From positions 54,974,494-55,038,493 of the forward strand of contig NC_053045.1 in assembly GCF_003473485.1 (NCBI RefSeq): 64,000 nt of DNA. Reading direction: 5' to 3'. Positions 1-64,000 of this stretch are shown here, piece after piece (position 1 is the first letter of the stretch; every line of letters starts with the position of its first letter). Under the pieces are notes generated by a model. It worked only from the letters and a program-made list of their open reading frames with translations, searched no databases and was not told where the DNA came from. Made by a program: the position numbers and the translations under genes. Origin of the DNA: Medicago truncatula. Taxonomy: Eukaryota > Streptophyta > Magnoliopsida > Fabales > Fabaceae.

Positions 1-90
1 TCTCATCTTGGTCTTCCAAATTTCTTGTGTTTTTAGTTCCCCCAAATGTCACTCATTTCGTAACAAAATATTTTTCCTTTGACAACAACC

Positions 91-2358
91 ATGGTTTTTC
101 CTGACAATATTCCAACCTCTAAGATGTCACCGCCGCAATTTGCTACATCAAACAACGATATCGTTGAAGTGAGACCTCGATTTCCAATGAAAAATGAAAA
201 CTTTGAACAACATTCAACATTGTATCAACCCCATTCCCTCAAAAGGGCAAGAATTTCTGATAACAATCGTTCCAATGCATTGATATGCCTTCCTCCAAAG
301 ATGGTTCTGCCTCCATCAAACAGAGCAACCCACATTTTCTACAAGACTCGAATCTGTACTAAGTTCAGGTTTGGTACTTGTAGAAACGGTAAAGATTGCA
401 ACTTTGCTCATGGGGTTGAAGAACTAAGACAGCCACCAGGAAATTGGCTGGAGCTAGTTAGTCCTTGCAACGACGAACAGAAGCAGCTGAGAAATTGGGA
501 GGAAGATCAAAAATTCATTCACAAGATGAAGCTATGCAGGATGTATTCCAATGGTGAGAAATGTTTCTTTGGTAGTAAGTGTAATTTTCGTCATGAGGAT
601 CCTGCTAAGTCTAGGGATCATTCTTGGAAGTCAGGAGAGTGTTCTTCTATAAGCATTGGGACTATTGGTTCTTCAAAATCATTTGGGGATGGCATTAGGG
701 CTGTGAACAAGCCAGCTAGGGGCACTTATTGGAAGAATAATATGTGTTTCCGTTGGCAGCATCAAGGGAGCTGTCCCTTTGGGGAGGACTGTCACTTTTC
801 TCATGGAGAAGCAGGTAATAATAACTCATCTTTGTGTTGATTTCCCTTTTCCCTTTTTTGATTATTGGTCTTGGTTTTATCAAACATAATTCTGTTTTAC
901 TGTTTTTTGTTTTGTTCAATCATAGAAAATATGTTTTCTGATTTTCTTGTTATATGATGTACAAATTATAGTGGTTGAATGTATGTTATTTTCATTGCTG
1001 CGTATTTTGTTTTGTTATTTTGTTCATACAATAAATGCTGCTTCAGTTTAAAACAGTGTTGTCAAATATCAGCGTTCAAATGGCAGATTTGTAGCAAGCG
1101 CCATGGCCAATTTGTGAAGGATGGCGACGCCATGGTGTTTTATGGTGGCTTTAAATTGCACATTTGGTTTTCCACCATCCATCATCGTTAACACTGGTTT
1201 AAAATTAATTTACCACTTGTCTGTATGATTAGTGATTACTTTATCTGTGTTCAAATTTCTGTGGTAGCAGAACATTGATATAGGAAATTTTGACAGCTGC
1301 TATGTTTATATGACGGATTTCAGTTGGTCATCGTAATCCACCATCTGCTACTGATAACACTCCTTTTTCTAATGTTTACATATCAGTGTTGTTAAATGGC
1401 AGTGCCAAGGTAGAATAGTGTGGCAGATTTTTGACATCCGCTATAAGCAATTTGTAAATGGATGTCTGCCACAGCGTCACCATAGGCCACAATGGTGTGT
1501 TTATATGTTGTATTTTTGGCCTTTCATTATATTTCACCATCCTCCATGGACAATACCGTCACTGTGTTACATATAACTTGAATGAAGTTCTGTATTTTCC
1601 TGTCAACCCCATTAGGAATTTCTATTTGATTGAAATGTCTAGATTTCATAAATTAAAATAGTTAATCATCTCAATTTTATAATGGATGGTTGAAAGTTTG
1701 TGTTTGTTACTTGACTGAAATTTTAATAGTTTGGAGTAATCTTCTGTTAAGCATGGGTTCTCTTCGTAACCTTTCAGGGGCCGTACTCCATACTCGTACC
1801 AAATATTCGTTAGGTCCTCGTGGTTACACAAGTAGGTACCAAAATTGCTTTTCAGATATAAAAAAAAGTTGGATAGTACTCTACTTTGGTATGTGTCGAT
1901 GGATACTCTACTTTTCATATATGGTTAACGCAGCTGCAGTGTTAGAGACTAAAAAACCTTAACGTCTCTGCAACATTTGTGGTCACTGTCCTTTATATAT
2001 ATATATTGGGTGTGATTACTTGTATTTACATATTGTGAACAAAGAATTCAAGATGATTGTAACAATTTAAACTGTTTGGTTTCCATGTATCGTATTCTGA
2101 CTCATTCAAGCTGCAGTTGCAATAGCAAATTCAACAAAAGCTATCAATCCAACTTCACGAAAAGCCTTAACAGGTTCTGGCAATGATGCATATGCACCTA
2201 CCACCTTCCCTGCAAGACTTGTGGCAAAGGAAGAGGAGCAGGCTAAGAAGATGCATTTACTTTGGTTGAAATTAAACAAGATCAATCGTGTTTATGGTGA
2301 TTGGATTGATGATTCACTTCTTGTTCTTCCCAACCTGCCAAGTGCAGTGGAGAACTGA
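91..2358 (+). CDS. CCCH zinc-finger protein, tandem copy 1 (C3H39/C3H12-like)
   Basis: Two exons: 91-814 and 2111-2358, joined in phase 1, about 323 residues. The start is the ATG at 91, because the other three copies also begin at the matching Met (MxFPDDIPT). Three CCCH fingers are visible: residues 89-107 (C-x7-C-x5-C-x3-H), 149-168 and 219-238 (both C-x8-C-x5-C-x3-H). Such fingers usually bind RNA, sometimes DNA; the closest family I recall is Arabidopsis C3H39/C3H12, whose targets are not given by sequence. The donor after GAAGCAG is clear. The last exon is unusual: the first 40 or so bases seen in copies 2-4 are missing, so the acceptor is a weak TTCAAG at 2110. The usual stop after GDWIDD has become TCA, adding about 15 residues to a TGA at 2356. 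The frame is open throughout, so the gene may be functional, but exon 2 is inferred from its paralogs. Confidence 0.8.
1054..1600. repeat. Degenerate MITE-like repeat in the CCCH copy 1 intron
   Basis: Repeated short blocks of the type TGTTGTCAAAT / TGTTGTTAAAT with GGCAGATTTG and GCCATGG lie in the intron. Similar, diverged blocks occupy the equivalent intron position in the other three CCCH genes (10335-10600, 27740-28075, 36375-36715). This suggests an insertion older than the gene duplications. Family uncertain. Confidence 0.45.
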
Positions 2359-2784
2359 GTTGAGTTTTGTGCTCTTGGAAACACCCTTCATCTGGATAAG
2401 GATTCTACTCCACAGACAGAATTTTGGAAACATGGTCATTGGTGATGGTGATCAGTTCATAGATTTATTTGTTATTGCCTCTTTTTTCCCTTTTTCTATT
2501 TTACTGTTAATTGGTACAGTTTTTTGGTCGGAGAGGTGTGCATTTGTCGGTTAATGAGGGGTGTTTTGATGGATTCAGAAACTTTTTGTGGGATTCTAGT
2601 TTGGATTCACATCGGTCAAATTTCTGAACCAAAGTCCAGGGTTCAAATAGGTTAAATTATATATATACTATCTAATCATATTAATATATGAAAAATGTAA
2701 TTATCTTATATGTGTCGTTTATATATCAAAACATATCTTGGCTTAGTTGTGGATGTGTCCTAAGGGGTGATATTTCTTATTTGT

Positions 2785-3120
2785 TTGTGCTTCCAAAGTT
2801 GGTGCTGGATGCAATGTTCTTGATTCTGAGTTGTGGAGATTTTTTCATGGTCTAAAAATCGCTTGGAGTAAAGGCTTTAGAGTATGTATTCTGATTCCCA
2901 AACTAAGGGATGGTCGTTGACCGTCTCATGCTTCTTACATCCTTGTTTTCAAGATTCACTGCATTTATGGAGGAGAAGGTAATGATCAATGGTTTCATGT
3001 TCTTAGTAAGTAATACTAATCAAATAGTGCATATTTTGTTGAAGTTAATTTATATAGAGGTTTTTAGTTTCATGGGGGCTTAGTACCTTCTATTCACCAA
3101 AAAACAAAGAGACATGTACT
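2785..3120 (+). mobile_element. LINE 3' end remnant (RNase H-like domain plus 3' UTR)
   Basis: Translation gives LDSELWRFFHGLKIAWSKGF, which resembles the RNase H (RVT_3) domain of plant L1-type LINEs. It is followed by a typical 3' tail with GGGGGCTTAGTACC and CACCAAAAAACAAA. The remnant is broken. A related copy at 23225-23455 shares not only the LINE tail but also the DNA after it, so this insertion probably predates the duplication of the CCCH units. Confidence 0.65.
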
Positions 3121-3459
3121 AGACATGTTGCCTTGTGATACATCGTGGATAACTAAATTGTATATTAGACTCTAGATTAAAAAAACTCTTCAAAATTTAG
3201 AAGTGAATTAAGAAGGTAAGTTTAAAATTTTATCTTGTTAAATACAAAAATTTCATTTTTGATATTTGAAGTTGAAGACCGAAAATCAAAAGCGTTTCTG
3301 GTTATATTATATAAAGCTTGAGACTAAACTCATCTACGGCAACTTCAATTTGAAGCTCTAAAGTTCCCCTCTAACGAGTTTCATGATTTTTCCTGTCGGG
3401 ATTAAACTCCAAATAAGTCATTTACAGTTGGATGCACTCTCAAGACGGAGATTTTGAAC

Positions 3460-3840
3460 TAGAACCTTATGTTTGATAAGGTCTGGCTTTGAAATGGACC
3501 AAACAGAATCAAAGCCTTCTTGTGGAAGGTCTCTGGTGCTATTGTGCTAAGTTGCTAATGAACGAAGAAAGGAATACTTACCACTTTACTTTAGATGATA
3601 TTAGTCATTTGTCCTAGATGTAATGACAACCCAGATTTTATATGTTGCATTCGAGATTGTGAGGATATTACAGAGTTTTGGACCAAGATTGTTAAACTCG
3701 TGATTTTGAGTAAGTTCTTCAATATTGGCTCACTTGAATGGCTAGATTGGAACTTCTTATGCAAACATATGTGTCAATATTGATAAATGGACGTCTTTTT
3801 TTTGGTGTTGTCAATCAAGAGCTATAGAAAGATATGAACT
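3460..3840 (+). mobile_element. LINE remnant, zf-RVT region
   Basis: Several frames translate to pieces of the zinc-binding region near the C-terminus of plant LINE polyproteins: GPNRIKAFLWKVS, then CPRCNDNP, RDCEDITEFWTKIVK and LEWLDWNFLCKHM. Stops and frame changes show that it is dead. The Mutator-like element at 3867 follows directly, probably inserted into this LINE DNA. Confidence 0.65.
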
Positions 3841-3866
3841 CTTTCTAATTTTTATAAGAAAAACTA

Positions 3867-5862
3867 CGAGTGAATAGGTATTTTGGTCCTTAAATTTGTA
3901 TACATCGGTTAATTTTATCTCTCAATTTTTCGAAATAGCAAACACGTCCTTAAATTTTATAAATGTCAATCAATTTAGTCCCTTCATCAAGTCTTGCCGT
4001 TAACAATGCTGATATGTCACGTTAAGCGCTGACGTGGAGTTCCAAGTCAGCTTCCACGTGTACAGGGACGAATTTGATTGAACAATTTTTTGATGTTTTT
4101 TTTATTTTTTTTAAAAATGAAAGTAATTATAAATTGTTACACTATCAAATCGATCCTTGAATTATTCATTAAAAATCAAGTTGGTCCTAAATTATGTCAC
4201 TCACTATCAAATCGATCTATGAATTATTTATTTTATTTATCAATTTGATCCTTGATACTATCAAATAAATGTTAAAAATTAAAGAATATGAAAAATGTGT
4301 ATGGAATATAAATGTTAAAAACCAAAAGAATGTGTTTAATTGTTATTATAATAATATAGTGAAGAAATGCTTATGTACATAAATGAGTCATCTAAATCCC
4401 AAAAATATTATAAACAAGTTATATTGCTCTTACATGAGAGCATTCTCTGAATGTCCCATTTAAAAATCAGTCTCTAATATTTTATAAAAGTGTTATGTCG
4501 GTTCTCCTACTTAGTTTATGACAAACCAACAAAACCATCGTAGTTTTAAATCTATATGAATGAATAAAATTTGAGCACACATCAACACATCAATGGACAA
4601 CTATAAAAAGAATATATATACCTATGTATGTTGGCCTGTCCATTGGTAAAATCTGTCGTTGATTGCCACATTGTGTGCTTTCTAGGTTGAGGATTAGTCT
4701 CCCTAAAGAAAAGAGATTGTCTTGCAACCTGCAAAACACAAAATATCATCGATAAATCATTGAACATCAGAAAATTACCCATGCATAATTGCACGTGTGT
4801 TTTACATGTTGAAGAACCATGGAAGTATTTTAGAGGCAAAGTAATATTTTTCCATTAAGTCACCTTCATATTTCACTTCGTATTTTAATAAAGACAACGT
4901 CAACATAAGTTAAATTCATTGAAAAGTATAAATTTCTCAAAAATACAAAATCACATGCAGAATCTTGAATGAACATACCATGAACCGATTTTTAAAAGTG
5001 TAGTTAAGAAATTTGAAGCCTGTAACTTTTCGACAAAAGTCTAATTCTTCCTTTTCACTTCAGAGTTTAAATTAGCGGTATTTGCATTAACTGAATTTCT
5101 TTGAAAAGCTTCGTTTGTATCAAATCTAAAAACGAAGGGCCCTTTGTGAGACTTGAACTGAGAGGGCTAGGCTCATCAAGTTTATTACTTAGTAAAGATA
5201 TATCAACACTCCGCTGCTAATTAAACAATACGTAAAAAAAACATGAACAATAAGTAAAGGAAGTCATAAACAAAAGTGAATATTAAGCAAAATAAATTCT
5301 ACCCAGACATATCAAAACCAAATTTTACGACTTTAGAATCAATTTTGACTCCTCAAAGAATTAAACAATAAGTTTAATTGTTATTTATTAGGAGGTGTTG
5401 AAACAATAATGTTTAACAATTATTCCTCACTTGTTCCTTGGGGATTCTTCACATTCGTTTAGTATTTAGGATTTATTTGACAGTGCTGAGATCAGTTTGA
5501 TAGATAAGATAAATAATTCATTGATCGATTTGACAGTGAGTGACATATTTCAATGACCAACTTGATTTTTAATGAATAATTCAATGATCGATTTGACAGT
5601 GAAATAATTTGTAGTGACTTTTATTTATAAAAAAAATTCAAAAAAAAAAAATTTAAATTCGTCCTTGTACACATGGAAGTTGACTTGGAACTCTAACTCA
5701 ACGCTTAACGTGACATGTCAACACTGTTAACGATTAGATTTGACAGAAAAACTAAATTGATTGACATTTATAAAATTCAATGACCTATTTGCTATTTTGA
5801 AAAATTAAAGGATGAAATTGAGCTGTGCATATAAATTTGAGGACCAAAATAGCTGATCACTC
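3867..5862. mobile_element. Non-autonomous Mutator-like element with long TIRs (Pack-MULE candidate)
   Basis: The left arm (about 3867-4271) and right arm (about 5470-5862) are inverted copies of each other with scattered differences, roughly 400 bp each. The outer ends read CGAGTGA on both strands. Flanks are GAAAAACTA (3858-3866) and GAATAACTA (5863-5871), a 9-bp target duplication with one mismatch, the size expected for Mutator-like elements. I see no transposase. The interior holds two minus-strand host-like exon fragments, listed separately. Confidence 0.8.
4622..5100 (-). pseudogene. Captured host gene exons inside the MULE
   Basis: On the minus strand, an exon-like block ends at 4979 with coding LQASNFLTTLLKIGSW and a donor GTATGT. 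Further on, a block at 4728-4622 has a clean acceptor (TTTTGCAG), coding RETNPQPRKHTMWQSTTDF, and a donor after CATAG. The order and wording resemble a conserved plant nuclear protein family that I recall as ASG1/At2g24100-like; that identification is from memory and should be treated as tentative. The upstream part needs a one-base shift to read ELDFVEKLQ. The phases of the two blocks do not join, so an exon between them is missing. This is a fragment, not a working gene. Confidence 0.55.
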
Positions 5863-6189
5863 GAATAACTATTCTAGGCATTGATCTCTATTTCAAGATC
5901 GCCGGTATCCAAGAGTATGATCTCTATTCTAGTCAGTTGTACGTGTTGGAACCTGTGTGAATCAACAAAGATATGATATTATTTGTCATTTACATCTGTG
6001 ATATATCGGGGGCTTGGTTTTCTCATGCATGTAGATATGATATTATTCCCTTTTCTATGATACAGTTGTTAAATTTTAAATTTAATGCTAGAAAGTATGG
6101 TAAGTTATTTACATCCTCCCGAAAAATACGATGAAAGCTTATCATAAAGCATCATGAAGGCATTTTAATGCAATAAGTATAGTAAATTA

Positions 6190-6700
6190 TTTACATCCCA
6201 AGGATTTTGAAAATGATGAGCTTACTAACAAAACATTTGGAACAATATAAGTAATATTGCATAAAGCTATATTACGATGAAGCTGAACATTGTAAGTTTT
6301 ACACTGATGCACGATGAAGGCATTTTTGCCACAAAAACAAACACACGCCATTAATTTAATCCAAAGTTTGAAAAACACCAAAATCAGTGAGGATTTCCTA
6401 TGGCTAACCCAACACAAGCTTAACCAATTTGAAAGGCACGTGAGAAAATAAAAATGTATCCTCACCCATATCTATGACAAGATTTGCTACGGTAATAAAT
6501 ACTGAGTTACATACATGTTGTTTTTTTATCTCAACTGTCGAGCTAAGATCAAACAGCTTAAATTAAAAATTGTAACTTTTTACTTAAAATGATCTCATAC
6601 ATTGATTTAAAATCGAACGGTTGAAATCTGTTACAATGCATAAAATTCAGTTCTAACAAGATGAAGGTATTATTTTGTTTTACGAGCATTGGTAATTTGA
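6190..6700. repeat. Segmentally duplicated upstream region of the CCCH units (copy B)
   Basis: This stretch matches 25020-25610 closely, for example AAAAACACCAAAATCAGTGA and the block GAGAAAATAAAAATGTATCC. A shorter third match lies at 30570-30660. It marks the common upstream part of the CCCH duplication units and contains no convincing gene. Confidence 0.65.
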
Positions 6701-6715
6701 CATCAAAATACTCAA

Positions 6716-7219
6716 TTGCCTGTTAACAAGGTGTTCCACAAATTTCAGGCCAACAAAGTTACTCAATTGCCTGTTAACAAAGTGGTTGATGCAACTGGTG
6801 TTGTTAAGGCACCAACACCTGTCTATAAGACTGCAAACACACCTGCTAACACTGATTTCAATGAAGACACTTTTGATTCAGTTGATGATTTTGAGGAAGG
6901 GGACTGTTCAATTCAAGATGTGAATGAAACTGGAGTTCACAACATAAAACATCCTACTACTGTTCATCACAAGCCTAATGGAGATAATCTCAAACTCCAC
7001 AACTCCTTTGAGTTGTTGGAATCTGGTTCTGAGCAGGTGGAGCATGTCACAGGGCAAGCTCTATCGGGGAAGGTTGCCTTGACTCATAGCACAAACTTAG
7101 AGCACCCTTATAACTTGGTAAAAGGGAACTCTCAACCTGCTGCTTTAAGCTCAAACAACTCTCTAGAACAGACTAGTACCATTGGGAGGAGGGCATTCCC
7201 TAGAGTTACTCCTATTTAG
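6716..7219 (+). other. 167-codon open frame, unknown; possibly a LINE linker fragment
   Basis: An uninterrupted frame of 167 codons, rich in Asn, Thr, Val, Lys and Glu, with no signal peptide, membrane segment or recognised domain. Its start repeats: ACTCAATTGCCTGTTAAC occurs at about 6709 and again about 51 bp later, giving a duplicated PVNKV peptide. The segment is absent from the matching place in copy C near 25610, so it arrived with inserted DNA. NSFELLES resembles the low-complexity linker before the endonuclease in some plant LINEs, but this is weak. No upstream promoter or downstream exon is evident. Confidence 0.3.
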
Positions 7220-7269
7220 GTATGCCACAATACTTGACCTCGTTAAACCTGTGCATGTTTAAACACCTA

Positions 7270-7565
7270 TTTTCCGTCCCTCAATACTTGACCTATTTAG
7301 AAAAAATATTTGTCCCACAATACTTGACCTGCTCAGATTTTTAAGTACAATTTGACAAATTTATCCCTTATAAATACTTTTTGTGGTCCCCATGTAAAAG
7401 TTTGTAGTGGAACAAAGAAAGTCATCATTACTTAAAAGTGAAGGTTTCAAAATAATAACAAGGACTATTCAGTAAAAATATCATTCTCTTTCTTTCATCC
7501 TTGCACTTTTTTTACTATGTGTGAAATTGTCAAGTAGGTCAAGTATTGACGGACGGAGGAAGTAT
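7270..7565. mobile_element. Stowaway-like MITE
   Basis: Inverted ends: CCGTCCCTCAATACTTGACC near 7274 and GGTCAAGTATTGACGGACGG near 7538. The length of about 290 bp and the CTCCGTCC-type ends fit Stowaway (Tc1/mariner-type) MITEs. Short direct copies of CAATACTTGACC also occur near 7228 and 7318. Confidence 0.65.
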
Positions 7566-7700
7566 ATGATATATTAAATTATTAAGGTTATTATAAGAAA
7601 AAGATAAATTGTTGTATCAAAAAGTAGTCAAAGTATTTATTATCTTGGTTCCAGTAAAAAGTCAAAATATGATAATTAAAAGGGACGAAGGAAGTAGTAA
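7566..7700. mobile_element. Partial MITE related to 8563-8839
   Basis: The 3' half of a MITE resembling the element at 8563-8839: a GGTTATTATA(A/G) block followed by TCAAAATATGATAATT and GGGACGAAGGAAGTAGTA. The left end is missing. Confidence 0.5.
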
Positions 7701-7914
7701 AAAAGTGGTTAACCAAATATATTTTTGTAGTTTATTTAGTTACGCTGGTCTTTGGTACAACCCAATTTTTGTGTTTAAAAACTATCCTCTATATAAAAAA
7801 AAAAAAAGTTTTTCTTCAAAAAATATACATTTTGACAAAAAAAACATTCTTCACCAAATTGCGTCATCAAATATTGTCTAATTGATGTGTTCATATAGTA
7901 TTAATCAAATAAGG

Positions 7915-8560
7915 GAAATGTTAACCGGTGCCCCGGCCCGGTTAAGGAATCAAATATAAAAAATATTACATTGAAACTTGTGTTGTCAACTCCTCGAAAA
8001 TATAAAAAGTGTTACTTTCACCTTAAAGTTTTCTTTTTTAGTTTTCCTTAACATGACCCATCAAATAATATTGGTCGGTTCTTATGATGGTGGATAAATT
8101 TACTCATGTTGGGTTGGCACCAATCAATAATAATATCCTTGTTAATATTGTATTTGTGTTAAAAGTGTGTTGAGTTAACGGGGTAATAGTCATTTCGATC
8201 ATTGAATGTGTAACGAGTAGTCAGATTAGTCTCTCAATATATTGAAATTTTAAAAGTCTTTGATTGTACACTTTGTTGGTGAAAGTAGTCTTTGACAATA
8301 AAATATTTTGTTAATATTTTCATATTAGACCTTCAATATATTATATACTTACTTATTGTCTTATTAGTCTTTTTAAGTACTTATTTGTTGTTATTTCAGT
8401 CTCCATATGAAAAGAGTTATCCAGAGTATTAGGAATTATTTTAGCGTCAATGACTATTTTGACTAATAAAGTACACAATAAAGACTATTATAAAATTTTA
8501 ATACATTAAAATACAAATTATCATGAATCACGACTCCGGATCCATTCATAAACCAAAATA
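7915..8560. repeat. MITE-like debris, no gene seen
   Basis: One block (about 7915-8070) begins GGGAAATGTTAACCGGTGCC, a form I recognise from dispersed plant MITEs. A second block (about 8180-8520) has inverted segments around ATTGAAATTTTAAAAGTC and CTATTATAAAATTTTAAT. I see no coding region. Confidence 0.35.
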
Positions 8561-8562
8561 AC

Positions 8563-8839
8563 TACTTCCTCCGTTCCTTTTTAAGTGTCACTTTTGGATA
8601 AATTTTTTGTTCCTATTTAACTGTCACTTTCAAAGTTCAATGCAACATTAAATGTTGTTTTACCAATATTGTCCTTAGTTATTTATTGCGGAGAGAGAAA
8701 TATATGAAATGAAATATTAAATGAATAAGGTCATTATAGTAAAAGAATAACTTATTGCATCAAAAGTAGTATCAATTGTTGATTGTCTTGGTTTGTGTAA
8801 AATGTCAAAATGTGACAATTTAAAAGGAACGAGGTAGTA
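8563..8839. mobile_element. Stowaway-like MITE
   Basis: The left end TACTTCCTCCGTTCCTTTTT and the inverse of the right end TACTACCTCGTTCCTTTTAA form imperfect inverted repeats, each followed by a TGTCA block. Length is 277 bp, with no coding capacity. It lies about 120 bp upstream of the TATA box proposed for CCCH copy 2. Confidence 0.75.
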
Positions 8840-8959
8840 TTTACCTAGATTTATCATTTGTCTTGCTTTATTGGGAAGCTGCTGCCTGCTGGAGTTTTGT
8901 TTTGACATAGTGGTGGGTGGTCCCCAACTAAAAAACCTTAAACCTTGTCACTTCCTCAC

Positions 8960-8967
8960 TATATATA
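8960..8967 (+). promoter_or_regulatory. TATA box, CCCH copy 2
   Basis: CTCACTATATATATGC occurs here and, nearly identical, upstream of copy 3 at 26286. Both lie about 430-440 bp before the start codon in duplicated promoter DNA, implying a long 5' UTR or an upstream intron. Confidence 0.5.
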
Positions 8968-9403
8968 TGCCATCATATTTTCTTGACCAAACCCTGAAAA
9001 CAATAACCAAACCTTTGATCATCTCATCCATCGTGTTTTTCTCATTTCTGTCTTTCAAATGTCATCACTGTTTTCTTTCTCTTTTCTTTTCATTGTTTGT
9101 TATTGATTATTTGATTAACATTTCAACTAATTGCATGTCACTCTTTTCAACTTTGATACAACTTTTTGATAATTAGCTCTAATATTTTACTGAGTTTTGT
9201 TTCAATATTTGAGTTCAGTTCATCTGATTGATCAACAATAATTAAATAAAGAAGACTAAAAATTTCAGATCTTAAATCAGTCAGAAATTTCATATCAAAT
9301 TTGCATCAAATTGCATGTCACTATTTGGAAGTTGAACAATAATCAAATAAAAAAGTCTCAAAATTTCACTCAAATCAAAGAAAAAATTTCTTTGACAACA
9401 ACC

Positions 9404-11121
9404 ATGGCTTTTCCAGATGATATTCCAACCTCTAAGATAACACCACCGCAGTTCGCTTCATTGAACAACGATGACTTCAAAAGAGAAGGAACTTCTCATT
9501 CCAATGCATTGATATGCCCTCCTTCTGATGCATTGATATGCCCTCCTCCAAGGATGACCCTTCCTCAATCAAACAGATCAGACCACATTTTCTACAAAAC
9601 ACGGATTTGTACTAAGTTCATATTTGGTGCTTGTAGAAACGGAACAAATTGCAACTTTGCTCATGGGGCTGAAGAGATAAGGCAACCACCTCCAAATTCG
9701 CAGAAGCTAGTTGGTCCGTGCAACGAAGATAAAAAAATCATAAACAAGATGAAACTGTGCAAGAAGTATTGCAATGGGGAGAAATGTCCCTATGGAGATA
9801 AGTGTAAATTCCTTCATGAAGATCCTGCACAATTTAGGGGCACTTATCGGAAGACTAAGCTGTGTCTCAAGTGGAAGGATACGGGATATTGTTCCTTTGG
9901 AAAGAATTGTCACTTTGCTCATGGTGAAGAAGGTAACAATAACTCATTTTGATTATTGGTTTTGGTTTTATCATATAATTCTACTGTTTTATATTGTTCA
10001 ATCATATAAAATATGTTTTTTTTTAATTTTCTAGATGCTGTGTAGAATGTCATTTTATGTGATATGATGTGCAAATTACAGCGATTAATTAAATGATTTG
10101 AATGTGTGTCATTTTGTGGTTGCGTTGTCTATTATGTTTCATGTTTGATTTGACAGAGCAAGTTTTGAATGGAAAATGATTCCATCCTTGTTTATAGGCA
10201 GAGCAAGTTCTGAATGAGCAATTGTTATATTGTTTATACAACAAATGCCGCTTCAGTTTTGAAATAATGGGCCACATTCCTGTATGATTAATGATCACAT
10301 TATCTCCTTGTTATCAAATTTCTTCCATAATTAAGCCGTGGCATGGTGGACTTTGTGCTAGTTGGCATATGCTACTGTGACTATTATACGATGTGGCATG
10401 GCGGACATTGTGTTGTTAATTGCGGTTCGCGGAAAAATATGCTAGTTCAAATTCCGCTCTGCAATAGTGCTTTAGCCGCTATTTCACAATATTTTGCACT
10501 AAATGACTTTTCGCGGGGCATTAGCGAGTTGTTCAAATCCCGCTCTGCAATAGCTCCAATGCAGCCGCTATTTAACAACACTTGCACAACACTTGAATGA
10601 AATTATGAATTTTCCCGTCAACCCCATTATCCGAGTCATCAATAATTTTGAGGTGCATTGCTCATTTGCAAAGTTTTAAATTGCGACCATGCCGCGATCC
10701 TTAATACCGCGGTCAAATAAGGTTAATGCAGCTGCATTTGTGATGATGAAGACATAAGACATCTGTACGTCTCAGCCACAGTTGTGGTCCTAGACCTTAT
10801 ATTTAAAAAAATCTTGTTCGCTTGTGTGCGAGTGTATGATAACTTATATTTGCATATTGTGAGCAAAATTACAAGATGATTATAACAATTGCAACTTTTT
10901 GGTTTCCATGTATATTGTTCTGACTCCTGAAGTATTGGTTGTCTTGCAAATCAGAGTTACAAGTTCCTGGCGGAGCCATTGAAGCTGAAGCTGCAGTTGC
11001 CATTGAAGCTGATGCTGCAATTACCATAGCAAAGGAAGAGGAGCAGGCAAAGAAGAAACGTATACTTGGGTTGAAATTCAGCCAGATCAATCGTATTTAC
11101 GGTGATTGGATTGACGGTTGA
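9404..11121 (+). CDS. CCCH zinc-finger protein, tandem copy 2
   Basis: Exons 9404-9932 and 10955-11121 join in phase 1 to give about 231 residues, the shortest copy. The ATG follows GACAACAACC, as in copy 1. Three complete CCCH fingers remain (TRICTKFIFGAC..., MKLCKKYCNGEKC..., TKLCLKWKDTGYC...). Against copies 1 and 4 it lacks the N-terminal segment of about 37 residues ending in KRARI, and against copy 3 it lacks about 30 residues of linker between fingers 2 and 3. It also has a short internal duplication around ALICPP. The last exon ends in GDWIDG. Acceptor (CAAATCAG) and donor (AAG/GTAAC) are canonical. Probably a functional RNA-binding paralog; no target can be read from sequence. Confidence 0.83.
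10335..10600. repeat. MITE-like repeat in the CCCH copy 2 intron
   Basis: Blocks such as GTGGCATGGTGGAC / GTGGCATGGCGGAC and TCCGCTCTGCAATAG / CCCGCTCTGCAATAG repeat within this stretch. They match the same intron location in the other CCCH genes. There is no coding content. Confidence 0.45.
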
Positions 11122-11889
11122 CCTCTTGTTGTGCTCTTGGAAACACACCTCATTTGGATAAGTATTGCATTAACAAAGAATTTTGGAAACATGGTCATTG
11201 CCTCATTGGTGGGTGTGATCAATTAATAGGTTTATTTATTCTTGCTACTTTTTTTCCTTTTTCTTTTTTTTTTCCTTCTGTTTATTGGTATAGTTGTATG
11301 GTTGAAGATATTGGGATTCATTCGGAAATGAGATGTGTGCTCAACATGGGTGCTGCATTTTTCCCTGTATGAAATACAGGTACTGGACTTGTGGATAACT
11401 GGAGAACCAAACTGTATTTTATTCGTTGTAAGATTTATGAAAGCTTCTCAAATGAGTTCAAGACTCATAAATTAATATGTGAAGTAAGAAATTTTACATT
11501 ACTAGAGCTTCTCAATTTATTAGTTTCTCCTTGCGTATGTCTGTTTCGCAATCAATTCAGAACACAGTTTGTGGCCTGGTAAATTCATTGTGCGTTCACA
11601 GTCACTGTGATATATCATCTGTTATGTGGCAAACTATGATGTTAGTTTTGCTTAATATTGTTCCTGTCAAGATGAGACAGGTTTCTTGGATAGTACTCTA
11701 GCTGTTACTCCTCTTCGTTCTTTACAGAGTTGCATACAGAGGCTTACAATCGGTCATTTAATCCACTTACTTAAACTATGAGCTATGTTCAATGTTCATT
11801 CTCTTGCTTTATTTCTGTATGTGATGCTAAAGCTTTACTAGTTATGCTTTAAAGTTTAATAACTATTGACCTCTAAGAGCCACCAACCT

Positions 11890-12190
11890 TTTTGGTCCTC
11901 TCTTTAACCCTTCCTTGATTCTCACTTGACAGTTGAACCTTGTTGAAAAATCAAAACAAAGCTAACATGCATGCACCTTGTTTGGAGCAACATCTTCAAG
12001 TGTTTCCTTCTCATTTCTATATATTCCTTTTTCCAAAACAGACTCTCACCCTACACTTCTCTTCTTCTTCTGCAAAGTTCATGTCCATAAACTTGAAGTA
12101 TAATGCTTTCGTCGGAAACCCTCTACGCCATTCACGGCTACCCCTTGTCACCCTTCCTCACTCAGTTAATTTGTACGATGACATTTAGTT
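11890..12190 (+). pseudogene. Truncated NUDT19-like gene start (promoter, 5' UTR and first codons)
   Basis: The region resembles 41590-41810, the promoter and start of the intact Nudix gene, including TGAAAAATCAAAACAAAGC and the ATG context. Translation from 12081 gives MSINLKYNAFVGNPLRHS (intact gene: MSINFNFNAFAGNPLRSI) and then stops within about 35 codons. Nothing of the zinc ribbon or Nudix box follows. It is a relic of the duplicated CCCH-NUDT19-CBR block. Confidence 0.8.
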
Positions 12191-12610
12191 TCGACGATGG
12201 TTTGTGTGAAAATTTGAATTTTAAGTGTGGAGAGATTTTATGGTTTTAAACATTAGTTTTTTTTAATTTTTGAAGGAAAGGTTTTTTAACATTAGTTTTT
12301 AAGGTTCTTATTGATTCTCTAATGATTTAATTAATTTACTGAGAGTTTGATTAAACTTGTTTTGAATCAAATATTCAATGAATTGAAATAATCTTTGTCT
12401 AAATTGCGTTGAAATTTGTTTGGTGATTATTTTCTTCGTGTTCCAATTTCCGAACAAGAATCTTTACTTTTTATTTTGAAGTAGAGAATCTTTCAACTTA
12501 GCAACGTTTAAAATTGATTTTAAGATCTCTAGTTTAGCTACGCATTTATACTGAATTTATATCCAAGATACTTATAAATGCACATGGAAACCATTAGTCA
12601 TACATTTAAA
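12184..12610. repeat. Direct repeat, left copy (partner 13865-14275)
   Basis: Shared blocks include GTGTGAAAATTTGAATTTTA, ACTGAGAGTTTGATTAAACT and TTTGGTGATT, in the same order in both copies, with clear divergence. The right copy runs directly up to the CBR pseudogene start at 14314, so the repeat probably represents CBR upstream DNA duplicated locally. Confidence 0.7.
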
Positions 12611-12637
12611 GGAAGGTTGCATTTAATGGTTAGAGAA

Positions 12638-12694
12638 GTCCCACATCATTCGCAACCTATTCGCGATAATAAGCATTTCTCTTTTCATATATAG
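12638..12694 (+). promoter_or_regulatory. snRNA-type promoter look-alike (USE plus TATA)
   Basis: GTCCCACATCA (12638-12648) resembles the plant upstream sequence element of small nuclear RNA genes, and CATATATAG follows about 38 bp later. I do not recognise an RNA after it. The same GTCCCACATC word is common in legume transposons, so this may be chance or transposon DNA. Confidence 0.2.
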
Positions 12695-13864
12695 CATTAA
12701 AACATAGACTTCCCATAGCGCCAAAGACGAGAAGGTGACACAAACTTGCAAAAAATTATTTAGTGATATTAAGTTTTTATGATATTGATAACTTTAGTAT
12801 ATTTAATTGATAAATAAAAGATTAAAATAAATTATTTAATTAATTTGATAAAAGAGAATGATTCGTAGCTTTTTGTGTGTTTGATAAAGCTGATGGTTAT
12901 GATTAATAGATGTTCTTTGTTTGGTTCTTTGATGGATGGATGAAGAAGATAATGGTTAATGTTGACATGCACAACCTTTGTTTTCTTTTTTTAGGCCTTT
13001 ATGGGCGAGTGAGTTTATAGTGGTTTGGAGATTCTCTCCTTCTGTTCTCTTGCTAGCCTTTTCACATCTTGTGTTTGGGGATGTGACATAAAAGATTAAA
13101 AATACAATCTTTGGATTAAAGAGAACTTCTCTCATACTTCAAAATATCATAAGTTTCCTTTACGGGAAGAAATAAAAGAAAGTAATTCCGCATAATATTG
13201 TCTTTCATATATGAAGTAAAATTTTCAAATAAAATCAATAAAATTGGAATGAATCAAATCAAATTTATCGAATCACATAAACATAATATAAAATTAGAAA
13301 TTTGGAGTCAAGGAGTACAACATCATGTGTAGTGTAGGTAGTTTGGTTACATCTGTGCCTGCGAAAAAAGAGAGAAAACTAGAAGACAAATGAGTAACTT
13401 AAACCAAATGAGAAGATTGGTTGAAAAATAGAGAGAGAAAGTTGGAAAAGAGAGATAATATCCCGAACATCAACTAGAGAATGTTTTGCTGACATTTGCA
13501 ACAATGCAATGTTTCGTTGGAGAGAGCTTTAAGCATTGTTAGGGAGGAGATACTCATTTGCATGCTTTATATATAGAACATTTAAATGATTCAAACAAAC
13601 CTTATTTTGATCTTAACGTAACCAACCCCCGAACCTTTAATCTCTTAAAATTAGAGTTATTTCGATCTTTTTCCCTTTTTCTTGGAGATAATAAAAGCTC
13701 GGTGGTAAACTTAAAATTTACTAGTCAACGCTAATCAATAGTTTAATATCGAAAAATCACCGCGACAATATGCCTAATATATAAAAAATTATTAGTTAAA
13801 AAAATGTTATCCGTCGTACGGGTAATCCAATTAGTTATTTTACCTATTGGTTCATTTCAACTTG
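12695..13864. other. Gene-free interval between the repeat arms
   Basis: AT-rich sequence without a convincing frame, RNA or transposon end. It separates the two arms of the direct repeat (12184-12610 and 13865-14275). Confidence 0.3.
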
Positions 13865-14275
13865 TTGTGTGAAAATTTGAATTTTAAGTTTGGAAATTTT
13901 TCTGGCTTTTAACATTAGTTTTTACCTGTAAAAAAAAAAATATTAAAAGGTTTTTAACATTAATTTAACTTTTTTATTTTTTGAAATAACATTAGTTTAT
14001 CTTGTTGTTATTGATTCTCTCTCTATTGATTTAATTAATATACTGAGAGTTTGATTAAACTTGATTTGAATCAAATATTATTTAATGAATGAATTGAAGT
14101 AATCTAGATTGTGTTAAAATCTGTTTGGTGATTGTGTTCACTTTCCCAGCGAGAATCTTTCAACTTATCAACGATAAAATTGATTTAGCTACGCAATTTA
14201 TGGAAAAACCTACCGTGGCAACCTTATGAAGATAGACGTTCTGCCCTAGATACTAATAAATGCATTTAAAGAAAT
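13865..14275. repeat. Direct repeat, right copy (partner 12184-12610)
   Basis: Same block order as the left copy; ends about 40 bp before the start of the CBR pseudogene. Confidence 0.7.
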
Positions 14276-14313
14276 AAAAAAATTCCATTTACTTCACCAT
14301 TATTGTGATTCGA

Positions 14314-17300
14314 CATGGTAGCTTTCTCAAGGAGGGTCAGGGTCACTCCGATCGAATCCAACTCCTCCTCCCATACTATTGTTCACTCAGATCAAATTGG
14401 AGAAGACGAAATTCAAACCAAAGATACCAGTGAGTTTATAATAATTAATTGGATATAGTGTTTCAATGTGATTGTTTGTGACTATAGTATAATACACCTG
14501 TGTGACAGATTTATTCAGTGAAGTTTTTGGATTGATTTGTATAAATGATGATGTTTTTGTCCCTATAAATATAAATTATTTCTTTTATAGCTTGTATTCT
14601 GATTTGTGATTTTCCTTCTGCTTCCAATCCAAACAAGAATTTTAATTGTATTCTTTTCAGCACTCATTCCCCAGCAATGGGTCGGATTTAAGTTGCAAGA
14701 GACTCTTAGGGTCACTCACAATACCCATTTATTCCGGTATATCATATAGTCAAATGAACTCAATATTTTAATTTTATGTGAGAAAATGCCTTAACATGTT
14801 CGTCTTACAAAATCTATAGTTGAATTGAAAAATATTATAATATAAATCATGGTTATAAAATTTGACAAAATTTATAAGACGTAAGGGTTTGGATTTTGTA
14901 ATACGGTCATATGGTAAAGAATTATTAAAGGTATCGTATATTATGTTTGCCAATGTGATGTCAATTGATGATGTCTATGTATATCTATCTCTAACTGTAC
15001 ATTTGTACCCCCAGGTTTTCAATTGATCCCACTAAGACGTTAGGTTTTGATGTTGTTTCATGCATTCTTACTAGGTATGATAGATTCTTGTTTTGTTCAT
15101 ATGGTTGTGGTAATGGGGTTTATATGTGTGTATTTCACTACAACTATAATGTAGACTAAAAGTTCCGCTGTAAATGCAGAGCTCCATTGGGACAAGATGC
15201 TGAAGGAAAACAAGAATATATAAATCGTTTGTAAGTTTTCCTGCCAAGACGACAATGAGTATACTTATTATTCTCTGCCACTTACAGCCTTGGTAATAAT
15301 ATGACTAATATATTTGTTAAGCTTTTCAGAATGCTCATTGCCACTTATTTTATGTGTCGCTTTTGTAGAAAAAATATGTTCCTCCTTTTAAAGTTCATTG
15401 AAACATTAATTTTTTTTTCAATAACACTCTCAAGTATTTATTATATATAGACAAATAGGTGAAAAGAGATAATACTCTCTCTGTCTCAAAATACCAATCG
15501 TTTAAACTTTTTGCACAATTTTTATGAAAATAATTAATTGTGTTGATTTCAATTAATTAGTTAGTGAGTGAGACGAGTGACACGTTTCCTCCGCACTACC
15601 TCTAAACACCAGATCTGCTTGTGGAGCCTGTGGTTCTGTGTGTTGTTTTGGCTGCCGTTGCCGGGATAACAATCCTTCTATTCATTTCCTCAATCCATCA
15701 CATCGCCTCTTCATCAATCATCCGTTTTTCTCTGCGATGGCTTGTTGGATCTGGGTTCTTTGTCACGGGTTTGAGTTCTATTATGGGTCTGTTTTCATGC
15801 TTCAGATGCGGAGGAGCTATTTTGGGTCAGTTTAGGTTGCTGATGTAAGGGTATGGTTCAGATTGGTGACCTTATGTCTTTCTCATGATATACAAGGAGA
15901 TTTTGGTGAAGGTGTGATAGCTAGGTTTGGTGTGGTAGGGATATTTAAGGTGGTGATGATGAAAAGTAGCAGGATGTACAGGAACTCAAATCTAAAGAGT
16001 ATTCGGATTAGTTTGCGAAGTGTGTGGTGTTGGAAGAGAAGTGTGGGTATTTGGTTTTGGATTTCGGCGTCAGCGCAACGGTTTTGTCTTTTTTATGGAG
16101 AGTAGGGGTATTAAGTTTGGCAACAACATGTTTTATTGAGTTAATGGTGATTTTAGTGATTGTTTGTGATGGGTATCTCAAGATGGTGGTTGTTGGTGTT
16201 GAGTTGGGAGTTGGAATATAATTGTGTCTTTCTTGAGTGGTGTTGAGTTTTAGGGGTGAGGCGATGATGATAAGGAGCTTGTGGGGTGTGTTGTTTTTGG
16301 GGGGTTTTGTGTGTTTCCTCTGTTGTATGCTCATGGTGATTTTCTGATATGGGTTCATCTCTATGGCTGCTTGCTCTTGCCAATATTGGGTTGTTGTCAA
16401 TTATGGGTGGTGTCCGACCTGATTTTGTTTGCATTACCGTTGCACATGGTGATTGTCTTAAGAATTTGTCGCTTGGATTCTAGTGGACTGATCACTTTTG
16501 CTTCGAGATCGGAAGTTAGCGTCCAGCTTCGAGTTTTTGGGATGGTTATGGTGTCCTCTCCGGTGTTTCGGGAGTTGAGGGGTGTCTGAAGGTTAGGTTT
16601 CTGGGTATGGTGGGTCGATCCCTTTTGTTTCGAGATCGGAAGTCAATTTCTAGAAGTTTATTATTTGAACTTGTTATGGTGTCCTCTTTGGCAGACCGGG
16701 GGTCGATCGGTAGTGAAGGTGTTTGATGGTATTAGCGACAAATTTCATTATGGTGGTTTATTTGGGCTCAACGGTGGGAATAGAAGGTGTTTGATAATTT
16801 TTTGGAGGTTTTCGTGCGACTAGCGGGTGTCAAGTGTTTGGAACTAGTTGAGGTGGACATTCACGTTGGAGTTCAAAGTTTTGACTCAACTTTAGTTATA
16901 CAGTTGTATGAGGTTTGACGTTGATTTTTGGGGTGTTGATTTTGGTGGTTAATTTTTATTGTGTTTGGTGATAGACATTTGTGGGATGGTGTGTTTTTTG
17001 GTGCTTTAATGTATGAGGTGTTAAATCTTTTTTTGAATGTTCCGTCTATATACGGTGCCCTTTGTTTGTTTTTGTCTTACTGATCTCTGTTTTTCTTGAA
17101 TAATGATTTGATTTTAATAAATTTTGCTGTTCAAAAAAAATTAATTAGTTAGCGAGGTAGCTAAATTGGATGAAATTTCTTTCTATAATTTCTAAAATCA
17201 TTATCATTTACGAAAATATCATATAAGAACATTGACTTCGGAGGGTGTTTGTGTATGAATCTTCAGGTATACTCCAATATCAGATCCAGAAATCAAGGGA

Positions 17301-18755
17301 TATTTTGATTTGTTAATCAAGGTAGGTCACCATTTGTGTGGCATTACTTTTCTTATCTAATAGACCCTTTTAAAGAGGCACTTCGGTGATTTACTTTTCA
17401 AATTGTTGCAGGTGTATCCTAAAGGAAGAATGACCCAGCATTTTGCTAGCTTAAAATCAGGCGATGTGGTTCAAATGACAGGGTAAGTCTGTCTTCTGCA
17501 TTAATAATTTAAGATCATAACAATACTTCTTTTCATGCTTACATTTTTTATAATAAATACATTCTTTCAAGCCCATTGTAAAATTCAGATATAATCCTAA
17601 TATAAAGAAGAACATTTGCATGGTAAGCATATTTGAAAAAATTAAATATTATTTACACATATTTTTTGTCATTTTATATTTATAAGTTAGTTCAGCCGTT
17701 AATTTTATTAAACACTATAAATTTAATCAACTAGCTTATTCGCTATAAACTCATTATCAATTGTACACTACTTTTTTTTACCAAACTGAGCCTTAAGTAT
17801 TCTAATTATCCAGCATTATATATCCTAAATGTATTCCATTCAATGGTAACGATAAAAATACATCAACTTCAAAAAAGTTATCTTGTTTTCTTTATGCGCC
17901 ACAATATAAATACATTAACTTCATCATGCAGATTGCCGGTGGCACAGGAATTAATCCCATGCTTCTGGTAATCCAAGCTATATTGAAAAATCCCGATTGA
18001 ATCATTTTGGGATATTAGATTCGTATATTGCTGCTGGAAATGCACTAGGTCATTTTGTTTATGCATATATGAAGCATGATTGATTGTTTCGATATACAGA
18101 TATAATTGATTTATGCTAATGTGACATTAGTAATGTCTCCCCGGATGATATACTGCTTAAATATCAGCTCGACATTTTTGTAACAAGCCACCCAAACAAA
18201 CTTAAAGGTAAATATTTTTTGTTTAGAGAAATTACTACCGCTTGTTAATCTATCATTATTTTTAGTAAATTAATTTCTTTTTAAAACAAAATGTGCAGAT
18301 ATTTTACACCGTAGATAATCCTACCGAAAATTGGAATGGAGGTGTGATATGGTTCTGAAATATAATACTTACCAGATCCTAGTGATGACACCGTTATTCT
18401 TGTGAGTTTTTCTTTTCATGTAAAAGCTATATGGTATTAATAGAACTCTTCTAATACATTCAACATTTTGTGTGCTTGGAGAATATTTAAGTATCTAGAT
18501 TTACTCAATGGTTAAAATCACCGATATATATGATAACATAGCACTTAATATTTTGATTACTCTTACATATATAATGATGCAACGTGTATCTGGTAGAAGG
18601 ACTAAGAACTTCAGACAAGGAGAGGTATGAGATTAAATTGTGTGATTTTATTTCTTGGTCATTTTGTAATCATGCACTTCCTTGTTGATCTTTTGCAGCT
18701 ATCTGGCATACTAAAAAAGGTCGGGTACACGAAACAAATGGTTTACAAATTTTGA
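14314..18755 (+). pseudogene. NADH-cytochrome b5 reductase-like pseudogene (copy of 55464-61327)
   Basis: All coding parts of the intact CBR gene can be followed in order: 14314-14451 (exons 1 and 2 run together), 14661-14736, 15015-15074, 15180-15230, 17267-17321, 17412-17482, 17571-17622, 17932-18000, 18100-18207, 18299-18401, about 18573-18624, and 18699-18755. Intron positions match, so this is a genomic duplicate, not a retrocopy. The middle of exon 1, which encodes the membrane anchor, and intron 1 are deleted. The exon 8 acceptor has changed from CAG to CAA. Exon 9 ends in a stop where the intact gene reads NSDDK. Exon 11 is out of frame, and the CGPPG start of exon 12 is gone. Intron 5 holds a 1.57 kb retroposon. 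FAD- and NADH-binding words such as IAGGTGINPML remain readable. A working protein is very unlikely. Confidence 0.92.
15569..17140 (+). mobile_element. 1.57 kb poly(A) retroposon without recognisable ORF
   Basis: Flanked by TTAATTAGTTAGTGAG (15553-15568) and TTAATTAGTTAGCGAG (17141-17156), a 16-bp target duplication with one mismatch. It ends in TTTTGCTGTTC plus eight A, the look of a plant LINE tail. The interior is GT-rich with several short frames of up to about 100 codons, none resembling reverse transcriptase or endonuclease. It is best read as a non-autonomous LINE derivative or a retroposed transcript moved by LINE machinery. Confidence 0.7.
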
Positions 18756-19290
18756 GAAGCACTAATTGATCAGAGCCAGCTTAAACATAAGGCATTACAG
18801 ATGTTTTAGGCCTCTGAAAAACAATTTTTTTATGAATGCTACTTATCTTCAAAAAATATGAGTTTAATATTAATAGTTCTCAAGTTAACAAAATAATCAA
18901 GTTTTTAGATAGCTCAATTCGCTTAGTTTTGTTTATTAAGCTTGGAAGCTGCAGGTTCATAACTGGCGGCAAAAACAATTATTTTATATTTCTACTTATT
19001 TAAATTTTGTGGAGACTTGTGACACATTTCTTTACAAGATAATGTTTTTTTTTTTTTTTTTTTTTACAAAACCTTTTAGGCACGTTTATTTATCTATACT
19101 TATCTTATAAAAAATATATATGGTTTTAGCTTAGTTCCTTTATTTGAATTTAATCATTCATTTAAACTACTATATATATAATTTTATCATTTTTATTACA
19201 ACAACTAAACATGGAAATGAGGCTGGATGGAGATAGGTTTTACCTTCCACGTCTCTATCCCCGACTCTCGTATGCTTACATGTTATCCCA
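18756..19290. other. Gene-free AT-rich interval
   Basis: Holds a poly(T) run of about 22 bases near 19047 and no supported gene. Confidence 0.3.
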
Positions 19291-19299
19291 CTCATATGC

Positions 19300-19920
19300 A
19301 ATAGATGAGAAATTGAATCTATTAGAATATAAAATATTTAATGTATAAATTATTAGTATATTGTATATTACTTAAAGATAATTGAGGCTCAAGGTACCCA
19401 AGTATATTGTATATTAGTTAAAGATAAATGAGGCTCAAGTTAAACATACTCGGCCTCCGATCATCAAAGTCGTTCTTGTCTACTATGACAATGTTAGTGT
19501 TGTTTACTTGTCAGGTAATCCTATCTAACGTCAACGCACAAAACACATTGAAATGAATATTCATTTTGTGTGAAAAGGTTACTAAAGATCCTGTATATGT
19601 TCTACAAGTCTCATCTCGCAATCAAATAGCTGACATTTTCATGAAGATTTCAGAGATAGTGTCAACATTCGTCAACCCCGTTTTAACTACGAATGCGTAT
19701 TAGAATATTAAATATTCAATGTATAAATATTAGCATATTGTATATTAGTTAGAGATAATTGAGGTCCAAGTTGGAGATACTTGATATCCAAGAATATTGT
19801 ACATTAGTTAGAGATAATTGAGGCTCAAGTTAGACATACTTGATGCCCAATACAATCATTGTATAAATAAATACACATTACAACATATTGAAACAGTCAA
19901 GGAAAGGAATTTTATCAGAC
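19300..19920 (+). mobile_element. Ty1/Copia retrotransposon fossil (end of pol plus LTR)
   Basis: The stretch near 19465-19660 resembles the RNase H end of Copia pol. It is followed by LTR-like DNA with internally repeated blocks around TATTAGTTAGAGATAATTGA. The element is clearly incomplete and broken: most of pol, gag and the far LTR are not visible. Old by appearance; age not measurable here. Confidence 0.6.
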
Positions 19921-20148
19921 TCAAATCCTCATCTCCGATGGGCTTGGGTATCCTCATCTCATCCCCATCTTTGCAGTGAATCAATGTTGTATCCTTATTT
20001 ATTAATTTTATTAGGTCTGCAATAACTTAACCTAATAATTTCCCTCTAAAAGGCTGCATTAGGTTAGCAGCAATTTAACCTAACAAATTACCTCTTTAAA
20101 ATGCAGCAATCCCTATTATTTCTCATATCATGTTGTGTCATCGTTTGT

Positions 20149-20171
20149 GTATATATATATATATATATATA
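20149..20171. repeat. (TA)n microsatellite
   Basis: About 11 TA units after GTTTGTG. Confidence 0.85.
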
Positions 20172-20561
20172 TTGTTTATGTAGATTTTTTTTTTTGACAA
20201 GTTGTTGTACACCTATTTATTTAATACGTTTACAAATAGAATACCCTACTTTCATGCAAACTCAACTACCCTAATTTCCATGAAAACCTAAACCGTGGTA
20301 AATTAGACAGACAGCAGGAGAATCAATATATTTTTATTTTAATATTTTGAATTTTGCAAATGAAAGGACGTAACCTTACGAATCATATATTTTGATATTG
20401 TGAAGGCCAGTTTCTTGAACCTGAACACGTATATTTGTTGCTGCTTGAAAATAGGTAACCAATGAGTAGTGGGTGGTTTCATCTAAATCCTTGAAACTAG
20501 CACCACTCCAAGCATCGTGGTTAGTTGTTAATACATCACAAACAATTTTGCAGCTTGGAAG

Positions 20562-20915
20562 ATTCTACGGTGCAGTCAAAAAATTGATTTTTTTTGAAAA
20601 AATTAATTTTTATTTTAATGTTTGATTTATTTTTAAATTGTTGATTACTGATTAATGATCAATAGTAATTCATCTAGTAATGCTTGCAACATCGGACTTA
20701 CATACTATTTTATCTTTGGAATTTTTAACATGCAAACAAAATTTATGATATTATGTGATAGTTTAAGTGTTACATTTTGTGAGATGTTAGCTTATAACAA
20801 GATATGATAAAATTAGATTAAGTGTAGTCTCGTTACATTTTTTATGTTACGGTGTTAACTTCGCCAAAAAAGTCATTTTTATGACTTCACTATAGAATTT
20901 TCCATTAATCTTTCC
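20562..20915. repeat. Dispersed repeat, copy 1 (partner 24603-25030)
   Basis: Begins TCTACGGTGCAGTCA and shares long blocks with 24603-25030, such as AGTGATTAATGATCAATAGT (one base different here) and GGATAAAATTAGATTAAGTG-like sequence. Non-coding; family not recognised. Confidence 0.65.
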
Positions 20916-21334
20916 CTTTGCTTTGATAATTTATTTATTTTTTCTATTCATTTTCATTAGTTTAGTTCATTAATTATCATTCTTGATTTGATCTTAAGTG
21001 AATTTTTCTATTTTCTTCCTTTTCTTCCTTCATCTTAATATTTGTCTTGAATTTCTCAATTGTAAGCTACGAAATTAAAAGAGTCAAAATGAACATGAAG
21101 GAGGTTGAGTGATGGTTGATCATATTTTTGAAGGCCAAATCGGATGGATCGAAGACGGTGGTGGATTGTGACTCATGAAGCTCTTTTTTAATTATGTGAT
21201 TCATGAACGTTTTGTCAATTTGTTTATGTTATCTTCAATATATGATGTTGTTTCTAAAAAAAAATTAAACTATATTATTCCATTTTGTATTTTGTTTGTT
21301 TTGCCGTAGCTGAACCATAGTTGGAGTCAAATGC

Positions 21335-22500
21335 CATGGCTTCCGGTTCTGTGATTAGCCCTTTTTATGCTCTAGCAAAGATGATGGAAAATATGGATTC
21401 TAATGGCAATAATTCCAGTCCGGTTTCTGCAAGACAGAATTGGAGATGGATTTTGACGATCATGAAATTTGGAGTTTGAACAAGTTGTTAAGCACTTATA
21501 CGACTGCATTGGACGATTTACTGGGTCAGTTTTTTTCACTTTCTTCATCTACTTGATGAGGGATTTTTATCTTCTTTTTTTTAGTTTATTCCTTTTATAA
21601 CTGATAATATTTGTGGATTGTTCTTTTTTCTTTTGGAATTTTTTTGCAGTGGTGTTGGTTCATTGTTGCTGATCTTGGTGAGGACTGCTATGTGCGTGTT
21701 TACCCATTGTATCATATCCCATGAAAGTTTTTGAGAAGTTGCAATTGTGTGATTTGAACAATTTCATTTAGTATCCTATAAAAAATAAATTTTCAAATGG
21801 CATGTGTCATGTAGTTTTGGTGTCACAATTGATAAGAGAAATTGGCTTTTCACTATGTTGATGAAAGTTGCATGAACTCTAAAGTCATGATTGCCGGAGG
21901 ATGATGAGCAGCTCTGCAATTGTTTACTTGATGTTTTAGACTCAAATAAGTATGGGTATTATTTTTTGGTTGATTATAACATGATTAAATGAATGTTTAA
22001 GACTCTTATATATGTTATAATGCTATACTCATGAGTGAATATTCTATACTTAAACTTATTTAGATTTTGTTATGTGTGTAGGATGCTTTATAAACCCAAC
22101 ATACCTTATACTTTATTGACTTAGATAAATTTTAGCAAGACTTTAGCAAAGATATACTTTTCAAGCATTTGGTTTATGGTAGAAAAACATCACCAGTCAA
22201 ACAGATTATAAATTTCACAGTTGATTACAATTTCTATTTGACCACTAATGCAAGCAAATGACTTTGTAATGCATTTGTTATTTCCTTTTTTTTTTCGAAT
22301 TGAATTTATCATCATCTTGCTTCTCTACTATTGGTTAAGTGCATATTATTATTTTATTTGACTATTATAATTAAATTTGAAATTAATCCTTTGTTTGAAT
22401 TGTTTGTAACTTAACATTAATATTTATGGTCTTCAATGAAAAGTCTCCCATTGATGAAGCAGCAGGCTCTTGCAGAGGCAGAAACAATTGAAGGTTTATT
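21335..22500 (+). pseudogene. Possible decayed gene, unrecognised
   Basis: From 21335 a frame reads MASGSVISPFYALAKMMENM and continues through a Ser/Asn-rich stretch, then needs a frame change to reach DDHEIWSLNKLLSTYTTALD before a possible donor. About 900 bp later MKQQALAEAETIEG precedes another possible donor. The peptides look more coding-like than the surroundings, but I recognise no family. It may be chance. Confidence 0.2.
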
Positions 22501-23220
22501 ATCCCTTTCTCTTATTCTCTCTAAAACAATACATTTAGTGCTATTTTTTATTTATTTTCTATGTTATTTTTTGGTCAGCATAATATAGAAGAAGGAATCA
22601 CAAATGACGCATTACGACACTAACTGTGAGGCAAATGATAGGTTCTTAATAGAAGCATAATATCATGCACAAAATTAAGAATGATTCCTTAAGCAGCCAT
22701 AAATGCTAATGACAACAAAGGAGCCTTTGATAGTTAAACTCCACCAATCATTGGACCACTGCATTGTACTCCAAAGTAATTTTGTCTTTTCTTTTGATAG
22801 TATCATGTATTGAATGTGTTATGAAACAATTTTAGTTAGTACTTTTGAATAGCAAAAACTTATAGTAGTATTTGACAAAGATCGACTATTGATGTAATTA
22901 TGGAATTCCAATGTTCTTGAAAAGATGTGTAACATATAATTACATAAGCTTCTTGAATGTTATAATGTGATGATTGATGCTATTATATTCTTCTCTTTTA
23001 TTGTCTTTACATTGTGATGATTAATGAATTAACGATTTCAAATAATACACCTGATTTGATATTTACATATGAAACTCAAACGGGTTCGAGTCTAGTTATG
23101 TATTATTTTAACATTTTCGCCGCTGGCCGCACTGGAGAACATCATCTGCCCGCATTAGAAATCATCTCGCACAAGCAATTTCATCAGTTATTCATCGTTC
23201 TGGTCTACTCAAGATCATGT
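22501..23220. other. Gene-free interval
   Basis: AT-rich. One open stretch from 23014 runs into the LINE remnant at 23225 and has no recognisable start or domain of its own. Confidence 0.3.
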
Positions 23221-23224
23221 GTCA

Positions 23225-23455
23225 TTAGGGGTGTCTACTCAGTTATTCAAAAGTTGGTGCTGCACGCAAATGTTCTAGATTCTGAGTTGTGGAGAATTTT
23301 TCATGGCCTACAAATTATTATTTGGGGTAGAGGCTTCTTACGCTCTTGTTTTCAAATGACTTGTTAGCTGATGATATTGTAGTTGGCTTTTTGTTGAGGT
23401 TTTTAATTCTATGGGGCTTTAGCCCCTTTTATTCATCAAAAATAAACAGACAATA
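23225..23455 (+). mobile_element. LINE 3' end remnant (partner of 2785-3120)
   Basis: Encodes LDSELWRIFHGLQIIIWGRG, the same RNase H-like piece as at 2785, followed by a LINE-type tail with GGGGCTTTAGCCCC. Similarity to copy 1 continues past the tail to about 23600, which supports segmental duplication rather than two insertions. Confidence 0.65.
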
Positions 23456-23879
23456 CTAGACATGTAGAAATGTGATACAGCGTGGATAAATAAATTGTGT
23501 TTTGTTAATAGTTAGATTACAAGAGCTTCTCAATTGAGTATTAGACTTTAGACTAAAAATAGCCCTCCAAAATTTATAGGAAAATGCTATCATGTGTTCT
23601 AAGAAGTTTAACATGAAAATTTTATCTTAAAAATTATATATTCATTACATTGAAATTTTAAAAATTGACTTTTGTTTATTAAACCCAATAATTGTTCCCT
23701 TTTTTCTTCTTAACATGACCCAAATTTATAAATGATGTAAGAACTTATGTTTAGAATTTAATCTAGGTACATGAAAAAATATTTAATTTTCGATATTTGG
23801 CGATTGAAGATAAGTGTTATATTATGATAAATCTTTGTAAGTTGATTTTGGATTCACATTAGAAGCTAGGATTTCTGGC

Positions 23880-24480
23880 TTTTGGTAGAATCGAGTTTGG
23901 GAGACATAATCGATTGTTGAAGAAAAAACCAAACATGCTTGCAAGAGACAAGAATCATGTCTACGGGCCAAAACGCTATGTTTGAGGTGCCGAAACGCGT
24001 TGAATTATCTTGCCCCTCTTTCACTGAGAAGTTTAGTGGGTCGCTTAATGAATTATCTTGCCCCTCTTTCCCTTCATGTTGATTCGCCCGGTCATTTGTT
24101 GGCGCATTTAGCAAATTGCCCAAAGCTGGATCAGTTCTTTGTTCTTTTGTCCTCTTTGAACTTTTTTTATCTTTCAACTTACAAATCAAATGGAAATAGG
24201 TCAAAGTAACTACAATTATGTCTAAACCCTAACTATCAAATATTTAAAATAAATCGGAGAAATTTGAAAAGTTTTCTTTCTAAACAAGTTAATATGTTCA
24301 ATGAAATATATTGAATTTTCCGTTAAATATGGCACTTACCATAGACCCAATTTATGTCTCTACGTGACGTGCATGGTCAATGTTTGCATGGCGACAAACA
24401 CGTAAGTTATTTTATGACACATGCAATCTCGTTGATCATTACTCTCCATAATTATATCTCATATAATTAAACAATTTGCA
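23880..24480. repeat. Segmental repeat shared with 29950-30500
   Basis: Blocks such as ACAAATCAAATGGAAATAG and GATCATTACTCTCCATAATT occur in the same order at 30180-30480. This is part of the upstream region of CCCH units C and D. No gene supported. Confidence 0.6.
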
Positions 24481-24602
24481 ACATTTAATGTTACCTTTTA
24501 TCGGAGATACGAGAATCATATGACCTTCCTCGTCAACATCTGACAATGGTCTTACCGATTAATTACATATTTTAATGCAAGAAGTATAGTAAATTATTTA
24601 TG

Positions 24603-25030
24603 CGAGCTTCTACGGTGCAATCAGGAAACTGACTTTTTTGAAAAAGTTAATTTTGATTTTAATATTTGATTCATTTTTAAATTGTTGATTAGTGATTAAT
24701 GATCAATAGTAATTCATCTAGTAATGCTTGTAACATCTTGGATTTACAGGTACTATTTTATCGTTGGCATCTTTAACATGCAAACCGATTTGATGATATT
24801 ATGTGATAGTCTAAGTGTTACGTTTTGTGGGGTGTTACACTTGAAACAAGGTAGGATAAAATTAGATTAAGTGTAGTTTTGTTAATCTGATGAATTAACG
24901 ATAGTATGGGGACTGAACTTTTGATGCCGCTGTACAAATAGTGGGGTATTACTCACTACAATTTTGATGTTATAGTATTAACTTCATCAGAAAAGTTATT
25001 TTCTTGACTTCAGAATTTTCCATTATTTAT
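24603..25030. repeat. Dispersed repeat, copy 2 (partner 20562-20915)
   Basis: Starts TCTACGGTGCAATCAGG and follows the same block order as copy 1, with an extra segment near 24890-24950. Confidence 0.6.
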
Positions 25031-25034
25031 AAAG

Positions 25035-25610
25035 CATTTGAAACAACATTAGTAATATTACATAGAGCGATTACTATCAAGTTGCACACTGTAACTTTTA
25101 CACAGATACACAATGAAGACATTTTTGCCACAAAAACAAACAGGCCACTATATCATAATAGCTTATCTTAAGTTTGAAAAACACCAAAATCAGTGAGGAT
25201 TGCTTGTGGCTAACCCAACACAAGCACGACCAATTTAAAAAGCATGTAAGAAAATAAAAATGTATCCTCACCCATATCTATGACAAGATTTGCTACAGTA
25301 ATCAATACTAAATTACATGTAGTTTTTAATCTCAACCGTCAATCTAAGATCAGACATTTTAAATTAAAAACTGTGATTTTTTAGTTAAAATGATCTCATA
25401 CGTTGATTTAAAGTCGACGGTTGAGATCCGTTACAATACAGAAAATCCAATTCTAACAAGATGAATGCATTTTTTTTTACAGCAAATATATTCGGCTCCA
25501 GCCACACAAGAAGTGCCGGCTGGGCGCAATCAAGAAGCATACAACAATAGCAAAATAGCAGCCAGGTTCAACGAACAAGACGATTGTATTGTTTATGAGT
25601 AATAGTTAAT
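25035..25610. repeat. Segmentally duplicated upstream region of the CCCH units (copy C)
   Basis: Matches 6190-6700. About 120 bp near 25480-25600 (around GCCGGCTGGGCGCAATC) are absent from copy B and so are an insertion or a loss; I do not recognise this piece. Confidence 0.6.
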
Positions 25611-26058
25611 TTGACATCAAACTACAAACACAAATGGGACCCCAAATACGTTTTGTGTTAGTGAAGTAGTAAAATTGGTTAATGATAAATCTCAAATTAT
25701 GTGTTTCTAACATGTTTCTCTTTAAGCAAAAAAAAATTGACCATAAATAATATAGTAATGATGTATGAACACACTTTCTTCTTGACAATAATACATGACA
25801 CTTACATTGTTCATGGAATTTATATGGTGAATCGTGGTTTTTTTTTAAAGGAAAAACTTTTTTTTAAAATATAAATGAGGTTTATTTAATGTGTTCATAT
25901 TATCTATTTAATGCATTCATATTGCATTAAGCAAATAATAATAGCAATTTTTTTATTTACTTATAAAAAATGGTAGATAACTCTACTCATGTTGAGTTGG
26001 CACCAATCAATAATATTACCCTTATTAAAAAAGTGTTAATATTTGTTTGTTTTGTTCT

Positions 26059-26226
26059 GACGGGAGAGGATCCTCTCCAGTCCACTGGAGGGTCCGTGGA
26101 ATCCCAGCCATTGATTTGGCTGACCTAGGTTCATTGAAAAACATAAAAGACTAATGGAATGATCATGATTGAAATAACTGGACAGCCTGGAGTGGTATTC
26201 TCACATGAGATGATCTCTGCCCTGTT
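26059..26226. mobile_element. MITE with GGGAGAGGATC-type ends
   Basis: The left end GGGAGAGGATCCTCTCC and the right end, read inversely (GGGCAGAGATCATCTC), form imperfect inverted repeats of a type common in plant genomes. It lies just upstream of the copy 3 promoter. Confidence 0.5.
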
Positions 26227-26285
26227 CTGACATAGTAGAGGTCCCCATCTAATCTAAAAAACCTTAAACCTTGCCACTTCCTCAC

Positions 26286-26294
26286 TATATATAT
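26286..26294 (+). promoter_or_regulatory. TATA box, CCCH copy 3
   Basis: CTCACTATATATATGC, nearly identical to the copy 2 element, about 430 bp before the start codon. Confidence 0.5.
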
Positions 26295-26718
26295 GCTTGT
26301 CTCATTTATCGACCAAACCCTGAAAACAATAACCAAACCTTTGATCATCCCATCCATCGTGTTTTTCTCCCAAAATTATCATCTTGGTCTTTCAGATGTC
26401 ATCACTGTTTTCTTTTCATTGTTATTGATTATTTGATTAACATTTCAACTAATTGCATGCAACTATTATCAACTTTTTGATTCAGCTCTAAAATTTTACT
26501 ATGTTTTGTTTCAATTTTTTAGTTCAGTTCATCTGATTGATCAACAATAATTAGATCAAGAAGACTAAAAAATTCAGATCTTATATCTGTCAGAAATTTC
26601 AGATCAAATTTGCATCCAACTGCATGTCACTACTTGGAACTTGAACGATAATCAAATCAAAAAGTCTCAAAATTTCACAGAACTTTATCAAAAAGAAACA
26701 TTCCTTTGGCAACAAACC

Positions 26719-28942
26719 ATGGCTTTTCCAGATGATATTCCAACCTCTAAGATGTCCCCACCGCAATTCGCTTCATTGAGCAACAATGACTTCAAAAGAG
26801 AAGGAACTTCTCCTTCCAATGCATTGATATGTCCTCCTCCAAGGATGACCCTGCCTCAATCAAACAAATCAGACCACATTTTCTACAAAACACGAATTTG
26901 TACTAAGTTCAGATTTGGTACTTGTAGAAACGGACAAAATTGCAACTTTGCTCATGGAGCTGAAGAGTTAAGGCAACCACCACCACATTGGCAGAAGTTA
27001 GTTGGTCTGCGTAGCGAAGGTCGGATGCAGCTGGGAAATCATGCTAAAGATAAAAAAATCATACAAACAATGAAACTGTGCAAGAATTATTGCAATGGGG
27101 AGGAATGTCCATATGGAGATAACTGTATATTCCTTCATGAAGATCCTGCACAGTTTAGGGATGATTCCTTGAAATTGAGAGAGTGCTCCGCAATAACCAT
27201 TGAAACTAATAATTTGGAAGGCAGCAGGGCTTTGAACAAGCAAGCAAGGAGCACTTATCGGAAGACTAAGCTGTGTCGCAATTGGAAGCATACAGGATAT
27301 TGTTCCTTTGGAATGAACTGTCTCTTTGCTCATGGTGAAGAAGGTAACAATAACTCATTTTGCTTATTGGTTTTGGTTTTATCATATAATTCTATTGCTT
27401 TATTTTGTTTAATTATATAAAATATGTTTTTTTATTTATTTTTTAGATGTTGTTCAGAATGTCATTTTCTGTGATATAATGTGCAAATGGAAGAACGTGC
27501 GTTGAGTTTTGTGGGGAAGTCGCAACTCGGCTTCAAATTAGAGTGTTTGATTAATGGTTTATGTGTGTCATTTTGTTGTTTGTATTGTGCATGATGTTTC
27601 ATGTTTGGTTTGACATAAACTTGCTCCTCCTACTTGTTGTCCCTTTGCCTTGTCTTGCATAAATGTACCTTCCTAAGGTTCTGAATGATTCCATCATTGT
27701 TTAATGATCACATTATCTCCTTGTTATCAAATTTCTGCCATAAATGGGCTGTGGCATGGCGGACTTTGTGCTAGTGGCCATAGTCTATACCATGACTATT
27801 ATACCCGGCTTGTTTCCACCATATGCCGCAGCTCCATGTTTATAAGCCATATTTTTCGCCAGCTGCGATAATCCGCCTTTTGCTTATGATAACTTTGCTC
27901 TAGCTGAGGTTTACATTGTGTTGTTAATTGCAGTTTGCGGAATAATGTGGTTAGTTCCAAATATGTTCTGTAATAGTGCTATAGCCGCTATTTCACAATA
28001 TTTTGTACTAAATAAAGTTTGGTGGGGGCAATAGTGATTTGTTCAAATCCCGCTATTTAACAACACTTACATAATACTTGAATGAAATTCTGAATTTTTC
28101 CGTCAACCACATTGTCAGGAATTTTTATATGATTTTTTTTTTTTTGAGAGAAGGAATTTTTATATGATAGAAATGTCTAAGTTTTCATAAATTAAAATAG
28201 CTAATCCACTCATTCTAATGGATCATTACTATTGTATTGTGTTGGAAGTTAAAAGAAAAAAATCCACTGTTTTACATTTGTTAAGATACTAGAATTTGTT
28301 GTAGTTTAGAGTAATTTGTGATTCTTAATAACCAGCTATAAGCTATTGTATTATGTTCATCTTTTCCAAGCTTGTTTCTTCTTAAAGTTTCTGTTGATAA
28401 TTGCCTATTAATTTGATGTCTGACTCAACAATAATTTTGAGGTACATTGTTCATTTGCAAAGTTTTAAATTGTGACCATGCCGCGATCCTTAATATTGGG
28501 GTCAAATATGGTTAATGCAGCTGCATTTGTGTGTGAATGTATGATAACTTATATTTGCATCTGTACGTCTCAGCCACAGTCATGGTCGCAGACCTTATAT
28601 TTAAAAAAATCTTGTTCGCTTGTGTGTAAAATATATGATAACTTATATTTGCATATTGTGAGCAAAAAGTACAAGATGATTATAACAAATGAAACTGTTT
28701 GGTTTCCATGTATATTGTTCTGACTCCTGAAGTATTGGTTGTCTTGCAAATCAGAGTTACAAGTTCCTGGTGGAGCCATTCAAGCTGAAGCTGCAGTTAC
28801 CATAGAAAATTCAACAAACGCTGCCACCTCCCCTGCAAGTCTACTTGTGGAAAAGGAAGAAGAGCATGTTAGGAAGAAACGTATACTTGGGTTGAAATTC
28901 AGCCAGATCAATCGTATTTACGGTGATTGGATTGATGATTGA
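26719..28942 (+). CDS. CCCH zinc-finger protein, tandem copy 3
   Basis: Exons 26719-27343 and 28755-28942 join in phase 1 for about 270 residues. The ATG chosen is the one matching copies 1, 2 and 4 (MAFPDDIPTSKMS); an upstream in-frame extension exists only because the 5' UTR is open. Three fingers are complete: TRICTKFRFGTC..., MKLCKNYCNGEEC..., TKLCRNWKHTGYC.... It shares with copy 2 the missing N-terminal segment but keeps the linker between fingers 2 and 3. The last exon ends in GDWIDD and a normal TGA. It is closest to copy 2 in coding and promoter sequence, so these two probably separated last. The intron carries a MITE-like repeat and a tiny poly(T) insertion. Confidence 0.85.
27740..28075. 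repeat. MITE-like repeat in the CCCH copy 3 intron
   Basis: Same type of blocks as in the other CCCH introns (GTGGCATGGCGGAC, GCTATTTCACAATATTTTG). Confidence 0.45.
28118..28168. mobile_element. Tail-only micro-retroposon with 16-bp duplication
   Basis: GGAATTTTTATATGAT occurs at 28118-28133 and 28153-28168. Between the copies lie only 19 bp: twelve T and GAGAGAA. The same intron position in copies 1 and 4 is an uninterrupted single site. Confidence 0.65.
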
Positions 28943-29304
28943 ACTACTCTTGTTGTGCTCGTGGAAACACACCTCATTTGGATAAGCATTCTTCTGCGTT
29001 AACAAAGAATTTTGGAAACAGGGTCAATTCATAGATTTATCTATTATTGCTTTTTCTTGTTTTTTTCTTTTGTACTGTTAATTAATTGGTACAGTTTTAT
29101 GGTTGGACACATCCACAGTTGTCTGCAGATGAGATGTGTACTCAACATGGGTGCGGCATTTTTCCCTATATGATGATAACCAGAGAACCAAACTGTATTT
29201 TATTCATAGTAAGATTTATGAAAGCTTCTCAATTGAGTTCTAGACTCATAAATTATCTTATTAATAATATGAGTTATATGTGTGCTAGAAGATTTGGAAT
29301 TTAG

Positions 29305-29950
29305 AAGTTCCATAGAGAGTTATGTGTGCTTCACCTTCCATATGATGGCAGGTTGCTAACCAACTATAAAAAAGACCACTAAAACTATGATGAGAAATGA
29401 CTATTTTTTTTTTTTTTTTTTTTTTTGAGGCGTGATTAGAAAATGACTATTGACTAATAGTACGAGGAGAAATGAAATCCTATGTGAATCAACAAAGACC
29501 CTTGTCACCCTTCCGGACAAACAACACGAGATCTAATCTAACATACCATTTCACTAAGACATTGAATAAATCATAGATATAACGAAAACAAGATTATATA
29601 TAACCACTCTAATCAAGAGTTTACAATAGAATCACAATTAACTACACCTAATCCCAACACAGAAAAAATTAGCTACTCATGCTCATGACATGTTTACAAT
29701 AGAGATGAGTAGGAGATGAATTTGCTCCCGAAGTTGGTAGATCAAGCCTTGATGCTCCTCCACCTTGTGTGCTCGTTCTCCTTGGCTCTTCCTATGTAAA
29801 TCTCTCTTTTAAATTGTAAAGAATGCCCATTTTTGTGATATGAATTGTCTTTTATAGTTGGCCGGAAAGTGAAGATCCCCTAAACAAATTGAGGCCCGCA
29901 TAGCGAATTAATATTGCTTCAGAGTGAATTAAGTGTCAGCACGAGGTCAC
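29305..29950. other. Gene-free interval with a poly(T) micro-insertion
   Basis: AGAAATGACTAT (29393-29404) and AGAAAATGACTAT (29438-29450) flank a run of T followed by GAGGCGTGATT, another short retroposon-like insertion. No gene is seen in the rest. Confidence 0.5.
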
Positions 29951-30660
29951 TAAAACCACCAAGATTCGTTAAGTGAAGTGGTGTGCTTACTTTGCGAATT
30001 TGCTCTTCCTCCAATCTCTAACTTTGATTCACTAAGCATTTCAGTGGGTCGCTTAACAAATTGGTTTGCCATGTTTTTCTTTCCATTTTCACCGTGTTGA
30101 TTCGCTGAGCTATTTGTTAGCTCATTTAGCGAATTACCCAAGCATCATGTTCTTTGTTTTTTATCCTCTTTGAATTCTTTGATTTTTCAAACTACAAATC
30201 AAATGGAAATAGATCAAAGTCACAATGATTGTGTCTAAAACCTAACTATCAGATATTTACAATGATTAATTGAAGAAATTTGATAAGTTTTCTTGCCAGA
30301 CAAGTTAATAAGTGTAATAAAAATATATTTGATTTTAGGTAAATTTGACACTTATCATAGACCTATTTTATGTCTCCACATGACGTGCATGGCAAATGTT
30401 TGCATGGCGATGAACACTTAAGTTATTTGATGAAGCTTGCGGTCTTGTTGATCATTACTCTCCATAATTATATCTCCTGTAAGTAAATGATATGCAACAT
30501 TTAATAGATATAAATCACCACCTGCGATACAACAATATTATAGCATGAGAGCGCAAAAGTTATGGTGAGAATAGTTTATGGCTAGCTTAACCCATTTGAA
30601 AACCACGTGAGAAAATAAAAATGCATCCTCACTCACGTCTATGAAGAGAGATGATAAGGA
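29950..30660. repeat. Segmental repeat of CCCH unit D (partner of 23880-24480 and 25135-25300)
   Basis: Carries the same ordered blocks as the upstream part of unit C, ending with GAGAAAATAAAAATGCATCC near 30609. No gene supported. Confidence 0.55.
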
Positions 30661-31439
30661 CCAAGATTTTCTGTAGGATCGGGTTAAACCCAAAACTCCA
30701 ACCGCATATGAGACTCCGATTTTAAGGGAGGTAAATAACCACATGTTACATTATTGGATTGGTTTCGACAAATCCACTGATTTCTGCATTCAGTTGGGTT
30801 GGGTGTTGAATTGCCCAAATTGTTTTTAAGTTTTTTTTTTGTCAATGTTTTTCAATAAAATTATTTAACGACTTTTGTGAGACTCTTGACCTGAGAGAAT
30901 AGACTCACGTATTCAACTGTCCCTAATTCGATTGATCCGTCATTTAACTTTCTGAGCATGGTTTTAGGTTGTTTTTGACTAACAACTTAGATTATTTTTA
31001 TGTGTAAACAATGATCCACTATATCACGTTAATCATTTATCTCAACTGAGAGATAAAAGGAGTTCCACATTTAAGGAGTGTTACATAGGGGAGAAATTCC
31101 TCATTCTAAATGTTCTTAAATATTTTGTTATAACACGAGTTTTGTTGAAGTGGTGCATGTAATGTTCACGAATGATCGGAGAGAGTGATTAAAAAAAACA
31201 TAATTCTCTATAGGCACCTGTTTTAATGATACCATGATAACATAATCAGTTTAACAAAGTATTAAATATGGTAAGGATTCTCCATTATAGTCTATAGGTG
31301 CTCTAAACCATTGCGGTTTTAAAAAATTTGGAGGTCATGTTCACATCTTAAAAATTGAGTTCCAAATAAAAACAAGTGTTGTTAGACCTTAGAAATTATT
31401 TTAAAATGTTAGAGTTTTAGCAAATGAAACACAAAAACC
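30661..31439. other. Gene-free interval
   Basis: AT-rich sequence with no supported frame, RNA or element ends. Confidence 0.3.
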
Positions 31440-33100
31440 CCAAAAGGCGGTGGATCTCGGGTTATGCATTTTTTATTTACATTATCCAAATTTTCTGTCA
31501 TATTTTCGCAACACGTCTGACATAGTCGTAAGGGTAGCTAACTATCGCATGTAGCAATGCAGTTAATTGTCGTTACACCCCAACAATACTTAACTTTTGT
31601 TTGATCCCAAGATTTTTTTGTTTATTTTGAAATTTTATACCATTTAATGCTTGAACTAATTATTAATAGTATTTTTTGTTATTATTGGTTTTTATTGATA
31701 GTTATGGTTGATAATTATGTTGATTCAAATCCAAGTAAAGTCGATTCTTCCGTCAAGTTGAAATCGTTTAAGGTTGAAGCGCTCGGTTGACGCTAAACCA
31801 AATATTGATGAAGGTTTTGTTCGTGTGAAACCTTCACTTGTTGATTCTGTTGTGTCCCAACTTGGTGATAGTGAAGTAGATATGACGCCTTTTTTCCCAC
31901 CAAGGTCTGTTTGGGAAACCCAAAAAAAAGAGCTTTTAGCTTTTAGCTTATAGCTTATAAGCTCGTTTGACAAAAAAAGCTCTGTTTGGTAATACTTTTT
32001 CACCATGAGCTTATAGCTTATTTCACGAGCTTATAAGCTATTTTTCAGAAGCTATTCCAAGTAGCGTTTGAGCTTATAGCTTATAGCTTCTCACTTTTTC
32101 TTCCAATTTTACCCTTATTATTTCATTTAAATTGTATTTTTATCCATTATAATTTTTATAATAAGCTACGTAATAAATACTACTATCCCTTTATTCCAAT
32201 TTTTGTATATATATCAGCTGACCTTTTTTTTTTTTTGAAAAAATATATACCTTCGTTTTGTTTTTACGGAACAAAATACTATTATTCTATTAGTGTTACT
32301 TTTTTTTTTTTTGAGGTAAGTGTTATTTTCTTTATTCTCTGTCATTAGTATTACTCTATTAGTGCTACCATTTTTTTGTTTTTGAGGTAAATGTTATTTT
32401 CTTTATAAAGTAGAAACACTTAAATGATAATAAATATAAGATAAAATTTTAGTGAATAAAATTAATTTAATTTATAATACATAGGATATATTAAATTAAT
32501 AAATTTAAAGTATTTTTAAAAAAAAAATTAGTTTACAAAATTACAAATACTTAAATTAATGATATAATTTTTATTATGAATTAAGAATACCCTTTATGTC
32601 ATTTTACATTTATTAGCTAGTTGAACCGCTATTTTTACCAAACACTTCAGTTAGCTTATCAGCTAAAAGCTATCAGCTAGTTTATCAGCTAAAAGCTATC
32701 AGCTAACTTATCAGTTATCCGCTATTTTTACCAAACAGAGCCCAAATATACTTGGAAATCATCAAACGCAAACTTCCTAAACCCAAAGGTGATGGATCTT
32801 TGGTGAAAGAGCATAAAAATTTAGAGAAAGTTGCTTTTTAAGCCACATAAATTGCTCTCTCGCACCCCAAATTGATCATTCTATCTCCAACGATAGTTAA
32901 CTATCGTTCGTTGCCCAGTGGCAATTAATTGTTATTTTCACTTTCCCAATGGCAGTTAACTTCCTTTTCTAGGAAATGACATATACCAGGTAAGCCTACT
33001 TCCACCTCACTATTCCTCTACCATCTTTTTCCCTCTACCATCCAAAACCCCAAAAGTAAAGAAAACTTTTTTTTGCATATTCTTTGTCTTAAATCATTCA
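31440..33100 (+). mobile_element. Degenerate Mutator-like (FAR1/MuDR-type) element, copy A
   Basis: Reading frames at 31790-31900 give DEGFVRVKPSLVDS and QLGDSEVDM, matching copy B (33470-33600). After the inserted MITE the sequence resumes for only a few bases and then reads KRKLPKPKGDGSLVKEHK, which looks like a C-terminal tail. Most of the transposase is therefore deleted. Upstream DNA (31440-31690) is nearly repeated at 33150-33390. Confidence 0.6.
31904..32742. mobile_element. Tourist/Harbinger-like MITE inside MULE copy A
   Basis: Left end GGTCTGTTTGG; right end read inversely GGCTCTGTTTGG. Flanked by CAA (31901-31903) and CAA (32743-32745). Copy B carries the uninterrupted site CCCACCAAATATACTTGG near 33585, so the 3-bp duplication is directly shown. 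Internally it is rich in AGCTTATAGCTTATAAGCT-like palindromes near the left end and TATCAGCTAAAAGC repeats near the right. Confidence 0.85.
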
Positions 33101-33149
33101 AGAAGGACTGTTAGAAGGTTTCCACAATTATTTGACGTCAAGCAACAGA

Positions 33150-34520
33150 AAATGCATCTTTTAACCCGTTTACATTATCCAAATTTTTTGCCATATTTTT
33201 GCAACTCGTCTAACATAGTCGTAAAGGTAGTTAACTATTGCATGTGCCAGCAACAGTTAATTGTTGTTATCACCCCAACGACACTTAACTTTTGTTTGAT
33301 CCCAAGATTTTTTTATTTATTTTGAAATTTTGTACCATTTAATGCTTGATCTAATTATTAATAATATTTTTTGTTATTATTTTTTTTATAGTTATGGTTG
33401 ATAATTATGTTAATTCAAATCCACGTAAAGTCGATTCTTCCGTAAAGTTGAAATCATTTAAGGTTGAAGCCCCCGATTGATGCAAAACCAAATAGTGATG
33501 AAGGTTTTGTTCATGTGAAACCTTCAATTGTTAATTCTAGTGTGTCCCAACTTGGTGATAGTGAAGTAGATATGGTGCCTTTTCCCACCAAATATACTTG
33601 GAAAGTCAACGGTGACATTATTAATTGGGTTCAACGGCAAGAAAGTAGGGAGGGATTTACTATTGTTACAGAAAAACCCAATTTAAAGAAACCAATGTTA
33701 TAGTTATCTTGTTAAAGGAGCGGTGAATACAAAGCACCCAAGAAGAAAGTGGAGCGTGAAGGCACGAGCTCAAGAAAATATGGGTGTCTGTTAAGGTTGC
33801 GTAGATATGTAAATAGGAAAACAAAGGAATGATGGTTGGTTGTTCTTAATGAGTTCAGAACCATAAGATGGTGTGAAAGTTAGAAATGGCACCTTCTTGC
33901 GTGTATATTAAGAAGAAAAGACAAGAAGCTTGTTGTTGACTTAACCAAGAGGCAAGAGTTTGGTGTAGCCAAAGAATATTCTAATGAACTTGAAGGGAAA
34001 AAGAAAAGTATTCTTGGCGAATATAAATCAAGTGTACAATGCACGTCAAAGAATCAAAAAGTCAAGCAGAAACGACAAGTGAGAGATGCAAAATTTGGTC
34101 ACAAAGTTGAAGGAGCACAAATATCTTCATTTCGCCTAAACAGGAGCACAAATATGTTCATTTCACCTAAACAAAATGTGAGGCTACTATTGTTCAAGAC
34201 ATAATTTGGGCTCATCTTGAATATATTAAGTTGTTTAACATTTTTCCGACTATTTTGATCATGCACTCCACCTATAAAACCAACTTGTAAAATTTGTCTT
34301 GTTTAAGATAGTTGGGTCACCTCAACTAAGACATATTATGTTGCTTTTGCATTTCTGACATCCGGAAAGAAAAAAAAAATAGAACTTCACTTTGGTTATA
34401 TAGATGTTGCTTGATCTTCTGAACTCCAATGTGTACCAACCATTTTCCCTAAAACTATTGCATTACTTTGTCATTTTCATGTTGGAAAAAATGCTAGAGT
34501 TAAATGCATCACAAATTTCA
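33150..34520 (+). mobile_element. Degenerate Mutator-like (FAR1/MuDR-type) element, copy B
   Basis: The open part at 33464-33703 contains TWKVNGDIINWVQRQESREG, and downstream pieces include VNRKTKEWWLVVLN-like, RRKDKKLVVDLTKR and LLCHFHVGKNARVKCIT. These match the FAR1 DNA-binding and MULE transposase regions of plant FAR1-RELATED/Mutator proteins as I recall them. Frame changes and stops are frequent, so it is dead. It preserves the empty site of the MITE in copy A. Confidence 0.65.
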
Positions 34521-34670
34521 TGTTTGGATTGAATTATTTTTTAGCTTATGCAAAGTAACTTATACAAATAAATAAGTTTATTAAAATACAATTTTCATTA
34601 ATGATAACTTATGAATTTACATAAAAATTAAGTAAATCCAAATGGAATAATACAATTTCCCTACCAATTA

Positions 34671-34710
34671 AGTTAGGCTATCGTACGAAAAAAAAGTTAG
34701 GCTTTCGTAC
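34671..34710. mobile_element. Tail-only micro-insertion with 16-bp duplication
   Basis: AGTTAGGCTATCGTAC and AGTTAGGCTTTCGTAC flank GAAAAAAA. Eight inserted bases with a 16-bp target duplication. Confidence 0.55.
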
Positions 34711-35202
34711 AAAAACAAACATACACGCTCAAACAATAACTTTAAACCTAAAACAACTGTGGGTTATCAGCGGACAAAAAAAAAAACACAACAACTGCGG
34801 GGTTACTTTGACACGGTCACTTTGTTTGATTTGATAGCGACTCCCTAGGGTTTTGACTTGGTGGTCCAACTTAAAACAACCTCAAACCTTGCAACTGATA
34901 GTGGTCTCATTATATTCCTCTCTTTTCTCTCTACTTAAAACCGACCAGCGATCAACCTGAATAAAATAATCAAGGTTTTCTCATCTAGGTCTTCTAAATT
35001 TCTTATTAGAATCTCTTTATCCGCCTCAAAATTAGGTATATCTTTCAACAGCATAGTTTTCTTTCAGGTTGAAAACTATTTTGAACTTATTGAATCAGTT
35101 CTAAAATTTCTCTGATTGTTGATCTGATTAATCAACATTAATCAAATCAAAAAAGACTCCAACTTTCACTTGATTTGATCTAAATCGTTTTCCTTTACAA
35201 CC

Positions 35203-38191
35203 ATGAATTTTCCAGACGATATTCCAACCTGTAGGATGTCACCACCGCAGTTTGCTTCATCCAACAACGATATCATTGAAGTGAGGCCTCAAATCCCAAT
35301 GCAAAACGATCACTTTGAGCCACATTCCTTCAAGAGGGCAAGAATTGCTGATAACAATCCCCCTCCTAGTGGATTGATGTGCCCTCCTTCAAGGATGATT
35401 CAGCCTCCACCAAACCGAGGAACAAGCAGCATTTTTTTCAAGACCCGAATCTGCACTAAGTTCAGGTTTGGTACTTGTAGAAACGGTGAAAATTGCAACT
35501 ACGCTCACGGGGCTGATGAGATAAGGCAGCCACCGCGGAATTGGCAGGAGCTGGTTGATCCTCGCAACGAGGAACGACATCAGGTGGAGACAAGGCAGCA
35601 ACCACCAAATTGGGATGAAGATCAAAAAATCATTCACAAGATGAAGCTGTGTAAGAAGTATTACATTGGTGAGGAATGTCCTTATGGTGATAAGTGTAGC
35701 TTTCTTCATGAGGATCCTGCTAGGTTTAGGGATGCTTCTTGGAAAACAAGAGAGTGTTCTGCAATAAGCGTTGGAAATATTGGTTCTCCAAAGTCTTTTG
35801 GGTATGGTTCTAACAATTTGGAAGGCATTAGGGCTGTGAACAAGCCAGCAAGGAGTGCTTATTGGAAGACTAAGCTGTGTCAATGGCAGCATACAGGGAG
35901 CTGTCCCTTTGGGGAGACCTGTGACTTTGCTCATGGAGAAGCAGGTAATGTTAACTCATCTGTTTGTTAATTTCCATTCTCCCTATTTTGATTAATGGTT
36001 TTGATTTTAACTTTATCATATAATTCTACTGTTTTTGTGTTCTTCTATGATGATTATGTAGAAGGTTATTTTCTCTGATGTATGATGTACAAATTACTGT
36101 GTTTGAATGTGCCACTTTCGTTGTTGTGTATGATATTTTCATGGTTGGTTTGACATAAACTTGTCCCTCCTATTTGTTGTCCCTAGCCTTGTCTTCGCAG
36201 AAAGTGCCTTCCTATAGTAGTTAATCAAGTTAAACCAAAAATGATTTCACTCTTGTTTATAGGCAAAGCAGGTTCTGAATGGGCATTTGGTATTTTGATC
36301 ATAATCAAGATATTCTTTCAGTTTAGAAGTAATGGAAAACTTGTTTGTACGATCAGTGGTTACTTTATCTTAGTGTTGTCAAATTCATGGCCGATTTTGT
36401 TCCAGCCACGATAGGCTGCAATGGCTATTATATCTGGCTTGTTTCCACCATAGGCTGCAATACCATGTTTATATACCAGATTTTTGGCTAGCTGCTGTAA
36501 TCCACCTTCCACTTATGATAATGCTGCCCCATTGGAGGTATACACAGTGTTGTCAATTGTGGATCACAGAAAATTGTGCTTTGTTCAAATTTCCCTATGC
36601 AACAGTGTTATAGCTGCTATTTCATATTATGTTGTCCTAAAAAGCATATCATTGGACAAAAGCAATTTTTTCAAATTCCTATATGCAATAGCCCCGCTAT
36701 AGTCGCTATTTGACATCACTTACATAATACTTGAATGAAATTCTGCTTTTTCCCATCAACCCCATTGTCAGGAATTTTTATTTGCTAGAGATGACTAGAT
36801 TTTCATAAATTTAAATATTCAATCATCTCCATATTCTAGTGGATGATTACTATTGTATGGTGTCAAAAATTAAAATTATTTTCCACAGCTTTACATTTGT
36901 TGATTGACTGGAACTTTTAGATGTTTGGAATAATTTGTGAAAGATTTCCTTCTTGTAATCAATCACAGCTTTACATTTGTTGATTGACTGGAACTTTAAG
37001 ATGTTATTAGGAATAACTTGTGAAAGATTTCCTTCTTGTGATCGACTATGCAGCATGGTAGTACAAATTGAAATCATACTCTTACTGTACTTGTGGTAAC
37101 GTACCAAGTATGTACCAAAATTACTTTTGAATTATAAACGCTAGATACTCCACTAGGATAGTTTTACGATATGTACACGTGGTACAATAAATAAATAAAA
37201 ATATGTTTGTCGTTTAGTAAATAAAAAAATTTATTTTCTTATTCAGTTTTGATATGTGATCTAGTGAACTAAGAAAGATGTTTCTTTGTATATTTTATGT
37301 TATATGTCATGCTTATTTTTGGTTTCTATCTTCTATACAAGCTTGTCCTTCTATAAATCTGTCATGTTCTATCTTCTCGTACCTGATACTCGTACTTGGT
37401 ACCCTATAACCTTGTCCATGCAACATAGGTGTCCAGTAATTCCCACACCGAAGTGACTGATTTTATCTTTCAATCATATCATACAATTGAAATTTGAGTA
37501 ATTGCTTTTGCTTGCGATTCGGAACAATCAACTATTATATTTTGTTCATCTTTCCAATCCTGTTTCGTCTTTTGGTTTCTGCTAATGGTTGCCTGTAAAT
37601 TTAATGTCCGACTCATGAAAAAATTGGAGGTACATTCCTCATTTGCGAGGTTTTATATTGCAGCAATGTCGCAATCCTTAATTTTACAGTCAAACATTTT
37701 TAATGCAGCTGGAGTTGCGACTTGCGATGACAAAGATGTCAAAAACCTTAACGTCTTAGCCACAGTTGTGGTCGTATACCTTTTTTTTTTAAAATAAAAT
37801 CTTGCTTATTTGTGTGTGATAATTTTATTTTTTTGCATATTTGGAACAACAATTACAATAGATAAGAAAGGTGATTATAACAATTGAAGCTGTTTGGTTT
37901 CCATGTATTTTGTTTTGGATGATTAAGTATTGGTGGTCTTGCAAATCAGAGTTACAAGCTCCTGGTATGGGCATTGAAGCTGAAGCTGCAGTTGCCATAG
38001 TAAACTCAACAAAATCTATCATTCCAACTTCACCAAAAGCCTCAACAGGTATTGCCAATGATTCTACTACTACCTTCACCGCAAGTCTACTCATGACAAA
38101 GGATGAGGAGCAGGATAAGAAGAAGCACTTACTTAGGTTGAAATTAGGCAAGAAGATCAATGGTATTTATGGTGATTGGATTGATGATTGA
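35203..38191 (+). CDS. CCCH zinc-finger protein, tandem copy 4
   Basis: Exons 35203-35944 and 37950-38191 join in phase 1 for 327 residues, the longest copy and probably closest to the ancestral form. ATG follows TTTACAACC. Fingers: residues 84-102 (C-x7-C-x5-C-x3-H), 150-169 (C-x8-C-x5-C-x3-H) and 226-244; the third is C-x7-C-x5-C-x3-H, one residue shorter than in the other copies (LCQWQHTGSC). A basic KRARI patch precedes finger 1. The C-terminal exon contains an Ala/Glu-rich helix, a Ser/Thr-rich stretch, a Lys-rich segment (DKKKHLLRLKLGKK) and the family end motif GDWIDD. RNA binding is the likely role; cellular location and targets are unknown. It stands next to NUDT19, as the relic block at 9404-18755 also does. 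Confidence 0.87.
36375..36715. repeat. MITE-like repeat in the CCCH copy 4 intron
   Basis: Same family as in the other CCCH introns (GTTTCCACCATAGGCTGCAA, TATAGCTGCTATTTCATA). Confidence 0.45.
36884..37047. repeat. Tandem duplication of about 80 bp in the copy 4 intron
   Basis: CACAGCTTTACATTTGTTGA starts at 36884 and again at 36964. Both units continue to GATTTCCTTCTTGT with few differences. The other CCCH introns show no second unit. Confidence 0.85.
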
Positions 38192-38453
38192 CCACTTGTT
38201 TTTCCCAACTTGCCTAGTGCAATGGAGACCTGAAGTGAACTTTGTGCTCTTGGAAACACCCCCTCATCTGTATAAGGATTTTGTGAACATGGTCATTGGT
38301 GATGGTGATGGTGATGGTGATGGATTCATAGAGTTTTATAATTTTGTTTTTTTTTTTACTGTGAATTGTTACAGATTTATGGTAAGAGACAGGTGCATTT
38401 GTCAGTTTATGAACCTTCAGAAACTCTCTTTGGGATTTCAGTTGGGTTAACAT

Positions 38454-39988
38454 TGGTCAAATTTCTGAACCTTAAACCAGACCTTAAATATGTTTAATTA
38501 CTGTTCTTTTATATTCATCTATGAAAATGTGATTATCTTATATGTGTGGTTTATATATTACATCATACGTTGGCTTAATTAGTTTGGATTGCCCATTAAA
38601 TTGCTCAATTGATCGGGTTGTAACTCCCGATCTTCTTTTTTCAGAAATGTGAGCAATTTTGAGGGGGCCTATTGAGCAACAATCTCAACTTAGTATTAGT
38701 TTCTCCTGAAGTAGATCGTTTCCACTACCAATTAAGAGTGCAATTCTGGATTACTTGGTATCCTGAGTTCAGTTCATGCATGTTAGCTAAACAAATTGTG
38801 TTTGTAGATCATTAATAACGTATCGAACAAGACAGGATTACTTGGTGTCCTGAGATTACTGGCTCTTGTAAGTTTACTCTTACAACCAAATCTGAATAGT
38901 ATGAGACTATGAGTTAAGAAACTTCATTTATCAATCAGAAATTTTTAAACCTTGGGATTGTATAATCTTGATGTATAAGATGCACCGGAACCTTCAATGC
39001 ACTTTTCAGGACTTTTCACACAAAGTTGCAATGCTATCACAATTCAAGTCCTTAGAAGAAAAAGTGGAGCTGTAGAATTTTCTCATCAGCATATATAATA
39101 ATCTTTAGAGCCATAATGTTTACTGAAACACCCTTCATGTAGCAGAGTAGAAAAATTGACAAACTCTACAAAAGGATCAGGAGGCTAAAGTCTTGGAAAA
39201 TTTGTTCCACTATTTGGATCGTAAAATCCGGAAAATGTAAAACAATCTTGAAAAGTGCTTTTTGCACATCCGGATTGTACAATTTAGATGTGTAAAAAAT
39301 CCTTAAATATTTTTAATAGTTGTGTTCGGATTGTACAATTTAGACAAATCATGTTTGAATTTTGTAATATAAAAGAGGTAAAATTGAAATTATGGGAATT
39401 TTGAGGATGTAAGGGGGCGAGAGGAGAAATTTTCAATGTTATTTTCAAAGTTGATTCTCAAATTGTGTAGTATTAATCATTTTAAACCTGACATCTCGGA
39501 TTTTGGGATGATTATCTCTATATTATTTTCTATTTTCTTCAGTTTTGTATAAGTTGTGTTAAGTGTCAAAGGAAAAATGTGTGACTCATTCGCATGTATA
39601 GAAAGCAAGAAAGCAATGTCTATAGTTTGCATTGAGTCTTTTATTTTTAACAAAGTGCATTGAATTTCTTTTGTCAAAAAGATCTCATTGGTAATTGTTT
39701 TCATCTAAAAATATTTTATGGTGTTGGTCAAGAACGGCGTACAGTCCAAATAAAGGTGGGTTCAGGCCTAGATAGTTGGATATGAGGTGGTCATTCTAAG
39801 CAAGAACAATATAAGTTGGTTTAGCTAAATCTCTCTCAATTTCAGAATGTCCCTCTGCACTCGAGGTGGTAAGACCACTAGAAATTGTTAAAGCCAATAA
39901 ATATAGATTATTCGACCACAAGAGTCCACTTCCTATTTTCAAGCAAGAAATAACTATCACAACTATAATAAAGCATGATCTGATAGAT
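38454..39988. other. Intergenic, no gene seen
   Basis: Contains repeated short blocks (CGGATTGTACAATTTAGA near 39273 and 39330), suggesting old transposon DNA. No supported coding region. Confidence 0.35.
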
Positions 39989-40708
39989 CCCATGAGTTTA
40001 GATCAGTTGGTATGGATATTGCATATTATATGCAGGGGTTGGGTTTGAACCCCGGACACCCCACTTCTCCGCATTTATAATGTGTGAGCTCTAACCATTA
40101 GGCTACTTAAAGGAAGAAAAAAAAAGCGTGAGCTCTAACTAGGGTTGGGAATAGGCCAGGCTGGCCTACAGAGGCCTACGGCCTGGCCTGTTTTGGCCTG
40201 GCCTGTTTAGTTAAATAGGCCAGGCTTAGGCTTCCAAAAAAGCATGTTAAGTCTAATAGGCCGGCCTATTAATACTTATTTATTAAAAAATATTTTTTAT
40301 ATTAAAATAATTGCATACATTAAAAATATAGACATCTTTTTCTCTATCTATTAGTCCCTAAATAGGCTTTGTTGTTATAGGCTTTTAAGTAGGCTTTAAT
40401 CTAGTTAAAATTTACTTGTAGTTAAATAGGCTTTTAAGTAGGCTTTAAGGCATGTTTAGCTTATTTAGTAGGCCAAATGAACTATTTGATGGCCTTAATA
40501 TAAAGTAGGCCTGTAAGTAGGCTTTCAGGCCAGTCCAGACTTTTAAATAGGTCAGGCCAGGCCAAGAAAAACGGCCTATAATAGGCGACAGGCCAGGCTC
40601 AGGCTTGTAAAAAATTTCGTAGGTCAGGCTCAGGCCTATCAAAGCATGGCCTGGCCTGGTCTATTCCCACCCCTAGCTCTAACCATTAGGCTGACAAAAA
40701 AAAAAAGG
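39989..40708 (+). mobile_element. tRNA-type SINE, interrupted by later insertions
   Basis: Target duplication AAGCATGATCTGATAGAT (39971-39988) and AAGCATGATCTGAGAGAT (40709-40726). The body starts CCCATGAGTTTAGATCAGTT with box A-like TCAGTTGG and box B-like GGTTTGAACCC near 40040, and ends CTGAC plus poly(A). Inside the tail a block TGTGAGCTCTAACCATTAGG is repeated around a TTAAAGG(A)n insertion, and the second copy is split by a hAT MITE. Confidence 0.75.
40140..40675. mobile_element. hAT-type MITE
   Basis: Ends TAGGGTTGGGAATAGGCC and, inversely, TAGGGGTGGGAATAGACC. Flanked by perfect 8-bp GCTCTAAC (40132-40139 and 40676-40683). It is 536 bp and filled with AGGCCTGGCC-type repeats. No coding capacity. 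The 8-bp duplication and TAGGG ends fit hAT. Confidence 0.85.
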
Positions 40709-41019
40709 AAGCATGATCTGAGAGATGGTGTGCGGATATGGCGAGTGAGCCATATAACCTAGAGAAGTGATGCAGGTCGTGTAACGCCATCTATATATAA
40801 CGCAACAATCATATTTCACACAGACACGTTCACGTGGGTTGAGTTGAGTAACAATACGACCTTTTTAGGCCACATTCATAGTAAATAAGATTTTAAGCTA
40901 TTGGCATTTGTATGTAAATACAACAAGTAAAATTCACTTTTGACACACTCGGTCATTTTTTAAGTTTAAAACTTAATCTAGACTAGATAGATATTTGGTC
41001 CATTAATTAATTTGTGTTT

Positions 41020-41310
41020 TATTTTGTTTACTTAACTTCTAAATCGTTCATTTTGATCCCTTAAATATACTTATCATTCAATTTAGTCTACTTGTAATTT
41101 TAACCTCAAATATCTAAAATGCTTCTATCAATCAATTTTGTCTTTTTAAATATGTTTTCACTATTCAATTTGGTCGAGTTCCAAAATCAAGAATATACTA
41201 AATTGAATGACGGAAGCATATTTAAGAGGACCAAAATGAATGATATAGAAGTTATGGGATCAAAATGAATGATTTATAAGTTATAGGACCAAAACGAAAC
41301 ACAAAAATTA
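41020..41310. mobile_element. Inverted-repeat MITE-like element
   Basis: Left half has TTTGTGTTTTATTTTG and TTCATTTTGATCCCTTAAAT; right half has AGGACCAAAATGAATGA and CAAAACGAAACACAAA. The halves form a long imperfect hairpin. Exact ends and target duplication not resolved. Confidence 0.55.
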
Positions 41311-41742
41311 TATATTTTTTAAGAAGTCAAACTGGCTCATCGAAATTGACATCGACAAAGAATCAAACCTAAAATCTTAATAATACCACTAATTCAAGTT
41401 ATAAGTCAACCCCACAAGTTAACCAAGTTTGAGGGGACCAAATTGACTAATTTTTGAACAAATATCTAATTTTGCCTTTATTAAGTTAGTTGAGTTAGGT
41501 TTTTGTCTTCTAATTTTTTTTCACATACTCCTACGATACGGTTGATTTTTATTGGGACCCAAAAATGGGACACGTGTCACTACCAGAGAGGCAGTGACCA
41601 ACAAACTTTTTGGTCTCTTCATCCTTCCTTCCCACCTTGCTGAAAAATCAAAACAAAGCAGCTCATCTGCACCTTTCTTCCTTTACAATCCGTTTTCCAA
41701 AAACCTTTCTTCTTCTGCAAGCTTCCTCAACCAGTAACCACC

Positions 41743-44814
<3,072 letters not shown>

Positions 44815-45479
44815 ATACACTGTAAATGATGCATTTCAAAACAACTTATTGAGTCCACATGCACCAAAATAAAACCTATTGATTCTTAAGGGTGGCTGAA
44901 CTTCATTTTCCAAGGCCGCGTTGGGAATAAAGTTATCTTATTAGTGTCATGTATTATTTTTCTGTTGATGTAAAGTTCTCTTCTCGACATTGTTTTGAAG
45001 ATTACACTCCTGATTTCGAGAGCTCGACTTTTTGATTTAACACTATTTTTTTCATGTACATCTTCTATATTGTCAATGAACTTACTAATATATTATATGA
45101 GATACTGATATCTGTTATGGTTACATTTTGTTGCTGTGTCAACCATGTAACTGATTAATCTTATTCTCATCTTAGCAGCATATTTTTAGGGTAGTAATTC
45201 ACTCTTATACTACCTATCTTATCGGGAAAATTGTAGGTCATGCAATTTACTTGCTTGTTCAGTGGGATATAACGTTTATGTAAAAATGGACGCATCTTCT
45301 GTTGTGGAAGAAAGTTGATAGTTGCTCATTACATTCTCAAGTCTCTAACATTTTCCAGCTTTATCATTATTAGCAAATGATGTAGTATTTCAAAGTTTGT
45401 GTCATCCTGCTATATCTAAGAAACACTGAAAATAGCACATCCCTCCATCCATCTGAGAATAATTATTATATGCAGAACC
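44815..45479. other. 3' flank of NUDT19, no other gene
   Basis: 3' UTR and AT-rich intergenic DNA; nothing further recognised. Confidence 0.35.
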
Positions 45480-46440
45480 TAATACGAAAATGACTTGAGA
45501 GCCATTCGATGTCCTTCCTCAGCGTCGTCCTTGTTAAAAAATTTCCCCAACCTTATAAAACCGGCTAAGAACTACCCCCACTTATAAACACATATTCAGA
45601 CCTTATGTCATGAGGGCGGTATGTTAAGAGACCTTATGGTTTCGAGATATTCCCAAATAACCTTCAACTGATTGAAGTACCTGTTTACATTTTTCTCACC
45701 TTGGGGAAAAGAATGTAATTCTTGTAAAATAGCTGACATCAAGTTCGAAAAATAATCTTTCAGATTATGCCAAAGATCATAGGCACTTTCAGCGTGCACA
45801 GTGCTCTGCGATTTTTCAGTGCAACGGTTCCAAATATCCACAAAATGAGAATTCCATTACACCTTTTCCAAGCATCAAAAAGTTAAGAGAGGGTCATCTT
45901 CTAATGAATTTCAACTTCTTGGTAAGGATTGTGTGTTTCATTAATCTGCTTCAGGATTCATAATTGTTACCACTCATAGGAGTGAATAAGACATCGCTTT
46001 TGGTGGCCAGTTTGTCAATTTAAATAATACTTTTTTTTTTGACAAAATTTTAAATAATTCTTATTACTTCATTGAATGAATGGAAAAGTGAATATACATA
46101 TACAAGAGTGAAGAGGTGGATAACCACCCTAACTACCTAACAGAAAAACACAGAAGTAAAATAATACTAACTGATAGGCTAAACAACTAACTTAACTCTC
46201 ATTAGAGTAACAACAGATAAGTAAAAACTAAACATGACTAGGTAACAAATAAAATCAATCCTTAAATCTGCAACACTTTCATATAGAATAACCATAGACA
46301 GGCTACACCATAAAGCCAGCTGCAGAGGATCCGAATTTGAGGATGGATAGATGATGGAGGGAAAGAGAGGAATTGAGAGATATATGTATTGGAAAGTATT
46401 TGAGTCCATTCACATGGAGCTGCTTTTTTTTACATGAGTG
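45480..46440 (-). mobile_element. Copia-type retrotransposon fossil (gag piece and LTR-like DNA)
   Basis: The minus-strand stretch 45608-45841 resembles Ty1/Copia gag (words such as AYDLWHNLKDYFS and YFNQLKVIWEYL). LTR-like DNA lies at about 46040-46440, on the 5' side for that strand. The element is fragmentary and broken, with no pol or second LTR seen. Confidence 0.5.
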
Positions 46441-46488
46441 CTCCAATTATAATGCCAAGATTTTGGAGAGAAATAGAAAAAATGAAAA

Positions 46489-47499
46489 CTAAAATCTCCC
46501 AGGTACCTTTGCTGTTGTTTCTGCCCAATTTATAATTGACCTAGCCAAAGCATCCATAGGATCTATACATTTCTTAAGAAGAGGATCATTGTGAGGGAGA
46601 ATCCCTAGCAAATCATCAGATGCCAGAATCACCACATTCACTCCCCTTACCAAAAGAACATGGATTGCAATTCTCAGCAAATTCCTTGCACCTTCTATGT
46701 CTTTTCTCTGCAAAGCATCCACAGCAGGAACTAGTATATGTTCCTCAGTCGCTTTGTCTAGCAACACTACTTCAAAACCCTGACTTTGAAGCTTTTCCTT
46801 GTAATAACAAACTACAAAGGATGAATCTGTAGTGAGCAGTCCAATCCGCACGGTACTTGTAGCATGAATTGGCTTCATCTTAGCATTCTTGAGTTCCATG
46901 GCAACACAGTCACCAACATGAAGAAAAGGTAGAGAACTATCCTTCGAAATCTCTTTGTGCCAAGCATGTGACAGATGACAAGGCAAGGCCAGACCGCGAG
47001 CTCCAGATTGCTGAAGAACGTTTATCTTGTGCCGCAAATTCTGAATCATCAGCTCCTGATTCAATTCGATGTGATCTATTCTGGTTCTCGTAGAAGGAAA
47101 AGAACCACGTAATGAAAGCGCCTTGCTTAACACAGGATCACTGCAGACAACAAAAGGTGGACATTCTTTACCGTTTCTTGAACTCCAACAAGCTAGCTTT
47201 TCCAAGAAAACAAGAGTTGATAGAACTGATACTCCTCCTATAACACCAATAGTATTTTGTTGGCTTAGTTTGATGCATGATGCGGAAGATATGTGACCTC
47301 TCATCAGGGAAGTACCATTGCCTGGTTCCTCGTAGTTTCCACTCTCATCAGTAAGAAAAACTGAAGATATACTTGAATTTGATGATCTTGTTCTGTATTG
47401 AGTCTGAGTTCTGTTTCTAAAGGCAACACCAAACAGAAATTGAGGATGATTCAGCGTCTGTATGGACATCAACATGCCTCTTTCTAGCATCTCTAGCAA
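46489..47499 (-). CDS. Asp/Glu racemase family protein
   Basis: A single uninterrupted frame of 336 codons on the minus strand; the true start may be an internal Met such as M11 (MSIQTLNH), giving a transit-like N-terminus. Recognisable family parts are the first domain start NTIGVIGGVS (residues 82-91), the first catalytic Cys loop GLALPCHLSHAW (C174), the second domain start VRIGLLTTDSS, and the C-terminal block NVVILASDDLLG plus DPMDALARSIINWA. The usual second catalytic Cys (…GCTE…) is replaced by Ala293, so classical two-base racemisation is doubtful. It resembles the plant family that includes, as I recall, At1g15410. A Ser-rich upstream frame (MSASVLLSSRFIGSISLKP, minus strand near 47722) could be an alternative first exon. 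No relic of this gene is in the decayed block, so its position here is probably independent. Confidence 0.85.
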   Translation of the reverse strand: MLEMLERGMLMSIQTLNHPQFLFGVAFRNRTQTQYRTRSSNSSISSVFLTDESGNYEEPGNGTSLMRGHISSASCIKLSQQNTIGVIGGVSVLSTLVFLEKLACWSSRNGKECPPFVVCSDPVLSKALSLRGSFPSTRTRIDHIELNQELMIQNLRHKINVLQQSGARGLALPCHLSHAWHKEISKDSSLPFLHVGDCVAMELKNAKMKPIHATSTVRIGLLTTDSSFVVCYYKEKLQSQGFEVVLLDKATEEHILVPAVDALQRKDIEGARNLLRIAIHVLLVRGVNVVILASDDLLGILPHNDPLLKKCIDPMDALARSIINWAETTAKVPGRF

Positions 47500-47884
47500 T
47501 CAGGTGTATATAAGATTCTTTTTCATGAATGATTCTTGAAAATCTATATATATTCTTTTTTTCCAGCAACCTAGTAATCCCCACCAGTGGAAAGTTAACA
47601 GGTGCACATGAAAGTTTTGTTGTTGGTTCACTAAAATCCAGAACTGTTGATGGGGATTTGATGGGTTTGAGTGATATGCTTCCAATGAACCGTGAAGAAA
47701 GTAGTACACTAGCTGACATCAGTTTCTGTGCCAGATTCCCCACAACAGGATCTCTGACTAAAGAGCAATAAAAGTTCAAATAACCCCAAAGGATGCTAGA
47801 TAGCAACAAACAAAACTGTGATACTAACCTATGAAACACTTGCACAGACACAACATTGACAATGACACAGACGCTGCTAATCAT
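47500..47884 (-). other. Possible 5' exon or leader of the racemase gene
   Basis: On the minus strand an open frame includes MSASVLLSSRFIGSISLKP and then a Ser/Thr/Pro-rich stretch, typical of organelle transit peptides. A donor-like AG/GTTGCT and an acceptor near 47510 would leave an intron of only about 60 bp and do not give a clean join to the main frame. I therefore do not include it in the CDS. Confidence 0.3.
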
Positions 47885-47988
47885 TTTTTTAAAAATGGAA
47901 GAAATTGTATCGTGTTAGCATCGGATACCGACACATATTGTGTGTCATATGTCGGACATGTCTTCAATCTAATGTGTCATGCTTCATG

Positions 47989-47991
<3 letters not shown>

Positions 47992-48032
<41 letters not shown>
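47992..48032. repeat. (AT)n microsatellite
   Basis: About 20 AT units following ATGATAAAT; likely polymorphic. Confidence 0.9.
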
Positions 48033-48041
<9 letters not shown>

Positions 48042-48558
48042 TTTTACAATAATGTGGCACCTAAGATGCAGAAAGGTATATAAGTAGCAAAGTGGTCCTC
48101 CAATACTGTCAAGACCTTACATAATTGTCATCTATGTTCTTTGGAGGGTTCCTGTCTAGCCTCATTAAGTTTACTGTGTATTAGTTATTAATTATTTGCT
48201 AAAAGTTATTTATTAATTATCTCTAAGGGTCAAGGAATTACCAATGTATATCTCTCAGAAGATGGTGAATGTGATATTATGGTCCATTGGTCCGTCCATA
48301 AAATTATTGTTAACTTTATTATTACCTTCGGCTACTTGTGATATGTGATGTCACTGTGGTTTGTTTGTTTGTCTCACTGAATTATTAGATACCATTTTGT
48401 TTCTTTCCTTAGTTTTCTGTTTCATGTGCACTAGCCTATGAAATAACCTTTGTTTGTAAAAAATTAAAGAATGGAAGGATTGTTTGTCTTGTGCTCAGTG
48501 GTTGTCCCCACTTGGCATTACTATATATATTTGTTAACTATCATCACTGATAAATCAG

Positions 48559-48724
48559 AAATGATATTTTTACAATCACTTTCTCACAACTTTTTGACAA
48601 CTTTCTCTCTCATACTCACATTATTCTCTTACTCTCCCTCTTCATTTTTCTTTCTCAATTGTTTTTGACCAATGAAAAGAGAGAAAAAATAAGTTGTCTC
48701 ATATGGTTGTTCAAATAGCATTAT
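48559..48724. mobile_element. Small MITE family, copy 1
   Basis: Left end AATGATATTTTTACAA and inverted right end ATAATGCTATTTGAACAACC, with a CT-rich core. Related to 49373-49525 (opposite orientation) and 55201-55342. Confidence 0.6.
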
Positions 48725-48812
48725 AAATATATGTGTTTCACTCCAAAAAAAAAAAAAAAAAAGTATGTGTGATTGAATAATAAACTAAATTGGTTCATTT
48801 AAGATTTAAAAA

Positions 48813-48856
48813 AAATTAAATTATAGTTTTTTTTTTTGACAAATTAAATTATAGTT
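48813..48856. mobile_element. Tail-only micro-retroposon with perfect 16-bp duplication
   Basis: AAATTAAATTATAGTT at 48813-48828 and 48841-48856 flanks nine T plus GAC (12 bp). Confidence 0.65.
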
Positions 48857-49372
48857 ATAATAGTGATTTGTGAATCTTATTATATTGTTAGTGCTTCCAA
48901 CGTACTTTACAATTGCAAATTGTTTTATTTGGAATGAGTAATTTTAAATTTTACAGTAAAAATGCTTCAACAAAAAAAGAAAAAAGTGATGTTAGGAAGT
49001 TACACTTGAAGTCCTTTAAATTCATTTTGTGTCTCAGTTTAAGCTTAACCTTCAAATTATTGAGAGAAGTCACTTAAGCCAACCCACATGACTTTAAGGT
49101 TGGGAATTTGATTATTGTTTTGAATGATTCAATTCAATAATGTCTACTGCATGAAGCTTCTAGTTATAGGGTGAAGGAAAGGAACTATCCATCATGAGAA
49201 GGATGTGTACTAGGATTGTCTGGAATGAATTGACATCCAAATAAGTCATCGTGTCTATAATACACTGGGCACTGGAAATGTGTCATCATCTACCTGCAGA
49301 CCATTGGATACACTCGGAATAATATAATTAGACACCCTCTCGAACAATATCTTGGATGAGTAGTGATATATG

Positions 49373-49525
49373 TACGATCATTTGGGACAACTTTCATTTT
49401 CTCTCTTCTTATTGGTCCAAAACAATGGAGAGAGAAAAAGGAAAAGAGAGAATAAGAATATAATGTGAGTATGAGAGAGAAAGTTGTTAAAAAATTGTAA
49501 TAAAGTGGTTGTACAAATATCATTT
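49373..49525. mobile_element. Small MITE family, copy 2 (inverted)
   Basis: Contains the reverse of the copy 1 core (GAGTATGAGAGAGAAAGTTG) and ends GTTGTACAAATATCATTTCT. Confidence 0.6.
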
Positions 49526-50170
49526 CTCATCTTGGATTGGATCATTGGATACACTCAATAATACAATCCCACCCATCAATCAATCTTGTGTCATAACTCA
49601 ATTTGATGAAACTAGCACACAAAAGACCTCAACTTGATAAAAAGAACTTACTATTAAAAAAAAACAGTTTCAGGTTGATTAAATATTACTCATAGTTAAT
49701 GTTCGAATCTCAAAGATGTCTGACAAATTTAGTTATTAATCATATAAGTTTTTTTCTTTTAAGAAATTAAATTATCCCACCTATATTAGCATTGGTGGAC
49801 ATAGAAGCAGGCATAATTGACTAAAAGAAAATGAAACAAGACAAAACAACACTGAAATTAAACTCCCTAAAAAAAACACTTAAATTAAGGAAAAAAGAAA
49901 AGATTTCATACTTTGAAATTTGAATGACAGCATGCTCCAAATCAGCGTCATACTTGTTTAACAATCAGCTTCAATATTTCTTAAACAATATTAAAAATTG
50001 AGATACTAATTTTTTTTCTAATTTAATGGAGATATATATTGACTCCAAGAGTAAGTGTAATTAAAGTTACTCCTACAATTAACTATTGATCTTGTTATTA
50101 ATTAGTAGTTACGATTAATTACTAATTATTTACTCGTCGATATTTCTCTACACTATCTTGAAACCCATCA
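49526..50170. other. Intergenic, no gene seen
   Basis: AT-rich. A block near 49672-49720 with TTCGAATCTC is weakly SINE-like but has no supported ends. Confidence 0.3.
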
Positions 50171-50174
50171 CCAA

Positions 50175-50474
50175 AGCAGTGGCATATAGTAGGAAAAAAC
50201 ATTTTTCAAATCGTCAAAAGAGCCTTTCAAAGAGGTTATTTCGACCAGACCCTCTATGATACTCTTATTGCTCTCATCCCCATGAGTGAACCTCCAAAAC
50301 TTACTGAGACTTTAGACCGAATTGCCTTTGCAACATTGTTTATAAGATTACCACTAAGATTCTTGTCCTCCGCCTCATACCTATCTTAGATATTATTATT
50401 GGCCCCTACCAAAGTAGTTTTCTACCTCTAGATACAAACACAAAGAAGTGAATTAGAGATATGATCTCTCCTCA
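50175..50474 (+). mobile_element. LINE reverse transcriptase fragment
   Basis: Reads WHIVGKNIFQIVKRAFQRGY, then DTLIALIPMSEPPKLTE and a degenerate continuation to FVIR/LGPYQSSF-like words, the start of an L1-type RT domain. It is broken and cut at its right by the Harbinger element. Confidence 0.7.
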
Positions 50475-50976
50475 AACCACTTACAATGGTGTATTTAATG
50501 AGCCATTCAACACCAATTTTGCCTCCAATGGTGTGTTTAAAGTGTGTTGAATGAGGGAAGAGAAGAGAGGGAAGGTGAACCGATTCAACACCATTTAACT
50601 CTGCCAGGCTGGACACGTGGCGACGCGAAATTGGCCCAAAACGGGCGCGTGCGTTACACGCGCAGACAAGGCGCGTGGGCTGTCAGACGTGCGGAGAGAG
50701 AATGGTTTTTTGGATAGATAATGACACGTGGCGCGTTTTAATTGGTTGTCCGGATTCTTATCATTTTCATAATTTAACCTCAATTATTTCGTTGTAAATT
50801 AATTTTTTTAAAAAAAAAAATTATACCAAAATTCATGATTTTTTTTTCTCTATAAATAGAGACTTGGTTCATTTGATTTGGACACAGAAAAAAAAACCAA
50901 GTTTTTCACTATCTTCTTCTTATTATTATCTTTCTATTAGCAAACTAAGTGAAGTTTTAATCTTATTTTTAGTGAA

Positions 50977-52086
50977 ATGGATCCCAATAATAACCATTTC
51001 AACAACCAAAATTATTCTAATTACCCATTTAACTACGAAAATCCCAACAATTATCCAAATCCAAATCAATTTTTCAACCAACGTCCTCAAAACATACCTA
51101 ATTTTGGTTTTCCACCAAATTTCAACCAGTCATCCTCTGTTCCAAAATTTCATCCATATTATGGATCTATGATGAGATATCCATCTCAAACACCCCCGTT
51201 TAATGGTTATATGCCAATGGGGAATGAAAATTTTCCTAGTGTTGATGCAACCCAATATCCTGAATTTTCAACACAAATAACTCCTGGTGGCATGGCAGTT
51301 GCTGATGAAGTCACTCCAGAAGATTCAACTCCTAAGAGCAAGAGAAGTAAGGAACCAACATGGAACACTCAACAAAATTTGGTTCTAATTAGTGCATGGA
51401 TTAAATATGGAACAAGTAGTGTTGTCGGGAGAAACCAGAGAGGAGAAACATATTGGGGTAAAATTGCTGAGTATTGTAATGAGTATTGCTCATTCGATTC
51501 TCCCCGCGATCTAGTTGCCTGCCGAAACTGTTTTAATTATATGAGCAAAATAATAAATAAATGGATTGGTGCTTATGAAAGCGCTAAGCGTATGCAAGGA
51601 AGCGGTTGGTCGGAAGATGATGTTTTGACAAAAGCGCAGGAATTATTTGCAGGTGGGAAGAATATTCAATTTACTTTGAATGAAGAATGGCACGCTCTCC
51701 GTAATCAACCACGTTATGGTAGTCTGATGGGAGGAAATGTTGGGTCAGGAAGTAGTGGATCTAGGAGATCTCACGAGGACTCTGTAGGATCTAGTGCTCG
51801 TCCAATGGGTAGGGAGGCAGCTAAAAAAAAAGGTAAAATGAAAAGCAAGGGCGAGACATTGGAGAAGGTGGAAAAGGAATGGGTTCAATTCAAAGAATTA
51901 AAAGAGCAAGAGATTGAACAATTGAAAGAGTTAACTTTGGTGAAACAACAGAAAAACAAGTTGCTGCAAGAAAAGACTCAAGCTAAAAAAATGAAAATGT
52001 ATCTAAAGTTAAGGGACGAAGAGCATGTCGATGACCGGAAGAAGGAGCTGTTGGAGAAGTTGGAGCGTGAGCTGTTTGAAAATTAA
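50977..52086 (+). CDS. Harbinger ORF1, Myb/SANT (trihelix-like) DNA-binding protein
   Basis: An intact 369-codon frame. An Asn/Pro/Phe-rich N-terminus (to about residue 110) precedes a basic KSKRSKEP and a Myb/SANT-like domain at about 125-215 (TWNTQQNLVLISAWIKYG, YWGKIAEYCNEY, MSKIINKWIGAYE, GWSEDDVLTKAQELF). A basic linker and a Lys/Glu-rich coiled coil follow at about 300-369. In PIF/Pong elements this protein binds transposon ends and works with the transposase in the nucleus. A TATA-like CTATAAATAG lies at 50851, so the unit has its own promoter. Confidence 0.85.
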   Translation: MDPNNNHFNNQNYSNYPFNYENPNNYPNPNQFFNQRPQNIPNFGFPPNFNQSSSVPKFHPYYGSMMRYPSQTPPFNGYMPMGNENFPSVDATQYPEFSTQITPGGMAVADEVTPEDSTPKSKRSKEPTWNTQQNLVLISAWIKYGTSSVVGRNQRGETYWGKIAEYCNEYCSFDSPRDLVACRNCFNYMSKIINKWIGAYESAKRMQGSGWSEDDVLTKAQELFAGGKNIQFTLNEEWHALRNQPRYGSLMGGNVGSGSSGSRRSHEDSVGSSARPMGREAAKKKGKMKSKGETLEKVEKEWVQFKELKEQEIEQLKELTLVKQQKNKLLQEKTQAKKMKMYLKLRDEEHVDDRKKELLEKLERELFEN

Positions 52087-52120
52087 TTTTAATCAAATAT
52101 TTGTTTGTATTCAGTCAACA

Positions 52121-52366
52121 TTATCAGTGTTGTCTAGTCCCGACTGTTTGCTTTAATATTTGTCAGTGTTGTCTAGTCCGTAGTGTTTGCTTTAATAATT
52201 ATCAGAGTTTTATCTAGTCCTCACTGTTTGCTTTAATAATTATCAGAGTTTTGTCTAGTCCTCACTATTTGCTTTAATAATTATCAGAGTGTTGTCTAGT
52301 CCCCAATGTTTACTTTAATAATTGTCAGTGTTGTCTAGTCCCCGTGACTTATTTGCTTTAATAATT
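52121..52366. repeat. Minisatellite, about 41-bp unit, six copies
   Basis: The unit core is TCAG-GTTGTCTAGTCC followed by TGTTTGCTTTAATAATTA. Six imperfect copies run from the end of ORF1 towards ORF2. Confidence 0.85.
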
Positions 52367-52456
52367 ATGTCCACTGTGTGCCCATTATTTCACCTACTAT
52401 AACTTATTTCAAATCCGTCAGTGTCCACCACACAATGTACTTATATATAGGGACTC

Positions 52457-52562
52457 ATATCTACTTTCAATTTCACAAGTCTCATTAAAATCTACTTCCA
52501 ATTTCACAAATCTCATTCATATCTACTTTCAATTTCACAAATCTCATTCATATCTTCTTCCA
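52457..52562. repeat. Short tandem array, about 32-bp unit, four copies
   Basis: The unit resembles ATATCTACTTTCAATTTCAC followed by AAATCTCATTC; it forms the leader just before the transposase start. Confidence 0.8.
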
Positions 52563-52574
52563 AAAAACCTATCA

Positions 52575-53855
52575 ATGGATCCTTTTGATTTGGAAGCCTA
52601 CTTCCAAAAACGTGATGCTGAAGACACGTATATGGTCAACCGATTTATTCAGCGTCGAAAACAAATAGAGGAAGGTAGTGGATCTCGTAGTAGAAAATAT
52701 TTAAATAGAGATCATGCAGGGGCAAACCAAAGACTCATTGCCGACTACTTTGCCAATGAGCCTACATATGACGATGCAATGTTTCGTCGTCGGTACCGGA
52801 TGCAAAAACATGTCTTCCTTCGAATCGTTGGAGACCTTTCAAGTAGTGATAACTACTTCACCCAGCGAGTTGATGCCGCCAACAAAGAAGGTATATCACC
52901 GTTAGCAAAATGTACCACAGCAATGCGAATGTTAGCATATGGTGTGGCAGCAGATGCGGTAGATGAATACATCAAAATAGGAGGTACTACAGCATTGGAG
53001 TGCTTACGTAGATTCTGTAAAGGAATCATACGACTGTATGAGCAAGTGTATCTGAGAGCACCAACCCAAGATGACCTTCAAAGAATACTACATGTTAGTG
53101 AAATGCGGGGGTTCCCAGGGATGATCGGGAGTATTGACTGCATGCACTGGGAGTGGAAAAATTGTCCTAAAGCATGGGAAGGTCAATTCACCAGGGGGGA
53201 TAAGGGAACCACCACAGTTATTCTTGAAGCAGTTGCCTCTCATGATCTATGGATCTGGCATGCCTTTTTTGGATGTCCGGGAACGTTGAACGATATAAAC
53301 GTTCTAGACCGGTCACCAGTGTTCGATGATGTGGAACAGGGAAAGACTCCAAGGGTGAATTACTTTGTGAATCAACGTCCCTATAATATGACATACTATC
53401 TAGCTGATGGTATCTACCCTTCTTACCCAACTTTCGTCAAATCAATTAGGCTTCCTTAAAGTGAACCCGATAAGTTATTTGCAAAACATCAAGAGAGCTG
53501 TCGGAAGGACATCGAACGTGCTTTTGGAGTGCTTCAAGCTCGATTTAAAATCATCCGTGAACCAGCTCGCTTGTGGGACATAGCTGATTTGGGTATAATC
53601 ATGAGGTCATGCATCATATTACATAATATGATTGTTGAGGATGAACGAGATACATATGCTCAACGTTGGACCGATTTTGAGCAATCTGAGGGAAGTGGAT
53701 CTAGTACACAGCAACCATACTCGACCGAGGTGTTACCCACTTTTGCAAATCATGTGCGTGCTAGATCCGAGTTGCGTGATCCAAATGTTCATCACGAATT
53801 GTAAGCAGATCTAGTGAAGCACATATGGACAAAGTTTGGAATGTTTCATGATTGA
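52575..53855 (+). pseudogene. Harbinger transposase (DDE, HARBI1-like) with two in-frame stops
   Basis: From ATG 52575 the frame reads a plant PIF/Harbinger transposase: N-terminal region with RRRYRMQKHVFLRIV, then MIGSIDCMHWEWKNCP (D188), GTLNDINVLDRSPVF (D240), YYLADGIYPSYPTF (D278), KDIERAFGVLQARF (E314) and the C-terminal RSCIILHNMIVEDERD. The DDE acidic residues are all present. One TAA (53457-53459) separates IRLP from SEPDKL, where relatives have Gln as I recall. A second TAA (53802-53804) follows HHEL, and the frame then continues through ADLVKHIWTKFG to TGA at 53855. Both stops look like single C-to-T changes of a CAA codon. There are otherwise no frame changes, so inactivation is recent. 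Confidence 0.88.
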
Positions 53856-54278
53856 AGATGATTTGTATCGTACTAAATAAATTACTTGTGTGTTGTGTGC
53901 TTGTTTGTTGTCTTGCATTTTAAGCTATTTGTGTGTTGCGTGCTTAGTTTGTTGTATTGCATTTTAAGTTAAGAAAATATAAATAAATTATTTAAATAAA
54001 TTTTGTTTTTACAAACAAAAAAAAAATTAAGTGTATCTTTATTTTAATTTAATTATAATCGATAATTTTAATTTTATGTAATTATAAAAACAAAAATATA
54101 AAATTAAATAAAGAATAAGAAATAAAAGGTGGTGGGGTAGGGTGTTGAATGAAAAAACCATTGGAGAGGTAAAAATTGAATGGGTGTTGAATTAAGAGAG
54201 AGAAAATGATGTGGAGTGTTGGGAATTGAAAAAGTGGGTGTTGAATGGTATTATTGTGTTGAACCATTGTACATGGTC

Positions 54279-55200
54279 TCAGTTGTAGGTCAAATTTGAA
54301 CAAAATTAGGTAAACAAATAACAATATGTTGCTTTGTTGTACTATGTACTTTTTTTTCTTTGGTTTGATTGTGGTTTGTTTTACATTGTATTTCTCTTGT
54401 TGTTGCTTCATATATTTGGTCATTGATTATCATTGGTATTTTTGTTTCATGCATAAGTTTATTCATTTACAATAAGGACTAAAATGGATTTCCGCTCTAG
54501 ATATTATAACATCTTTCACAAAAAAGAAGAAAAAATTATCATAATTCAAATTAGACAAGCGTGATAATGCAAATTAAATCACATTAATCTGTCCACAATT
54601 CCTACCTAACTGAATGTTGAAATTACTAGGTTGGACATTTTAACTAGGGTTTGAATCTCGACTCCTATTAAGTGTGAGGTTTTAAAGATACAGTCATCTT
54701 GTCTAACTACCAACAAAAAAAATACACTCTAATTTAGTGATTGTGCGATCAATTAAATGTTAGTAATAAAACGATAAGAATTAAAACTCGAGTAAGTATT
54801 TTTTGATGGTAAAATAAACTTCATTAATCAAATGGCAGAATAGCAATAATACTATCAAAAGATTCATGCATTGTGATATTTCTCATCCATATTTTGAGAT
54901 CACTACTATTGCTAAAGACACTTCCGATGAGACTAGTGATAAAGATAGTCAAATACTAGCTAGAGATACATATAGGCCTTTTAAAAGACAATAAATCGTT
55001 AACAAGCCAAATCCAAATTGTAAAAACTAGACTAAACTCTTGAACATATGGTCAAAGATCGATAATAATTCGAGATCCATAATATTTAATTTCATAAGAA
55101 AATTTTAAAATCATGTTAAAATTTTATTTTGCCATTCGTGTGTCCCAAAATGTTTTTGATTCGGGACTGTGAATTAATCTCTAACAAAAAAATTAAGAAA
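54279..55200. other. Intergenic with SINE-like debris
   Basis: GGGTTTGAATCTCGACTCC (box B-like) near 54647 and CTAACTACCAACAAAAAAA near 54704 suggest a SINE 3' part; left end and target duplication are not seen. No gene. Confidence 0.35.
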
Positions 55201-55342
55201 AATAATATTTGTAGAACCATTTTTGTACAACATTCTCTTTTATATTCATATTTCTTTTTATTCTCTCTCTTCCTTTTTCTCTCTCTATTGTTTTTAACTG
55301 ATAAAAAAAGAACAATTATCAAGAGTTGTTCAAATATCATTA
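55201..55342. mobile_element. Small MITE family, copy 3
   Basis: Left AATAATATTTGTAGAACC and right GTTGTTCAAATATCATTACT; CT-rich core as in the copies at 48559 and 49373. Confidence 0.55.
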
Positions 55343-55463
55343 CTCAAAATAGTTTAATGCTCTCTCTACCAAAAATAATTGTCTTAGTGATAACTTGTTA
55401 AACCCTTTTGTTGTCTCGTTCTAGAATCTGTTGCTTACTTCTTTCACCATTTCAGATTTCGAC

Positions 55464-58400
55464 ATGGCGGCTTTCTTAAGGAGAGTTGCAAGGTCCACTC
55501 CGATCGGATTCGGCGCCCATTCCAAATCCTCCCGTTCCAATTTCCACCTACCCTTCACTGCTATCGCCGCCATTTCCGGCGGATTCTCTTACCTTTACTA
55601 CTCTTCCTCTCCTAATCTGGTAAATGCTCACTTTTTTGTCATTTACATGAATCTGATGAACTTGTTAATCAAATTTGTGCTGTTTTTTTTTGTAGGTTCA
55701 CTCAGATCAAATTGGAGATGAGGATATTAAAACTAAAAATATCGGTGAGTTTCAATGGATTTATGGATTGTTCTTGCAAAGACATTTCTGTCCGTATAAA
55801 TATAAATTGTCGGTTTTATAGCTTGCATTTATATTTTTGACGAAGAAATTTTGCATTTTTTGTTTTCAGCACTGATTCCTGATAAATGGGTTGAATTTAA
55901 GCTGCAAGACACTGCTAGGGTCAGTCATGATACCCACTTATACAGGTATATATCCTTTCCTTTTGGACAAACCATGAATTTGGATGTATCTTACATACTT
56001 GACCATGTCTTGTAAATCTAATAATTTGTGTCTCTCTATTCAAGTGATGGTGTTTTTATTAAATTTGTTAACTCGTTTTTTCAACAAATTGTTAATGTGA
56101 TATTATTCAAACGGAATGAATTGCGGGTTTGTATTAATTCCATCCCTTCTTAAAATCCAAGCTACATGCTTTGGAGGATTCTTCAATCTTAACAATAGAA
56201 GTACTCAATTGTGTGACCTCCTAGTCACTTGGAAACAACTCTAACTGTTGCACTATGAGTCCCTCTCGATAATCAATACCCAGTTTTCCATTTGGTGCCT
56301 TTTGGAGCTATAGTGACGCTTTAGTAAGCATAATCTTAGTTAAGCTATGTTTCAGCCCCTCATAACATTGCGATGCAATATTTCACATTATCAGTCAAAT
56401 GATACTCCACATTTATAATCATCATCAGCCAAATGGTACTCCACATAGAAATTATAATCATCACATAGCATGCCACATATGCACTTCACTGTCTTAGAAA
56501 TGTAGAACTAACGAAGAGTCCTTTTGGAAAAGATCTTTTTTATGAAATACTAGTTTGTAAAATTTTAAAAATGGGGGACCGAATGATAATATTTCTATAT
56601 TTTGAAGGACCACAAATATGTTCAATCTCCCAAAATACTTTTAGTTCCTAACAAGAGTCGTCGTATATCATTTAAACAATGTTAGACATGAGCTTCCATG
56701 AGAGAAGCAGGTAAGCTAAACATATAATCTTAATTTCATGAAGACTCCTTAATTTGCTTCTAAACATCTTTTTGTATTAATTAATGCTTAATAATAATGG
56801 GGAGATTGAATGAGATGTGAACTGTGTGATCCAAGCAGGGTGGATGAAATGGAAAAATGTTAAGATATGATTTGTGATTAAAATATACCATTCAAGTCTA
56901 AAAGAAAATTTTACCACATAGATATAAGACTTGCAAAGTTTCATGGGACCGAAGAAGAACTAAAGTGATTGTAAGCTCAAGACATGGTAGGATTAGGAAT
57001 CGAATCGTTGAAAAGAAAGTTGGGGTAGCTCCTACAGTAGCAAAAATTATTGTCTTAGGTGGTTTGGGCATCTGTGGAGAAGACCCGCAGAAACATTGAT
57101 AAGATTTGTAGACAATATGGACACAATTAGAGATAGAGGGAGACCAAAACGGATCCTCTGCAGATGTTTTATGGTGCAGCCTGATGCAAAGTTGTTTAAT
57201 TAAGAGAGAAAAATTATCTTTTACCCTGATGCAGTGGCCTTTGTTAAAAGATCGCTTGTCCGGGGAATTGAAATGCTTATCATAGTATGTGCTACACATA
57301 TTCATTATTATATAGCTAACTGAACACTATTTTTAATTTCATGTGCGAAAATGCCTTAACAAGATTCATTTTGTATTTGTATAATTGTATTTCCAACTCT
57401 GTAACTGTATGTTTATACCCCAGGTTTTCGTTTGATCCCACTAAAAAGTTGGGTCTGGATGTTGCTTCTTGCATTCTTACAAGGTGTGTGATAGATTGTT
57501 CATAGTTCATATTGTTTTGCTATTGGTGTGTGTGTGTTTCACTACTACTTAGACTAAAAGTTTCTATACAATTGCAGGGCTCCATTCGGACAAGATGCTG
57601 AAGAAAAACCAAAATATGTCATTCGTCCGTAAGTTTCCTGTTGAGACAATGAGTGTACTGTATCTTCAGATCTTCTTTTATTCTGGCACCTGATCCTGAT
57701 ACTTTAGGGCTGTATTCAGTCTAAAAATCTTCATTTTTTAATTTTAAGTTTTTGAATTTGTCGGCGTTGTTGGTGCTGATTGTTTTTAGGAACAAGGGAA
57801 AATCAAATGAAAAATAGAATTTAAGTTTTTGAATTTGTCGGCGTTGTTGGTGCTGAATGTTTTTAGGAACAAGGGAAAATCAAATGAAAAATAGAGAGAA
57901 AGAATCAAAAGAATAGATATTTATTATTGAAAACTGAACAGAAAATGGATTTAATTCACCCCAAGGGTTTTCCCACGAAGAATTTATCCTTTCACGACCA
58001 TCAAAATCAAATGTACGCAATGATTCCCTCCATCCTTTATTTATCTAGCTAATTTTCTCTTTACTAACTGCTTCTAAGAAATGTCTATGGAAATCATTAT
58101 TTCTAGGTGCTACTTTGTCCACTTATGTTGTTCTTAGAAATTTGTTTTGCGGTAAATTAAATCAAAGCTCAACATTTAGTGGTCTATCATAATACCGATG
58201 AAAGGTTTAGCTTATGCCTCTGCGGACAAGATTTAACGGTCCAATGTAATTAACTTCCATACAAAGAGGTATTGGATTGGTTGGGAACTTTCCCTTAAAC
58301 CTACAATTTTAAAATTTTATGATGACATCATGGTGTTATTTTGGATGTAGTATTGTGTAGTAAAAGTATTATTTTAACAATTATAAGTATACCTAGCATT

Positions 58401-61327
58401 GTAAAATCACTTGAAAAAGTGATACTCTCAAAATTACATTCTAGTTCTATCAAATGTAATAACTATGTTGGTCTAGATACTTCTGAAGTAGAAGATTGGT
58501 AAATCCTGGGAATTGCTTTAATACAAAACTTCCTCTTGATGCATCATAAAAGCTATGTAATATACCATGTGTATTTGGCTAAGTCTATGCATACAACTGA
58601 AGGATTTGATATTAATATGATTAATTATGATAACTGTTGTTGGAGGCAGAGGGTGTGATCCTGGGAAGGTCAGTTTAGAAACCTTGAGAAGTTGTAATGA
58701 AAAAAGATAGAAAGAATCAGCAGAATATAATTGTATTATTGAAAACTGAACAGAAATGGTGAATATACTTTTCTCTTATGGTTTTCCCTCCACAAAGGAT
58801 TATCATTTCATAGCAACTATCAGATGTACAAAAAGAATCCATCGTTCTCCCATTTTTTTTATTTTATATCGCTCATAACCAGACCAACTCCCATAACTAA
58901 TCTGAAATATTTCAACTCCCCTTTTGATGCTTTAGATTGTTGTAATTTTCTGCTTATTGTTGATGTTTGATGGAGATTGACTTGGGAGGGTGTTTGCGTC
59001 TGAATCTTCAGGTATACTCCTATATCAGATACAGAATCCAAGGGATATTTTGATTTGTTAATCAAGGTATGTCACCAATTGTAGGGGCATTACTTCTCTT
59101 ATCTTTACTATCATCTAGCAGGCCCATTTTAAAGTGACACTTTGCTGATTTACTTTTCAAATTGTTGCAGGTGTATCCCGAAGGAAAAATGAGCCAGCAT
59201 TTTGCAAGCTTAAAACCAGGTGACATGGTTGAAGTGAAAGGGTATGTCATTAACAAATAACAACTCAAGATCAAAACAATACTTTTATGCTTACATGTTC
59301 TAAAATGAAGTCATTGTTTCTTTCAGGCCCATAGAAAAGTTCAAATATACTCCTAATATGAAGAAGAATATTGGCATGGTAAGCATTTTTGCATCGGTTG
59401 TTGTTCAATTATCCATCAAAAAGTAAATTAAGCTTGTTTGGTATCCTCTAGAGTTACAAGCATGCCTTTAAAATCGAAAAGGAAAATGAAGAATTTGTTA
59501 CTTCCCCAAAAGTATGTTTGAAATGTGTGCCCTAATCCCTGCTATGCATATGCACTTATGCCCCTCACTTAGTTGGTTTATATGTATTCCATTCATTAAT
59601 AATATGAATGCTTTAACATCATAAACTCCATCTCATTACGCTTTCTTTAAGATTTAGGAACTATAATATAATGATATGAATACATTAAACTTCATCATGC
59701 AGATTGCCGGTGGCTCAGGAATTACTCCTATGCTTCAAGTAATTGAAGCTATATTGAAGAATTCTGACGACAAGACCCAGGTAGGTTGCAAACCTCTACA
59801 TTACATCCCCCAATATGTGCATTATATTAGCTTGTCTTTCTTTTTTCTTAATTATGTAATGAGATGAATAAGTTATGAATTCATTTTTTTTTAATTGATT
59901 GAAACACTTTGTGAAGCTTGATTCGTTTTTTTGGAAATGCACTAGGGCATGTTGTTTATGCTTATGAAGTGTGATTAATTGTTTTGTGATATGCGTAAGA
60001 ATATCAAATCTGATAGCAGCCTTGTACATATACAGATATCATTGATCTATGCTAACGTTTCCCCAGATGACATACTGCTTCAACAGAAACTTGACATTTT
60101 AGCAAAAAGTCACCCAAACTTAAAGGTAAAAATCTTGTTTAGAAAAGATATTATGGTTAGTCAATATGTTACTATTGAGTAAATTAATTATTTTTTAAAC
60201 AAAAAATTGCAGGTATTCTACACTGTAGACAATCCAACAAAAACTTGGAAAGGAGGTGCAGGTTACATATCGAAAGATATGGTTGTGAAAGGATTACCTG
60301 CTCCTAGTGATGATACTCTTGTTCTTGTAAGTTTTTCTTTTCGTGTAAAAGCTATGTAGCATAAACATAACTCTTCTAATAAATTCAAACAAATTGAACT
60401 TCTAAAGAAATTAAAATGTTTTCTTTTTCTTTGAAGAATATTAATATTAAGTATGTACATTTGTCTAATGGCTAAAATCACCTACATGATGTTTATTTAA
60501 TATAGCACTTCCACACCTGTTCTTTTGATAACTCTACACATTGTTAAGTTGGATACTTGCATTTAATCAAAAGCAAATGTGCAAGTATATATGATTTTTT
60601 TTTTTTTTTACGAAGTACATGTGAATTAAATAGAGTTTTCTTCTCTAGAGAAAATAATGTGTTACATTCAGATTTTTTATTTTATTGTGTGCCAGGAGGT
60701 GAGCGTAAATTAAACTAGTAGTAAAGTGACCTCGGTAGAACTCAGGTTCAAGTAGTGTCCCCAATGGGATTCGTTGCTACTTGAGTCAAGGCTCTTAAGC
60801 TATTGAGTTCAGAGTTCAGACTCGGATTTGTACTTGAAACTTCTTTAAATATTGAGAGCTCCTTCCATGATAAATTATGGTGCATCACATTCACACCCGA
60901 CCATTATTATTCAAATCCAAAACTTTTGAAGAGTTACACAAATAACTTTGATTTGTATCGAGATGCTTATGCTTTTCATGTTATTTTATGTCAATGTTTA
61001 TCATCTTGTGCTGGTGAGGTTTATAATGGAATGAATTGTGATGGTTGTTGTTTCAAAGTTTCAATATTATGATAAAAACTTCTATTGCATAAGCTCAACA
61101 TTATTTCACCTGTATTTCAGGTGTGTGGTCCCCCTGGAATGATGCAACATATATCTGGTGAAAAGGCCAAGGATTGGACACAAGGAGAGGTATGAAATTA
61201 ATTTGTGTGTTGGGTCTGATTTTATTTCTTTGATCTTTGTAATGATGCACATCTGGTTGATTTGCTGCAGGTATCTGGCATACTCAAAGAGGCAGGGTAC
61301 ACTGAACAAATGGTTTACAAATTTTGA
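55464..61327 (+). CDS. CBR2: NADH-cytochrome b5 reductase-like protein, mitochondrial
   Basis: Thirteen exons: 55464-55619, 55696-55744, 55870-55945, 57424-57483, 57578-57628, 59012-59066, 59171-59241, 59327-59378, 59703-59780, 60036-60125, 60214-60326, 61121-61189, 61271-61327; about 325 residues. It transfers electrons from NADH through FAD to cytochrome b5-type acceptors; the plant homolog I recall is At5g20080, mitochondrial. Seen here: an Arg/Ser-rich presequence (MAAFLRRVARSTPIGFG), a hydrophobic anchor at about 34-48 (FTAIAAISGGFSYLYY), the FAD-binding RPYTPISD near 130, the flavin-phosphate region VYPEGKMSQHFASLKPGD, the NADH-binding IAGGSGITPMLQVI near 191, CGPPGMM near 286 and the family end MVYKF. 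Introns 3 and 5 are enlarged by a LINE piece and tandem repeats. A decayed genomic duplicate is at 14314-18755. The symbol is by homology only. Confidence 0.93.
56940..57190 (+). mobile_element. LINE fragment in CBR intron 3
   Basis: Reads VGVAPTVAKI and, after a frame change, LRWFGHLWRRPAETLIRF, then TIRDRGRPKR. This matches the C-terminal end common in plant LINE polyproteins (RLRWFGHV...RGRGRPKK). Fragment only; same strand as the gene. Confidence 0.7.
57744..57897. repeat. 77-bp tandem duplication in CBR intron 5
   Basis: TTAAGTTTTTGAATTTGTCG begins at 57744 and again at 57821; the units differ by about one base, so the duplication is recent. Related DNA with ATTGAAAACTGAACAGAAA occurs near 57925 and again near 58737. 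Confidence 0.9.
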
Positions 61328-63654
61328 GACTTTTTTGTTTCTAACATTTGAAGTGTGCATGTCAAAGCACAAACGGATTGTTAAAGTGGGTTTTCGCCTT
61401 TTCGGAAGAAAAAAACAGTTAGATACAGCTGAAAATTCGAACATAAAATAAATCTAGAATGACAGAATAGATAATTATTCATTTGTATGTCCGGATCTTT
61501 AAAATTTTGTAGCGTGGATGTCAATAAAAGGCATTTCGTGGGGGTAAACTTCTCCCAATCACTTGTGTCTTTCAAAAGTTTAGGGTCTGATTATGTGCTT
61601 TTTTTAAAGTGATATAAATGTTTTGATTAAACAATTTTTCAGAAAATTTACAACAATTGTGCAAAGTTCTTTCTTGAACGACTTTTTCTTTCGACAAAAG
61701 TTTTTTATTTCAAAAATAAAATTGAAGTTTTACACAATATCAAATTATTCTTATAAAATTGAGCAGTTATTTTCGAATAAATTAATTTAAACGGTCGTCT
61801 CATCAAAAAGAGAGATCTATCTAATACAGAACACAGCAACACTTTGGATGATGTAATGTCTTCATTCTAGGCTTAACAATACTTTTAGCCTTCCACTAAA
61901 GTGATTTTACGGTTTTAATCTCACTTTTTTGTTTTGCAATTTTGATCTGTCTATTTTTTTGCGGAGCTTCTTTTCCTTTTGTTGTTTTAAAACCACACGT
62001 GTCTCAAAAACGTAAGAATCTCTTTTATTTAGAGGTGTGCCGGTCATAGTATGTGTTTGGCAACGCGTTTTGAAGCTCCAAACGTGGTTTACTTTTTCCA
62101 AACGCCATTTTGTCCTTAAACATGTTTGGATGAATGAAAAGGCAAGTTTTTGAAACGTGGTTTTTGTCTCCAAACGTGGTTTTGCTGAAGCTCAGATTTG
62201 TAGCTTCTACGGCAGGGGAAAATGTGGTTCAGCCTTTAAAGATGTGTGACATGTTTATCATCCTATTTTACCCTTGCTTTCTTTGTAATTTGTTTTCTGA
62301 TATTTTCATATTTGCAGCTTGCTTTACTGTTTTTGTGGCAATAGGTTGAAGAAGATGGTACATGTACTTTTTGTTAGGTTTAACTCACTGGCCCATTAAA
62401 TCTCTATCATAGACTTTCTATTTTATTTATTTATTATTTTTTTGTGATGATTTGCTTTTATTCTTTTGCTGAGAGGATTTTTTTTTATTGTTAAAAGAAG
62501 TTAAAATAATTTAATGAAACTAATGTAAAGAAAACAATTTATAAACATATAATTTTTTTTTACGTATTACTTGATAAATTATTATGAAGGAAAATAAACA
62601 AAGTTAAATATAAAAGTAATGTAATTTAAGTTGGGACCTATTTTGGTAATTATGTATTTAAAAGTAATTTTGATTCAAAATATATAAATAAAATTAATTC
62701 ATAAAAATCACTTTTAAACGAGTGTATCCAAACATAAATCAATTCACATCTAACTCACTTTTAACCAAAAACAATTTTCTCAAACTCAATTCTATCAAAA
62801 TCAATTATCCCCACCGTCGTACGAAACACATATTCAAACCCAAATAAGTCTATGTCCACGTTGGATAAATTGAGCTGTAAGCCCATAACCAACCACCATT
62901 GGTTAAAACTTAAAAATGAGTATAGTTATGATTAATGTTAAATGCAAGACTATTGAACTTTTTTACAAGCTGCAAAAATATTGAACTAGGACAATAAGAT
63001 TTCTATTTTTTCTTGTTGGCCAATAAGATTTATAATTGAATAAATCATCAACTTAGTAATCCGAGAATTATATATCTCTAAATTATTATCTAAAATATAT
63101 AAAAATAATAAGTAGTTGTATAGGACATTAAATTTATTTCTTCGTTTTTTAGAAACGTGAATTCTTAGTCCCTATTATCACTTTTTTTTTATACCTATTT
63201 TTATAGATATAAAGTTTTTTTTTTATTTTATGAAAAAGGTATTCATTTAGTACTACTGCATTTCAGAGTTACGTTTGAGCACATGATATCTGATTAAACA
63301 ACAGGAAAAGAATCTTTATCATCTCATCTAAATGTTCTTGAGTTTTTATTTGTATAAAGTTTTAAAAATAATTGATTTATTTCTATAAAAAAAATTAAAA
63401 AATAAAAAAAATTGAAGAAGTAATAATATTTTATAGACTATATAGATCTTACTAATCAAGGATTAATCCTTAAGTCCAATTCAAAGCCCAATAAACTCCA
63501 TTACTTGCTTATTCAAAAATTAACAGAAATGGTTGATTCTCTCATTTTCGCTTTCAACAATGCCATAATCGTAATGTTAGTGTAAGATCGTTGAAATCTT
63601 AATCTTGATCGCTTCTTCTTCTTTCTTCGATTCCTCTCTCTCAGTGTAACGAAC
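61328..63654. other. Intergenic between CBR and the next CCCH gene
   Basis: The 3' UTR of CBR is followed by MITE-like DNA near 62030-62210 (repeated CCAAACGTGGTTT blocks) and a repeat-like block near 62620-62830 with short inverted words. No gene supported. Confidence 0.35.
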
Positions 63655-64000
63655 ATGGACGAAGATTTTCAGAAGCGTAACACCGATTGCGTTTATTTCT
63701 TGGCTTCACCTCTCACTTGCAAGAAGGTTCAATCTTCTTTTCCTTCGTAATCACGAATTCAATTCCTATATTTTCTTTTCTATTTCGTAATGCATTTTCT
63801 CTAACCCTATTTTCGCCGCATTTTCGATTCTCGTAAACGTAGCTTTTGTTTCCGTTCAGTTAGGTCACATTTTCATATAATTAAACAATGCACAGTGTTC
63901 TGAAACTTGTAAAAATTCTGTTTTTGTTTTCAATGTTTATAATAACTCATGATTTGATGCAATAACGCTCCGTTATTTATTTTGTTTGCAGGGTGTAGAA
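63655..64000 (+). CDS. CCCH zinc-finger protein (C3H17-like), 5' part only
   Basis: Exon 1 is 63655-63726 (24 codons) and reads MDEDFQKRNTDCVYFLASPL then TCKK; the intron is 63727-63991 and exon 2 starts GGTGTAGAA (GVE) at 63992. Phase 0 is kept. The beginning DCVYFLASPLTCKKGVE is the first CCCH finger of a plant family I recall as zinc finger CCCH domain-containing protein 17 (At2g02160-like). It is a different subfamily from the four tandem genes. The rest lies beyond the window. Confidence 0.8.

Follow-up and report, generated by a model that had tools for sequence, protein, structure and literature searches.

According to the excerpt of PMC4858842, Mutator-like elements (MULEs) usually have terminal inverted repeats (TIRs) of 100-500 bp and target duplications of 8-11 bp, and Pack-MULEs are the carriers of gene fragments; in the same excerpt, rice Pack-MULEs are said to favour G+C-rich sequence. 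The excerpt of PMC3310237 accepts duplications of 9-11 bp with at most 2 mismatches and describes PM-ZIBP, a Pack-MULE family of tomato with 13 copies bearing tandem TIRs and one bearing a single pair. Pack-TYPE elements also occur in other superfamilies, such as Pack-CACTA and others (PMC8903248, in excerpt). In the excerpt of PMC4234490 the term Pack-MULE was met in the reference list only, and no study centred on the Pack-MULEs of Medicago was found among the titles listed by the literature searches.

Here we analysed a 64,000-bp stretch of Medicago truncatula DNA, hereafter the window. Positions 3868-5862 hold a 1995-bp element, with G3868 as the first base and C5862 as the last, which by structure is an ordinary, well-supported Pack-MULE, representing gene capture of a well-known kind. 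Similar to the Pack-MULEs of rice, tomato and Arabidopsis, it has long TIRs, a 9-10-bp duplication and no room for a transposase, and it carries inside it a fragment of a host gene, in this case including introns, the host copies of which persist in the genome. It differs from them in the imperfect duplication and in that no autonomous partner was found. In addition, the captured segment is AT-rich (30% G+C), whereas a G+C-rich preference is given for rice in the excerpted text. PM-ZIBP, as excerpted, also has one captured gene fragment in more than one copy; however, the present case consists of one complete element plus one single-ended locus, with single TIRs. The likeness to the Pack-TYPE transposons, as far as the excerpt describes them, lies in gene fragments placed between inverted repeats. 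The Pack-MULE interpretation proposed in the first-pass annotation is supported by this structure, with the Mutator class inferred from the ends and the duplication length. The features are given below, L009 and L010 being two copies of the donor gene.

3858-3867, no strand: left target site duplication GAAAAACTAC, 8/10 match to 5863-5872
3868-4296, plus strand: left TIR, starting GAGTGAATAGGTATTTTGGTCC, 349/432 columns identical to the right TIR
4297-4343, no strand: short spacer from the left TIR to the captured segment, outside the L009 and L010 matches
4344-5360, minus strand: captured host gene segment (intron, exon a, intron, exon b stub, intron, exon c, intron), 818/932 aligned bases identical to L009 3777-4875
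4622-4728, minus strand: exon c, open, with splice signals and RETNPQPRKHTMWQSTTDF, PF24818 at 2.8e-15; 67 bp of exon c are absent from L009
4827-4834, minus strand: net 156-bp loss of donor sequence (the remainder of exon b together with its splice donor, plus the start of the next intron), seen as 77- and 79-bp gaps against L009 with 7 bases between them
About 4835-4882, minus strand: exon b stub, acceptor AAAA where L009 and L010 read GCAG, placed by alignment and motif
4975-5187 (5' limit approximate), minus strand: exon a, FVEKLQASNF, interrupted by a TAG in frame and shifted by 2 bp relative to the L009 frame
5361-5443, no strand: spacer from the captured segment to the right TIR, shared by L011 (C13) together with the junction, as a continuous match
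5444-5862, minus strand: right TIR, pairing with the left TIR
5863-5872, no strand: right target site duplication GAATAACTAT, 8/10 match to the left

The long inverted ends described earlier are present. Alignment of 3868-4296 against 5862-5444 yields 349 identical columns out of 432 with 16 gap positions, and the pairing score of 258 compares with no more than 37 across 100 mononucleotide shuffles; the 432 aligned columns fall within the length usual for MULE TIRs. The left end lies at G3868, the start base in most sibling termini. Given this end, the left 9-mer of the first-pass annotation is one base off: the 9-mers GAAAAACTA and GAATAACTA (3858-3866 and 5863-5871) indeed match with the one mismatch claimed, but the left copy does not abut the element. 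The register abutting both ends gives a 10-bp duplication with 2 mismatches, GAAAAACTAC and GAATAACTAT, which is within the 8-11 bp and the two mismatches accepted for MULEs. A flank match of 8/10 was seen in 250 of 200,000 random place pairs in the window, and 117 of 200,000 reached 8/9 in one or the other register. The target duplication is imperfect, and this is counted against the Pack-MULE explanation.

No empty insertion site could be aligned. The genome search with the left flank matched its own place only, and a 113-bp piece of this flank recurs elsewhere in the window at 80%. A candidate paralogous empty site at window 23388-25476, which is similar to portions of the flanks, was rejected because the stretch between the flank parts is unaligned at the insertion point. 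Window 3049-3161 and 6162-6676 recur there, about 20 kb away, with 80-97% identity in pieces, probably through duplication of a zinc-finger array. Four CCCH zinc-finger frames on the plus strand (window 64-840, 9260-9952, 26569-27420 and 35179-35970) probably form this tandem array, and the element is placed between the first and the second.

The interior 4344-5360 is 88% identical on the minus strand to part of a gene for a TRF2/HOY1 PH-like domain protein (PF24818). Genes of this kind form a tandem cluster at C4:62.46-62.48 Mb, 7.5 Mb from the element on the same chromosome; we take the family to be the ASG1-like genes of Arabidopsis, a name to which no evidential weight is given. The alignment to L009 (C4:62474776-62475874) has 818 identical bases out of 932, and that to L010 (C4:62462 kb) runs in pieces at 77-83% identity. 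In L010 (C4:62462198-62464339) the exons a to d succeed one another with stop-free matches, and this is the host gene that had been predicted to hold both segments in the proposed order, its middle exon lying between the two captured blocks. Two sequences exceed the PF24818 cut-off: exon b of L009 by itself, with 1.3e-22, and the exon c frame of the element, with 2.8e-15. Exon a of L009 scores 16.4 bits, below the cut-off of 24, and the 34-residue exon a piece of the element matched no Pfam profile; exon a is too brief or too degraded for a profile comparison, and this is counted against the Pack-MULE explanation. The interior is homologous to a non-transposon host gene of the PF24818 cluster, against the alternative that the segments belong to a widespread transposase family. 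The TIRs and the captured segment fill 1865 of the 1995 bases of the element, and its longest stop-to-stop frame (90 aa) matches PF24818 only in a Pfam scan of that frame, so that no transposase lies inside.

Exon a, the exon b stub and exon c follow one another in the segment on the minus strand. The two minus-strand blocks with splice signals reported before correspond to exon a, with FVEKLQASNF, and exon c, with RETNPQPRKHTMWQSTTDF. The donor GT of exon a, at 4974-4973, was located by aligning the donor copies; exon c (4728-4622) has the acceptor TTTTGCAG and the donor AG/GTATAT. By alignment, the captured piece extends from within the intron preceding exon a to within the one following exon c, and it therefore lacks both the start and the end of the gene; L010 and L009 continue downstream with gene matches at exon d, which are absent from the element. 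We infer from the retained introns that the segment was copied from DNA. The third cluster copy, L042, was rejected as the donor because it lacks the stretch holding exons b and c, making the L009 lineage a better donor fit. In a tree of the shared part, the element groups with L009, L011 and L012 (96/99) in no resolved order, and a single donor copy is thus not fixed.

The internal exon suggested to be lost has really been damaged; however, the loss is not complete. About 48 bp of the 5' end of exon b is left, with its acceptor mutated from the GCAG of L009 and L010 to AAAA, and the loss that begins inside exon b and reaches into the next intron amounts to a net 156 bp. With the 2-bp frameshift and the TAG of exon a in addition, the captured reading frame is broken. 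The nearest cluster copy has decayed as well: L009 lacks 67 bp of exon c, the gap lying between short AGG repeats, and the element and L010 keep these bases. Therefore, capture would have taken place before the loss in L009, or from a sister of L009. The locus is a clean, donor-traced case of gene capture with reciprocal decay, most of exon b being gone from the element and part of exon c from the nearest donor copy.

Identity to L009, with approximate limits, was compared part by part. Exon a (178/205) is no closer to L009 than the preceding intron (148/164) and the following one (93/104), and it shows no sign of constraint against change. The introns before and after exon c have 91/98 and 223/264 identical bases. 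The exon c portion kept by both the element and L009 is the highest of the parts compared (45/47), over a short length. This value, together with the open frame and intact splice signals of exon c, would suit captured exons that encode a new chimeric protein. That such a protein exists is barely credible, as exon a carries the stop and frameshift at an identity no greater than that of its introns, exon b has lost its acceptor, and the 90-aa longest frame is unexceptional against 300 mononucleotide shuffles (mean 75, 95th percentile 99). Captured fragments of this type can be misannotated as genes.

The element's ends belong to a repeat family. A genome search with the whole element returned at least 112 matches (40 of 433 candidates scored), and one with the left end alone at least 42 (40 of 371 candidates scored), two of which are the element's own ends, leaving at least 40 further matches. 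Comparison of 21 sequences, namely the window and 20 loci, showed a terminus in 16. An opposite-end search was run on 22 termini entered by hand; ten had an opposite end, making 7 two-ended elements with that of the window included, and for the other 12 none was found under the settings used. In six of the 7 the target duplication is 9-10 bp long and has 2 mismatches or fewer; the seventh, with two ends at L021 1812-3783, shows no target duplication, and this is counted against the Pack-MULE explanation. Two duplications are perfect. One belongs to the 4526-bp member at L025 2209-6734 (C5; 10 bp), a locus that also has a weak LRR-like frame below the cut-off. The other belongs to a distant relative, the 882-bp inverted-repeat element at L010 1189-2070 (9 bp), upstream of the donor-cluster gene. 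The member at L027 1671-3431 has a 10-bp duplication with one mismatch and, in its interior, a weak RVT_3 (RNase H-like) match below the curated cut-off. L028 2328-2912 has two facing ends that the script left unpaired, with AAAAAAATAT seen by eye on both sides; it may be an eighth two-ended member and was left out of the count.

No transposase was found near the family ends when 40 TIR places were compared with 148 MULE-domain places, each list being the scored share of a larger set (371 and 923 candidates, respectively); the closest listed pair is 113 kb apart. A frame of 139 residues in L025 at first resembled a transposase end; the frame itself gave no Pfam match. Its relatives in L063 and L064 are 87% identical over 128 and 107 of the 139 residues, and L064 is a FAR1/MULE-domain protein by Pfam. 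Neither has a TIR match in the sequence searched, which for L064 covers one flank, as its frame reaches the sequence edge. The L025 frame may be a captured fragment or a decayed transposase.

Since no transposase-bearing partner was found, the Mutator class is taken from structure, and the same absence, among the places compared, of a transposase with the element's ends would allow an element of another TIR superfamily, of Pack-TYPE but not a MULE. The target duplications of Mariner, PIF, CACTA or hAT elements are 2-3 bp or 8 bp. These lengths do not fit the 9-10 bp seen here, a difference that favours Mutator over all four of them. Long TIRs and 9-10-bp duplications fit the MULE descriptions excerpted from PMC3310237 and PMC4858842, and an origin in another superfamily is very unlikely.

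The captured segment was also found in other loci. In L011 (C13), the right TIR, the spacer 5361-5443 and the part with exon a are joined as in the element, at an unrelated site. After the exon a part follows a 264-bp insert at L011 4707-4970, bounded by inverted repeats; the gene match resumes briefly at 4971-5024 and then diverges. A second end was not found in L011, where a weak match at E 0.021 has no duplication. As the transposon-gene junction is shared, the element probably moved after capture, and at least this one further locus would descend from the same capture. Transposition with the captured segment is indicated by the duplication in the window and by this junction in L011, which is single-ended. 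L012 (C3) has just the part with exon a, which shares 87% identity with the element across 394 bases, and no TIR match was found within 7 kb at E 1e-4; this and the missing second end of L011 are counted against the capture explanation.

A relic of gene duplication flanked by two separate insertions of one TIR family, with neither capture nor carriage, would leave a similar arrangement, and TIR-like matches are common in the genome, with 12 of the 22 termini lacking a found partner. However, the two ends in the window are in facing orientation, align with one another along 432 columns and have a duplication at their outer borders, and the gene-to-TIR junction recurs in L011 at another place, which together make two separate insertions highly improbable.

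Therefore, we propose that the locus is very probably a non-autonomous Mutator-like Pack-MULE that captured its gene segment from the C4 cluster, was mobilised in trans, inserted and later decayed. The element would have copied a genomic segment, introns included, from a TRF2/HOY1 PH-like gene at C4:62.46-62.48 Mb, the direction being presumably from gene to element, and would have carried it between its long TIRs. A transposase supplied from elsewhere, presumably of Mutator type, would have mobilised it. Insertion at window 3868-5862 would have given the 9-10-bp target duplication, and the segment has since decayed by the frameshift, the stop, the acceptor loss and the net 156-bp deletion.

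A regulatory role was also considered, in which TIR-driven transcripts over the captured exons might yield antisense or small RNAs acting on the donor cluster. Exact 21-mers of the segment match L009 at 70 of 997 positions and L010 at 14 of 997, introns counted, as compared to none in one shuffle, and TIR-TIR pairing is predicted to be strong (-434.8, where 20 shuffles average -92.1). The 21-mer matches and the pairing allow small RNAs without demonstrating them. However, L010, in which exons a-d are open, has few of the exact matches, and the predicted hairpin is made of TIR rather than captured sequence; such regulation would be unlikely. It is slightly more doubtful that the element is a fossil still acting, keeping the part of exon c gone from the nearest cluster copy, with small RNAs from TIR read-through that might dampen the source cluster.

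Another transposon-related feature was noted in the window. The frame at 50953-52086 gave no Pfam match at E 0.01, and the adjoining 52365-53804 encodes a plant transposon protein (PF04827), presumably Harbinger-like, the frame of which is interrupted by a single stop codon at 53457-53459.
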